Source of the DNA: Stropharia rugosoannulata
Taxonomy: Eukaryota; Basidiomycota; Agaricomycetes; Agaricales; Strophariaceae
Direction: 5' to 3'
Length of the DNA stretch: 64,000 nt
Assembly: GCA_028532985.1 (NCBI GenBank)
Contig: JANCIK010000013.1
Span: 1,364,001 to 1,428,000 of the forward strand
Shown here: positions 1 through 64,000 of the stretch, piece by piece
Layout: the number at the start of each line of letters is the position of its first letter
Position numbering within the stretch: position 1 is the stretch's first letter
The notes under the pieces: generated by a model
Databases searched by the model: none
Seen by the model: only the letters and a program-made list of their open reading frames with translations
What the model was told of the DNA's origin: nothing
Made by a program: the position numbers and the translations under genes

Positions 1-328
1 CGGAAGAGTCAATGTTCTCAGGAGCTGCATCATCGGAAGTAGCAGGAGCAAGCAAATACTATAAGTACTAGTAATTAGCAGGCTGTTTCGGGAATGGCAA
101 GGTTATAGTAATTACTCTTTCTTGCTCATAGTAAACTGAGCTTTCAACCTCATCACTATTGGGAAGCATGAAATTTGGGGTTTCAGCGAAGTCAAGTGAA
201 AGGTCTCAAGCTGGTAAATAAATCATGTGATTATTGTTAATGATTCCGGGACTACAACAGGAAACTTTGGGCAGAGTTGTGAATGTAATATTGATTGATT
301 TGGTATGCAAAATACATGAAATGCATTT
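1..328. other. no gene seen
   Basis: AT-rich sequence with no supported coding region. It precedes the dispersed repeat that begins near 329 and may be its continuation, but the second copy in this window (from 31272) does not extend over this part. Confidence 0.5.
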
Positions 329-1459
329 GCCATTTAACAAGTACTATTGAAAATTCTTATACAAAACAAGTTATATATTGACCCTAACAAGACTAGATAC
401 ATATTATACAAAACATTGATAGGGCGCTTATGAAGATGATAATTCTGCTCGGAATAACGCGTTCAAGGGCTCGTTAGAAAGCTTGAATCAACATGAAGAT
501 GCTCCAAAACCGCGAGGCAATTGAGGAAGTTGTTCTTGACTTAGAGCAAAATTAGTCCAAGACAGGGAGATGGAGGAGGACATGGCTACTCACAGGCATC
601 CAGGAATCTCAAAATTTGTGTAAGGAACGCGTTCAAACCCCACATAGATGGTGAATAAACATGCCAAGTTGCGAAAGCCTTTGTTGAAAATTGAAGGAAG
701 GGGATGATATTTAACTCTGCAGCAGTAGCCATATGGTCATTAAGGAGGTCGGATATTGAGGGCTTATCGGCTGCCGAAACCTAGACGAATAGTCTATAAC
801 TATGTGTAGTAAAAGACTCTAAAAGAATTAGGTAAAAATACGAACAGGAACCCAAGATATGAAGTACTTTACCTGGGGAGGGAGGAGGAGGAGGAGCACA
901 TAAGTGATTTCGGTTCCAGGCAATGATATGAAGCGTTTGAGGGCTCGTTGGAAAGCTACAATCAAGGTGAATTCAGCATTGCAAGAATTGAAGAGATGGA
1001 AGACGAACCTATGTCAGAATCAATGGGATACCTCAAAACTCCGGTTGGACACAACTTTAGATGCAGGATGCTTGGTTGCTCCATAAGTTAAGCCGTCGTA
1101 GAGGCAGGTACCTAATGTAGTTCAGTAAGTGTTCCCAAAGTTTGAAGGACTCAGGACAGCTGGAAGCGCACCTATGAATTAATCTGTCCCATCTAGAGGA
1201 AGGAGGACACCTGTATCGACATCGCCTTTATACCCACTAAATCGCGCAATGAATGGTACTGTTGGATAGGTATTAATGAGACGAATCAGGAAATGCTAAA
1301 ATCATACTGTTTGGTTGGTTATTGGCAGATATATGACGAAAATTGTGTCCTAAGGGCACTTGACACCTATAAGATGGTACTTGTCTAGTACAGGATGGAT
1401 TGGCATGATCTTGGAGATGGTTTGCAGAGGACTAAGATGTTCTTGAAGGTGCAAATGTG
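329..1459 (+). repeat. dispersed non-coding repeat, copy 1
   Basis: About 1.1 kb matching 31272-32434 in the same orientation, beginning at 'gccatttaacaagtactatt' and ending near 'gtcttgaaggtgcaaa'. Scattered substitutions and small indels separate the copies. No long ORF is present. Copy 2 lies inside the KDZ transposon as part of a nested insertion, so the family is mobile or was carried by something mobile. I do not recognise the family and see no reverse transcriptase or transposase in it. Confidence 0.75.
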
Positions 1460-1776
1460 AGAAGAATGCTATATCCCCAGCCTACACCCTTTGCACTATG
1501 GTTATCTCCCAGACACTAGCAATCCACATCTTACTATGACTTAAGCAAGATTAAAACCCCACTATAGCCTGTAAGAAGTGTATTACCAATGTCTTTAGAT
1601 CCACTAGCAGGAAAGGGTTGAGTGGGCCCAAAGCCAGTAAAAAGACAGAAACAGGACAGAAAGAGTAAGGGCAGTGGTGGTATTTGGCTGGTGTCGCTTA
1701 CCTGATCGATGTTCAAGCTTGATCGCCAAATTTAATTCTTTATCTAATCTTCATCAGCAACCACCACATCGCCAGA

Positions 1777-3402
1777 ATGGCTCGCCTTTCGAAGCCAGCC
1801 AAAGCTCGCATTGCCCAATCTACTGTTTCTACTATTTCCAAGAAAGACCTGGAATCCTTACTTCAGTTTCTAGAATCTGACACTACTGCTCTTCGCTATC
1901 TCAAATCTAATAATAGAGCTGCCTTTGCAGCTTCTGCCAAAGCCTCTGAACTCGGTGCAGTCTATTTCTCTGGCAGCTCCTTTCCTAGCATATATGAAAC
2001 AATCACATCTGCTCTTCCACCTCGCCATACACGCTTCCCTACTTTGTTTGCTGCCTATAAAGCTGGAAAAACTGCAGCAAAGTCGTATAAAAAGAGAAAA
2101 TCCAACTTTACCAAAGCAACTAGACTTAACTGGACTAACAAGGATCGGGACGAGTTTCTTAAAGGCATCAAGAGGGTAAAGGTTCAGAAACTGGCTGAAA
2201 GCGACTACTACCCCCCCCCTATGCATATCATCACCGAGAATCAGGAAATCATGGACAAATGGAGGGACCATTTTACAGTAGGCAAACAGGCCGATGCTAG
2301 GATTCCTCGAAAGCCATTACATCTGCTTGATCCTTCTAGACTTTCTTTGGACATTGGTCCCGATGAGAATGTGATTCTCGAAGACTCTGAAACTGGCGAA
2401 ATTGTTGGGGTTGCTATTCGTGGCTTTTGCAAGCATAAGGGTGCTCTCAAATGGGCGAAGGATACTGCCGAGTTTCAGACTGACATTCGCCGAAATCTTA
2501 GGGTATTCTTGTTTACTGTCTTTGTAACTTATACTAATATTTTTTATAGAAAGAAGATCCTGGGAAGCTTGTTCAGCTTGGTTGGTCTGCAGGTGCCAGA
2601 AGCCGATGCGAGTTTGGCTGGGTCCGAAACATCGTCGCATCAAAGAAGAAACTTTCGGACGATAAAAGGGTTGAGGCCAACATCGAGGGTTCCAATTTGT
2701 TTGCCTTTATATGGCAGCTTATGGAGAAACAGCTTCCTGAGGAGGTGACGACTGATATCAAGAACTTTTCAAAGGTGCTTAAAATTCCTTCAAACAATGG
2801 AGAAGGTAACAACTACCAGGAGTGCCATGAAGAATCATCGGTGAGGACAATGAAAGAAGGTGATTCGGAGGCTCCAACTACCGATGTTACAAAGTATACT
2901 GTGTCTCTGCCCCATGAGTCATATGATTTCTTTGGTACTGGTCTTGCCCCACCAGGAGCTTTTATCACAAGAAATTATTCAAGGTATATTTCTCTTGTCG
3001 CTATATCTCCATTTCTGATCATCCACTTTAACTTATAGGCATATGCATAAGGAAGGTCACCCCCACACATATGGAGCAATGCTTACCCTGCATCGTTCCC
3101 ATAACTGTGTGTCGTATGGAGGAAACTTCTTTCTTCCAGAATATGGGATTCGTATCCAGCAAGCAACGAACACTTGTATTGTCTGGCAGCCTAAAAGGCT
3201 TCATGGAACAGGAGTCCCCAATGTTGATCCGACCACTGAAGACCCTGATTTCCAGCAGCTTGTCGCTGCTATCGTCACTTCAAACACTTTAGCAGCAGCT
3301 TGGAGGAAGTATTGTGAGGGAAAGGTAAACCTAAAGGAGTTTGAGAATATGGTTGATGAAGTTGAAGCTGAGGGGCCTTTGAATCACGAAGGCGATAATT
3401 AG
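1777..3402 (+). CDS. 2OG-Fe(II) oxygenase-like (double-stranded beta-helix) protein
   Basis: Three exons, 1777-2502, 2550-2983 and 3039-3402, give 507 aa. Introns are 2503-2549 (GTATTC..TATAG) and 2984-3038 (GTATAT..TATAG), and the frame closes exactly. Residues 1-200 are Lys/Ala-rich and of unknown role. The third exon starts with H-M-H-K-E (388-392), followed by G-G-N-F-F-L-P-E (near 414-421) and L-H-G-T (His 442). This order resembles the metal-binding His-x-Asp/Glu, the core strand and the distal His of fungal 2OG oxygenase-like proteins. The usual His-x-Asp would be His-x-Glu here, so activity is uncertain. Such proteins are abundant in Agaricomycetes and often sit near transposons. The start is the first in-frame ATG of a long open exon. 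Substrate unknown. Confidence 0.6.
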
Positions 3403-3922
3403 TAGACTAAAGCTCCTAGTCATTATTATTTACAAAGTACATTCTACTATTGTACTATGGTTGCGAACGATACCCATTATGTACTGGTATAGCGAAGTTG
3501 GGTAAATAATCAGGTGATCATTATAGTTACACAAACAGTAAATGTTTTTCGCTGTAGGCTTACTATATTCTGTGCTGTTTCAATCGACCCATACATTTCT
3601 TACAATGTCTACAACAACTTCTTGTCTTTCTATCAAAATGCCCATAGTAGCTAGTCGGCAAACCCACCAGGTGTATTTTGAACTGTTTTCTAAGTGTATG
3701 TTTATATGCCAGCTCAATATAAGCTTTACTGATCGTATCTGCTGCTATTAGTCGGAATACATAGTATTCACCTTATAGCTTATATGTTTTCATGGCTATA
3801 CATATTATCCTCAACACTGCAAGAGATTCAGGAGCTTATTGCTCCTGGATGGACGAAAAGTATGTTGTATTTATTTTGGATTTTGATATACTTTCTTATG
3901 TAGTGAAATGTAATAGTTCCCT
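3403..3922. other. intergenic, nothing recognised
   Basis: AT-rich spacer between the oxygenase-like gene and the F-box-like fragment. Short ORFs here show no protein-like features. The sequence just before 3923 ends in TAATAG and could be the 3' end of an intron of the next gene. Confidence 0.4.
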
Positions 3923-4847
3923 TTGAGCTTCAGGATATTATTTTAGAAGCTTTGTTTTGGGAGCTGCCTAGCTACAAGTCAGGAGGTGTCTTTCGGCAGT
4001 TGGGATATAAGGCTTGGTTAGCAAGCCGAAACACTATGCCTTCGCTGACATCACTGGACCAATATGCAACCCAGCTCCAATTCTGTGAAGACTTTACTAG
4101 TTTCTACCGACAGCATCGCCTTTCCAGCTGCACCAATGCATTTGCTAACATTTGGGCATTGCAGTTCCGAATTCCCAGAGTCAACAACCAACAGAATACA
4201 ATTATGAAACTCTATGCGATTATGTTCTCCAATATGCAAGTAAAAGCCTTACAAATTCACTGTGGTGATGTTGCTTGGTTGGTTTCGGAGGTTTTGGATA
4301 AATGGGTCGATTCATTGGGTCCCCATTTAGTCAACCTTCAGGTTATATATGACTGTCGTATGCCAATACTACCGATACAGGTTAGTTGCATACTTCTATG
4401 TTGCCTTATCTTTACTTATATTCTTTATATTAGGATAATCGTCTTGGACTATATCCATGGTGTTCTAGAGACTGGGCCTCTGCTTTAGGTCGTCTTTCAT
4501 TTCTGAAATCAGTCATTATCTATACCCCTCGGTTGCTACATTACCATATGTATGACACCAATCCTAGTATGGGTTATATGAGGGACTTTGTTTCCTCACT
4601 TGTGTCTGTTGTTTGGTTGCCGACAATGCCTCAACTGGAACGAGTCTACTTTCTGACAATCCAGGATAAGCATGAAAAGGACGATCAAAGTTACAGTGAT
4701 GGCATACAGTTTCTGGCAGAACGACAAGTATTAGATCAGAATACCCAGAGTTGGAATGGGTGGGTTTGCCGACCAATCAACTTGTATAGTAGAGCCCGAC
4801 AAGACCTGCATAGAAATGACCACCAGTTGCGACTTTTCTTTAGTTAG
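3923..4847 (+). pseudogene. F-box/LRR-like protein fragment, 5' incomplete
   Basis: Two exons, about 3923-4380 and 4434-4847, joined by a 53-nt intron (GTTAGT..TTAG). The first exon opens with V-P-F-E-L-Q-D-I-I-L-E-A-L, which looks like a basidiomycete F-box start (L-P-x-E-L/I-x-x-x-I). It continues with W-L-A-S-R-N-T-M-P-S-L-T-S-L, typical of the adjoining region. The second exon (S-F-L-K-S-V-I-I-Y-T, L-P-T-M-P-Q-L-E-R-V) looks like a degenerate leucine-rich tail. No convincing ATG lies upstream and a stop precedes the exon, so the 5' part is missing or further spliced. In such proteins the F-box recruits substrates to SCF ubiquitin ligases. The assignment rests on short motifs only. Confidence 0.45.
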
Positions 4848-4934
4848 TTTTTGTAATTAGATTAGAATTTACCCTATAGCTATAGAATTTATGGTTTTAC
4901 AGTGGAATGTACAAGTTTTATATGGTTATAAGAA

Positions 4935-5110
4935 AATGTACATAAAAAAGACTTGTAGAGACCTAAAGAGACCTACAGAGACCTACAAAGCTATACTTGG
5001 TTTAAGGCAAGGCTAAAAAGACTGCCGAAGACCTATCAAGCTATTTAAAGATATGATTGGGGCTTTAATTAAATCTAGTTTGAAACGATGGACTAAAAGT
5101 TACTAAAATG
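4935..5110. repeat. AGACCT-rich low-complexity tract
   Basis: Short irregular repeats of the type agacctaaagagacctac recur here. A related AAAAGAC-rich tract occurs at 19420-20100. They may be subterminal repeats of a DNA transposon, but no ends can be assigned. Confidence 0.4.
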
Positions 5111-5199
5111 TCTTTAAATAGCTCTCGGCAAAAAAGTGATTTTCCTGATGTCTGTTCTATGTCAATTCCACGATAATCTTAGAAACCTCTCTGCAGTCA

Positions 5200-5796
5200 A
5201 TGAAAGCACTGTGCAGTACTACCTGCAACAACGAACGGCCGAGCAGTGGTAGCATGACAGTGGCAGATGTCCCAGAGGCAGCAGCAGTCCTGGGCATATT
5301 GCTGCACACAATGTACCGCGCATCCTGTGCTACGTCGTACGCACCGAGCTTCTCCGACTTGGAGACTGCAGTGCGGCGCATGCCCGAGTATGGACTGTGT
5401 CCCAAGGTGCATATATGGAAGACGGCGTCCCCGACCATATTTGACCTGCTGCTCTCCTTTTCCCCCCAGCATGCGCTTCGGATATATACCCTAGCAGCCC
5501 AGTTTGACATATACGAGCTCGCAGCCGGATCCTCCTCCTACCTTCTGTCGTCCAAGGCGTTACCGTCCCTCAGCAATGAAGCAGCGGAAGCCATGGGCGT
5601 GGTCTACCTGGTCTGCCTCATGAAGCTGTATTTGTCCCTTGAAAACGAGCTGAGGAATATTGTAATGCACCCGCCTCGCCTGCATAAAGAGACGGGAGCT
5701 TGCAAATTCAGCGATCAGCGTAATCTATCGGAGGCATGGATCATAGCCGCGACGTACGCTTCATGGGAATCACTGAGGCCTGGTAGGATACAGTAA
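5200..5796 (+). CDS. BTB/POZ-like protein, C-terminal part
   Basis: Single open frame of 198 aa. Residues 27-140 resemble the distal half of fungal BTB proteins: a V-L-G-I-L-L-H-T-M-Y segment, an L-E-T-A-V-R-R-M-P-E-Y-G-L helix, then A-L-R-I-Y-T-L-A-A-Q-F-D-I-Y-E-L-A. The N-terminal strand-helix module that usually carries the HxxxL motif is absent, so this is a truncated copy or its first exon was not found. GC content is higher than its neighbours. BTB domains mediate dimerisation and Cullin-3 binding, but the partner here is unknown. The vps15 remnant and Copia LTR follow downstream. Confidence 0.5.
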   Translation: MKALCSTTCNNERPSSGSMTVADVPEAAAVLGILLHTMYRASCATSYAPSFSDLETAVRRMPEYGLCPKVHIWKTASPTIFDLLLSFSPQHALRIYTLAAQFDIYELAAGSSSYLLSSKALPSLSNEAAEAMGVVYLVCLMKLYLSLENELRNIVMHPPRLHKETGACKFSDQRNLSEAWIIAATYASWESLRPGRIQ

Positions 5797-6159
5797 TCCT
5801 ACTTTCCTTTCGTGGGCATTGACGATCTCTATATTAAACAGACGCCGCGTCTGTGCAGGACTTGCGGGATACCTTTTTAGCAATTGCGAGGCACATTCGA
5901 TGTCATCGTTGCATAGAAATGCTCATGCACAGAGTAGATGCAGTCTCTGTTCAATGGGCCAAAGTAAAGGTCAGGAATCTCAGTGCAGTAATTTATACGA
6001 ACTGAAACAAACCTTATTCTCAGCGTACCATCTGATGGTCCGATTTATGCCTCACAACCTCCCCTACTAGTGTCGTTACACAGCATGAGCCGTTTCCTGT
6101 CAAGGGTGGTTATAAAGTCTGTTGAGGGATAATCGTCGAAAAGATAAAGAACCTAGCGT

Positions 6160-6618
6160 CCTTTAGCGTCCATCAGGCGTGAGCTGGTCTCTGTCACGGT
6201 TCAAGAATGTAATCATATGGCTCAGTAGCATGTCGTTCGTCTTCTGATGGCCTAAAAATATGCATAAAGTTGACATGTCGTGCAAGGGTCGGACTGCTGG
6301 CCCTACAATGCTAGATGGGTCCATGAGAAGGGCGGAAGGATGCTCTTATATATGCGCCTGTAATTCTTCTGCGAACACATTAGAAACAGAAATAGAAACT
6401 AATAGTGCTTGGTTTACATACCTGAAAGTTAGCACTTTCGTACTCGTGCGCCTCTGCAGTGAGCTGGAAGGCCCCGTGAGCCTTCAATGCTTGACCCATC
6501 TCGAGGTACTGAACAGCCGTGTTTGCCAGTTGGACGATACACTGTGCGTACGTACATTGCACCGACACTTCGGGATCGTGTACCAGATGCTTGATGTTAC
6601 TATCATCAACTGTGAGGG
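6160..6618 (-). pseudogene. vps15: vps15 pseudogene, HEAT-repeat segment (displaced end)
   Basis: Read on the minus strand, the exon ending near 6426 contains E-V-S-V-Q-C-T-Y-A-Q-C-I-V-Q-L, then Y-L-E-M-G-Q-A-L-K-A-H-G, hallmarks of the Vps15 (PIK3R4) HEAT region. A donor GTATGT follows. After an intron the Vps15-like text resumes (S-A-L-L-M-D-P-S-S-I, then L-C-I-F-L-G-H-Q-K-T-N-D-M-L-L-S-H-M-I-T) before dying in stops near 6160. Vps15 is the pseudokinase scaffold of the Vps34 PI3-kinase complex. The fragment stops exactly at the Copia LTR (6619). The preceding part of the same gene copy lies at 52285-55279, 49 kb away in the opposite orientation. Confidence 0.85.
6614..6618. other. 5-bp target duplication of Copia, GAGGG (5' side)
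   Basis: GAGGG directly precedes the 5' LTR. The same pentamer, read in Copia orientation, directly follows the 3' LTR at 55275-55279, so the two LTRs flank one insertion event now separated by an inversion. Confidence 0.75.
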
Positions 6619-6779
6619 TGTTGAAGGTCGACGATTTAGACACTCATACCGTTTATGGTAATGAGCTATAGGAGTTGCCCCTTATGGGCACTCAGACAGT
6701 TTTATAGTAGATAGTTATTCCGTACGTACTCTAACTAATACAGTCATCTACGTACACTACAAGCACGTGAACTGCAACA
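6619..6779 (+). mobile_element. Copia 5' LTR, 161 bp
   Basis: Begins TGTTGAAGG and ends CTGCAACA (short inverted ends TGTTG/CAACA). It matches the 161-bp LTR at 55280-55440 (minus strand) with three transition differences seen by eye. This is about 98% identity and implies a fairly young insertion. Confidence 0.9.
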
Positions 6780-6790
6780 GGTTATGAGCC
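6780..6790 (+). promoter_or_regulatory. Copia primer-binding site
   Basis: GTTATGAGCCC directly after the LTR is complementary to the anticodon-arm region of initiator tRNA-Met (GGGCTCATAAC). Copia of Drosophila and relatives use such an internally cleaved half-tRNA primer rather than the tRNA 3' end. Confidence 0.75.
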
Positions 6791-6885
6791 CTGGTGCACG
6801 TACGACATTCTGACATCTGACTCTATTACACACTGCTTCACATACTTAATCATCTCGCTCACCTATCCACCTCTCGTCAAACAGC

Positions 6886-9258
6886 ATGTCTGACAATACT
6901 GTCTCAATCGGGGGCTACAAGATCCAACTTCTCAGGAACGATAACTGGTTTGCCTGGAAGACGCGGATGAGCTCTGTACTTCGGGACCAGGAACTGGATG
7001 AGTTCATTTCACCAGCGGCAGTCAGGCCGGTTCCGGCGGACCTGACCAACCCGACGAAGAAGGAGCTGGAGGAGGCGAAAGCATGGGACAAGAAGGATAG
7101 CAAGGCCAGGACGAAGATCGAGCTCGCCCTGGACGACACACAAATGGTGTATATCCAGGGAGCGCAGACTGCGAGACAAATGTGGAAGCAGCTCGAGGCA
7201 GTCAAGGAACTGAAAGGCCCCCTTGCACTCATCACTACCCGCCAATACTTCAGCTACCGAGCACCGGAAGGCACGGAGATTGTTGCAATCGTATCCCACC
7301 TTAGCGAGCTTCGAGACAAGCTGCACACAATGGGCCACATCGTGACAGACCAGGAATTTTCGTGGGCACTCTTGACGGCATTGCCAGATTCCTGGAATAG
7401 TTTTACGCAGGCCACTTTCGGTAGTATTGTGCTCAGCCACCAGTTGTCGACATCTTCAGTTGAACTGATAGGAGCGCTGATTGAAACTGAGCGAGCTCAC
7501 AAGGAGCAGGAAGGGGAGGTGACAATGTACAGCAGAGACCGCGGCAGGGGCGGAGGTAGCCGTGGAGGGCAGCGTGGAGGCAGTGGAGGCAGAGGCGAGG
7601 GACGGCAAGAGAGGGACAACTCACGGAAGACATGCCGATGCTGCAGGCGGATTGGGCACATCAAACGAGATTGTCGAGCTTCTGATGACACTGTACGAGA
7701 ACGAAATGAGAACCGAAACGGTCGGTCTGGAGGACGAAGTGGAGGTGGAGAGCGTACTCAGCAACTACAAGAGGTCAAGGAGGTCGAGGAGGTTGTTACA
7801 CCTGGTGTGGGGGAGTTCTCCTATGTGGCCATTTTAACCGAACCAAGGGTTGTTGATGATGACGTCCGAAAAGCACTTGGCAATCCAATCGAGCTTGGCA
7901 CGGACGTGGTGTACATGTCTGCAGGCGCTGACATCCAGTGGTGGGACTGGTTGCTTGATTCAGCTATGACTTCAAATGTGTGCAATGCTCGCGAAGAATT
8001 CATAATCTTCGACGCACGAGAATATCTGGTGACGGGCGTTGGAGGCATGCCTATTCTTGCAAAGGGCAGAGGGGTTGTATTAATCGAGATTCGCAACAAA
8101 CACGGCGACTGGATTCGACATTGACTTGAGGAGACATTGTACATCCCTGATGCTCCCACTGGCAACAACTTGGTTTCCCTTGGGCGTTTCGATGCAGCTG
8201 GCGGGAGTGTGCTGTTCCGGGATGGTACAGCTGCTATGATGGACCCTGCTGGACGAGATCTTGGCGTCGGACGGAAGAGAGGAGGACTGTACCTATTCAA
8301 CACTTGCATCCCATCCCCAGAACGTAGTCTGGTTACCATGCAGACCACGCCACGGTCTTGGAGACAGTGGCACCGCATTTTCGGACACATTAGCGTTGGC
8401 ACGCTGGAGAATTTGAAGGCGAAGAAGTTAGTGGAGGGGCTCGTGGTGGATGAGAACTCACCCAAGACGTTTGACTGTTCAGTCTGCATACAGGCGAAGC
8501 TGACACGCAAGCCTTTCTCAAAGGAGTCTTCGGACAGCACGGCTGACATTGAGCCGGGCACTATGTTTGCATGCGATGTATGGGGACCGCAGGTCCGTTC
8601 TATCTCGGGTGCGCAATGGTTCATCGTATTCCTGGATGTCGGCAGGCGGCTACTCTTTGTGGTCACATTTCGGGCGAAGGAACAGGCCAGTGATGAAGTG
8701 CTTGCTTTCCTGAACTTCATCCACACCCAGACAGGTTGTTGGCCGAAATGGTTCCGCATCGACAATGGAAATGAGCTGATTAACACCAAGACGAGGGAGT
8801 TTATGAAGTCAAAGGGCATCCGTGATGAGCCGACAATGCCCTACTCCCCCTCGCAGAACAGAATGGCGGAACGGAGCATGCATACGTTGCTGGAACTTGT
8901 GCGGGCTATGATCTTTGATGCAGGACTGACTATGAGGCTGTGGGATGAGGGGGTTTGCCATGCTGCTTACCTGAGGAATCAAGTGTCGACCGCCACCCAG
9001 AAGTCGACTACGCCCTATCACCGTTGGTTCAAAATTCGCCCAGACATTTCTGACTTGCATAGGTTTGGGTGTGATGTGTGGGTCTATGACGAGACCAAGA
9101 ACTGTTCCAAGTTGGCTCCTAGGGCCAGGTTGATGAAGTTCACTGGCTATGACGATGGCGCCAAGGGCATCAGGTACTACGATCCTTCAACTGGGCACGT
9201 GAAACATACTAGAAACTTCAAGTTTGCTGGGGCGGTGAGAGGTCTGCCGGGGGGCTAG
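6886..9258 (+). pseudogene. Copia gag-protease-integrase half, one stop
   Basis: One frame of 791 codons with a single TGA at 8122-8124. Gag occupies about residues 1-230. A Gly/Arg-rich stretch is followed by a CCHC knuckle (C-R-C-C-R-R-I-G-H-I-K-R-D-C, near residue 250). The protease motif is L-L-D-S-A-M-T where L-D-S-G-A-T is expected, so it is probably dead. The gag-pre-integrase zinc region (W-H-R-I-F-G-H with a later C-x-x-C) leads into an integrase core with D (F-A-C-D-V-W-G), D (R-I-D-N-G-N-E) and E (R-M-A-E-R-S). RT and RNase H are missing: the frame is cut near 9236 by a family-C fragment, whose bases supply the last residues and stop. The missing domains are at 55448-61994 on the minus strand. 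Confidence 0.9.
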
Positions 9259-9342
9259 ACTCGAATCACAAGAAACACAACACACACAACCCCAGCGGAG
9301 CGAGATCCTATCACCTAGATTGAGCAACGCTCTTCAGCTAAG
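9236..9342 (-). mobile_element. family-C LTR/leader fragment
   Basis: The reverse complement matches 63250-63355, including the GGATCTCGCTCCGCTGGGG block, the (GT)n run and the leader ending in the CTAGCCCCCCGGCAGACCTC region. It abuts Copia integrase on the left and a Gypsy LTR on the right. It is one of the two family-C pieces lying at the inversion breakpoints. Confidence 0.8.
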
Positions 9343-9729
9343 TGTAAGGGGACACTGTGCATCACCCTTTATTTCGTCTATTTTGTTCTATTTTAGTTTA
9401 TTTTCTATGACCACACACGGCCTGTGCACAGCACACCACGCTCTCCAGAGAGCGTGTGTGCTTGAGCACGGGTGTGCGCGCTCTACGGCCACGTGACTTG
9501 TTGATGCAGCGCGCGTGTGGCTGATCAACTATATAGCTGATTCCCACGCTGCAAATCAACATGGCTATTATGTACTGCGCACGTTGCAGTGGGTTTCCTT
9601 AAGCTTTTGTCTTCGGATTCCCTCTGCTAGGTGCGCCTCTTTGTATGCTTTGTATTTACTTTAATAAACCTTCGGATTCCCTCTGCTAGATCTCGTCTGA
9701 GTACGACAGTGCGCAGAGTCGCCCTTACA
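9343..9729 (+). mobile_element. Gypsy element, 5' LTR, 387 bp
   Basis: Starts TGTAAGGGGACAC and ends GCCCTTACA, giving inverted ends TGTAAGGG/CCCTTACA. A TATA-like ctatatag lies near 9528 and a poly(A)-like aataaa near 9662. The coding region starts 86 bp after the LTR. No matching 3' LTR is found downstream of 14841, so the element is 3'-truncated. Confidence 0.8.
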
Positions 9730-9814
9730 GTACAAAAGCTTCCTTTTGGGACCGGTTTGGACACCTACAGCCACAGTAACCCGGCCTAGAACTCCAACAC
9801 CTCTCCCTGCAATT

Positions 9815-11020
9815 ATGTCGATGCAAACAGATGCCCCCGTGAACCCAGAAGAGCGAATCGACGCCGCCGGCGCCTCCCTTACCCTCACGTCGCTTCTGGA
9901 GTATGTCAACCACCACAACACTGTTTTTTGCAAGGAATTAACGGATGTTTCAAGCTCTCTTCACACCATCCGTACCCTTCTCGAGACCATGCTTGCTAGC
10001 TCCCATCCTGTGCCTGCGCCTGCCCCTACGCCTCGTGATCCTCCTCCTCATCTCGACGCTCTCACGGCTCACGCAGCTGCTGCGCCCTCGCTCTCTCGCC
10101 TCAAACCTGCGTCCCCCAAGCCGTTCGATGGTTCGCGTGAGAAGGGCCGCTCTTTCCTTAACTCCTGCACCATCTACTTCGCCCTGGCTGGCTCCCAGTT
10201 CCCTGACGAGTACTCCCGCGTCCTCTGGGCCCTCTCATTCATGAACGAGGGCCGTGCCGCTCAGTTTTCCAAGCGTGCTATGATGCCAGGCTTCTCCGAC
10301 TTCGACCTTCGCAGCTGGGATGCTTTTCAAGCTGTCTTTGTGCGCGACTTTTGCGAGCAGCACGAAGCCGAGCACGCTCAGCTTGCTTTGGAGAGCATCG
10401 CCTACTACCAGGGCCGCCGCTCTGCTGAGGAGTATGTCGATGCCTTCAAGGATCTCATCCTCAAGTCTGGGTACATAGATGAGAAGGCATTGATCATGAA
10501 GTTCCGTCGTGGTCTGTCCCCCTCGCTGGATGGCCAGGTTGCCAACCTGCCTTCGGAAAGTCGACCTGCCTCGCTCCAGGGATGGTACGAACGGGCTGTG
10601 GAGGTTGCCTGTAACCGTGAGACCAACCAGCTCTTCCGCGCAGCTCACCCAGCGCCCTCTGGTCTTCCTGCGGCTTCGCGTTTCTCTGCCGCCCCTGCAA
10701 CCACCCCACGGCCTTCACTCCCTGTTGCTCCTGCTCCTCGTGCGCCAGCGGTCCCCACTCTCCCTCTGGGTACCCCCATGGACATTGATCGTACCCGCAG
10801 CACCCGGAAGACGCCCCCTACCTGTTACCGCTGTGGTAAGCCTGGTCACATCTCTCGGGAATGTCCCCAGTCCTTCGACATCCGCCACATGACCATTGCA
10901 GAGCTCCAGGAGCAGCTCGAGCATATGCATGCTGTGGAGAGTCCGGAAGATGCCGCCCTGGTGGACGAGAGGAAGGAGGATGGAGACCTGGAGGAGGATT
11001 TTGTGCATTGCAACGAGTGA
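9815..11020 (+). CDS. Gypsy Gag polyprotein
   Basis: About 401 aa from the ATG at 9815. Order: Pro/Ala-rich linker; a retrotransposon-gag core (K-P-F-D-G-S-R-E-K-G-R-S-F-L near 100, then W-A-L-S-F-M-N-E-G-R-A); Pro-rich region; a CCHC knuckle C-Y-R-C-G-K-P-G-H-I-S-R-E-C near residue 337; acidic tail. It would form the virus-like particle and bind element RNA. The frame is uninterrupted. Pol lies in the -1 frame and overlaps its end, so pol expression would require a ribosomal frameshift near 11000. No classic slippery heptamer is obvious. Confidence 0.85.
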   Translation: MSMQTDAPVNPEERIDAAGASLTLTSLLEYVNHHNTVFCKELTDVSSSLHTIRTLLETMLASSHPVPAPAPTPRDPPPHLDALTAHAAAAPSLSRLKPASPKPFDGSREKGRSFLNSCTIYFALAGSQFPDEYSRVLWALSFMNEGRAAQFSKRAMMPGFSDFDLRSWDAFQAVFVRDFCEQHEAEHAQLALESIAYYQGRRSAEEYVDAFKDLILKSGYIDEKALIMKFRRGLSPSLDGQVANLPSESRPASLQGWYERAVEVACNRETNQLFRAAHPAPSGLPAASRFSAAPATTPRPSLPVAPAPRAPAVPTLPLGTPMDIDRTRSTRKTPPTCYRCGKPGHISRECPQSFDIRHMTIAELQEQLEHMHAVESPEDAALVDERKEDGDLEEDFVHCNE

Positions 11021-14000
11021 CTGGCGTGCCCTCGGTTGCGCATGGCAGTCGATACAATGTGTTGTCGGTAGAACCCTGTGAATCTATCTCAGTTCCAGAC
11101 CTGCCCTCACGACTGCCTGACACGCCTAAAACCCCCCTCCCCAGACCCTTCTCCATCTCTGCACTACGCTCTCAGGCCCATGCTTGCCGTTGGGAACGTG
11201 CCCTCCCCACTCATTACACTATTGCTGCCACTCCTAGCCCCAACTCTCTTCACCTGCCGGTGGAAATTGAGACCACGGACACAGGCCAGTGTTTTCGTCT
11301 CAACCCCCTGATTGATTGTGGCGCCGACCAATGCTTCATCAATCGCAAGTACGTCCAGCAACACCGGCTGACGGAACGCCCCCTCCTGGTTCCTATTCCA
11401 GTCCACAATGTTGACGGTTCCCTCAACGAAGATGGCTCTATCACCTCAGTTGTGGAACTTATCCTTCGTTACAAGGACCACACCGAACGTGCTGTCTTCC
11501 CCGTCACCAATCTTGGACATCAGGATATGCTTCTGGGCCACGCTTGGCTCCAGGAACACAACCCTGAGGTGGACTGGAGCACCGGAGAGGTGAAGATGTC
11601 ACGGTGCCTGCGGAGATGCTCTACGTGCTGGGATGAGATCCGTGCGGAGAAGGCTCTGTTGCGTACGGAGATCAGAGCGGTCGAGGCCTGTACCCAGGGT
11701 CCCATGCCCCTCCTCATGGAGTCAGAGGATGACGACGACGAAGTCCCCGAGATGGAACTGGAGGAAGTTGAACTGCTGCCTGCTCCTAAGGATGCTTGCA
11801 GCTTATTAGAGGCCCTTCATTCTGTCTGGGAGGATGATGACAACCGGATGTTTGTGGTGTCGCTACCCCCCGAGTCTCAGTTCATTCAATCCACCTCTAC
11901 TGTGTCCCAGCGGCTTGCAGAAGCCTTTGCGTCCAACTCTGGACAGAAGGACTTCTGTGATGATGTTCCCAACCATTTGCATGACTTCGAGGATGTCTTT
12001 TCCAAGGAGGCCTTTGATGTCTTGCCGGAACGTCGGCCCTGGGATCACGCAATTGAACTTGAACTTGGAGCGACCCCCAGCAACTGCAAGGTGTACCCCA
12101 TGATGCTTCCTGAGCAGAAGGAGCTCGACATGTTCTTACAGGAGAACCTCGCCACTGGCCGCATTCGTCCCTCTAAGTCTCTGATGGTGTCCCCCGTGTT
12201 CTTCATCAAGAAGAAGGATGGTTTGCTGCGCCTCATCCAGGACTACCACGTGCTGAATGCTGTGACCATCAAGAACCGCTATCCACTTCCTCTCGTCTCT
12301 GACCTTATCCAGCAACTCTGTGGTGCTAGTTACTTCACCAAACTTGACGTGCAGTGGGGATACAATAATGTGCGCATCAAGGAGGGAGACAAGTGGAAGG
12401 CTGCGTTCCGGACGAACCGCGGTCTGTTTGAGCCTACAGTTATGTTCTTTGGTCTCACCAACTCGCCTGCCACCTTCCAGACAATGATGAACGAGATCTT
12501 CAGTGATCTCATCCTTGAAGGTGTGGTCTGTGTCTACCTGGACGACATCCTCATCTACACCAAGACCCTTGAGGAACATTGTCGGGTGACACACCTGGTC
12601 ATGGAGCGTCTCCGGCTTCATCGGCTGTATCTCAAGCCGGAGAAGTGCGAGTTCGAGAAACGCCGTATTGAGTACCTGGGGCTCATTATTTCGGAGGGCC
12701 AGGTGGAGATGGATCCCGTCAAGATCGCAGGTGTGGCGGAGTGGCCAGTACCCAAGACATGCAAGGAGGTACAGAGCTTCTTGGGCTTTGTCAACTTCTA
12801 CTGTCGCTTCATTGAGGACTTCTCTCACCACACACGTCCGCTGTTTGACCTGACATGCAAGGACACTCCGTGGTCCTGGTCCTCTGATGCTCAGGCCGCC
12901 TTTGACATGCTGCGCACTGCGGTGACCTTGGCTCCCATTCTGGCTTTCCCTCGTGATGACCTGCCCTACTGCGTCAAGGCAGACTCCTCAGACTTTGCTA
13001 CGGGCGCTGTGCTCTCCCAACAGTCCCGTGAAGATGGGAAGTGGCACCCAGTCGCTTACTACTCCAAGAGCCTCAGTCCCGTGCAGTGCAACTATGAGAT
13101 CCATGACAAGGAGATGCTGGCAGTTATCCGAGCCTTGGAGGAGTGGAGACACTTCTTGGAGGGCGCAGCTCACCCAGTGGAGATCTGGACAGATCACAAG
13201 AACCTGGAGTACTTCATGACAGCCAAGAAGCTCAACTGCAGACAGGCATGCTGGTCCCTCTACCTCTCCTGCTTCGACTTCACGCTTCGACACCGCCCTG
13301 GTCGATCCATGGGGAAGCCAGATGCCCTCTCACGACGTGCAGACCATGGAGATGGCACTGGGGACAACACTGAGATGACACTCCTCAGGCCTGCCTTCTT
13401 CGCAATCCGGGCACTTGAGGCTGTGGAGCTGGTTGGCAAAGAGAGGGATCTGCTCAAGGAGATCCGGAAAGGGAACCAGGATGGGAAGCAGGAGGAGATG
13501 GTGGTGAAGGCTGCGAAGGGCTTACTGAGCAGTGGAGCCCGCTCTGTGCGATCCTCGGAGTGGAGGATGCAAGACGGCCTCCTCAGCTTCAGGGACAAGA
13601 TTTATGTGCCCAATGACCCCAACCTACACCGCCGCATTGTCGCCTTACACCATGATTCCAAGGTGGGCGGTCATGCTGGACGCTGGAAGACACTAGAGCT
13701 TGTGTCATGCAATTACTGGTGGCCCCAGATGTCTCGGTACATCGGCCAGTATTGCAAAACCTGTGACCTCTGCCTCTGCACCAAGATCCAGCGGCACCGC
13801 CCAGTTGGCGAGCTTCACCCGCTCCCAGTTCCTGAGCGGTGCTGGTCAGTTATCAGTGTGGACTTCATCGTGGAGCTTCCCCTCTCCAATGGGCATGACA
13901 CTGTGATGAACGTGGTGGATTCAGCCTCCAAGCGAGCTCACTTCATCCCCACCACCACCACAGTTAGCGCACTTGGTGCTGCACGGCTCTACCTCTGTTA

Positions 14001-14841
14001 TGTCTGGCACCATCACGGTCTTCCTGACATTGTTCTCTCGGGCTGTGGTCCTCAGTTCATTGCAGAGTTCACCAGGGAGCTCTACCGACTGTTGGGAATC
14101 TGTCTCGCAACATCCACAGCCTACCACCCCCAGACAGATGGTCAGACCGAGCGCGTCAATATGGAGCTGGAGTAGTACCTGCGGGTCTTTGTGAACGAGC
14201 GCCAGGATGACTGGGAGGACCTCTTGCCACTGGCTGAGTTCCAATACAACAACCATGTCCACGCCTCCACCCAGCATACACCTTTCATGCTTGATACCGG
14301 ACGCCACCCTCGGATGGGCTTTGAACCCCATCAGGCCCCATCATCTCTGGAGACTGTGAACGAGTTCAAAGAGCGAATGGCCAGCACCTTGGAGGAGGCC
14401 AAGTCAGCACTGGCTAAGGCCAAAGATGACATGGCTCGCTTCTACAACCGGCGACGTGACCCTCTGCCAGTCTACAAGCCAGGTGACAAGGTCTACCTTG
14501 ATGCATCGGATATCCGCACAGCCCGCCCCTCAAAGAAGCTGTCCCATCGCCTCCTGGGTCTGTATCTCATCGAGGCAGCTGTTGGATCTCATGCCTACCG
14601 TCTCAAACTGCTGGTGTCACTCAAGCGCCTCCACCCTGTCTTCCCTGTTGTCAAGCTCACGCCATGTCTCCCTGACCCCATCCCTGGCCGTGTTGCAGCC
14701 CCTCCTCCGGAACCTGAGTTGGTGGATAACGAACTGGAGTACGAAGTTGAGGCCATCCTCAATAGTCGACTCCACCGGAACAGGCTCCAGTTCCTGGTCA
14801 AACATCAGCAAATCCGGTCATTTAGTCATAATGTGCCATAA
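11000..14841 (+). pseudogene. Gypsy Pol (PR-RT-RH-IN), stop and catalytic loss
   Basis: The open frame continues from 10861 in -1 relative to gag. Protease: L-I-D-C-G-A-D near 11316. Reverse transcriptase: T-K-L-D-V-Q-W-G-Y and Y-L-D-D-I-L-I-Y near 12535. RNase H: K-A-D-S-S-D-F-A-T-G near 12976. Integrase: an H-H-C-C zinc module (G-G-H-A-G, C-K-T-C-D-L-C), first Asp in V-D-F-I, Glu in D-G-Q-T-E-R. The second Asp region reads L-S-G-C-G-P-Q-F where S-D-x-G is expected, so integrase is probably inactive. An in-frame TAG interrupts at 14173-14175 (CAG to TAG fits). The frame then resumes and ends at the start of a chromodomain-like tail cut off near 14805. Confidence 0.85.
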
Positions 14842-15072
14842 TGCGACTGCTAAATTTATAGTGGATATAATTAGTATAATACCGGGGCTATGCTATATCA
14901 CAGTTGGATGTGCTATATAGATATAGCCTATTATTACACTGCTCTATGGATATTATATTACTATGGACACTTTTTTACTATGGCGAATTTGTTTATTATA
15001 CAAGCTACTAAGTCTACATGTTCTACAGAAAGAGTTTGGTACCAAGGTTAAGCTAGATATATTCAGTTTTAC
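14842..15072. other. AT-rich spacer, nothing recognised
   Basis: Lies between the truncated Gypsy element and the 3' end of the Plavaka pseudogene. It could contain the terminal region of either element, but I find no inverted or direct repeat to define it. Confidence 0.4.
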
Positions 15073-18000
15073 TTAGTGACGGTGTAATGATAATGCGAGA
15101 AACAGTTCTTTACTAAAGTACTTATTTAAGCAAAATTCATTAAAGTATTGCATACAGTTATACTTGGTTAAACGACGATCTGCTTCTGCTCCAAATCGTG
15201 GAATAAGCTCAACAAGCTCTCTAACCTGGTTTAATGGAAGAATGTCCCCAATCGGCTGATTATCAGTACGGTATGCTCGTTTAAGAACATACATAGACGT
15301 GCTGGGCTCTGGATATAACCCACAGGCTCTAGACTGTCCTGAAAACTGCTTATTGGCCTGTGGTACAATATCGAAGCGCATTACATATGTCAAAAATTGA
15401 TTAGTAAGCTTCGAGCTTGTTGAATTATGCCATTTTGCTTCTGGTACAATAGAGAAAATAAGGCGCACTTCAACGACTTGATGACCTGTAAGTGAATTAG
15501 CGCCTGATATCTGATATTGGTTTGTTTAGACTCAAAATACCTCTAAGCCCGCTATATGGCCATTTACAAGTGGGATCAGTATTAATGATAACAGGATCAT
15601 AGTGACCGTTTGTCCACATTCCGGTCGGTGGACCGGCATTGACCGTCCGTGACTGAAGAATGCGGTGCGGAAAGTTGTATTCCTTTGTCTGAAGGCGAAA
15701 TTTGTGCCAGACGCGGAGATAGGTGAATGGAAGGGAACAGCCACTGCTAGACATTCTTTGGCCCCCAATGTTCTGTACATGCCCATTGTCCGAAGTAGAA
15801 ACACTTCGAACAAAGTCCCCGAGAGCCTCTCGCAGATTGAATATGTTGAATAATTGCGCAACAGCATCAATCGTCAACTTGCTGACTGGCTTATGATTGA
15901 GGTGAAAGGCTGTATCAGCGATGTAAAAGGTTCGTTGAGGTAGGACATATGCAGTATTCGAAGCTGCTGCCTTAGAAAAATAATCCGCAATGGAGCGGCA
16001 TCCTGACCGCGGTAGTGCAATTATTGGTCCTTCAGCGTCCGAGTGGCATGAATTCTCACTGTCGCTTTCAGAGCCCATGCTAGACCTGCCGTGGGTTGAT
16101 TCATAAGCTGCTACTGACATATCAAATAGGCGACACTTCTCTGTGCGATCCAAATGACGGCAGATCTGGGACTCGTACTTCTGATTGTTCAACAACTTGG
16201 AAGGATTCTTGATAACATCTATGTGAGCACATTCTGTTCCATCAGCTGACCATTGCTGAGGCACCCTGTTTAATCAGATGCTTGGAACTACGCTTTGCAA
16301 AAATTTGAGTTTGGGTATACAGAAATGATCAATGGCCCGTTTTTCCCCCTACGTGCTCCAGCTCGGATGATGGCAGATTTATGGGCATGAAACTCAGATA
16401 AAGCTGCTTCTGTTTTCTGACATATTATGTCATCGATTTCCATAGACTGGGCGAAGTAGCAGAAGTCCATAAGGGCTCTGATTGCAATGACAAAGCTAGG
16501 GGATGGCACATCAGCAATAACACCCACAATATGTCGCTGAATTTCCCTATGTTCCCGGCCAGTTACCTGCTTCAGAGATGAGATACCCTCCAAAAAGTGT
16601 CGAAACCCTGTAAATGGATGCAAGACAGCAAATCGATAGTCAAGTTCTTGTGCACCAACTGCAGCAATGCACCATTTGGTGTCATGGTCCCAGAATGCTT
16701 TATGCCAATGATGTAACGGCTCTGGTGTTAGAAAGACTGATGGATCAGAGAGTGGCCAATCCGCCCAGAAGGGACGATGCACCCCATTGAGGTTAACATT
16801 GGCTGATGCCTTGAGATATGCCGTTAAGTTCCAAGGATTGACGTGTTCTTCAAGACCATGAAGTTGGGTTATAGTAGTCGAACCTAAACGAGGTTCATGA
16901 CAGAAATTGTTGCCCAATTGATGATACATTGCCATTGTGACCGATGAGCTTGACAAGATGACACCTGCAAGAAGAGTTGACTCTGGAGTGTCCACAATAT
17001 AGGCTGCTAAGGGGGTAAAGCAGTAACGTCAGAAGCCCAAGGGATCCGACATCATTATGCCGATACAAGCAGCTGTTTTCAATGGCCGCAGAACAAAATC
17101 GAGACATTCATGTACCAGCCGATCTCCAAGTAAGCCGCGGCACCGCTTCTTGTGGTGAATAAATTTTGGTACAGGTAGAAGAGCCAAGAGAAGGAATGCA
17201 TGATTCGAAGCCTTCATGCGGAAATTCATATTGATATTTGCCAGACTAATAAGAAGGGGATGAGCAATTCTATTGCCCGTCATCAATGATATATTGGTTT
17301 TATCCGATGACAACACAGTCCCTAAGATAGTCACACCCTCTGGTAAAGTATTCTGTATAGCAGTTGTGGGATTATTGTATGAGACGGATAATGAGAGTTA
17401 TAACTCACCTGCATATTCCAAGCTGCGTCACCTGTCAACCACTCTGTATAAACTCGCATGACTCCTTCGGCTACTCGAAATATTTGAAGGGGGTGGAACT
17501 CAATATATTTCGCAATAATTGGGGAACTCATAAACACTTCCAAGCACTCAATGGGGTCGCGGTAGTATAAATCCAGAGGATGCTTTGTTGGGAATACCGT
17601 TTTCCACGGCTGAAACTTCCACAGAGGTCCTGGCGGCAGCATTTCGACATGATTTCGAAGATCCTTTGCTGTCCGAAATGAAAGTCCCATATGTTGCACC
17701 TATCAGAATCATCAGAATATTATAATACGGAGAGGGAATAAACATACAAGCTCCAATTTAAGAAATACATTAATAGACTCTTGACTCAGCCCAGAGTTCA
17801 GAAGATAAGACACAAGTTGCCATTCACCTCATGAGGCAAATGGATAGTATATGCATGTCTCTTGTTGAGCTTGGTGAAACCGATCGTTGGCAGAGTTGTC
17901 AGACGGTGTGTTCCCCCTTCCGTAGACTGACGGAGGTTTTGGATGCTTCTTGGTGATAAAGGGTCCGGTTGAAGCAGGGGATGGGAAATTATGCACAGGA

Positions 18001-18266
18001 GGTTGAACTTCAGCGAAGTCTTCCTCCGTCGACATCATGCTATTCTGCTCTGGTACGGGGTACTCTGGGTCCTCGGTTTCTTCATCTAGAATATCATCGT
18101 TCTCTGGTTCAGTAAGGGGGGATGCATGGGTTGCTAGGGACATAGCAATGTCCATACACTCTTGGAAATGTGTGAGACAGGATGAGACTGGTTGATTGAG
18201 ATGATTAAGAAGATTCGATTGGTTCTTGAACTTTTTGGAGCATCGAGGACAGAATACAGGCAGCAT
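15073..18266 (-). pseudogene. Plavaka-type transposase, decayed
   Basis: The order of conserved blocks fits Plavaka transposases of basidiomycetes. An N-terminal C2H2 finger (F-C-P-R-C-S-K-K-F with a distal H/C pair, exon from 18266) leads to P-G-P-L-W-K and D-P-I-E-C-L-E (exon 17409-17699), then T-I-L-G-T-V-L-S-S-D-K-T (from 17337). After that come P-E-P-L-H-H-W-H-K and E-F-H-A-H-K, then Q-W-S-A-D-G-T-E and S-Q-I-C-R-H-L-D-R (near 16250-16150), and a terminal R-L-I-F-S-I-V-P exon (15073-15485; intron 15486-15540). In-frame TGA codons at 17829-17831, 17029-17031 and 16274-16276, plus a frameshift near 16335, disable it. Each TGA can be explained by CGA to TGA. No terminal repeats were identified. 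Confidence 0.8.
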
Positions 18267-19419
18267 CTACAAGAAAAGAATTTCCGGCAGGACTGCAGGG
18301 TGATTGAATGCTAAAGGCTCGACAAGAACAAGACATGGTCAATGTTGTGCGGAACAGAGTTGACCGTGGGATCATGTATATTCATGAAGCTGCGAAGCGC
18401 TAACTGCAGAAAATTTATGTTTTGTGGTGTCTCTTTGCAATGAGTTCTAAGGGTTATAGATATTGCATAAAGAGGCAGGGCGTGTATAGAATTTCAGAAG
18501 ATTAAATTATGTTTACAAGCATTGTATGATATGGTTGCTAGCGTACTTAAATATAAATTTACAAAAAGGTATAATAGAACATTAAGAAATTTGGCCGCCT
18601 CCAGAACATATGGTAATACATACAGCCGTGGCTGCAGTGGCGTGCCTTGCACAAGCCATAGATGGCCGTCATCGTTATCTGCAGGTTCCACGTTACTCTA
18701 AGAACGTTAAGTTCAGCTGATATACTAACTGGAGTTCATCTTCCGTGCATCTGGGCCATTGTTGTCCACTTGAGAGTCCCTTGCAACTGCTGCAAAGGTC
18801 GTATGTGCTACAGGCCAATTTTGAAGGTGAGTAACAGGGAGACTAATTCAGATATGGCAAATACTTACCTTCATTCTTTACGGTTAGCTGGACACACAAT
18901 TGAACCCATACCGAACGTTACGTGGCATGGTACTACTCTATAATATGGAGTGAGTGAATGACAAATGCAGCCTGCCAGACTCTTACTGCGACCATTGAGC
19001 TTGATGTGTCAATGAAGATTCGTCCTCTTCCAGTCCTTGCTTGCATCCACAGTTATCTTGTTTGGCAGGGTGCTCTGGCTCTTAGACAGTGGGCACGAGG
19101 CGTCCACTTCATTTGGCGGTTCAGTGAATTCGCTGATTGTTGGGACTGTGAAGTTACCTCAGGCCTGAACTCTGAGAGACAATGTTCCTTGAAGACTTGA
19201 AGTTGCTGCCGCAGTGCAGATGCAATACAAGAACAGGAAGGAAGGATGAGTGGTTGAGTGCACAGTGATCTGGGCAGCATGATAAGTCACGCAAGGCGCA
19301 ATCTATATCCTGATTTGCTTGTGCATGATCCCTATTGCTCCCTAAAACCGCCCATAACCGATTACCAAGTCCGTTCGTTATGCCATTGTACCTAGATGAG
19401 AACGATCATCAGGAAAAAC
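18267..19419. other. no gene seen
   Basis: Several short ORFs on both strands have no recognisable content, conserved motifs or plausible splice pattern. It may include the 5' flank of the Plavaka element. Confidence 0.4.
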
Positions 19420-20105
19420 ACTTTTTTGAAAAAAGTCTTTTAATTTTTCAAAAAGACTTAAAAAGACTTAAAAAGACCCCAGGAGACCTGGGTCTCTAGG
19501 AGACTTAAAAAGCAAAGTCTCCAGGTATTAAAGTTAAAAAGACATTAAAAAGACTTTATGAAGCAATAAAAGACAATAAAAAGTGTACTTTAAGACATCA
19601 CAGTTCTTTAAAAAAAGCAAAAAAAAAGTAATTTAAAGCGCTCTTGAAGCAATCAAAAGACATCAAGTGCTTCAAATAAAGTATAATAAAAGACCTTGCT
19701 AAACATTTAAAAGATATAAAAAAACCACATTAATACATTATCAGGCATATTTAAAGATCCTAAAAGATTCAAACAAGGTCTTTATATAGCATATTAATAG
19801 CTTTTGTAGACACTAAGAGAAACAAATAAACCCACTTAAAGATATAAAGGCACAACATAATGTCTTTTTTTAAAAAATATAAACATTTTTAGAGCTTTAG
19901 AAAGACCTAAAAGAGTACAAAAGAAGACTCTTGTGATATCTCGTAGTATCTTTAAAACACTTCTCTATAGCACATTAGCAACCTTAGAAAGCTATTTAGA
20001 GATCTTATGAGACTTTGCAATCGCTCAAAATAGTGTATTAATTGTAGCCTTTTATCTAAAATAAGTATACGAGGAATCAAAAGAACGATTATAAAAGAAG
20101 GCATT
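19420..20105. repeat. AAAAGAC-rich low-complexity region
   Basis: Dense irregular repeats of aaaaagact, aaagtcttt and aaaagacat on both strands, with a small inverted ccaggagacc/gggtctcc pair near 19476-19500. It resembles the subterminal repeat zones of DNA transposons. The element it belongs to cannot be named, though the nearest candidate is Plavaka. Confidence 0.5.
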
Positions 20106-20133
20106 ATAAAAGAAGGCTAGATAACAGTATAAA

Positions 20134-20563
20134 CTACAAATCCAGTGGTAATGCTGGCTCTGCCTCTGGTAGTACTGGTATAGTCGCATTCAAAGTTCCG
20201 AAATCAAAATCTGCTAAATCATCTGTTTCGTCATACCCAATAAACATATCTGACGAGCTATAAACATAATTAGTAAGGGAAAAAACCAGCGAACAAATTA
20301 AACCTACCATAGCTGTTGGAAAGCATCTTGCCTCCACTTTAAAGCCCATCCACTAGACTTCTGCTCGAGAACCATCCAGTTACCCATATGGCGACTATAT
20401 CTATAGCAATATGATTAGTAGTGCAAGGTAATAAGTAATAGCAGAAGCACTGTACAAAACTCTAATAGTCATTTCGTCAAAATTCTTCCGACTCTTTGTA
20501 CCATGGCCTTCCTTGAGCTCTTGTAATGAATGCTCCATCTAAACCAATTGTGAGTAAGGATAG
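20134..20563 (-). other. possible 3' exon fragment of an unknown gene
   Basis: The minus strand has a W-R-Q-D-A-F-Q-Q-L segment near 20320 and an acidic tail (G-Y-D-E-T-D-D-L-A-D-F-D-F-G-T-L, stop at 20134) that could be exons of one gene. The phases I tried do not join cleanly. The KDZ transposon begins at 20564 and may have truncated it. Low confidence. Confidence 0.2.
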
Positions 20564-21027
20564 CACATAGGACAGTGCCTGGGTACCGTAATCTATAGTG
20601 CTACAGTGAACTATTATTATACCGTAGATCACGGAGTTATTTTGAGCCATTGCAGAACTAGTATACTACTGTGTCACACGGGACTAATAGCTTTCTAGTA
20701 TATTACCGTGTTTTACGGGGCCATTGTCGACAAATGGTGATGGTCGTCAGGGCAAGATCAACCGGCGGTTCTCTATGTCGAGCAGCGGTGTCAAATGGCA
20801 GATGGGCTGTGCTAGACCGGCGATTTCGATCGTTGACCGGCGCTATTCAAATTCAATATACTACTATTTTTCAGGGGACCAGTGTGAGGCTAGTATATTA
20901 CCGTGGTTCATGGCTGATTTTGAACAAATGATTGTATGAAAACCGGCGGTGCATGATGAGAATCGCCGGTCTGGAATAATAAATGGTATGGGACCATAAA
21001 TTAATATACTACTATACATCACGGGAC
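20564..21027 (+). repeat. KDZ left terminal inverted repeat, 464 bp
   Basis: Inverted copy of 36637-37100 with no net indel. It contains repeated agtatattaccgtg modules and several CCGGCGG-type motifs in inverted pairs (ACCGGCGGT...TCGCCGGT). Confidence 0.95.
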
Positions 21028-21320
21028 CAGTGTGAGGCTATTATATTACCGTGGTTCATGGCTGATTTTGAACTAATGATTGTATGAAAACCGGCGGTGG
21101 ACGCTGAGAATCGCCGGTCTGGGATAATGAATGGTCTGGGACCATAAATTAAGATACTCCTATACATCTGTGAGTCTGGTATATTACAATGGTATATGGG
21201 CTCATGTTGCACATATGATTGTTGGAAATTGGAAACCAGAGGTGTTGTATACATCGCCGGTCTCAGGTGATCAATGTTCATACTCATGAAATGAATATAC
21301 TACTATGCATAATGGGACCG
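20876..21320 (+). repeat. subterminal tandem repeat, about 148-bp period
   Basis: Units start at the ggaccagtgtgaggct boxes at 20876 and 21024 (spacing 148 bp). A third, degenerate unit starts near 21165. Each good unit contains one ACCGGCGGT and, about 20 bp on, an inverted TCGCCGGTC. The first unit lies inside the TIR and the others just inside it, so the left end has more copies than the right. A role as transposase-binding sites is inferred. Confidence 0.75.
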
Positions 21321-21748
21321 TTGCAAGTGTAGTATATGACTATTAGCCAGCATAATAACAATATTATAGACCATTACAATTGAGGCCATACCTGCCCAGA
21401 TTATCGTACAACAATATTATGCACCGCCGGTCTAACTGAGACCGGCGATGTGTTTTGGCTAAAGGTATATACCTAATTATTATGCTATGGTAGCCCACAC
21501 CAGTGACAAATTTTATATAAAAATGCACATTATTGATATGCACCGGCGGTTTTACTAAGACCGGCGATGTCCAGATGTTGCCTTTGGTTTTGAAAAGCTG
21601 AAGTCTGTTGATTGCTTTGCGTGGGAATGTTGACTATTATTTGTAGATGGTTGAACTTTATAATAGCGCACAGCCATCAACGGAACATTTCTCTTCTCTC
21701 CCACACCCCGCGTCCTCTTCTTCTCAATAATTCCCTTTACCTTTCTTC

Positions 21749-23993
21749 ATGGCTTTGTCTCACAGCAACCTTGAAATCCGAGACGCAATCGTCGCATTCC
21801 ATCACGACTGTGTGCGAATTTGGGAGGGAGGGAGCCAACTGTTTTTGAAGGAGAGGTCCAGACTTTGGAAGTCCTTGGTGAGTTTTTTTGTTACATGTTC
21901 TATGTTTAGTTTACTGACCATTCATTAACAATAGGTTGAACTTCAAGTCCGCAAGCAGTCGGCTGCTGGGTGCACTGTAGGGCTCACGCTCTACAACTAT
22001 GTGCGCAAGCTGTTGTCCAAGGACGCGAATTCCGATGGCCGAGACGCAGACAACGTGCGCTGGGACGCATTCAAGGAGATGGTGGAGACGGGGCTATACG
22101 TCCTACGGAGGCAGGAGCAGGGGAAGGTGGAAGTGGATATAGGCAGCATGCCTATCATTGGTGAGTAATAAATATTATAACCTTTTGTTCATTTCTGACA
22201 CATTCTTAGTCAATCGACCGGCGACTGTCGGGGTGAAGCCTGCACCGCCGGTCAAGGCTGCACCGGCGGCCAAAGCAACAGAGGCGAAGAAGGCCTCCCC
22301 ACCCCCCCCTGCGCCTGCCTCTCCCCCTCCCGCACCACCTGCCCCTGTCGCCGCCAAGGCGAAGTCATCGAAAATCGCGACACGGGAGAAGACACCGTCC
22401 CCCACGGGCGCACACCCAGCAGCGTTCAAAGACGTTGTTGAGGTCGTCGTGGCGCTGCCTTTGCAGAAGGTGCCGAAGCAGAAGAAGGCGAAGGCGACCG
22501 CCGGTGTCAAGGCCAGCGAGAAGGAGGCCACTGTCAAGCCCAAGGCCAAGAATGCGAAGGGGCCAGCCACCAGGCCGCCGGTGGCTGGCCCGTCTAGACA
22601 ACCGGCGGCAACAAAATCGCATGAATTCGTCGTGGACACGGACGATGAAAGCGAATACGAGGACGACGAGGACGAGGAGGAAGAGGTACAGCGTCCCACG
22701 AAGAAGGGCAAGGGCAAGGCAACCCAGAGCGAGCCAGAGGCGAGGACAGCAGCGTCGAGGAAATCGAGGCAAGTGGACGATGACAGCGAGTCCGATGGGA
22801 AACCGGCGGCCAAGGGCAAGGGGAAGGCACGCGCGCGATCTACCGCGTCTAAGGGGCGGATGCCCGCCGATTGCTACAAGACCAAGACGCCTTGTTGGTC
22901 TTGTATCAATCGCGGCACACCCTGCTACGTCGAGTCCCCGGAGCATGAGAAGGAAATGCGGGAGAACCCCGTCAGGGCTTGTAGTACATGTCAATACATG
23001 TACAAGAAGCCCTGCCTCAAGACGCCGGGCGCCATGACACTGGCCGACAAAGTCGCCCCCTGGGACCACCACCTGAGTCGCTACGTCGACGAGGACCGCA
23101 AGAAAGTCTTCGCGGACGCCGAGAACGTCGGGGACGTCATTATGATGACGTTGGAGCAAACGCGAGTGATCACCTGCAACGTCGAGCGTGGATTCGACGA
23201 CGCGACAACAGACGTTCGGGCGCTCCAGCGCCAGAACCAGGAGCTCTCGAAGACGCTCGAGAAGACAACGGAGGCGGTCGAGGAACTGACGACGATACGG
23301 GCTGATGCGCAGGACCTGACAGACAAGGTCCAGGAGTTGAAGGTGGTGGTTGAGGGGCATGGGCGAGCCCTGACGGAGTTGATGGAGGGACAGCGGGCTC
23401 TGAGGAGCCTGCTGGAGCAGGTCATTGCACAGACGTCACGGCCGAAGTCAAGGTCAATGACGCCGTTCGACATCCAAGTCCCTCGGAAGACGCCACCGCC
23501 GGTGTCGACTGGACCGCCGGCCCCCACTCCCCCTCCTTTATCGCCTTCACCGGTCCCGCACCGTCCACCTGCCCTGTCTCCATCCCCTGCCCATTCCCCT
23601 TCGCCTGTCCCTTCTCGCCCACCTGCCCCCTCCGCCCAAGATCTCATCGAGGTGCGCACACCGCCTCCTGAGTCCCCAGAACACGAAGAAGAAGACGAGG
23701 AGAACGTGGGCACTGACAGCGACACGCCTATGGTCGTGGCTGCAGAGTCGCCCACCGAGCAGGGGGATGGGAAGGCTGAGGGGGGAGACAATGACGAGGG
23801 CGCCAGCGAGGAGGATGAGCTGGACTCGGTGTCGCAGGTTGAGGCGCCTGTGAAGAAGACGAGGAGTCAGAGGGGGAAGGGTGGAGGAAAGAGCAAGACA
23901 GCAGGGACGACCGCCGGTGCCAAGCGAGGGAATGAGGGTGAGGAGAACGAGGAGCCACCGGCGAAGCGCACTCGCACCAAAGGCCGCCGGTGA
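21749..23993 (+). CDS. KDZ-element gene A: Cys-cluster, Pro-rich, coiled-coil protein
   Basis: Three exons (21749-21877, 21935-22160, 22210-23993) give 712 aa, with introns GTGAGT..ATAG and GTGAGT..TTAG in matching phases. Residues 118-335 are low-complexity Ala/Pro/Lys with acidic blocks. Residues about 338-391 hold a compact Cys cluster (C-Y-K-T-K-T-P-C-W-S-C, R-G-T-P-C, then C-S-T-C and K-K-P-C) of the kind that binds zinc. Residues about 446-524 form a predicted coiled coil (L-Q-R-Q-N-Q-E-L-S-K-T-L-E). Ser-Pro repeats and a basic C-terminus (K-R-T-R-T-K-G-R-R) follow. It probably acts in the nucleus and binds DNA; this is inferred. It is the outermost left gene and starts about 720 bp inside the TIR. 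Its coding sequence is rich in the CCGGCGG heptamer. Confidence 0.8.
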
Positions 23994-23999
23994 CATCCT

Positions 24000-24345
24000 C
24001 CTTGCATCTCGATTTTTTTTGTCTGTATATACCGCCCCTTGAAGTTAGATCAAGGGCAATTTAATGTATCAGTATATCTTGAAACTTTGACTTCAGAAGT
24101 CAAAGTAAAATTAATTTTTTGTCATTTGCTTGTAAACATCAGTTTGAGTGAAGTCAGGTAAAAATATACATTGATGCAAAATGTGTGAAGTCCTTAATAT
24201 GCGAAGTTGCAAATTGTGGCCGGCGGCGTCATGTCAGGTTAGAAGTTAATTTAAATGTATCACAATATATCTATCCCTAGGTAACTTTATGTACATTTTC
24301 GACTGATTGTGACATGTGAGACCGGCGGTGAGACCGGCGGTTTCA
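24000..24345. other. intergenic spacer inside KDZ element
   Basis: AT-rich DNA between the convergent genes A and B. It contains three CCGGCGG heptamers (near 24220, 24322 and 24334), two of them 12 bp apart in direct orientation. No ORF of note. Confidence 0.6.
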
Positions 24346-26703
24346 TTATTTCCCCGATCGTCTATTTGTTGAAGATTTTTTGTGGCCACTGTTGTGGTCA
24401 GTCGAGGCTGGTCGGCGCGAGGCTAGGCGAGCTGAATGGCGCATGCCGTGAGCATTGTCAACATGTTCCCTTAACTTTGGTCGTCCTCGGTGCCTCTTGA
24501 CTTCAACCACATTCTCGATATCCGAGACCGCCGGTCTTGAAGCAATTCGTCTGGAAGACCGGCGTTCACTTTCTCCATCTCCATTCTTGCTGTGTGAGCG
24601 TCCTCTGGAAACAGTCTTGTGTTTTGTCTGCTTTGTTCCTCCTTCCTTTGCATCAGGTTCGACAATTCTTACCCTTGACTGATTTCTATCCCTTGTATTC
24701 GATATATCCCGCAGTCCAGGGGGTCTGCCTTTCTGGGCACGGAATGTATTTCTTCTGCTGGGTCCTTCATCTTTGCTGTCAGACCAGCGGTCGTCAACTG
24801 ATCCTGATGCAGATGTTAACTGCCGGTCTCTTAATTCTTCCACCTTGTCTGACTGGTCCTCCACATCTGAATCATGTTCCGAAACTGATTCTTTCTTCTT
24901 ACCCTTACGATTCTTGAGAATAAACTTTTTTGCAATGAATCTTGACCTGGATCTAATCCTATTAGTTATTTGTCTAGGCCGGCGGTCCACATTGTCTTCA
25001 GATATGGATGACTCCTTGTGCTTGAGTCTCGTCAGGGGTGCTGGACTTCCTGACATATTGTCATCATCTGATGGCCGCCGATCGAGAATCATGACCGGCG
25101 GTGCATCACTATCCTGCGACTTTGTGGTGATAGAGTCATCAGTGTAGACTTCTGCCATTTGTTGAAGGTCAGCCAAACTGATATCATCCTCTCTATTCAT
25201 CCCGAGGTCTGGGTCTGGTATAGCGAATGATGTGAATAACTCTTCAGGGTACATCTGAGGCACCGGTTCAACAGCGCCATTAGGAATGGCATGAAATTTG
25301 AAGGGAATTTCATTTGCCGCTTGGCACCGGCGGATGAGATTGAGAATATCAAATGCTGTTGACCTGTTATATGATGAAGGGTCCCGAAACGAGATGCCAT
25401 GAGGCATGTAGAGAGGGTCGACGAAGTCCTGCCAATTGTGCTTGTTTTTGATTGATGTGTACGGTGGGCCCCTGGATGATTTCGTTGCTAGTGCTACTCA
25501 ATCAGGTACATACATTAATTGTCAAATTACGTTGAAAACATATACACATACCGAAGTGCAATCCGTAGTACTTGCAGATCATCCCCTGCATGACCCTGAG
25601 ACTTTCTTTGCGTCCCTTTGGATTATAGGCAGGCATCCAGGGCATCCCTGATGGATGAGAGCTGGCCTGGTGTTCTACAGATTCAGCACCGGCGGCCTCG
25701 CCACGCTTGAGAGCAGTGATGTGCTCAATGTATTTTATGTAACTGGTCCTAATTGCTGTGTAGCTATTCGGATCAAATTCTTGAAAGCTGGGAAAATTCA
25801 TTGGCGCATTAGGCTGCACTACCTGGGTATCGTAGCTGACCGGCGGTCAGGAACATTCATGTCAACTGCAGAGATGCTCACATTGTGAATGTAGCATGTC
25901 CGTCTGGTTTATCAAAAGTTGTGATCCAGAGTGATCTCACACCCATGCTCTCAAACATTTTCCTATCCACTTCACGACAAATGTCTGAACAGTGCTTCAC
26001 AGCTTGTCTATACAGTCTCTTAGTAATGGACCGGCGGTGTAATCAAAAACTGACTTGGCTTGAACCTCTGGTGGCACACCCTTCGCTTTCCATTCCATCA
26101 CCTCCATTTTGATTGCATCTCGTTCCTCATCTGTCAGCATCTCCTTAATATACTTCTTTGCCCCTGCATAATATTTGATCCAGGAACGGCTACTGTAACC
26201 GCCGGCCCCACAGCCGGCCTCATCATCCGCGACCCTGTCATCGTCACCATCAGATTCCTGATCACTCCCACCCAGTGCCTTTCGTGCACGGCGCTTTGCT
26301 TCCTCTTCAATCTCCTTGCCTTTACGTGCAATGACAACAGAGTCAAAGGTAACATCCATGTTAAAACCTTTAATTTTCATGCGCCTCGACATCTTAGCAT
26401 TATTCTTGAACCAATTGCATATTGACTGTTACAGCATTAGGCGTTACATTGCATACATTGCTTGGGGCATACCCTTTTTTTCTTCTTCCATTCCTCTTGC
26501 ATCTTTTCATCGAAATTGGGATTACTTTTTTTGTATCGTGATCCCCACAATGCTTTGATCATTTTGATGACCTTTTCAGCGAGGAAAGTGCCCTTCCGCT
26601 CTTTGACCTGTGCACGATATCCCTCGACATGATCCCTCAAAATCTCCAACTCCTTCGCTGTCCATATCTGTGTAGAGGCCGGGGTTTCTTCTGGTGTAGG
26701 CAT
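24346..26703 (-). CDS. KDZ-element gene B: AT-hook protein
   Basis: Five exons on the minus strand (26473-26703, 26055-26425, 25882-26007, 25552-25835, 24346-25496) total 2163 nt, 720 aa, with all phases consistent. Introns are 46-55 nt. The N-terminus (I-W-T-A-K-E-L-E-I-L-R-D-H-V-E-G-Y) and the I-C-N-W-F-K-N-N-A-K junction fit a protein family common in basidiomycete genomes and often found near transposons. A middle block reads D-R-K-M-F-E-S-M-G-V-R-S-L-W-I. The C-terminal third is basic and Ser/Arg-rich, with an AT-hook core R-H-R-G-R-P-K near residue 672 and a second Q-K-G-R-P-P. AT-hooks bind the minor groove of AT-rich DNA, so a nuclear DNA-binding role is likely. Two of its introns contain the CCGCCGG heptamer, one directly at the 3' splice site. 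Confidence 0.8.
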
Positions 26704-26861
26704 TATGGGGAAAGGGATGAAAAAATAGACCGATGCATTCCTGCTTATAAGTAGATTAAAATAGATACATTTATTGATAACGACATGAGGCAGAACACAT
26801 GTGCCATTGGTTTCTTAATATAAGGTCGAACACTGAATGCACACGCAACTGTCTACTCCCA

Positions 26862-29800
26862 ATGCGCCGTGTCCGTATAACCCAGCACAATGTTCCAAAT
26901 CAAGCTGGTGGCATCCAGATAGAAGAGCGGGACCATAGAGGAAAGGTCATTACAAAGAAGCGCAAACGTGGTGGGGAACCCATTGCAGAGAATGTAGCAC
27001 TGACTATTCCTGCTATTCCTGCTATTCCAGATGTTCCACCAGGCTTTGAACCACAGGAAGTACCTGACCGTCTAGACTATGCTGGAGATATAACTGAGGA
27101 TCAGGTTATCGAAAACCTACAAAACTTGGATTTACCAGTATACAGAGGCAAGGTATGTTATATCACCCACATGAATTGCACACTGCATATATTAAATTGT
27201 GCAGTCGCAAAACGATTTTCTTAGAGAATGGCTGGTCAGAAGGGATACCCACTTGAAGATTGTGATGGCATCTCATGCACCTGCCAGAGGGATCGATACA
27301 TGCAATGCTTGCAATGCACCTGCTGCCAAATGGAAGTGTAAGGCATGCTTTGGAGGACGACTCTTATGCACGACATGTTGCTGGCAGATTCATGATTTCA
27401 TGCCATTTCATCGTATTCTTCGTTGGGATGGTAGTGCTTTCACACCGGCGGCACTATGGCAAGTTGGTGTAAAGCTTCATCTTGGCCATCAAGGAAATAG
27501 ATGTCCTAATACAATGGTCGACTACAACAACGTACAGGAAATGCAAGAGGGAGAATATGGCGATGAACATGAAAATGATCTCCGCCGGGCTTACAATGCC
27601 GGTCTGCAACCCGAAGCTGAGGAAGTCGCTGATGAATACATTGATGAAGACACAATTGTCTTTGATATTGATGTTACTTACCCTCAAGTCTTACCGAGGC
27701 CAGCCCAAAATGATACCCATGGTAATCCATTTGTCACAATTGTCGAGGTGAATGGCATTCATCACCTGCCGGCTGTCAAATGTCACTGCAACAATCAGCC
27801 GCCGGAGGATAGCCAATACATGCAGCTGGCACTATTCCCAACCTCCTTTGATGTGATCAAGACTGTATTCACATTTGCTGTTCTTCGGGACTTCAGGCTG
27901 TCTAACCTGGAGTGCAAGACATCTGCATATCAGTATTACACAAAGCTCCGCCGGTTGACCTGCCCTGCCTTCCCACAGGCAGTATTGGATCGATATCGTG
28001 AGCTCCGCCGGCTCAGTAGACAATTTCGGAACATGAAGATGTGGACCATGCATGGCAGAGCACATGGGCTATGGCAATCAGAACCTGACCCACCAGCTAT
28101 CCCCGATGTCCGGATCCTGGCTGACAATGAAATACCAAATGAGGATATTATGCCTCCACCAGTTGCAGAACAGTCTGAATCAGACAGTGAAGATGGGGCA
28201 AGTGAAGACGCCGCCGGTGGCACCGCCGGAGGGATTAAAACGACACCATCGATGTACGGCGATATACTGGCTCTATTTTGCCCTGCTTGTCCTCAACCAG
28301 AAATTAACCTCCCTGAAGACTGGAAAGAGAATGACAAGAAGTTTCTTTTTATTCGCAAGTACTGTGCTGATGGGAATTTCAAGGCTGACCATTTAAATCA
28401 AAAGAATGCCCATGATGATATTGATCTGACAGCCGGCCAGGCATTCATGACAGCCGCCGGTCCATACCAGGAGCATTTGAAGGATGCCAAAAAATATTCC
28501 AGGAAATTCAAGGAGCCGCCGACTTGCCATTCTCATCGTGCCCAGCTTGACAGTGAAAAGGTTGTTTCTGGCCGCCGGGTCAGAGGGATTGGTGTACAGG
28601 CATGTGCAAGACACGGCTGCTTCTGTCCAGGCAGCCTTGTTGACTTCGAATTGGGTGAACGTCAAATGTGCATGGACTACAGTATTTCTGAAGCACTCAA
28701 GCATACCAACACCGGCGGCATCGAGACTGTCATGTTCATTTATGACATTATGTGTCAGTTCTACAAGAATATGACTAGGCGATTTCGACTAATGAAGGGT
28801 CTCACTTGGCCACAAAGACTTCGATGCATACGCGCAGTGGGTCTCTGGCATGTACATGGCCACAAGACAGAATGTCTATATAGATGGGCATCTACCTATA
28901 TCCCTGGTGTTGGCATGGTAGACGGAGAAATCCTGGAAACCCTGTGGAGCCTGCTAAACAAGACATCTCGCAGTGTTCGGACTGCAACCGCCGGCCATAG
29001 AGCTGAAGTACTCGATGATCACATGGGCGATTCTAATTGGAAGAAGACGGTCAATATGCCATCTACAATCATCAAGAAATATATTCGAGCAGTGAATCAA
29101 GAAATTGATGCTATTGTGTACTATAATGATATTACCGCAAGTATGCCGGCGGATAAACTGCCAGAATGGTTGGAACAGATCGAGGCTGCTGAACGCCGCC
29201 GAGATGAGGACCCAGAAGCAATGGACATTTATCGACCGGCTGTTCAGAAGGCTGCAACGATGCGAGAAATTGAGGTGCAGCTTTCAGAGAATGAAATTCG
29301 AAACGGAGAGACCGGCGGTCGAGCTGTATGGCTCTCACAGGGTATTCAAGCTGAGCAAATGCAGTGCGTAGTGTCAATCATTATTACCAGCCAATTTATT
29401 CATTATTTAGAAATGAATTGCGGTCCCATGTCCGCCGTATGCCTGGAGACCCAACAGTGGCTCAGCGTCAGGATCTTGTACGCCGCCGGCACACACTTCG
29501 CAAGCAGCTGGACAAATTTTCTCGCAATGCAGTTGACATCATGGGCATTGATATTTTGAATTCTTTCAATGATGAACATGATGTTCCCATCCTGGATGGT
29601 GCACAAACGGATGAAGAAGCAGAGGTGGCCAATGAAGAAGTCAGTAATGCTGACCCAGAAAGGCAGCTAATGGCATTCCCTTCTGAAATCACCGAAGAGA
29701 TTTTGACATCCGCCGGTGCATCTGCCCAGGATAAATCTATGCTCTGCCGGTTACAGAAAACAGAGCTAAAGATCAGAAAAGCTCATGCTGATGATTTATT

Positions 29801-30565
29801 GGAATCTATTCGTGGAGAAATCATTCAGAAATCTTGGCTATATGCATTTGATGTCAGGAGGACAGATGGTGCACATCACACCAGAGCTCAGGATCGTGTG
29901 GTCGTGTTGGCACAGGCAACCAGTACACACCGGCGGAAATATAATGAAAACAGATTGTCAATGCTACGCCTTGCAAAGGATGACACTGATAGGGCTGCCA
30001 TTGAACAACAATTCCCCATCATGTCAAAAGCTGATACAAATACTAGTGCATCAATAACTGAACCGAATGCAAGGGGGGGTAGCAGTTCTCGAATGGCTTG
30101 GATATGGAGAATAGAACATAATATGGATCCGCCGGATGATAATCCGCCGGTCGCAGGAAATCTCAATCGCGAAAGAATCAATGATTGTAAGTTTTATTGA
30201 TATTCATCAAGCTGTGCCTAAATACAATTGTAGTCTATCGAATTCATTGGCTATGAGCAAGAGCACAGAAAATGCGCTGGGAGGAAGAGGTTGTTCTATG
30301 TCAGCATGAAATGGACTGGACAGTCCGGTTCTATGTGCATATGGCAAATATGTGGAAAGACCGGCGGAATGTCTGGGCAGATGCAGTAACCGCCATTCAA
30401 AACCCATCAAATGACGCCGCCGGCCAATTCAACGCTCACCCACTAGGTTTCCAGGCTTATGCACAGGCACAGATCAACTTATGGAATGAATTAGGTAGGG
30501 TAGCAGATGCTAGATTTAGTAAGGCACATGTACATTATATAAGCCACTGGTATCATGTGGCCTGA
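26862..30565 (+). CDS. KDZ transposase with CxC2 cysteine cluster
   Basis: Four exons (26862-27152, 27205-29363, 29411-30186, 30258-30565) total 3534 nt, 1177 aa, frame closed. Residues about 128-185 form the CxC2 cysteine cluster (C-N-A-C-N-A-P, W-K-C-K-A-C, L-L-C-T-T-C-C, R-W-D-G). The KDZ RNase H-like domain shows the conserved landmarks A-D-G-N-F-K (Asp near 487), A-R-H-G-C-F near 565, G-E-R-Q-M-C-M-D-Y, Y-D-I-M-C-Q (Asp near 610) and V-D-G-E (near 669). The catalytic acidic residues therefore look intact. The C-terminus (R-A-Q-K-M-R-W-E-E-E-V) is typical. The start at 26862 is the ATG nearest the conserved text; an upstream in-frame ATG exists at 26799. It divergently flanks gene B across about 160 bp, probably a shared promoter. 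Confidence 0.92.
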
Positions 30566-31059
30566 GGAATGAATACATGTGACCTTATCAATCAACCATC
30601 TCTGCACTGTTGATCTTGTCTTTCATTTTTACCTCCACGGCTACTCAAACTCCTTCTCATCACAATGTCTTCTTCAAACACCAACCCCATGCCGATCCTT
30701 GATGAAGACGCCCGCATCGATCATGTGCAGTGCAACCTGCTTCTTTACCTCTGCATGTTTCGCATCCGCTGTGGCCTCAGATACTCGATCACTGGTGGCG
30801 AGCTTCGCCATGATAACCCCTATGCCCGCCTGCTTATGAAGGAAATAGTGAGTTTTATCTATTGATTATTGCTTCACAGTTAACAGTTCTATTCAGGAAT
30901 TCACATTGATTCACATTTCAACATGTGTAATGAAAGGATACCGAATGAGGCAGCCGTATCTACTAGATCAGTTGGCCATCAACGGTTACGGCATCGCCCG
31001 CCGGCCAAATGGCATTCTGATTCCGCCGGCCTACAACCTGCATCAGGAAAATGACTTTT

Positions 31060-33418
31060 GTCCCCAGGGGCTTTGTATCTCCCTGGCACTGCCTTAGAGA
31101 TCCTAAGGCAGCCAGGGCATGCAAAGCAGCCAGGGCCCTTAGGTGCACTCAGGGCAAGGTCCCTCTGCAAACAACCAGGTACAACTTTCCCAAGGCAATC
31201 CAGGGCAGCTCAAGGCATCCTAGGATCCACCAGATGTACCTTGTATCATTCAAAGATGTTTAGATATAATGCCATTTAACAAGTACTATTCAAACTTCTT
31301 ATAAAAAACAAGTTATATATTGACTCTAACTACACTAGATAATACAGTATTCATGTAGATACATATAATACAACACAGTGATAGGGCGCTTATGAAGATG
31401 GTAATTCTGCTCGGAATAACGCGTTCAGGGGCTCGTTAGAAAGCCAGAATTAACGCGAAGAAGCTCCAAAAAACCGCGACGCAATTGAAGAAGTTGTTCT
31501 TGACTTAGAGCAAAATTAGTCCAAGACAGGGAGATGGAGGAGGACATGGCTACTCACAGGCATCCAGGAGTCTCAAAATTTGTGTAAGGAACGCGTTCAA
31601 ACCCCACATAAATGGTGAATAAACATGCCAAGTTGCGAAAGCCTTTGTTGAAAATTGAAGGAGGGAGATGATATATAAGTCTGCAATAGTAGTCATATGG
31701 TCAATAGGGACATCGGATATTGAGGGCGTATCGGACGCCGTAAACTGGTCGATTAGTCGATATATATCTATAGTAAAAGACTCCAAAAAGAATTAGCCAA
31801 AAATACGAACTGGAACCCAAGATATGAAGTACTTTACCTAGAGAGGGGAGGGGGAGGAGGAGTACATGGCGGATTTTTGGGTTCCAAGCAACAATATGGA
31901 GCGTTTGGGGGCTCGTTCGAAAGCTACAATCAAGGGGAATTAGGCATTGCAAGAATTGAAGAGATGGAAGACGAACCTATGTCAGAATCAAAGAAATACC
32001 TCAAAACTCCGAAGTTGACTAGCAACTTGAGATGAAGGACGCTTGGTTGCCCCAAAAATTAAGCCGTCGCAGGAGCAGGTACCTTATGTAGTTGAGTAAG
32101 TTTTCCCAAAGTTTGAAACACTCAGGACATCTAGAAGCGCACCTATGAATTAATTTGTCCCACTTAGGGGAAGGAGGACACACAGAGTGAGATCGCCCTT
32201 AAACTCGTTAAATCATGCAATGAATGGTACTGTTGGATAGGTATTAATGAGACGAACCAGGAAATGCCAATATCATACTGTTTGGCCGGGTATTGACAGA
32301 TATATGAGGGAAAATGCGTCCTAAGGGCACTTGACACCTATAAGATGGTACTTGGCAAGTACAGGATGGATTCCTATGATCTTGGAGACGGTTGGCAGAG
32401 GACTAAGATGGTCTTGAAGGTGCAAAAGGAATTGGGAGTGAAGGTAGACAGGATCTGGAGTTATGGCACTTTCAAGCAGAGGCAGTCCAGGGGCAGGAGG
32501 AGCACATCACAGTTGGACGGCTTCCAGACGTCGGAATCAAACGTTCAAGGACTCGATGGAATCCCCTAATCTTCAGGAGCTCATATGTGAAAAGAACGAC
32601 GCAATAAACCCAACACATACCTTTAAAATCGATAAAACATCGGAAATTGGGGGAAGGAGGGTAACATAGCCGGTTCTCGCCTTCCAGGCGACCAAATCCA
32701 TCGGTATTGAGCTCGTTAGAATCGCATAATTGCCCACATTCTGAATCTTTGGCGACCGAAGGCTCGGAATAAACGGATGAGAAGGGAAATGGTGAACTGT
32801 ACCAATAGGGGTCTCCAGATGGTGCTAAGTTTGCACGTCGAATACTGGTTCGTTTGGAGTGTTCTTGGGTGCGTTAGAAACGTATAGATGAGCTAAGGAC
32901 GTACCAAAAAACCGCTTTATAATGCGGTTCACCGTTCCGACGATATACAGCAATCTCTATTGGAACAGGCCCATTCCATGATCCATCCTAAGCCCAGGTC
33001 AGGATCCAACAAGGTAGCAGCCATCAAGAACTGCCTGAGTAGAGTGAAGCCCAAGCATACAAGTAAAGTTGGGTGAGGGGGGTGGGGAACACAAGAGTGA
33101 AGTGCAAGTGAACTTAGAGGATTAGTCGACTTAGTGCGATATTGGATAGGCTTACATAATCAAATTATCGGACTATTTGAAGTACTTAAATGGGCATGTC
33201 ACCCACATAATGTGTATAATTTTAATGTTTGAAAATCAACAATGAAGGTGGGAAAAGTTGTTCAAGCTGGCTTTATTTCCCCACGTTGCATGGAAATTCA
33301 AAGCATGCCAGGGCATGCCAGGACATGCCAAGGCATCTCATGACATCCTAAAGTAGTTAAAGGCCCCATCAATTGATGATCTGATCGCACTTTCCTAAAG
33401 TGCCCTCCGATCAAAAGT
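31060..33418. mobile_element. nested insertion in gene D, 2.36 kb
   Basis: This interval lacks the heptamer found throughout the surrounding transposon and contains copy 2 of the dispersed repeat seen at 329-1459. It is flanked by CTTTT on both sides (31055-31059 and 33419-33423), compatible with a 5-bp duplication. Its ends are rich in catgccagg/ccagggcatg repeats (31090-31230 and 33300-33345). No transposase or RT is encoded. Class unknown. Confidence 0.65.
31272..32434 (+). repeat. dispersed non-coding repeat, copy 2
   Basis: Same-orientation match to 329-1459 (shared blocks such as atagggcgcttatgaagatg and ggagatggaggaggacatgg). It diverges from copy 1 after about 32434. Confidence 0.8.
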
Positions 33419-35270
33419 CTTTTTCGTGATGTGGAGTTCATGAGAAAAGAAGATGTCCTGCTAATGTCAATGACGGAGACAACACCTATTTGGTGGCTCG
33501 CACTGGTGGATGATATCGAGGACTACCAAGTCACCGCCGATTCCATCCGCCACCACTTCGAGATACTTCTAACTTTCATGATAGATTTCCACGACAACAT
33601 GCACCAAATGCCAGATCTCCCTGGCAGTCCAGTGCCATGGGTCGAGATTCCAGGACTCGCAGCAAGGCCGGCGGGGTCCAACCCAACACTCGATCAAGTT
33701 TGTGAATCCTGCTTGAAGAAGGATGAAAAGTTAGAATGGCTTGAATTTTATTTCAAGATGTTGAAGGGCGAGTTCGAACGGGGACAGCGAGGTGGGCCTC
33801 AAGAGCCCAGGGAGAGCATGTGGGAGAACCTTCGACCGCCGGGCAAGAACACCTACACCTATCCCCCCCAGGAACCTCTCCCCGGAATCGCAGGACGCAA
33901 CTGTCTCTTGCCGCGATTCATCAGCCCACTGCCAGAAGACAGCAGTCCTAGTCCCTCGGTTGGGTCATCATCTCAGGGAAGCTCCACGATGTCGGATGAA
34001 TTCTCGAATTCACCCGCCGGTCCTACGACAGCCCCACGCACATTCCAACTTCGTTCAGGCGTGGCCTCTGTCGAAGAGCTGGCTGCATACATCGCCGGGA
34101 AGCCATTCGCCAATGGCAGATTAATAATCAATGACCCAGTGCAGCAAAGGCCTGTCGCGGATACCCACATTGGCAAAGGGAAGGGGCGAGAAATCACCAT
34201 TGCGACAATCATGAATGAGCCAACGACCGCCGGTGGTGACATCGCCAGATCAAATATCCAGCCAGACTTGGATGAAGACGAGCTGCCAATGGAGGTCCCA
34301 GTCGCAGAGGACGTGGATGATGAAGGTGAAGGAACCGAAGAGGATGAAGGGGACAACGAAGCAGATAAACATGAATCTGCGTGCACGACAGATGGTGAGG
34401 AGACCGATGATGAAGATGAACCCCCGATGGACGTACCGGCGGACAAGGTGGTCTTGCCTGCGAGACCCCTCCCCAAATGCAATGTCACCAAACCTGGACG
34501 GGCCTCTGCCATAGAAATGGAGGCTTACCGGGCTAGCCTGGAGGGGAGACGACCCCCAATGCGGAGGACACCCACTCCACAATTGGTCGACACAACACTC
34601 CCGATCCAGAGGGAGCTTGATTTGCAGGCCGCCGGTCTCATTGGGCAAAGGCCACAACTTGGAGATGGGATGCCTGACGGCAATACCCCGCATCAACCCA
34701 TCGATTTGACGGCCGATGACAATGAAGAGGCGGGGACGCCCATGGAAATCAGTGATGGGGAAGATGAGCCCTCGATTTCAACAATTGTCGCCGCCGGTCA
34801 TAAAGCACTCGAACAGATTGATGAGGATGATGAGGCCCCCATGGAGGTTCCCGCACCAGGAGATGATACACTTCATCTCCTGCAAAATGAGAGTGGGGAT
34901 GAAGATTCACCACCGATGTGTAAGTCTTAATATTTATGACAGATTCGAGCTGTACTAACAACCGGCGGTGTGGCCGGCGGCATTTAGATGTCCACACCGA
35001 TGACGATGACTCGGACAATAGCTCGGTATGCACATCACTTCCTTCTACCTGGAGCCCCAACTCAGACTCCTCTACTTCTGATGATGATGATTAGGATGCA
35101 GATGCAGATGGGGAACCAGACTCAGACGTCTAGGCAGGCAACATCCCATTTTCGATCCATTGCACCGCCGGTCCCCTTCTTCATGTTGTATCATCATCTC
35201 GTCTTCTTGTTAATTAGTTTTTTGTATTTCCCCGTTTGCCCAATTTTTGTTATGTACAAATACAATTTAA

Positions 35271-36570
35271 TCATTTTATGCTTTTAAACATATTCACATT
35301 AGGCCAAGTGCTATGAGTATTTGTATAGTCTGCCATTGTAGACTTTGAGTGAAAGACAAGACAAGTCCGATCCCCTTTACAGTATGCACTGTGAACAACT
35401 ACCCTGCTCGATAGGGCAACTATTGTTCCGGGCCGATAATGAAGATCCAAGCCCAATCCAGGCAGTGACATTGTCCCCTTCTTATAAGTCCCCAAACTGA
35501 TGACAATGTCGAACATCGAGTGACTGCCGCCGGTGTCACGATGCGGTGGTGAGTCTCTGTTGTTGATCACTGTGAGCACGCCAAAAGGCACATTCCCGTG
35601 TTCCAATAGACTCTTCAGCTCTTGTCCATGCCGAACCTGGTCCGGGTGTTCACCTAGCCATGTCAGCATCCTGAGACCGGCGGCATATTGGCTAGGATTA
35701 ACCACACTTAGTAGACCACCCACAAGGGCAAAGAACATATGTTGTTGTCGAAGCCATGTAACACCGGCGGCCTTACGGATATTTTTGCTGACAACTGGCG
35801 GTAACGACATCTGGACACATTCATCAACTCTTGTATTTACAATTATAGATAGACCTACCCCATAGCCCATTTCAAACCATGCTAAGGCAAGACTCACATT
35901 TCCTGGCTTCCTCCAGGCTGCCTTCTGATGATAATTGGCCAGGCCACCTCTCCAGTCTGAATTATTTCTTGTGGTCTTCATTAATGGGGTCAGTTGATCT
36001 AAATTCTCCCATAGACCGTACTGGCCGGCGGTCAGACGGTCAGACCTCATTGTGCGCAACAATTGTCATCACCTACCTGCATATACGACATCATGGCATT
36101 AGGTAGATACCATACCAAAATATTCCCATCCCTATCTGTTACAATGCACGGTGTCTTAATGTATCTCTCCTCCATAAATATAGGCGGAAACTTCTTCAAC
36201 ATTTTTTTCTCAACAGCCTCATTCTTGCCAGTCTGTTTATTTGTCAAGCTCTGAATGTAGTCATGTACATTCCATATAGTTGAATCTAGCATATATCAGT
36301 AATGTCCTTTAAAACACAGGTAAGTCCAGGCTCACATTGGTTTTGATATGCCATAACTAGTGTATCAACAATATCATTACATTCCCATATTAATTGTGCA
36401 GCCCATGACGATGGGGGGGAATTAATTTTAGTCTGATTAATGCGGCAACGGACAGATGTCTGTATGAATGAGGATAGAGAGGCTGTCAGATCAATAGGAC
36501 TATTGTCAGAAGTGGGTTGCATGGTGGTTGAGAAGAAAGGTGTCAACGAACGGGCCACAGGAAAATTCAT
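35271..36570 (-). CDS. TET/JBP-family 2OG-Fe(II) dioxygenase
   Basis: Three minus-strand exons (36336-36570, 36077-36285, 35271-36020) total 1194 nt, 397 aa, phases matching. The C-terminal domain has the Fe(II) site: His and Asp of P-H-R-D-T-G-G near residues 308-310, then G-T-M-S-L-P-G-L-G and P-G-T-I-V-A-L-S-S, the distal His of V-V-H-S-A-Y near 358, and a following G-D-R whose Arg would bind 2-oxoglutarate. Animal TET enzymes oxidise 5-methylcytosine and JBP hydroxylates thymine. The fungal branch is established as KDZ-associated and presumed to act on 5mC. The gene sits against the right TIR. Substrate and activity are inferred. All key residues look present. Confidence 0.85.
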
Positions 36571-36636
36571 GTCTTCCACATCTTGCCTTGTGCATACCGG
36601 CGGTCTCGATAGACAAATTTAGAATGATTTACAATA

Positions 36637-37100
36637 GTCCCGTGATGTATAGTAGTATATTAATTTATGGTCCCATACCATTTATTATTCCAGACCGGCG
36701 ATTCTCATCATGCACCGCCGGTTTTCATACAATCATTTGTTCAAAATCAGCCATGAACCACGGTAATATACTAGCCTCACACTGGTCCCCTGAAAAATAG
36801 TAGTATATTGAATTTGAATAGCGCCGGTCAACGATCGAAATCGCCAGTCTAGCACAGCCCATCTGCCATTTGACACCGCTGCTCGACATAGAGAACCGCC
36901 GGTTGATCTTGCCCTGACGACCATCACCATTTGTCGACAATGGCCCCGTAAAACACGGTAATATACTAGAAAGCTATTAGTCCCGTGTGACATGGTAGTA
37001 TACTAGTTCTGCAATGGCTCAAAATAACTCCGTGATCTACGGTATAATAATAGTTCACTGTAGCACTATAGATTACGGTACCCAGGCACTGTCCTATGTG
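36637..37100 (-). repeat. KDZ right terminal inverted repeat, 464 bp
   Basis: Inverted match to 20564-21027. It ends CCTATGTG at 37100. The TET/JBP gene starts 67 bp inside it. Confidence 0.95.
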
Positions 37101-37135
37101 AATTAAGGGCCAAAATGCGTGTCCCGCAGCAAGGC

Positions 37136-39222
37136 TCAGGTCTCCATATTGTCGCCCTCAGCGTTGACAATTTCCTTGTCAGCGGAGGCCTCGGGGCTCG
37201 GGTTGTCAACAACGACAGGAGAAGACTTGTAGGATCGAATAGGTGCCTTGCCTTTGCCTTTACCCTTGCCCTTGCTTTTGGGAACCGATGCGCGGACCTT
37301 GGAAGCCTTAGAAGGCTGGGGGGCGGGGATGAAGGACGAAGGGTCTTGACGAGGATGCACGGGATTGTAAAAGGAGGAAGAAGGAACGAAGTCGACCGGA
37401 TGGTCGGGGTCCAGAGGCTGGCACAGAGCATTGTAGGACGCGCAGAGAGCCGAGAGATCCATATGGCGCAACACGTTGAAAGTCTCGCAGTCGGAGAAGC
37501 GCGCACCGATCACAACATTTGTGGGGAGGGTCGCAGCCATAGCTTGCGCAAGCTGGATGAGCTGGATTAGCTCAGCGAAGTACAAGCGCTGAAGGCCTCG
37601 GCGGGACTCTTCTGCGGCGTGCACCTGCTGACCATATGCCTCGAGACAGGCGAAGGAAGCTTGAAGCTCTGAAAAGAAGAGAAAGTCAGTAAAATAGAAA
37701 GAAAAGATAGAAGATGCACACATACCACGGGGAGAAGTCCGATGCCAACCAGAAGTCCCCTCAAGGGCACTGTCGAGTTCGACACTAGTCATCATATGGA
37801 GGCAAGGGCCCTGGTTGCTCAAGCGACAACTGGTGCATTTCCTGCCAGGACCGCGCAGGAGACAAAATGACTTGTGAGAAGTGGTGTCAGAAGATTCATC
37901 TTGAGGGTGCCCGCAAAGAGAACAAGAAAACCCAGGCTAGTGTTGAAAGAGTTAGATAAGACAAAATTTTGAAAGGAAACACAAAACGTACGATCACGGC
38001 AGTGCTCAGCTGCTCTTCTGAAGGCAACTGGCGCATCTGAATGGCATCGGGCAAAGGTTTGCCCGCCAAGGCAAGCGAAGCAGAATAGACGCCGGGGAGG
38101 AGATTAAAGATTGGATAGGTAGACTGGTAGGCAACCTTGGAGCTGTCCACGCCTACCAAACGAGGGAGCTCGGGGAGGCCACTGGGGACTGCCTCCAAAG
38201 GTACCACCTTGGTGCACGACGCACGCTTCTTGGAAAGGGGGGCAGATGTGCATGCGCGGGAAGGACCAGCTACGGCCTCTTGGATCACTAGAAAAGAATC
38301 AAGAAGAAGAAAAAGGCCAGTAATTAAGGGAACGTTACCAGGAGTCTCGATGACGGAGTGCGTACGCTTCGCTAACGGAAGGTCGGGGATGGGCAAGGAT
38401 GAAAGGGGTACAGGCGCAGCGCGCTTGCGTTTGGAAGAGGTGGGCGCAGAATCAACCATGATCGAGGACTCCGGGTCTTGAGGAGGGGGCGGAGTTGGCA
38501 AGGGCAAGATGTGCCTCCGTTTGGTAGGCACAGTGAGGATGGGCTTGAAGGGTAACGGGTCAGGAGAAGGCGGGGGAGGAGTTGGAGAAGGCGAGACACG
38601 CCTCTCTTCGAGGGGAGGCGCGGGCGTTGCGTCGGTCACTGTTCCACCATGCGGGGGCCCTCCCATTGTCACGTCACGACTGGTGGGCGCAAGTGGCACA
38701 TACTGGAGACAAGGTTTGGGCTCATCCCCAGGCATCCAGAGAGGAGGGAAGGCTGTGGCAAAAGCCCCTTTGTATGAGAGAAGCTAGGGTACGGATGCAC
38801 GTATCGAACGTAAGCGGAGGAAGAAGAAAAACAGAAGAAAAAGGGAGACGCACCGGTTCGAGTATGGGCTCTGAAAACCAGACTGCCCACCTAGGGGGGT
38901 CCTGTGAGTCCCAACCGAAGGAGCCGTTGCTGTCGTTCAGGCTCAAGATAGAAAGAATGAGGGCGAGTTCCCGAACGCCCGCGTGGTGAGAAAGGTCCTG
39001 AGGGAAAGCTAGGACGTGTGCTGCAAGACCCGCGCCCAAGGTATCCCAATAACTGTTGAAAAGTGACGCTTGGGCAGCGTCGAGAGTGTCAAGGTCGCTT
39101 AGGTCATCGAGCGCGTCGAAGTTTGTAAGGGCTGGGCACAGGCGGTGGAAACGGTCGACGCCATCGCGTTTGCTATCCTCGGTGCACTGCACGATAAAAG
39201 AGAAAGCCTTTCGGAAACCCAT
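37136..39222 (-). CDS. Cys-cluster protein of unknown function
   Basis: Five exons (38854-39222, 38339-38783, 37992-38287, 37726-37936, 37136-37668) total 1854 nt, 617 aa, all phases consistent. Introns are 51-70 nt with canonical ends. The N-terminus (residues 1-125) is a helical domain I do not recognise. The middle is Pro-rich with a basic S-K-R-K-R patch (near 38430). Residues about 372-415 carry a cysteine cluster (C-S-L-C-G-H, F-C-L-L-R-G, C-T-S-C-R, Q-G-P-C). The tail has a helical L-I-Q-L-A-Q-A-M segment and a (G-K)n stretch. The layout is loosely like KDZ-element gene A, but the gene lies outside the TIR: its stop codon is 36 bp beyond the element's end. The sequence is GC-rich and looks intact. 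Confidence 0.7.
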
Positions 39223-39259
39223 GAACGTCTTGTGGTCCAGTTTAGAGAAGTAAAAGAAG

Positions 39260-39825
39260 AAAGCAGTAGGGATTTAGAGAGAGAAGCGAGAGAAAGAAAG
39301 AACGGGAGGGGCAGAGGGCCGTGTTATATACCCAGGAAAGAATAGTGAAGGAAAATTCTGGAGCATGAGAGAAGTTGAACGGCGATGAGTGCATGTCGAA
39401 TAAACTTACCGGCGACATACTAGAATAGTGTGCAGTTAAAAAGAAGAACTAGCAGGGCCCAGAAAAGGAAAGGGCAAGGCCTGATCAGGAAGGTGACTCG
39501 AGAAGGGATGTAGGCTGGCCCGAAATAGTAATAATGGGACCATTAGGAGTAAGAAATTAGAAAACAACAATAGGCACAGTGCATGCAGAAGAGGGGTTTG
39601 TCTAAAACAAGTCTAGTTCGGTGGAGGTCCAGTAAGGAGTGCCCGAAGAGGAAAATCAGGGCGCCGAATAGAGATAGGATGTAGGAAGAAGGGAGCTCTG
39701 GGTAGCCACAGACAGCAGTAACTAAGTCAGGACACGGTAGGATGGGGAAAATAGTGGACTGCTACTATAGAAGCAATGTGCGCATCTGAAGTTGACTGAG
39801 GACAGTCAAGATTTTAGTGGGGGGG
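39260..39825. other. no gene seen
   Basis: Upstream flank of the five-exon minus-strand gene, with purine-rich runs near 39250-39310 that could be its promoter region. No supported coding. Confidence 0.4.
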
Positions 39826-41042
39826 AGACAGGGCTGCTTTTTGGCTACGGGTGTAAACAGTCAGAAGGTCCGTTAGTGGGATAGCTGCGCGCGGGAAACA
39901 CAGAGAGACTAGAGTTGAGCCTGCCTCGTAGTCTATAGCTATCAGCGCGCAAGCATCATGACTACAAGCGCCTGCACGCACCTATTGTGAAAAGGATTGG
40001 ACAGCGAACTGTACAATTTTAAAAAGTGCATAGTTTGGCCATCTGTGAGAGCGATCAGGTGTGCGGAGAACGGTTAATCACCAGCAAAGTGCGGTGTGAG
40101 TACAGCTGAGTGGGTACCAAAGGCAGTGTGAAGGGCTGTGCGCGCATCTCATGTGCGTGCATCGCAAAGGCAGAATTTGCCTAAGTCCACACATCATGTG
40201 ACCGTGGCGGCGCGCATCAAAAGACGTGCAAAAGCCCGAGGGAACGACAGACATGCGCGCAGCGAGTGCCAAGGGACCAGGACACTAAAGGGAAGCCCAG
40301 ATGCGGTGCGCAGACCTTTGGCCGTGCGTTGCTAGTATTTACTTTACCCTATTAATAGTACACATGCGTGCATCGCATATAAACCTGTATTCTTGTCTAT
40401 AGTAATTTAAGCAATTGTCTACCCACTAGATCTGTGTGCTGGGTTCTGTCCCAGGCCGTCAGCAGGCTGTGTTTAGCTTTTGTTAGGGTTTTAACTGTGA
40501 AGTATTTGTGAATCATAGGAGTTTTGGATAGCTTCTGACCACCGGGTCATTTGGAGGACTCAGTGAGGAGTCAGTACAACCGTGTACAGAAACTCGCACT
40601 GTAGTGTTTAGACTGTGAGACTGCACTGCCGGGTGAAAGACTTTGGAGAGTCTTGGATTGTTGGACTTTGGAGAGTCTGCACATCACACGAGGTCACCGG
40701 ACCCGGAAGTGCCCGCAGTGAAGCTGTTTGCTAAAAACAACTTATTTCATTTATCATTTTGCCTAGCGCACGCCACTAGCAACCAGGCTCTAGCCGAGAT
40801 TTACTAGAATTAAACCCCTCCTTACAAATGAACTTGCAGGCACTACTTGCTATTACAAAGACTAGAGGACACAAGGTGCGCACATCGCATGCCCAGACTT
40901 GGGAACCAGAGCAGAGCATAGATTATACTAGCTGTTTAGTTGAGAGCGTTCGCTTGATCTAAGGGATAGGATCTCGCTCTGCTGGGTGTGTGTGTGTGTT
41001 GTGTTTCGCGATTTCGAGTCTAGCTATGCAGTAGACCTCTCA
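39826..41042 (+). mobile_element. family-C LTR plus leader (C1)
   Basis: Starts near gacagggctgctttttggct and ends in the (GT)n-TTTCGCGATTTCGAG leader that precedes gag in other copies. It aligns with the minus-strand LTR at 42110-45290 and with 61990-63340. A TATA-like tttaaaaagtg lies near 40020. At about 41042 it joins, head to head, the truncated gag of the neighbouring copy. Confidence 0.75.
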
Positions 41043-41980
41043 GCGCACTTGAAGTCCAGCAACACCTGGAGGTCTTCCTCCGAGATGCGCTGATTCTCCT
41101 TGCAGAGCTTCTTGAGCTGCACAATGGACCCTGTCTGAATGCTGATCACCTCCGGGTACTCGTTGAGAATCATTTTCTTGAGCTCAGCGTACCCTTTGGT
41201 ATCATAACCTGGTAGATTCTTCCACTCCTCCGCTGTCTGCATGGGTACATATTTTATTACATATCCCCTCTTCTCATCGTCCTCCGTCACCTCTGCGCGC
41301 TTAAACCAATCCTCCAGGTCCTCGAAGTACTGCGGCAGCTCATCACGCTCTGCAGCAGGATCGAAGCTCGGCACGCCGCGTGCACCGCGTACTGGCATGG
41401 ACATATCCTTAGGCATAGTTTCTGGTTCTCGTGGGGGTGAATTTCGTTCGCTTTCTGAAAGATCTGACAAGTCTCCTTCAAATATATCTCTTGCTACACG
41501 CTCTGCTTCACTTTCGCTATTTTCCGCCGTGCGCTGCACGGATGTCTTAGCAGTCCCAAATACTTCCGAGAATGGAGGAGGGGTGTCTTGGGTAGCTTGG
41601 CTATCAGAAGTACCGAATGGTGCGGTTTCAAGTGTAATATCACTGTCCACTAATTGGTCTTCTGATTCAATGCCAGATGGTGGTCCCCAAAATCCACTAG
41701 CCCCTACTCTTAATTCCGAGTCGCTTTCGGTGAGCGCACCTGGGATGTGCTGCGCTAATCCCTGAGTCTCGATCTGCAACTGTGCTTCCTCCCTCGCTCT
41801 TTTCTTTGCTTTTCTATCTCGCGTCGGTGTAATTACCAACGGCTCTACCAGCTCAGCATCTTTCTTGCTCCTCGTGGTTCTCTCGTGTGAAGGCACCGTT
41901 CCAAAGGATGGTCTGGCTTCTTCTGGCTCGGCGAGTGATGAAGGCGCAGGAAATTTGCCTCGCTTGTTACTCGTCCCCAT
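41043..41980 (-). pseudogene. family-C gag, truncated
   Basis: Starts M-G-T-S-N-K-R-G-K-F, as in the copy at 63463. The acidic/Ser-rich N-terminal half is followed by a retrotransposon-gag core (L-P-Q-Y-F-E-D-L-E-D-W-F near residue 215, then Y-V-I-K-Y-V-P and A-E-E-W-K). The last codons come from the inverted C1 leader, so the frame is cut at the junction. No RT or integrase of this family is present in the window. It probably belongs to a Gypsy-like (Metaviridae-type) lineage by gag style only. Confidence 0.75.
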
Positions 41981-42109
41981 TTTATTTGAAATTTTTGTAA
42001 TTTATTGTAATAGGCGCAAGCTGTAGTTCCCGAAACACTAAATGAGATTTCTGAACCTTCCCCTCGCGGTGGGTTCCAGATGAGAGGTCTACTGCGTAGC
42101 TAGACTCGA

Positions 42110-45100
42110 AATCGTGAAACACAACACACACACACACACCCAGCGGAGCGAGATCCTATCCCTTAGATCAAGCGAACGCCCTCAACTAAACAGCTAGTAT
42201 AATCTATGCTCTGTTCTGGTTCCCATTCTGGGCATGCGATGTGCGCACCTCGTGTCCTCTAGTCTTTGTAACAGCAAGTAGTGCCTGCAAGTTTGTTTGT
42301 AAGGAGGGGTTTAATTCTAGTAAATCTCGGATAGAGCCTGGTTGCTAGTGGCATGTGCTAGGCAAAATGATAAATGAAATAAGTTGTTTTTAGCAAACAG
42401 CTTCGCTGCACACACTTCCGGGTCCGGTGACCTCGTGCGATGCACAGACTCTCCAAAGTCCAACAATCCAAGACTCTCCAAAGTCTTTCACCCAGCGGTG
42501 CAGTCTCACAGTCTAAACACTACAGTGCGAGTTTCTGTACACAGTTGTACTGACTCCTCACTGAGCTCTCCAAATGACCCGGTGGCCAGAAGCTATCCAA
42601 AACTCCTATGATTCACAAATACTTCACAGTTAAAACCCTAACAAAAGCTAAACACAGCCTGCTGACGGCCTGGGACAGAACCCAGCACACAGATCTAGTG
42701 GGTAGACAATTGCTTGGATTACTATAGACAAGGATACAGGTTTATATGTGATGCACACATGTGTACTAATAATAAGGTAAAGTAAATACTAGCAACGTGC
42801 GGCCAAAGGTCCGTGCATTGCATCCAGGCTTCCCTTCGAGTGTCCTGATCTCTTAGCATTCGCTGCACGCATGTCGTTCATTCCCTCGGGCTTTTGTGCG
42901 TCCCTTTTGATGCGCACTGCCACGGTCACATGATGTGTGGACTTAGGCAAATTCTGCCTTTGCAATGCACGCACAGCCCTTCACACCGCCTTTGGTATCT
43001 GCTCAGCTGTACTCACACCGCTCTTTGCTGGTGCTTAACTGTTCTATGCTCACCAGTAGCTGTCCCTTTTATACATAACAATATAGTAGTTGCCCAGACA
43101 TGTTCTAATATCCACAGGGGCAGTTGCCCAAGGCCTTGGGCAACTGCCCCTTGGCCTTTCTGCACAGCATATGAAGGTATGTAAATGCTTCATTGGCCCA
43201 GGGCATCTCTGCCATCAGCTGGCATCTGTGGCATCTCAGCTGAGTTTGAAATTTAGAGAGGGCAGTCATGGCCGAAGTTTTGACCTAAGGATAGAACAAG
43301 GTCAAAAATGCTTGTGCTTACCATTACCTACACAGCCACATGTTGAAAAATGAAATTTTGTGATAAGATAGAGGCAGATTAGGGCGTCCTAAATATACCA
43401 TTATCATCCTTATCAGGCAAGATTTGATGGAGGAATAAGCAAAATGATCCCGCCAAACACAGGTAAATATTCCTCTTGATGCAGATAGATTAGCATGTAT
43501 CTTGGTCATTTCTGGGCCGATAAGCGTGATTTTGGATGCTATGGACTCCAAAAAATGAATAGAATAAGTCTGGCTAACATTTAAAAAGGTGAGACATTTT
43601 TACTGATACCAAAATGCATAAAAACAGTAATTTTATCGAAATCTGGGTTTATTCAGTTGTTGATAAAACATCTAGGCCTCACAAAATGTTGAAACAATGT
43701 AGAATATCTTTTTATAATGTATGAGACGTAGCCTGTAAATTTTCAGCCCAAAACACGCAGAATAGCACATGTGGCACCAAAAACACTATTGATGTGGAGA
43801 ACATAGGTGATGCTGCTATTCTGACCTCAAAACTGGACCAAATCTGACGTTTAAACGCTTTATAGGTAGATATTAGCTGGGATTATTAATTTACCAAGTA
43901 TGGTTTGATTCTGTTGAGTTCTGATAGCTGTATAGCAGGTGCGCTTAAAATGCGCGTTTTTACCGTATTTTGCGTGCGGTTTTATTAATACGAAGCGTGT
44001 AGAGAATATAAAGATACGACGGATTCCTTAGCTGTTTTTTGGAGCCTGTGCGCGCTTATAAACGCAACCCAGGTGTATCTTTATATTCTCTACACGCTTC
44101 GTATTAATAAAACCGCACGCAAAATACGGTAAAAACGCGCATTTTAAGCGCACCTGCTATACAGCTATCAGAACTCAACAGAATCAAACCATACTTGGTA
44201 AATTAATAATCCCAGCTAATATCTACCTATAAAGCGTTTAAACGTCAGATTTGGTCCAGTTTTGAGGTCAGAATAGCAGCATCACCTATGTTCTCCACAT
44301 CAATAGTGTTTTTGGTGCCACATGTGCTATTCTGCGTGTTTTGGGCTGAAAATTTACAGGCTACGTCTCATACATTATAAAAAGATATTCTACATTGTTT
44401 CAACATTTTGTGAGGCCTAGATGTTTTATCAACAACTGAATAAACCCAGATTTCGATAAAATTACTGTTTTTATGCATTTTGGTATCAGTAAAAATGTCT
44501 CACCTTTTTAAATGTTAGCCAGACTTATTCTATTCATTTTTTGGAGTCCATAGCATCCAAAATCACGCTTATCGGCCCAGAAATGACCAAGATACATGCT
44601 AATCTATCTGCATCAAGAGGAATATTTACCTGTGTTTGGCGGGATCATTTTGCTTATTCCTCCATCAAATCTTGCCTGATAAGGATGATAATGGTATATT
44701 TAGGACGCCCTAATCTGCCTCTATCTTATCACAAAATTTCATTTTTCAACATGTGGCTGTGTAGGTAATGGTAAGCACAAGCATTTTTGACCTTGTTCTA
44801 TCCTTAGGTCAAAACTTCGGCCATGACTGCCCTCTCTAAATTTCAAACTCAGCTGAGATGCCACAGATGCCAGCTGATGGCAGAGATGCCTTGGGCCAAT
44901 TACCCATTGTGTGTATGCTTTAGTCTTCAAGAATTCTTGCTGGGAAACTGCCCCAGGCCTTGGGCAACTGCTGCTGTGGATATTAGAATATACCTGGGCA
45001 ACTACCATTGTTTCATGTTTAAAAGTAACCACCATGGTTGCTATGCTTTCCTGATCGCTCGCACAGATGGCCAAACTATGCACTTTAGACTGTGCAGCTT

Positions 45101-45290
45101 GCTGACCAATCCATCTCGCGATACAGTGCGTGCAGGCACTTATAGTCATGATGCTCGCGTGCTGATAACTATAGACTACGAGACAGGCTCCACTCTAGTC
45201 CCTCTTGTGTTTTCCTGCGCACACCTATCCCTTTAAGGGAACTTCTGATGATTTACATCTGTAGCCAAAAAGCAGCCCTGTCACTGCAAA
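42110..45290 (-). mobile_element. family-C LTR (C2), interrupted by palindromic element
   Basis: LTR reading leftwards from about 45290 (RC of ttggctacagatgtaaatc...) to 42110. The two parts, 45048-45290 and 42110-43050, become contiguous and align with C1 when the insertion 43051-45040 and one CTATGCT are removed. LTRs flanking an intact element should be direct repeats; here C1 and C2 are inverted. Confidence 0.75.
43051..45040. mobile_element. 2-kb palindromic (foldback) element
   Basis: Flanked by a 7-bp duplication CTATGCT (43044-43050 and 45041-45047). Ends are imperfect inverted repeats (CACCAGTAGCTGTCCC.. against CAACCATGGTGGTTAC..) with a shared tagttgcccag block. Inside lie arms 43192-44017 and 44075-44900, 826 bp each, with no net indel and one mismatch found in the parts I compared, around a 57-bp spacer (44018-44074). 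It encodes nothing convincing. Transcription would give a very long hairpin RNA. Non-autonomous DNA transposon; superfamily not assigned. Confidence 0.9.
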
Positions 45291-45441
45291 CATGTCACAT
45301 TCCACAAAACTCAAAGCTGCACATTCTTGAACATGAAAACGCTTACCAGCACTACATATATTCAAATAATTAAATCACATCCATTTTTGATTAATCTCCT
45401 GCCTTATCAAAAATTGTGCATAAAACAGTCAAATTTGCAAA

Positions 45442-47950
45442 TCATTCATACATAAAAATACAAGCACTGTCATTCAGTTTCTGTATCTGGCCATGTCTCC
45501 ATTCTTCACAATCAAAGTAAGCACCAATTTCTTCTACAGGTTTGGGATAATGTCACAGTTTTATCAAATAAAAAAATTTCATGGCAACATACCTTGAATA
45601 CAACATGTCACACATATCAGGGCAGCAAGTAGTGGGCACTTATTTACCCTTCAGATATCCTTCTCCCCTACATATATGCAACATTATCAGCATTATTAAA
45701 TAAGTAGTTAATAACACACATAGCTAATTCCAAATCCCTTATTTTCTCTTCTTTCTATGCAACCAAAGTTATGTAAGATTATATACAGCATGACTAGAAG
45801 AACATAAAAATACTTACATACTGTAAATATATAAATCATGTGTCACAGTTGGACTAGACATATAGGATAAATAACATACATACTAAGAATGAAAATATTA
45901 ACTGAATAAATATAATATTCATCATAATTAATAGAAGTGGACTTAGACATACTTTATGCTAGAGATACAATTAGTAGACAGTATCTCAAATAAACAGAAT
46001 ACTCACTTCCTAGAAATAATGGAAATATAGGAAATGTTGTTAATAGATAATTTTTGATTGAATGGATAATATATCTTACTATCTAGATATAAAGCAGTTA
46101 GATTAGAAAATATAGCTAAAGAAAATGTTTCTTACTTTCTGGATATTATTAGTCAAGGGAATGTTATAATCAAGATTATATAGCTTGTTCTTGGCACACA
46201 TACCTTCTGTAAAGAAGTAGTAAAATGGGAAGGAAAGAATAATCAGTTATGTAGAATAACTTACACGCTTAGAGTAGGGCCAGGTTAATGACTTGATTAA
46301 TGTGCCATGATTAATTTCAAAGACTTTCACATACCCACTTCAAATTATTGCCACAAATTAGTATCCAATAAAAAGATAATAAAACTTTGTATTGCTTACA
46401 TCCTGTATTTGAGTGGAAGAAAATACTTGTCAGAATCTCCATGGAAATTAGTTAAACAGGTACTTGCATCCTAAAAGCATAAATTATTTGATTAAATCCA
46501 AGTAAGCTATGTATAATAGTAATGACTTACCTCCTAAGTTTGGATACAAGTCATTTAAATGTTTGTTAATTTGGCATATCTTCCATTGAAAATGGCACAT
46601 ACTTCCTAAATAGCAACATTAGCTTGGAATATATAAATTCATGACCACATACCAACTAATACCAGAAATTACATGTAATGCAAATGAGAGCATAGTTTGC
46701 TATAAAGCAGGTCACATACATCCTACAGAGTCATGTAGTCAGTAATATGTACTTCTGAAACAAATGGTTTGATACATACATTCTAGGTAGTGATATATAA
46801 CACCACATTAGACTGATTCTTAATAGAAAGTGATGTAGACATACAAGCTAGAAGCAAATAAACAATCAATACTTGATACATATCATAAAGATGCAAGATT
46901 TTGTTTACCTTCTAGAAGCAAAGTCCAGGCAGTAAATAAAAATCAATCATGTTTGGAAAAGCTTACATACTCTCTAAATAAAAATTGAATGTTTTATTTA
47001 TTGGCTGCATCCATTGAAATGTACTTACCCACTAGAAAAAATGCCCAGAATGTATAGAGTTAGTGACTTCATGCAGCATACTATGTTATATTGCACCTAC
47101 TTCCTGTGGAAATATAGTCAAGGTTGTGTCAAAACTCAGAGCACAACTGTGAAAGCCTTCTTACTGTTCTTGTTACCATTAATAAGAATTTCCAACCACT
47201 CCCATAGTAATTACTCTGGAAAATTATTACATGCCGTCCTTCCCACAAAAATAAATTATATTAGTAACTCCTTAAATCCCTGACTCTTATTGGAGTACTC
47301 ACTTGTATCAATGGTCCCATATTTTGTTGTTGTTTTTGAATATGATTGATCTTGTTTCCGAAGAAGCAAAAGTTGTGTATATAATTCACTAGAAATTTTA
47401 CGCCTATAACGTGATTTTTTGATATTTCTAATAGTAAGATGCATCAATAATTTTGTTTGAATAAACTGCTGCTTGAGGAAAATGTACATGTCTCTTACAT
47501 TTCAGGTGTGAATGTATAGGATTTTATGGTATCTGCATGTTCACCGACTTTATTGGCAAAGACCTCCCACTCTTGTAAAGTGAAATGTCCCCAAAGGTTA
47601 ACATTTTCGTAGGGACCTGTTCAATTCCCGTTGTCAGTTGTAAATTTGTGAGTAATTTTGTGGTTGCAAAACTTACTAAGAGTTGTAAGGGACGCTTGAA
47701 TGGCTGCCTCTAAGACCTGTCGTTGTTGGTTGTTCAACCAATTATTTATAATAACAAGGTCGGCGAGTCTGATGACGGTTTGAAAAAAGCTCAGGCTAGA
47801 GCGCAGACTATCAAGCAAATCATCACTATTTCCATCCTGGAATGCAGACGGTGCAGTCTCATGAACTGCTCGAAGAATTTCGAAGGAGACGTTGGCGGCA
47901 GAAACTGCGTTGACGGATGAGGTTGGCAGCAGGGGGAGTAATGGGAGCAT
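45442..47950 (-). CDS. micro-exon gene: 28-exon model with twenty 3-nt exons
   Basis: Minus strand. Exons 1-4 are 47677-47950, 47499-47616, 47303-47427 and 47177-47238. Twenty-one micro-exons follow: twenty of 3 nt and one of 6 nt (45953-45958). The three last exons are 45720-45754, 45648-45667 and 45442-45533. The total is 792 nt, 263 aa, and every phase fits. Micro-exons begin at 47101-47103 (GAA) and 47029-47031 (TGG) and end at 45818-45820 (TAT). Each is a whole codon in phase 0. They follow YAG or AAG acceptors and are followed by GTATGT, GTAAGT, GTAAGC, GTAAGA, GTGAGT, GTAGGT or GTAAAC donors, with one GCAAGT. Most introns in the array are 47-73 nt. The encoded segment starts E-W-Y-K-L-N-D-L-E-E and ends R-K-K-I-E-H-K-Y-Y, a charged helix running into K-E-E-K-I-R-D-L. 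I recognise no family. Alternative: one 1.4-kb intron replacing the whole array would also keep frame. Confidence 0.75.
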
Positions 47951-50900
47951 TGTGAGATGGGCAGCCGAAACCGATATCTGAATACACTTATAGGAAGATT
48001 ACACGCCGTCCGTCAAGTGATGCCCTGCGTCATATTTCATTGTCCGAAAATAGGCTTCGTTCTTTCCGACATACATCAAAAGAAATAGGTACAGACTCTG
48101 CGGCGGCTTGTGGCATAGGGAGTATCTCCTCACCTGGCAATACCTGCCACAGTGTCGGACAGAGTACAGTCGCAGAGATATCGAGAAATTGTAGCATAAA
48201 CTGTAACGGCGAGCGTCTCGACACCCCGTATATCTATACTTGGGTGTACTACCATGCAGTGCCATCGAGCCGTTCTCACCGCACGTCAGCTTATTTTTGC
48301 TCACTCCAATTCATACCCCGTATCGAATGGTGGACAGACCCAGCTGGATGCCGTTTTATTTTGGTGTAACGAGTAGGTACTTGCATTTCCGGTGACGATG
48401 GGCCGGACGAAAACGTCTCAGTTAGTAGACGGGGACACACTCCATAGTATAGCCGTGTGCTCTCCTGCGGACAGGGGCATAGAGTTAAGTCCTCAGGCCT
48501 CGTATGCTATATATAACACCTACCGCGTTCTTGATACATATATTCGTGTTGGTGTGATGAGTAGCCGTTTAGTATTGATAGAAATGCTACTATATGACCT
48601 GTACATCCTGGATTCGGATCTGCGGCGAAGAGCTTTAGATATAATGAGCGCCATGTTTTCCTGTTCACAGTTCTAATGCACGGGGCACAGTGCCACAAAC
48701 AGTGTCATAGTTTGCGGCAGCAGACATGAAGACCGCGGACCGCCCTGCCTCTCGAAAACATACCAATTAAATTGTATCATGCCTTTTTTCCACCGTCTAG
48801 CCTATCCTTGCCCGAGACTGGCCAACAATCAAGTAATGAGAACCGTTCTGATAGGCCCCTTTGCCTGAGCATAGGCATGCAACGAAGCTCAGGGCGAGAC
48901 ACATCAAAGTAAGAGGTTTGTTTTAATTCGGCGCTCAAATGGAATCACGAGGGGTTGTTTCCCTACATGGAGAAATTCATATTAACCATTACATACTCAG
49001 ACATGCGGCACTGGCACTCACTCGACGAACGCGACGCTGTACTCAGGCTTCCGATCTTTCGTGCGATGTAGACATCCGCGCGTGGCGACACCCCCGTATC
49101 AGCGAACCTCGTGGCGATTTTGACACTGACGACGGTGGACAGTGAAGCTTCAAGCTTCAAGGGGTATACGTCACTAACTAAGCTGCTGAGGTTCTTGAAG
49201 GATGATGACTCGTGAGTTCTGGTCACATTTGAAGACCCGTTAATTGTTCATGCACAAAGTATGAACCTAGGAGGCATGGGACGCGCCGTGGCTGGATCGA
49301 GTGCGGCCGGCAGATATGGATTTGAGGTACTGTCAGCAGGCGAGGTGCAGAGCATTTGGTATATAGCACGAGGGTAGAAGGTGGACATTCCTGTGTGGAA
49401 TCGACGCTCGAGAAACGAACGAGGTCCGGCGCGTGGTTATGCTTGATGCATCGTACTGAGTCTGCTAATCCGGTGGGGATGGGGACTCATAGGGCGCGCT
49501 GTACGACAGCTTGTCATTCCTGTAAGGCATTGGTATACGAAAAACATATGGAACAAAGAGATCACTAACCATGACCTTGTGAAGTATAGAAAATAATTAC
49601 GGCTGCGTCCAGACTTATTCAAGACTCCTGCCAGTCGGGTGCATCTTGTCTCACGAGTACTTTTGGAGTACTTAGTCCATGTCGTCGTGTTGCGTGCAGT
49701 CCCTATCGCGCGAGTTCTCGCGTCGCCCCGCCGTTCTCAGCGCATCCTGATCACCCAGCATCGTTCATCCCTTATCGGACCCGCCCTCGCCCCTTTAACC
49801 CGACGGTCCCGCCTGTCCCGCTTCAGGGTACCGTCTGCATCCGTCTACCCCCTCCCACAGCCGCCCACGCGCCCTAGCACCCCGACCAACACGCATACAC
49901 ACCATTGGCGCGTCCGCAACCCTCCCATGTCCTCCTATTCACGCTAGCTGCCTGGGGGCCAAGAAGCTCTCAATTGCGAAACAATGCGAGTGAGAGTCCT
50001 ACTCAGGTGTAGGTTGAGGTTGAACTGGATGACTGCGTACAGAACGGCTATGACTCACCTCGATGTTTCCATATAGATAGCTTTCCAGGGAACCCGGCCA
50101 GCATACCAAGTCAGCGACACTGTGGGCGCTTAAATATATGTGCTTGGCAGTAACTCTGATGCCATTTCAAACCGTGGGAAATAAACGCTGCACGGAATGC
50201 TAAGTACGTCTCTCCAAGGGGACACTGTCAACAACCAAAGCATAGGCGCGGATGCCAATCCAAACACGTGCAGATGGCATAGCGCATGCGCAAGTGATTA
50301 ACCTTTGCTTGTGTCTCCATCCATTCCCTTCCTCCCCGGCTCGCGGTCGACAGCTTGCGTTTTGCTGTATCTGCTTAGCTTTGATGCCGTCTTTGCCCTC
50401 GTTCAATCACAGGACGTCGACGACCGACTTCCGTCCGCACCCAGTACACCCGCAGTGACCTCCTTTGGACGCGGTCTTCAAGCCGGAAGATGCAAGGCTC
50501 AGCTCGTTCACTATACTACTTACTGCCCGCCGCCGTTCATTCACGCGCCCAAATGCCCTAGACCATTGCATACACAGACGTGTTCGAGTCGAGCCAAGAA
50601 CTTACCAGATCGCCTTCGAAGGGACGCATGGGCACGCCATTCTCTGCTCGACGTCTATGCATTGCATACGAGTGACGCGCGACGGGCCAGTGGCCGTGGC
50701 TGAGGCCCGAGGGCAGCTGGCAAACTTCATGGACGGTCGTACTACTAGACCCGGCGAGCGGAAGGGGAGGAGTAAATGGTACTGGAAAGTGTATTCTATG
50801 GGGAATGAGCCGGAATATCTTACTGTAACTTTGCGGAGTAAGTATTTTATCTTACGGCTGTCTCCAAGTTCATCATATACTAACCATTAACCTGTTTATA

Positions 50901-52284
50901 TAGAGTGTAGTCGCCAAGTGCACAACTGCGTTTGTCACTGAACTAGAATACATTCGGCGTCACTCTCGAAGAGAACACCATGAAAGTCGCTGAACTCGAC
51001 AGCACAAGCATCGCATAGGGCATGCGCAAGTGATATACCGGGCCTTATGCTTATGCAGCATGCGCTTTGTATCCGACAGCTCGCGTTCCGCTGTATCTGC
51101 TTAGTTTCGAGGCCATCGTTCCCCTCCAGCTCCTGTTTACGAGCCGTTGTCGACAACACCGTCCCCTCGCCGCGCCATGTCGCATGTACGACTCAGGGAC
51201 TTCGTCAACATCCTCAAAGATATTCCTATTCATGCTCCCTGTCCTCCTCGCTCTGGGAAGCCAGATGCTCTAGTATTTGTGCATCCGCGGCTCCATGCCT
51301 TTTCTCTGAGTACACTCTTCTCTCTCCAAGTCCACACACAACTACCTCCTTCCACTTGCGACCTCAGTGAGGGAGTCAAGACCTTACTAGATCGCCTTCG
51401 AAGGCACTCCACAACCAACGTCATTTTCTGCTCAACGTTTATGCTTGATTCTTGCATTGCATAGTACGAGTAACGTGCGACGTATCAGCGGCCGTGGTTG
51501 AGGCCTTAGCCCGAGTCCGAGTGCCTCCAGCAGGGCATGCATCGTCGTACTACCAGGTTCGGGAGGGCAGTTGTATCAGTGGGTAGGGCAAGCGGGAGGA
51601 GTGAGCGGTACTACTGGCTAGGTACTGGCTGAAGCGGGACGTAGGTAGACATACTACGATTTCTACCTTGCCCCTGGGCAGCGTCGAAAATCGAGAAACA
51701 CCATCCGATGCGCAGGTCGGCGACGACAACTACTCTTCTGTACTCCGCCCCCTGCGCGCCGGATTAAAGCAGACAGGCAAGCGTCGAAGCGGGATCCTTC
51801 CCCCGCTTTTGTACCCGTAATATCCGCAGTCAGCTCGCGCAGCCGCTTACTGGCACGCCCAGTCTCCCACTCTCGCGACTGCTGACCGGGACTTACCTGA
51901 CCCTTCCTTACTGCACCGTATCCGCAACTATGACCTTAGTGTCCCGTTATGTACGCATCCACACCCAATCCGAGTCCCCTTCGCCCTCTCCATGTGTCTC
52001 TATTCTTCCGGGCGTCATGCCAGATCGCGACGCGATGCGATGCCCCTTGCTCGGGGATGGGCGACATTTAAGCAAAGCATCGTACACCAGGCAAGAACAT
52101 CTCGAAAATTGGGACTGATTTGTTGCCAACAGATCTGCAGCCGCGGGAGTATTACTCTATATTGCGTGCAATGCAGCCCCGCGGTAACCCGTGCGAGTCA
52201 AGGGCATAGGTGAACTTACTATCGCCTGAGCTCTTGTAGGTGTGTTCGTTTGGTATTCTCCTGTTGTATGCTACTAACGACGTG
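47951..52284. other. no confident gene; degenerate sequence
   Basis: Many short ORFs on both strands, none with a recognisable domain or coherent splicing. A C-rich tract lies at 49790-49940. Blocks at 50268-50770 and about 51000-51610 are diverged direct repeats of each other (for example gctgtatctgcttag and gatcgccttcgaagg occur in both). The region may be decayed genic or transposon DNA. Confidence 0.5.
50268..51610 (+). repeat. diverged tandem duplication, about 740-bp period
   Basis: Two units share an ordered series of short identical blocks (gcgcaagtgat, gctgtatctgcttag, gatcgccttcgaagg, then ggccgtgg-tgaggcc) with considerable divergence between them. No protein can be assigned. Confidence 0.5.
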
Positions 52285-53520
52285 CAAGCATTTGGTCAGC
52301 GCGTCTCTTCAAGACAGTGAAACGTCGCTGCCGCAATGGACTCCTTGTCATCAAGATATTCGTTAAACCTGACCCTGGTTTAACCTTGAGGTCATATCAG
52401 CGACGATTGAGGAGTGAGTCCCGAAACCTTGCATTTGGGGGCCGATATATAACACATCTTGGTAGTGGACAGAGAGGCACTACTTGACATCACCAATGTC
52501 TATAGCTATCAGATCTTTGTGGAGACGGAGAAAGCTGGCTATATTATCAGGCAATGGATGACAAGCAATCTGTATGACCGTATCATGTAAGTATACCTTG
52601 TTGCATAGGAATATTTACTAAATGTTCGCAGTACCCGACCATTCCTCAGTGTAGTAGAGAAGTTGAAGTAGATTTCCTTCTAACTCCTAAATGCCCTACG
52701 CGATGCACGCAATAGAAAGGTTTCCCATGGAGATATTAAATCAGAGAACATTCTCGTCACGTCTTGGAACTGGATTTACCTCACAGATTTTGCGTCGTAT
52801 AAGCCCACGTATCTTCCGCTTGATGACCCTTCGGATTTCTCATTCTTTTTCGACATGTCGGGGAGGCGTACGTGCTATCTGGCTCCAGAACGCTTCTATA
52901 CTACAGAAAGTAACCCTGAAATCAGCGCGAAGAAATCGAAATTAGCCATGGATGAAGAAGGCAAGCGCGACGGCAAGGTCACAGAAGCCATGGACTGTTT
53001 CAGCGCGAGATGTGTAATAGCGAAATTGCTATTATAAGGGAGACCGATGTTCACTTTGAGCCAGCCCAACAAAGACTACGTTCTACCGATTGCGACCACA
53101 GGTTAGACAGCCCTACATGGCACCTGAAAGTCATAACGATTCCGATGCCCCCATCAAGCCCTGCTTCCAAATCATTCCAGGTCTGTGCTGCCGCTTGCCG
53201 TACTCATTTTCAGCTGAGTTTATACAAAGTCCAGGATATTTTGCCTGTTGAGCTACACATCCCGAATCGCGATTCCAGTTTGCGCGCCCCGTTCGCAACG
53301 GCTGGTTTGCTGCAACAGAAGGTGATTGCTTTCAAGTTTGTAACCAAGAGACAAGCTAATGATACCCACAAAGACGGGCCCGCCCTCATTGTCCTTGCCA
53401 TCGTCACTTCCAACATTCGCAATTGTACTTTACCCAGCTCGAAAGTCCGGGCCCTTGATGTCTTTCTTGCCTTGGCCTGTCATTTGACAGATGAAGCCAA
53501 ACTTGATCGCATGGTTCCAT
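52285..53520 (+). pseudogene. vps15: vps15 pseudogene, kinase and early HEAT part
   Basis: The text follows fungal Vps15 in order: L-V-I-K-I-F-V-K-P-D-P-G near 52345; E-A-L-L-D-I-T-N-V-Y-S-Y-Q near 52470; then the kinase core with H-G-D-I-K-S-E-N near 52735 and L-T-D-F-A-S-Y-K-P near 52780. It continues through R-R-T-C-Y-L-A-P-E-R-F-Y and K-R-D-G-K-V-T-E-A-M-D-C-F-S, and later R-N-C-T-L-P-S-S-K-V-R-A-L-D near 53430 and K-L-D-R-M-V-P at 53500. Two stops lie in what should be W and Q codons (near 52667-52680), and a large segment between kinase and HEAT parts is missing. Introns are retained, so it is a duplicated, not retroposed, copy. It is interrupted at 53520 and continues at 55151. Confidence 0.88.
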
Positions 53521-53639
53521 TAGTCTCGTACCTAGGCTTGTGCAATTTGCCGGGCTTTTGGTGGGTGGGTCGATTCGGTAGCAATAGACACACATTTCCT
53601 TCGGCTTTTCGATTTTAAGATCACGTTTAATATAGTCAC

Positions 53640-53990
53640 ATGTCATTCGCGCAGGACGCGTCGTTGGTTGTAACTATTGACAAACCTCGAGATTACTATG
53701 ACCTCTATCGTGCAGTCCACTTCGCAATTTTCTTGGACGTCTACGCAAGGAAGGACAGTAGTCATCCGGCCCCCGAGATTCTCAAGTCGACTGCTGGGCT
53801 CATATTCTCTCTCACACGCCGACCATTCTCATTGCTTCGACAGGCTGGGGCAAAACGGCTGCTTTATATGGTTTATTCGACGGATGAGCTTCTGAATGGG
53901 TCCGACATAATCTGTAGACAATCAAAATTGTCTTTCTCTAGTAAAATACTGCTAAACGACGAGGAAGTACGCGAGACACCCTTATGAGAC
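53640..53990 (+). pseudogene. possible RecQ-like helicase remnant
   Basis: In one frame near 53820-53890 the text reads I-L-I-A-S-T-G-W-G-K-T-A-A-L-Y, which resembles the Walker A region of RecQ-type helicases found in many basidiomycete repeats. Frames shift on both sides and stops follow. It is probably a fragment captured by the hAT-like element. Assignment rests on one motif. Confidence 0.3.
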
Positions 53991-54662
53991 AACCAGAGAG
54001 ATTAGATTAGATACACAAGATGCTTACACGTGATGTCAAAAGCTGTCAGTTTTAAAACCGATAACACCGAATCGACCCACCCACCAAAAGGCCCGCAAAT
54101 TGCGACAGACCTTATATTAACAGATCGACTGTCATCTGTTTATTTGGTCTGTGAAGGAGACTATCTCGTACCCAGCCTTTCTGGGCGCTGCCGCTTTCGG
54201 AAATTCCGTGGGAATGGCGCACGATCAGCAAACTGATGGGCGGAGTCCTCACCAGAACGTCTGGTGCATTTCGACCGTGTGACCTGTAGGGCTCCTTCTG
54301 TGACGCCTTGAATATCACGTGTACTTGACGCATCGCGCGTCCGTTTAGTTTAATCCTGAGTTTAGGTTGCTGTAGTATCCCCTTTCCACTCTCATGGTTA
54401 GTCGTAGAACTCATGCCGAGCAACAGACTCTGTCCGTACGCAATTTGGAGAACTCGCGCAGGCTGGCCACTTACAAGAGCAACTACAATTCTGAGGCAAC
54501 CCGTGCTCGGCTGTCAACCACCTTTCATGACCGTCTTGGTGCTTTCCTGCATCAAGGCTGTTCTAGCATTTTGAATTGGTGGATCAGCATTGCATCTCTC
54601 GTCACCCCAGCTGAGACCAACAAGAAGATCTGCTGTCTGGATATCCTGTCTTTCCATTTCGG

Positions 54663-54911
54663 CTAGAACAGACTTGATTTGGTTGGCAGATCTGTGATAT
54701 GTGTAAAGCTCTGCAACAAAGAATGGTACGGAATGTTCTCATTGTCTTCAGGGCAAGAATTGTTGGTAAGATCTGAGGATGACTCAGGGTCGGAATAGTC
54801 AGATGCAGAAGACTCAGCATTTTGACTGCTGAAGACACTTCCAAAAGTATTTTGAGGATCGGACATGACAGTGTTATGATAATTTATGAATATAAAATTT
54901 TCGAAGTACAC
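54663..54911 (-). other. small acidic ORF of unknown value
   Basis: 82 codons from an ATG at 54868 or an upstream alternative start, Ser/Asp-rich. It lies inside the hAT-like element. No motif; could be the start of a lost gene or chance. Confidence 0.2.
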
Positions 54912-55150
54912 TATATGTATTTACAGAAATGCATACAATGTTTTGACCATGTAGTATAGATGTTCCTATAGACATACTCGATAGACGCCCGCACGTGTGG
55001 TCAGATGACGTGACACAGATCATGTGCTGTGACCACCACAGGTCCTACGGTTCAAATGCACCAGACATTGTAGGGAGTGCTCGCCATCAAAAATCCCAAG
55101 AAGAGCACGTTCCCATGGGGAATTGCCTAAAACGGATGGGTACGAGACTA

Positions 55151-55279
55151 GGTTCCATATATTGTTGAGCTCCTACACGATGAAGCGCCCCTTGTTCGGT
55201 AGGCTGCTGCTCTGCGGACGTTGATGCAAATCGTAGGCGGTTCAAGTTACTGCTCCCGCATATTCTTTCTTACTCCCTC
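55151..55279 (+). pseudogene. vps15: vps15 pseudogene, continuation
   Basis: Reads V-P-Y-I-V-E-L-L-H-D-E-A-P-L-V-R, an in-frame TAG, then A-A-A-L-R-T-L-M-Q-I, as in Vps15 HEAT repeats. It ends at the Copia 3' LTR. The next residues of the protein are found at 6618 downwards on the minus strand. Confidence 0.85.
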
Positions 55280-55440
55280 TGTTGCAGTTCACACACTTGT
55301 AGTGTACGTAGATGACTGTATTAGTTAGAGTACGTACGGAATAACTATCTACTATAAAACTGTCTGAGTGCCCATAAGGGGCAACTCCTATAGCTCATTA
55401 CCATAAATGGTATGAGTGTCTAAATCGTCGACCTTCAACA
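55280..55440 (-). mobile_element. Copia 3' LTR, 161 bp
   Basis: Minus-strand TGTTGAAGG...CTGCAACA, same length as the LTR at 6619-6779. The GAGGG flank (read in element orientation) lies at 55275-55279. Confidence 0.9.
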
Positions 55441-55456
55441 CTCCCCCTCACTCTGC
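55441..55456 (-). promoter_or_regulatory. Copia polypurine tract
   Basis: The purine-rich GCAGAGTGAGGGGGAG directly precedes the 3' LTR in element orientation, as expected for the plus-strand primer of a retrotransposon. It overlaps the end of the RNase H frame. Confidence 0.75.
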
Positions 55457-55871
55457 AGGGACTATTCCTACTCCATGCACGAGTGACACGTAGGTCGGAC
55501 GCGGTAACGCCTTGGTAAACATATCTGCCAAGTTGTCCTTTGTAGGGATATAGATAATGTCGAATATCTTCTTCTGTATGTAGTCGTGCACGAAATGATA
55601 TGGGATTGCAATGTGTTTGGTGCGGCCGAACAGCTCGGGGTGATGTGCTATGGCGATCGCAGCCTGGTTGTCGCATCGGATGACGGATGGTGTTGGTAGG
55701 CTGAAGCCTAGCTCCTGGAAAAGCGACCTATACCAGAGTAACTGCTTTGTGCAGTGCATCATAGCAATGTATTCGGCTTCCGTGCTGGAGAGAGCAACAG
55801 AACCTTGCTTCTTCGAGCTCCATGTGACAGCAGCGCCTCCCAAGGTGAACACATAACCAGAAGTAGACTTA

Positions 55872-55878
55872 CGGTCTC
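55872..55878. other. 7-bp target duplication GGTCTCC (left)
   Basis: Duplicated at 60239-60245. Collapsing the pair restores the Copia RNase H frame. Confidence 0.9.
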
Positions 55879-56514
55879 CCACATAGAACAGTCCCCTGGT
55901 ACTGTACACTATAGTGTAACCGGGGACTATATATATACTATATGACATAACATCATTCCTGCTGATTCTTTTTATAGATATCTACTGTACCTGCCGGACC
56001 ATTCCGGCAACTAGATTACTACCGTAGGCTATAGGCCCATTCTGCCGGAATGAAAGGTCACAGCCACATTTCCCCTCGGCCGGCCCCCAAGTAACATCCC
56101 GATAAAGGTTCGGTCAGCCCCCATGTCGGAAAGTCAGGAACTCGGAATTGGCTTATTGTAAACTATAGCCTATGTATTGCTAGTATTAGTGTACAACTGC
56201 CTCAATTGTGACATGTCTGCTGCTTATAGGATGCAGAAAATTAATGCCAAGGTCGGAGACCCTCCAACACTATACACATTACCACTTTAAAAACATGTGT
56301 GGTCACATGTCGGTCCAATGCCGAGACCGACGGACATATCAAAATACCCAACAAAGCTCTGATAGTTATGCACAAATAAGTTTCTTTTTATCACAAAAGA
56401 TAATACAAAGTGTTACATTTGTGTAACATAATGTGTCAGTCAAATGAACAGTACTATTCACAATTAGCATTGCCTGTGTACCACTAACATCTGACATTAT
56501 GGATTTATCAATGT

Positions 56515-57733
56515 TGCGCAACCTCGAGGATGCCTACATACCCTCATGTGAAGACTGTCAACGTAACAAAGACCAGACATCCAGGCCCACAGGTCCGCTA
56601 CACCCGCTCCCAGTACCTGATGGCCGTTTCGACACGGTGGGCTCGATTTCATTGGCCCTCTGCCCAAGGACGAGGGCTACGACACTATACTTACCATGAC
56701 GGACCTACTAGGGGCCGACATGCAGTTAGCCCCGACGCACTCAACCGCAACCGCGGGCCAAGTCGGTGTACTGCTTTTCGACCACTGGTACTGCGAGAAT
56801 GGGCTCATGATGAACCTAGTTTGCGACCGCGACGCGCTATTTATTGCCGAGGTCTGGAAGGCGCTCCACAAACTTACAGGTGTCAACATCAAGATGTCGA
56901 CAGCATACCATCCCGAATCGGACGGAGGCAGTGAGTGAACGAACAAGACAGTGGTCCAGTCCATCCGTTTCCTGGTGGACCAGAACCAGCGCGGGTGGGT
57001 AAGCAAACTACCCCGGATCCGTTTCGCATTCATGAACACAGTCAACGCCTCCACCGGGTTCTCTCCCTCCCAGTTGAAGACAGGCCGGTCACCCAGACTC
57101 ATTCCCCCCTTGGAACCATTGCCCGAAGACGCTACACCAGCACAAATAGAAGCACATGAACTCATTAAACGAATTGAAACAGACGTCATGGAGGCTCAAG
57201 ACTGCTTACTAGCCGCCAAAATACGCCAGGCATTCCACGCAAACCAGCACCGCGGCCCCGAGATTGTCTACAAGATTGGGGACAAAGTTATGCTGTCCAC
57301 AGCAAATAGGCGCCGCAATTACAAACGGAAGGGAAAGAAGCGCGCGGCCAAGTTCATGCCAAGATATGACGGACCGTACACGGTCGTGGCAGCCTTCCCA
57401 GAGCGATCAGAATACACACTACACTTACCCAACAGCCCGAAGACCTTCCCCGGGTTCCATGCCAGCCTCCTGAAGCCGTATGTCCCAAACGACCCAGCAC
57501 TGTTCCCCACACGCGAACCTAGCCGCCCTGGTCCTGTTGTCACCGAGGACGGACTGCGTGAGCATGTCATAGATCGCATACTCGATGCCAAGCGAGTTAG
57601 GGGCGACCGGATGTATTTAGTCCGCTGGAAAGGCTACGGCGCTGCGGACGACGAATGGAAGCCGTGGGACGAAATGAAAGACACCGCCGCCCTCGACGTT
57701 TGGGAAGACGTTCACGGTTCGGACGTCGACTAA
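56515..57733 (+). pseudogene. Gypsy chromovirus integrase-chromodomain fragment
   Basis: A different Gypsy lineage from 9343-14841. It begins inside the integrase zinc finger (C-E-D-C-Q-R-N-K), with a frameshift near 56638 before L-D-F-I-G-P-L-P. Catalytic-core text continues (T-M-T-D-L, V-C-D-R-D-A, Y-H-P-E-S-D-G), with a TGA at 56936-56938 where R is expected (S-E-stop-T-N-K). Then follow the GPY/F-like region (D-G-P-Y-T-V-V) and a complete chromodomain (V-I-D-R-I-L-D-A and Y-L-V-R-W-K-G-Y-G, stop at 57733). Chromodomains steer integration to modified histones. Gag, PR, RT and LTRs are absent. Confidence 0.85.
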
Positions 57734-57802
57734 CCAACGCAAATTTTTCAGAGGGGGGAGGGGTGTAAGCCCGGCCCCCGTGCTTACCACAACAACTACC
57801 TT

Positions 57803-58266
57803 ATTTAGACATTCCCCACAACTGCGACGCGACGCGACGCATCGAGATCACACAACTGTACAGTACCTACAGATTACATAACATAGTAGAGTATAAGAAG
57901 AATTGGAGCACCTGGTATTCGGCATGCACATCCCGAATAACCAGGTGAGTAGACTACGTAGTATACAAGAAGATGTAACTAAAGATGCACATCCCGAATA
58001 ACGAGGCAGCCTCACTGGAAATAAGGTCGAGGTTTGCACACTGAGCGAAGGGACCAAATCCTGGTTATTCGGGATGTGCATCTTTAGTTACATCTTCTTG
58101 TATACTACGTAGTCTACTCACCTGGTTATTCGGGATGTGCATGCCGAATACCAGGTGCTCCAATTCTTCTTATACTCGTCTACTATGTTATGTAATCTGT
58201 AGGTACTGTACAGTTGTGTGATCTCGATGCGTCGCGTCGCGTCGCAGTTGTGGGGAATGTCTAAAT
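57803..58266. mobile_element. small palindromic MITE-like element, 464 bp
   Basis: Arms 57803-58002 and 58064-58266 are inverted copies differing by a 3-bp indel, around a spacer of about 60 bp. Internal gttattcgggatgtgcat boxes recur four times. It begins atttagacattcccc and ends with its complement. No clear target duplication; no coding capacity. Confidence 0.8.
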
Positions 58267-59854
58267 CCAACACTATACACATTACCACTTTAAAAACATG
58301 TGTGGTCACATGTCGGTCCAATGCCGAGACCGACGGACACCGACTTTCCGGTTTGATCACTGCAACATTATAGAGCAATAATTACTAAAAGAAATACACA
58401 TTTTAGCACAATATTTATTTAGCCACTATGTACCCCTGTAAACTCAAAATTTTAAATGTCAGTAGTCGGAGACCGATGTGGCGACCAACGGGCACCGACG
58501 TCCCGACATTACTCTTGCAAAACACTTTGCAGAATAATTATTACCATAAAACACACATCTTTACGAAATAATTACTCACAGCTATCATCTACCTTTGTAA
58601 TTTTTAAATATCGGATGTTAGTGGTCGGCAACCGACACCAACACCGATTTACACCAATGGTTTGACCTTATCATTGCGCAACACTTTGTGGTGTAATTAT
58701 TACTGTAGAACATGTGTTTATGCAAGATAATTACTTACAGCTGTCATCAACATTGATAAATCCATAATGTCAGATGTTAGTGGTACACAGGCAATGCTAA
58801 TTGTGAATAGTACTGTTCATTTGACTGACACATTATGTTACACAAATGTAACACTTTGTATTATCTTTTGTGATAAAAAGAAACTTATTTGTGCATAACT
58901 ATCAGAGCTTTGTTGGGTATTTTGATACTAAATGACATTTTAGTATTAGCATAGTGAATATGTATGATCTGTCTATACTGTGCAGTACTCTATGCATATA
59001 GACATATGTGGTGGTATAAGTGAAGCATATATTGAACTCATTACAATAGTATATCTCTTTCAGTATTATTGAAATGCCTGCTGTATAGTATTATAGTACA
59101 ACTTCTTTTATAAAAGCCAGGTACTGACCAAAGGATCAGAAAATATATATATAAGCAGTGCAACATAGTTTTGTACAATACCTAATGTCAGTATTAGTAG
59201 GTGTCAATGTCAGTGCATAGCAACTGTAAGTAATGACTTTGAAACAAAAGTGTTTTCTAATAATCAGCTGCCTTGAATTGTTATGCATACCCAAGGTTGT
59301 AATGTAAAACAGAATTGGTTCTATTGCTGGTTGCTAACCACCAATATCTGACATTGTGGATTTATCAATGTTGATGACAGCTGTAAGTAATTATCTTGCA
59401 TAAACACATGTTCTACAGTAATAATTACACCACAAAGTGTTGCGCAATGATAAGGTCAAACCATTGGTGTAAATCGGTGTTGGTGTCGGTTGCCGACCAC
59501 TAACATCCGATATTTAAAAATTACAAAGGTAGATGATAGCTGTGAGTAATTATTTCGTAAAGATGTGTGTTTTATGGTAATAATTATTCTGCAAAGTGTT
59601 TTGCAAGAGTAATGTCGGGACGTCGGTGCCCGTTGGTCGCCACATCGGTCTCCGACTACTGACATTTAAAATTTTGAGTTTACAGGGGTACATAGTGGCT
59701 AAATAAATATTGTGCTAAAATGTGTATTTCTTTTAGTAATTATTGCTCTATAATGTTGCAGTGATCAAACCGGAAAGTCGGTGTCCGTCGGTCTCGGCAT
59801 TGGACCGACATGTGACCACACATGTTTTTAAAGTGGTAATGTGTATAGTGTTGG
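58267..59854. repeat. inverted repeat pair, 519-bp arms
   Basis: Arms 58267-58785 and 59336-59854 are symmetrical about 59060, with a non-palindromic middle of about 550 bp. The outer 85 bp also match 56264-56335 directly, so the element arose by internal rearrangement. The arms contain paired GTCGG/CCGAC boxes. Confidence 0.85.
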
Positions 59855-61989
59855 AGGGTCTCCGACCTTGGCATTAATTTTCTGCATCCTATAAGCAGCA
59901 GACATGTCACAATTGAGGCAGTTGTACACTAATACTAGCAATACATAGGCTATAGTTTACAATAAGCCAATTCCGAGTTCCTGACTTTCCGACATGGGGG
60001 CTGACCGAACCTTTATCGGGATGTTACTTGGGGGCCGGCCGAGGGGAAATGTGGCTGTGACCTTTCATTCCGGCAGAATGGGCCTATAGCCTACGGTAGT
60101 AATCTAGTTGCCGGAATGGTCCGGCAGGTACAGTAGATATCTATAAAAAGAATCAGCAGGAATGATGTTATGTCATATAGTATATATATAGTCCCCGGTT
60201 ACACTATAGTGTACAGTACCAGGGGACTGTTCTATGTGGGTCTCCTGTGTTCTGCACCCAGTCGGAATCTGTATAGATTTCGAGTTCTGGCGAGTAATTG
60301 TCGCGACCTTCTCCGTACTGAAGCCCATATAATTGTGTTCCCTTCGAATAGCGAAGGCAACACTTTACGGCAGTGAAATGCAATGGGCACGGGTTTGAGG
60401 TGTACTGTGCAAGGCAGTGTATGGTGTAGGTGATATTGTTACGCACTGTATTGGCTAGGAAATTTAGACTGCCTATAGCCTCTGCATACCCGTGTCCGTT
60501 CAGCATCTGCTCCCCCTTACTCTCTGCATCTGTTCCAGTCTCCGGAGTATCGAGGTCCATGTTTGGGTCAATGGGAGTCATGACCGGTGCACAGTTGATC
60601 ATGCCAAACCTCTCGAGGATGGTGTTGATATAATGCTCGAGGGACATTCGGATGGTGCGCTTCTCGCAGTTGTACTTGACATTAATTCCAAGCAATAGTG
60701 ATGGCTCCCCAATGACCTTCATATCGAAATGTTTGCAGAGTTCTTCTTGAACCTTGTCTGCTTCTTCATCTTCCTTCGTCACAGACACAATGTCGTCGAC
60801 CCACAGTAGGACGATAGCAAAAGATCCATTCTCCTTGCGCCTCAGGAAACAGCAGTAGTCCGACTTCAACTGAGTATAGCCCAGTTCCCTCATCGCCTTC
60901 GTGAACTCCTTGTTCCAAATATGCCCAGCCTGCTTGAGTCCGTATAATGGTCACTGTAAACGACATACTCTGGGGGTACCGTCCTCAAAACCTCTAGGTT
61001 GACGCATGTAGATCTCTTCCTTGACCGTATTGCTTCTGAGATACGCCCCTACGACATCCATCTGTCGGACCGTCCAACCATATGTGGCTGCCAGGGCAAG
61101 TACCATTCGCAAGGTGTCAAACCGCATGACTGGAGAAAACGTTCCATTGACATTATAGTCGACCCCTGGTTTCTGGCTGAATCCTTGCGCAACAAGCCAA
61201 GCTTTATACTTCACAGTATTGCCAAACTGGTCCTTCTTGCGAGCAAAGACCCAACGATTGCCGATAGGGGTGCGTCCTGGTGGTAGATCCACTAAACTCC
61301 ATGTCCCCATCTCCTCGTGCTGTCTCAACTTGTCCTGGATTCCTTCTCTCCACTGGTCTGCCTCTCCACCCTTCATCGCCTCACCAACGGTCCTCGGGAC
61401 ATCTTCTACCTCTTTAGCCTCGAGTGCTTGTTCAGTGATGGTGTGGAAGGCTGCCTCAGCAGTGTAAGCATTGGGGTTTTCATCAACAGTCAGCCCTGCC
61501 TCGCTGCCAACACTGAGTCCACAGAAGTCCCCAATTGCTGGCCCAGTAACTGCATCTTGCTGTCCAGCTTTCATGAGTAGGGCCACTTCTTTCTCGACCT
61601 TGTCCTTGAAACGCTCGGGGACCTTCTTAGCATCAGGATTCCCGGCCTTACAATAGTCAATGGGGGTGACAGGTTGAAGTTCTTGTGTTGGTGCAGAGTC
61701 GCGTTGTGGGGCACCAGGTGCCACTGTTGATGGCATTTCCCGATTTGGTGTTGACGGTGGGATTTGATCCTGTGCCGCCGGTTTACTCGGTTCCTGATCG
61801 GGTTTGGTCGCGTCTTGGCTACTATGCGAGGTAGTCAGAGTCTCCATGGTTGTTGCTGTCTCCGTCTCCCCCTCGTTCCTCACAGTCTCCCCCTCGCGGT
61901 CAACACCCACAGGAAGCTCTCCAATTGCAGGCTTGTCCATGCCTGCTGAGAGGCCTGAGTTTACACCAAGGCTGTAAGTGGCCACAGCG

Positions 61990-63462
61990 GGCAATTTGGG
62001 CTGAAGTGCAGGGGTACAGCGGAGCAGTGATGAGCCTGGTGAGCTGTCTCAGCGCTCAGCATGTGTATCATAAATCTATCACGCATGTGCTCCGCGGACG
62101 ATTGTGTGGGTTTCAGCAGACTGTATGGGCCATAAGTACACAGTTGGAGTACCCGGAATAGTTGTCAGCGGAGCACATAACGGTTACTGTCGTCCCAGCG
62201 GAAGGCAGGAGTACAGCTGAGCGGAAAATATCAAAGGCGACAAGCAGGACTGTGTGTAGACGGCGTCTCAAGGGGCTCAGCGGAACACATCACGAAGGCG
62301 AAATTTGCCTAAGTCCACTCGTCAGGTGACCGTGGCACGCGCGCTGGAGCATGTGATGCCCGAGGGAATGAACAATGCACACAGCATGGACTCCGCTGGG
62401 GAACTTTGGCAGCGGTAGCCAGGCCTCAATGACCAAGAAGGAACTGCCCAGCAGAGCTTAATGGCGTCTCTCGGCGGAAGCTGGCAACACAACGGGATCA
62501 GGTTGCGCTCCGCAGAGTAGTCATCAAAACGCCCAGCGGAGACGCATGCACTCAGCAGACCTTTGGTCCGGCATTGCTAGTATTTACTCTCCACCTAAAT
62601 TAGTACACAGCGCGTGTATATATAAACTTGTAATTGTAACTACGGAAATCAAGCAATTGTCTACCCACTAGATCTGTGTGTTGGGCTCCGTCCCAGACCG
62701 TCAGCGGGCTGTGTTTAGCTTTTGTTAGGGTCTTTACTGTGAAGTGTATTGTAAATTATAGAAGTTTTGGATAGCTTCTGGCCACTGGGTCATTTGGAGA
62801 GCTCAGCAGGGAGTCAGTGCAACCGTGTATGAAAACTCACGCTGTAGTGTTTTGTGAATTGAGACTGCACCACCGGGTGAACAAGGTTCTGGATAGCCTC
62901 AGCGGAATAGGACTTTGGACAGTCCCAGCGGAACGACTTTGGATAGTCAGCGGAGCTAGGCACAATTGGGAATACCAGCTTGTGTGAGCATCTGCATCGG
63001 TCACCGGGCCTCAAAACCACTCAGCAGAATAAGCCCCGCAGAGCCACCATCAAAACTATACATTACTATCGATACCCTGCGCCCAGCGGAGGTCACCCAG
63101 ACATTAATCTGAGACTTCTAGAATTAAACCCCTCCTTAAAAACAAACTTGCAGGCACTGTACAGCGGACATCTGGACAAAACTTATGAGACCCTTAAACA
63201 TCACAATCTGCTCAGCAGAGAGGTACCAGGGGAAGCATAGACATCTATAACCCGCTTAGCTGAAGAGCGTTGCTCGATCTAGGTGATAGGATCTCGCTCC
63301 GCTGGGGTTGTGTGTGTTGTGTTTCTTGTGATTCGAGTCTAGCCCCCCGGCAGACCTCTCATCTGGAGCCCACCGCAAGGGGTAGGTTCAGAAATCTCAT
63401 ATAGTGTTTCGGGGACCACGGCTTAGCGCCTATTACAAAACATTTCAAAAATTTCAAATACA
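61990..63462 (+). mobile_element. family-C LTR and leader (C3)
   Basis: Aligns with C1 over the agatctgtgtg, gctgtgtttagcttttgttaggg and gttttggatagcttctg blocks and ends in the GT-rich leader before gag. The exact start is uncertain; it lies at the border with Copia RT near 61975-62000. It carries many CAGCGGA heptamers absent from C1 and C2. Confidence 0.7.
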
Positions 63463-64000
63463 ATGGGGACAAGTAACAAGCGAGGCAAATTTCCTGCACC
63501 GTCGTTGCTAGCGGAACCAGCGGAGGCTAGACCATCATTTGGTACACTGCCTCCGAGCGGGCGATCGACTAGGAGCAAGAAAGATGCTGAGCTTGTGGAA
63601 CCATTGGTGATTACACTGACTCAAGATAGAAAAGCGAAGAGGAAAGCAAGGGAAGAGGTGTGGCTACAGATAGAAACGCAGGATCTTGCTCAGCACGTAC
63701 CAGGAGTGCTTACAGAGAGTGACTCAGAGCGGGAGGACGGGCCCAGCGGATTCTGGGGACTGCCTTCTGAAATTGAAACAGACAACCACTCAGCAGACAG
63801 AGACATTACACTTGAAGCTGCACCATTTGGCTCATCAGATAGCCAAGCTACTCAAGACACACCTCCTCCGTTTTCAGAAGTATTTGAGACTGCTAAGAGA
63901 TCCGCTGAGTCAGCGGACGACAGATAATAGTGAGAGTGAGGCCGAGCGCGTGGCCAGAGATATATTTGGAGAATTATCAGACTTTTCCACAAGTGAACAC
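63463..64000 (+). pseudogene. family-C gag (C3), frameshifted and running off the window
   Basis: Starts M-G-T-S-N-K-R-G-K-F at 63463, colinear with the gag at 41980. The frame stops at 63925-63927. A one-base shift continues the family text (S-E-S-E-A-E-R-V-A-R-D-I-F) to the window end. Codons encoding Ser-Ala/Ser-Gly/Ala-Glu repeatedly spell CAGCGGA. Confidence 0.75.

Follow-up and report, generated by a model that had tools for sequence, protein, structure and literature searches.

A fungal gene family with a run of one-codon exons that differ between copies far more than the introns around them

Among fungal NLR genes, repeat arrays are known from HET-D, HET-E and HNWD of Podospora. Schistosome MEG genes carry symmetric micro-exons, as does the gene described here, but theirs are mostly longer than 3 nt and are a means of varying the protein through splicing; the exons of aphid bicycle genes are also longer than a codon. 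Codon-sized exons are already known in fungi: in the excerpts of secondary sources that describe them, the NACHT-ankyrin (nank) NLR genes of Tuber melanosporum (Iotti et al. 2012) are an expanded family with dozens of alternatively spliced 3-bp exons (PMC3689799, PMC4986451, PMC10197012, PMC9815663). An earlier note on the present locus knew of no such gene described in fungi, a view that these truffle genes overturn on the word of those secondary excerpts. In the same excerpts the likeness covers the dozens of 3-bp exons, the membership of a fungal multigene family, the C-terminal region and a proposed role in recognition. However, neither a NACHT nor an ankyrin domain was found in the present gene, and, compared with the truffle genes as excerpted, codon diversity here lies in the DNA, between copies, with codons exchanged together with flanking intron tracts. 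In Trichoderma, excerpted text describes a single 20-nt microexon in the gene Xlr2 as a regulated switch (PMC11121469); it is likewise a very short fungal exon, but it stands alone and forms no run of codons. Repeat arrays of fungal NLR genes are described, in part of one source, as reshuffled by unequal crossing over, with positive selection acting on a few hypervariable positions (PMC9815663). Reshuffling of units by recombination is the common element; however, the NLR unit in that text is a coding repeat, and here a single codon together with a non-coding intron makes up the unit. Aphid bicycle genes encode insect gall effectors and combine many micro-exons and rapid protein evolution with a slowly changing gene structure, and the sampled text of that report does not mention a run of one-codon exons (PMC9168663). 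Finally, arthropod Dscam has hypervariable exons that, as in the present gene, act as interchangeable parts, but in the excerpt these are large and spliced in a mutually exclusive manner (PMC3364881). In the open-licence literature, neither a basidiomycete case of codon-sized exons nor codon reshuffling was found among the matches listed. What is new here is apparently another phylum, other proteins and a diversity that is visible in DNA.

The window, a stretch of 64,000 nt from Stropharia rugosoannulata, corresponds to C13:1364001-1428000 of a 48-Mb genome in 20 contigs. One gene runs on its minus strand from 47950 to 45668 and consists of four ordinary exons, a cascade of micro-exons and a last exon (Table 1). 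As the earlier note had claimed, the cascade contains 21 acceptor-NNN-donor units between 47103 and 45818, twenty with a 3-nt exon and one with a 6-nt exon, all in phase 0 and none a stop codon. The introns between these exons are 47-70 nt long; all cascade introns end in AG and all start with GT, except one that starts with GC. The micro-exons of the first gene model stand and its flanking exons were corrected at both ends. Exon 4 ends at 47165 and not at 47177, because the donor GTAAGAAGG is identical in all four copies of the gene. An extra exon proposed down to 45442 was rejected: in the three paralogues its reading is interrupted by indels or by stops in frame (judged by eye), and for this reason the coding sequence most likely ends with the TAG at 45670-45668, which is identical in the four copies. 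The corrected protein that follows from this TAG would most likely have 247 aa (197 + 22 + 28) rather than 263. The summed length of exons 1-4 differs from copy to copy by multiples of 3. Intron 1 (47617-47676, 60 nt) has an in-frame TGA in the window copy; its counterpart in the three paralogues is shorter by 3 nt and seems to form an open frame (both by eye). RNA structure in the lower half of the cascade (45755-46400) is ordinary (z -0.30).

Table 1. Features of the window gene, segments shared with its paralogues, and genes of the second family. Plain numbers are window positions; others give contig and position.
Feature	Position	Strand	Remark
Exon 1	47677..47950	-	start codon at 47950; open frame
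Exon 2	47499..47616	-	
Exon 3	47303..47427	-	second variable patch among the four copies at its start
Exon 4	47165..47238	-	donor GTAAGAAGG at 47164; same in 4/4 copies
Cascade	45755..47164	-	22 introns + 21 micro-exons; 30% GC; CpG 1 vs 31.7 expected
Micro-exon 1	47101..47103	-	GAA (E); unchanged in 4/4 copies
Micro-exon 2	47029..47031	-	TGG (W)
Micro-exon 3	46971..46973	-	AGA (R)
Micro-exon 4	46909..46911	-	AAG (K)
Micro-exon 5	46845..46847	-	CTT (L); unchanged in 4/4 copies
Micro-exon 6	46780..46782	-	AAT (N)
Micro-exon 7	46720..46722	-	GAT (D)
Micro-exon 8	46653..46655	-	TTG (L); unchanged in 4/4 copies
Micro-exon 9	46603..46605	-	GAA (E)
Micro-exon 10	46531..46533	-	GAG (E)
Micro-exon 11	46468..46470	-	GAT (D); next donor is GC in 4/4 copies
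Micro-exon 12	46400..46402	-	GAT (D)
Micro-exon 13	46335..46337	-	TGG (W)
Micro-exon 14	46265..46267	-	CGT (R)
Micro-exon 15	46204..46206	-	AAG (K); unchanged in 4/4 copies
Micro-exon 16	46136..46138	-	AAA (K)
Micro-exon 17	46080..46082	-	ATA (I); a different codon in each of the four copies
Micro-exon 18	46007..46009	-	GAA (E)
Micro-exon 19	45953..45958	-	CATAAA (HK); 6 nt in 4/4 copies; H invariant
Micro-exon 20	45880..45882	-	TAT (Y)
Micro-exon 21	45818..45820	-	TAT (Y)
Last exon	45668..45754	-	ends ...NNADNVAYM + TAG; conserved, pooled pN/pS 0.35
Paralogue-shared segment, overall	45286..52660	-	matches copies on C13
Shared with copy D (1626 kb)	52660-45372	-	A-D common stretch 7.4 kb
Shared with copy C (1614 kb)	50480-45286	-	upstream limit is the extent of DNA compared
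Shared with copy B (1351 kb)	50467-49996 and 49946-45286	-	upstream limit is the extent of DNA compared
Second-family gene	C11:234 kb		40 units
Second-family gene	C11:100 kb		11 units; codons read DDRAWRAWEEA
Second-family gene	C11:346 kb		14 units; codons read DDRAEFRWFDDRRA
Second-family gene	C16:24 kb		10 units; codons read DDQERRAERA
Second-family gene	C9:3203 kb		16 units
Second-family gene	C12:2911 kb		15 units; contig end; match to ULD exon contains a stop

Units were defined by an AAG, CAG or TAG acceptor and a GTRNG, GCAAG or GTAAA donor, a definition loosened after the array had been seen and applied identically to the controls. The longest chain in the region has 18 units with 3-nt exons, and 21 when 6-nt exons are allowed; across 2000 dinucleotide shuffles of the region, with 3-nt exons only, the longest chain was 2, and other exon lengths from 0 to 12 gave chains of at most two on both strands of the window. 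Twenty of the 22 donors are GTRNG, and the remaining two are GCAAG and GTAAA. The introns had been said to share no obvious likeness, and this holds in an all-against-all comparison (best pair p 0.23), where their mean similarity is slightly above the null (p 0.005). Recent tandem duplication of the window introns was considered as well and is unsupported, the mean similarity being weak only.

A genome search with protein and DNA recovered four copies, all on C13: copy A in the window and copies B, C and D at 1351, 1614 and 1626 kb. All 84 micro-exons are present in the four-copy alignment, with equal positions and lengths, and intron length varies between copies in 9 of the 22 introns, always by non-multiples of 3. 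When introner-type spread was looked for, with a search that skips very common words, the gene's DNA matched its own four copies only. The protein collection yielded no relative at E 1 or better, either for the full protein (474 candidates) or for exons 1-2 of the four copies (best 8000 candidates), and solved structures gave no usable match. When an early spliced model (273 aa) was scanned against Pfam, nothing exceeded the cut-off, DUF7709 (E 0.14) being the only match. No NACHT domain was detected in this model, nor on C13 among the matches listed (at least 51 in the genome), and ankyrin repeats were found neither in the model nor in copy B from exon 3 to the end. A 780-bp block adjoins the segment shared by copies A and D and occurs also beside copy D (C13:1620.6-1621.4 kb); it holds most of a kinase-domain fragment (window 52684-53034; Pkinase E 6e-5, below cut-off), which we take to be VPS15-like.

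Variation among the four copies is concentrated in the micro-exons, where 40 of 66 sites are variable compared with 166 of 1323 in the cascade introns (pi 0.376 vs 0.068); elsewhere, exons 1-4 vary at 98 of 570 sites, the last exon at 11 of 87 and the 3' flank at 30 of 247 (all these site counts exclude columns with gaps). Taken pair by pair, copies differ at 16-32 of 66 micro-exon sites and at 70-102 of 1326-1338 intron sites, a ratio of 4.6-6.5 in all six pairs. For the twenty 3-nt exons, the three exon bases vary in 15, 11 and 11 of 20 cases, each base of the adjoining AG and GT in 0 of 20, and the remaining positions out to about 20 nt in 0 to 5 of 18-20. Variation stops exactly at the AG/NNN/GT bounds, which makes it almost certain that the codons are retained by splicing and translated. 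Moreover, the 88 codons include no stop, with 6.6 expected from a permutation of the bases at each codon position (P 5e-5 over the four copies, which are related, and 0.03-0.39 per single copy). None of the 47 distinct codon pairs is synonymous, nor is any of the 16 single-base pairs. In 47 of 132 comparisons of a codon between two copies, two or three of its bases differ. In the micro-exons, which offer few synonymous sites, the pooled values are pN 0.41 and pS 0.19; exons 1-4 are weakly constrained (0.09 and 0.12; pN/pS 0.77) and the last exon is constrained (0.05 and 0.15). In upstream DNA without an evident gene, 7-28% of the sites in each 150-nt bin are variable, roughly as in the introns. 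The introns are therefore under no special conservation, and the codons outpace the background. To account for this excess, one needs selection for change, selection that has kept old variants, or raised mutation.

The history of the copies differs along the gene. Seventy-one sites divide them two against two, and 31, 21 and 19 of these back the three possible groupings. Sites of like grouping cluster (45 like neighbours vs 23.8 expected, p 1e-4), also when the micro-exons are left aside (34 vs 20.0, p 2e-4), and 11 of 12 micro-exon sites have the same grouping as the flanking site closest to them. Between 46810 and 46180, the introns of copies C and D show 10 differences in 595 positions, compared with 18 in 211 and 31 in 395 beside this tract, whose limits were chosen after the partitions had been seen. 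Micro-exons 6-15, inside it, have identical codons in C and D in 9 of 10 cases, compared with 4 of 11 outside. Across all pairs, flanks diverge by 5.1% where the codon is shared (n=46) and by 8.1% where it is unshared (n=80; p 0.0036). Codons thus travel together with intron tracts, and the four copies are mosaics.

The codons also show a regular pattern along the protein. When the 22 codon positions are ranked by how many residues the four copies show, a sharp 100-degree period appears (permutation p 1e-4), and the period of conservation is still seen when the 4 preceding and the 8 following residues are added to the array (p 0.001, best angle 98). Invariant positions 1, 5, 8, 15 and 19 share one arc, with p 0.05 only in a 13-angle scan. 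With every exon included, the conserved codons thus lie on one helix face, and the micro-exons are replaced far faster than the introns while this face is kept constant. The hydrophobic moment is uneven in the window family (p 0.42, 0.79, 0.025 and 0.039) and in a second family described below (p 0.047, 0.90 and 0.09 in three near-identical copies, above 0.99 in the arrays on C9 and C12); a helix in the 40-unit array of that family was dropped as a candidate (p 0.20). The helix is not universal across copies and arrays. It nevertheless seems likely to us, from the DNA, that this is a real four-member family with a C-terminal helix encoded one codon per exon, and that the architecture serves to diversify the helix residue by residue.

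The alternative that survives best, which we regard as unlikely, is that the codons are optional and that one gene gives many isoforms by in-frame skipping. Each of the 21 micro-exons has a length divisible by 3, and the frame survives whichever of them is skipped; none of the 22 introns of the window copy can be retained without a stop or frameshift, and the truffle genes, in the excerpted secondary sources, offer a precedent. However, the conserved helix face is clearest with full inclusion. Versions lacking one codon have a weaker period in 19 of 22 cases, the exceptions being the last three codons, and versions with one codon inserted do so in 21 of 21; because skipping or inserting one codon mostly weakens the helical period, the selected product most likely includes all codons. 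Each copy's DNA, moreover, already holds the codon diversity, and the donors show no general weakness. Constitutive inclusion fits the conservation better than does the ladder of length and charge that the earlier note had proposed.

Exchange of codons by recombination, the reading that we prefer, can be followed further in a second family. Two successive CAG-NNN-GTATGT motifs, separated by one gap, were searched for in the genome, with 44 matches forward, 0 in reverse and 0 in the control; the 44 matches fall in six genes. The unit of these arrays is one intron plus one codon, arranged in tandem and mostly 70-72 nt long. Units were located by anchors like GTATGTGATCC, of which there are 115; nine without an AG before the codon were dropped, and three of these nine are TAA and lie beyond the array in the three near-identical copies. 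The 106 kept codons include no stop, with 2.7 expected (P 0.04), and codon pi is 0.50-0.66 vs an intron pi of 0.10-0.16 (modal-length introns only, 80 of 100). Two of the six genes, with exons joined, match the ubiquitin-like domain ULD_2 (PF22893) at 34.8 and 37.1 bits (cut-off 24.5), and single exons of the family stay below the cut-off for this domain. All six loci found with one ULD exon carry an array. In a search for introner-type spread that skips very common words, the unit DNA matched its six arrays only, and a profile comparison gave a probability of 0.5% for a relation with the window-family protein, the profiles being shallow (4 and 2 sequences).

Three copies, those at C11:100 kb, C11:346 kb and C16:24 kb, have flanks with an identity of 98.8-99.5% across 2.0-2.3 kb upstream and of 99.3-99.6% across 0.8-1.5 kb downstream (best match per pair), and they differ in unit number (11, 14 and 10) and in codon order. 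In these three copies, with the first unit of each array excluded (32 of 35 units), the codon is linked to the intron half on each side (p 5e-4 each) and to the intron middle (p 0.004). Linkage to the intron halves is also found in the 40-unit array (39 of 40 units; p 0.004 and 0.0015; intron middle p 0.23); on C12 only the upstream side is significant (14 of 15 units), and on C9 neither side (15 of 16 units). The simplest reading of these arrays is that recombination within introns rejoins codon cassettes, as the linkage would suggest. Further motifs were searched in the same way. The CAG/GTAAGT pattern matched four times, on C9 and C12, each time in an ACA unit that is repeated; there, pairs of CAG-ACA-GTAAGT units about 60 nt apart (C9:413001-417500 and C12:2749 kb) are identical between the contigs. 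A TAG-NNN-GTAAGT pair is present in three identical copies about 10 kb apart (C3:261, 272 and 282 kb) and is probably a repeat, and the CAG/GTGAGT pattern has no match in the genome. Such pattern searches sample some splice-site letters only, and other arrays may have been missed.

As a mechanism, it is proposed that recombination in introns, by crossing over or gene conversion, would treat each codon as an exchangeable cassette that is always in frame, and single residues could then be added, removed, reordered or swapped without breaking the frame. In the window family, exchange would now occur between paralogues or alleles at the same position and not between neighbouring units, because its introns have diverged. 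Recombination alone only reshuffles; for new codons to arise, either old variants must be under selection or mutation must be raised. The codon variants might be kept because novelty is selected for, as it would be in a protein of recognition or allorecognition. Alternative splicing may add to recombination but is not needed.

Both families are depleted in CpG and draw on few codons. The cascade has 1 CpG in the window copy and 2 in each of the other three, with 32-34 expected, and exon 1 is near expectation (11-15 vs 14-16). Arrays of the second family have 10-23 CpG vs 35-53 expected, and 17 vs 146 expected. It is our guess that methylation of the arrays lies behind this loss. No codon ends in C, either among the 88 of the window family or among the 106 of the second family, because a C before the GT donor creates a CpG; distinct codons number 20 and 22, respectively. 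This narrow alphabet without a final C could point to targeted hypermutation, in which a process edits the codon between AG and GT and leaves the introns untouched, and the codon rate above background and the frequency of two- or three-base codon differences are consistent with such a process. However, the missing C fits avoidance of CpG before GT, and codons of the near-identical second-family copies share flanking haplotypes, as recombinational copying predicts; we consider hypermutation very improbable. Hardly credible at all is a single 1.4-kb intron or a decayed gene with NNN units arisen by chance, which would suit a protein without known relatives but is rejected by the 18-unit chain against at most 2 in the shuffles, by units that are equal in four copies, by excess variation limited to three bases per unit with no stops, by the constrained last exon and by exons 1-4 that are in frame in all four copies.

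Under the recombination reading, the whole might be a germline diversity generator, in which intron recombination edits a recognition segment residue by residue, safely in frame, and which would have arisen in two unrelated families; we judge the chances of this to be evenly balanced. Exon shuffling usually means the movement of domains, and the shuffled unit here would be one codon. If this is true, extreme intron density would have a concrete reason, as a supply of frame-proof recombination points, a small multigene family could build hypervariable sequence without protein repeats, and the isolated truffle report would become an instance of a recurrent strategy. The exon sizes suggest, moreover, that such genes are likely to be misannotated by gene finders that bar 3-nt exons. 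Elsewhere in the window, a KDZ transposase that has CxC2 lies at 27196-29556 and an oxygenase domain of the TET/JBP type at 35271-36065. Such families would point to an Agaricomycete, and so would the matches to STE3 (22) and to hydrophobins (46) that the genome contains, each exon being counted separately.
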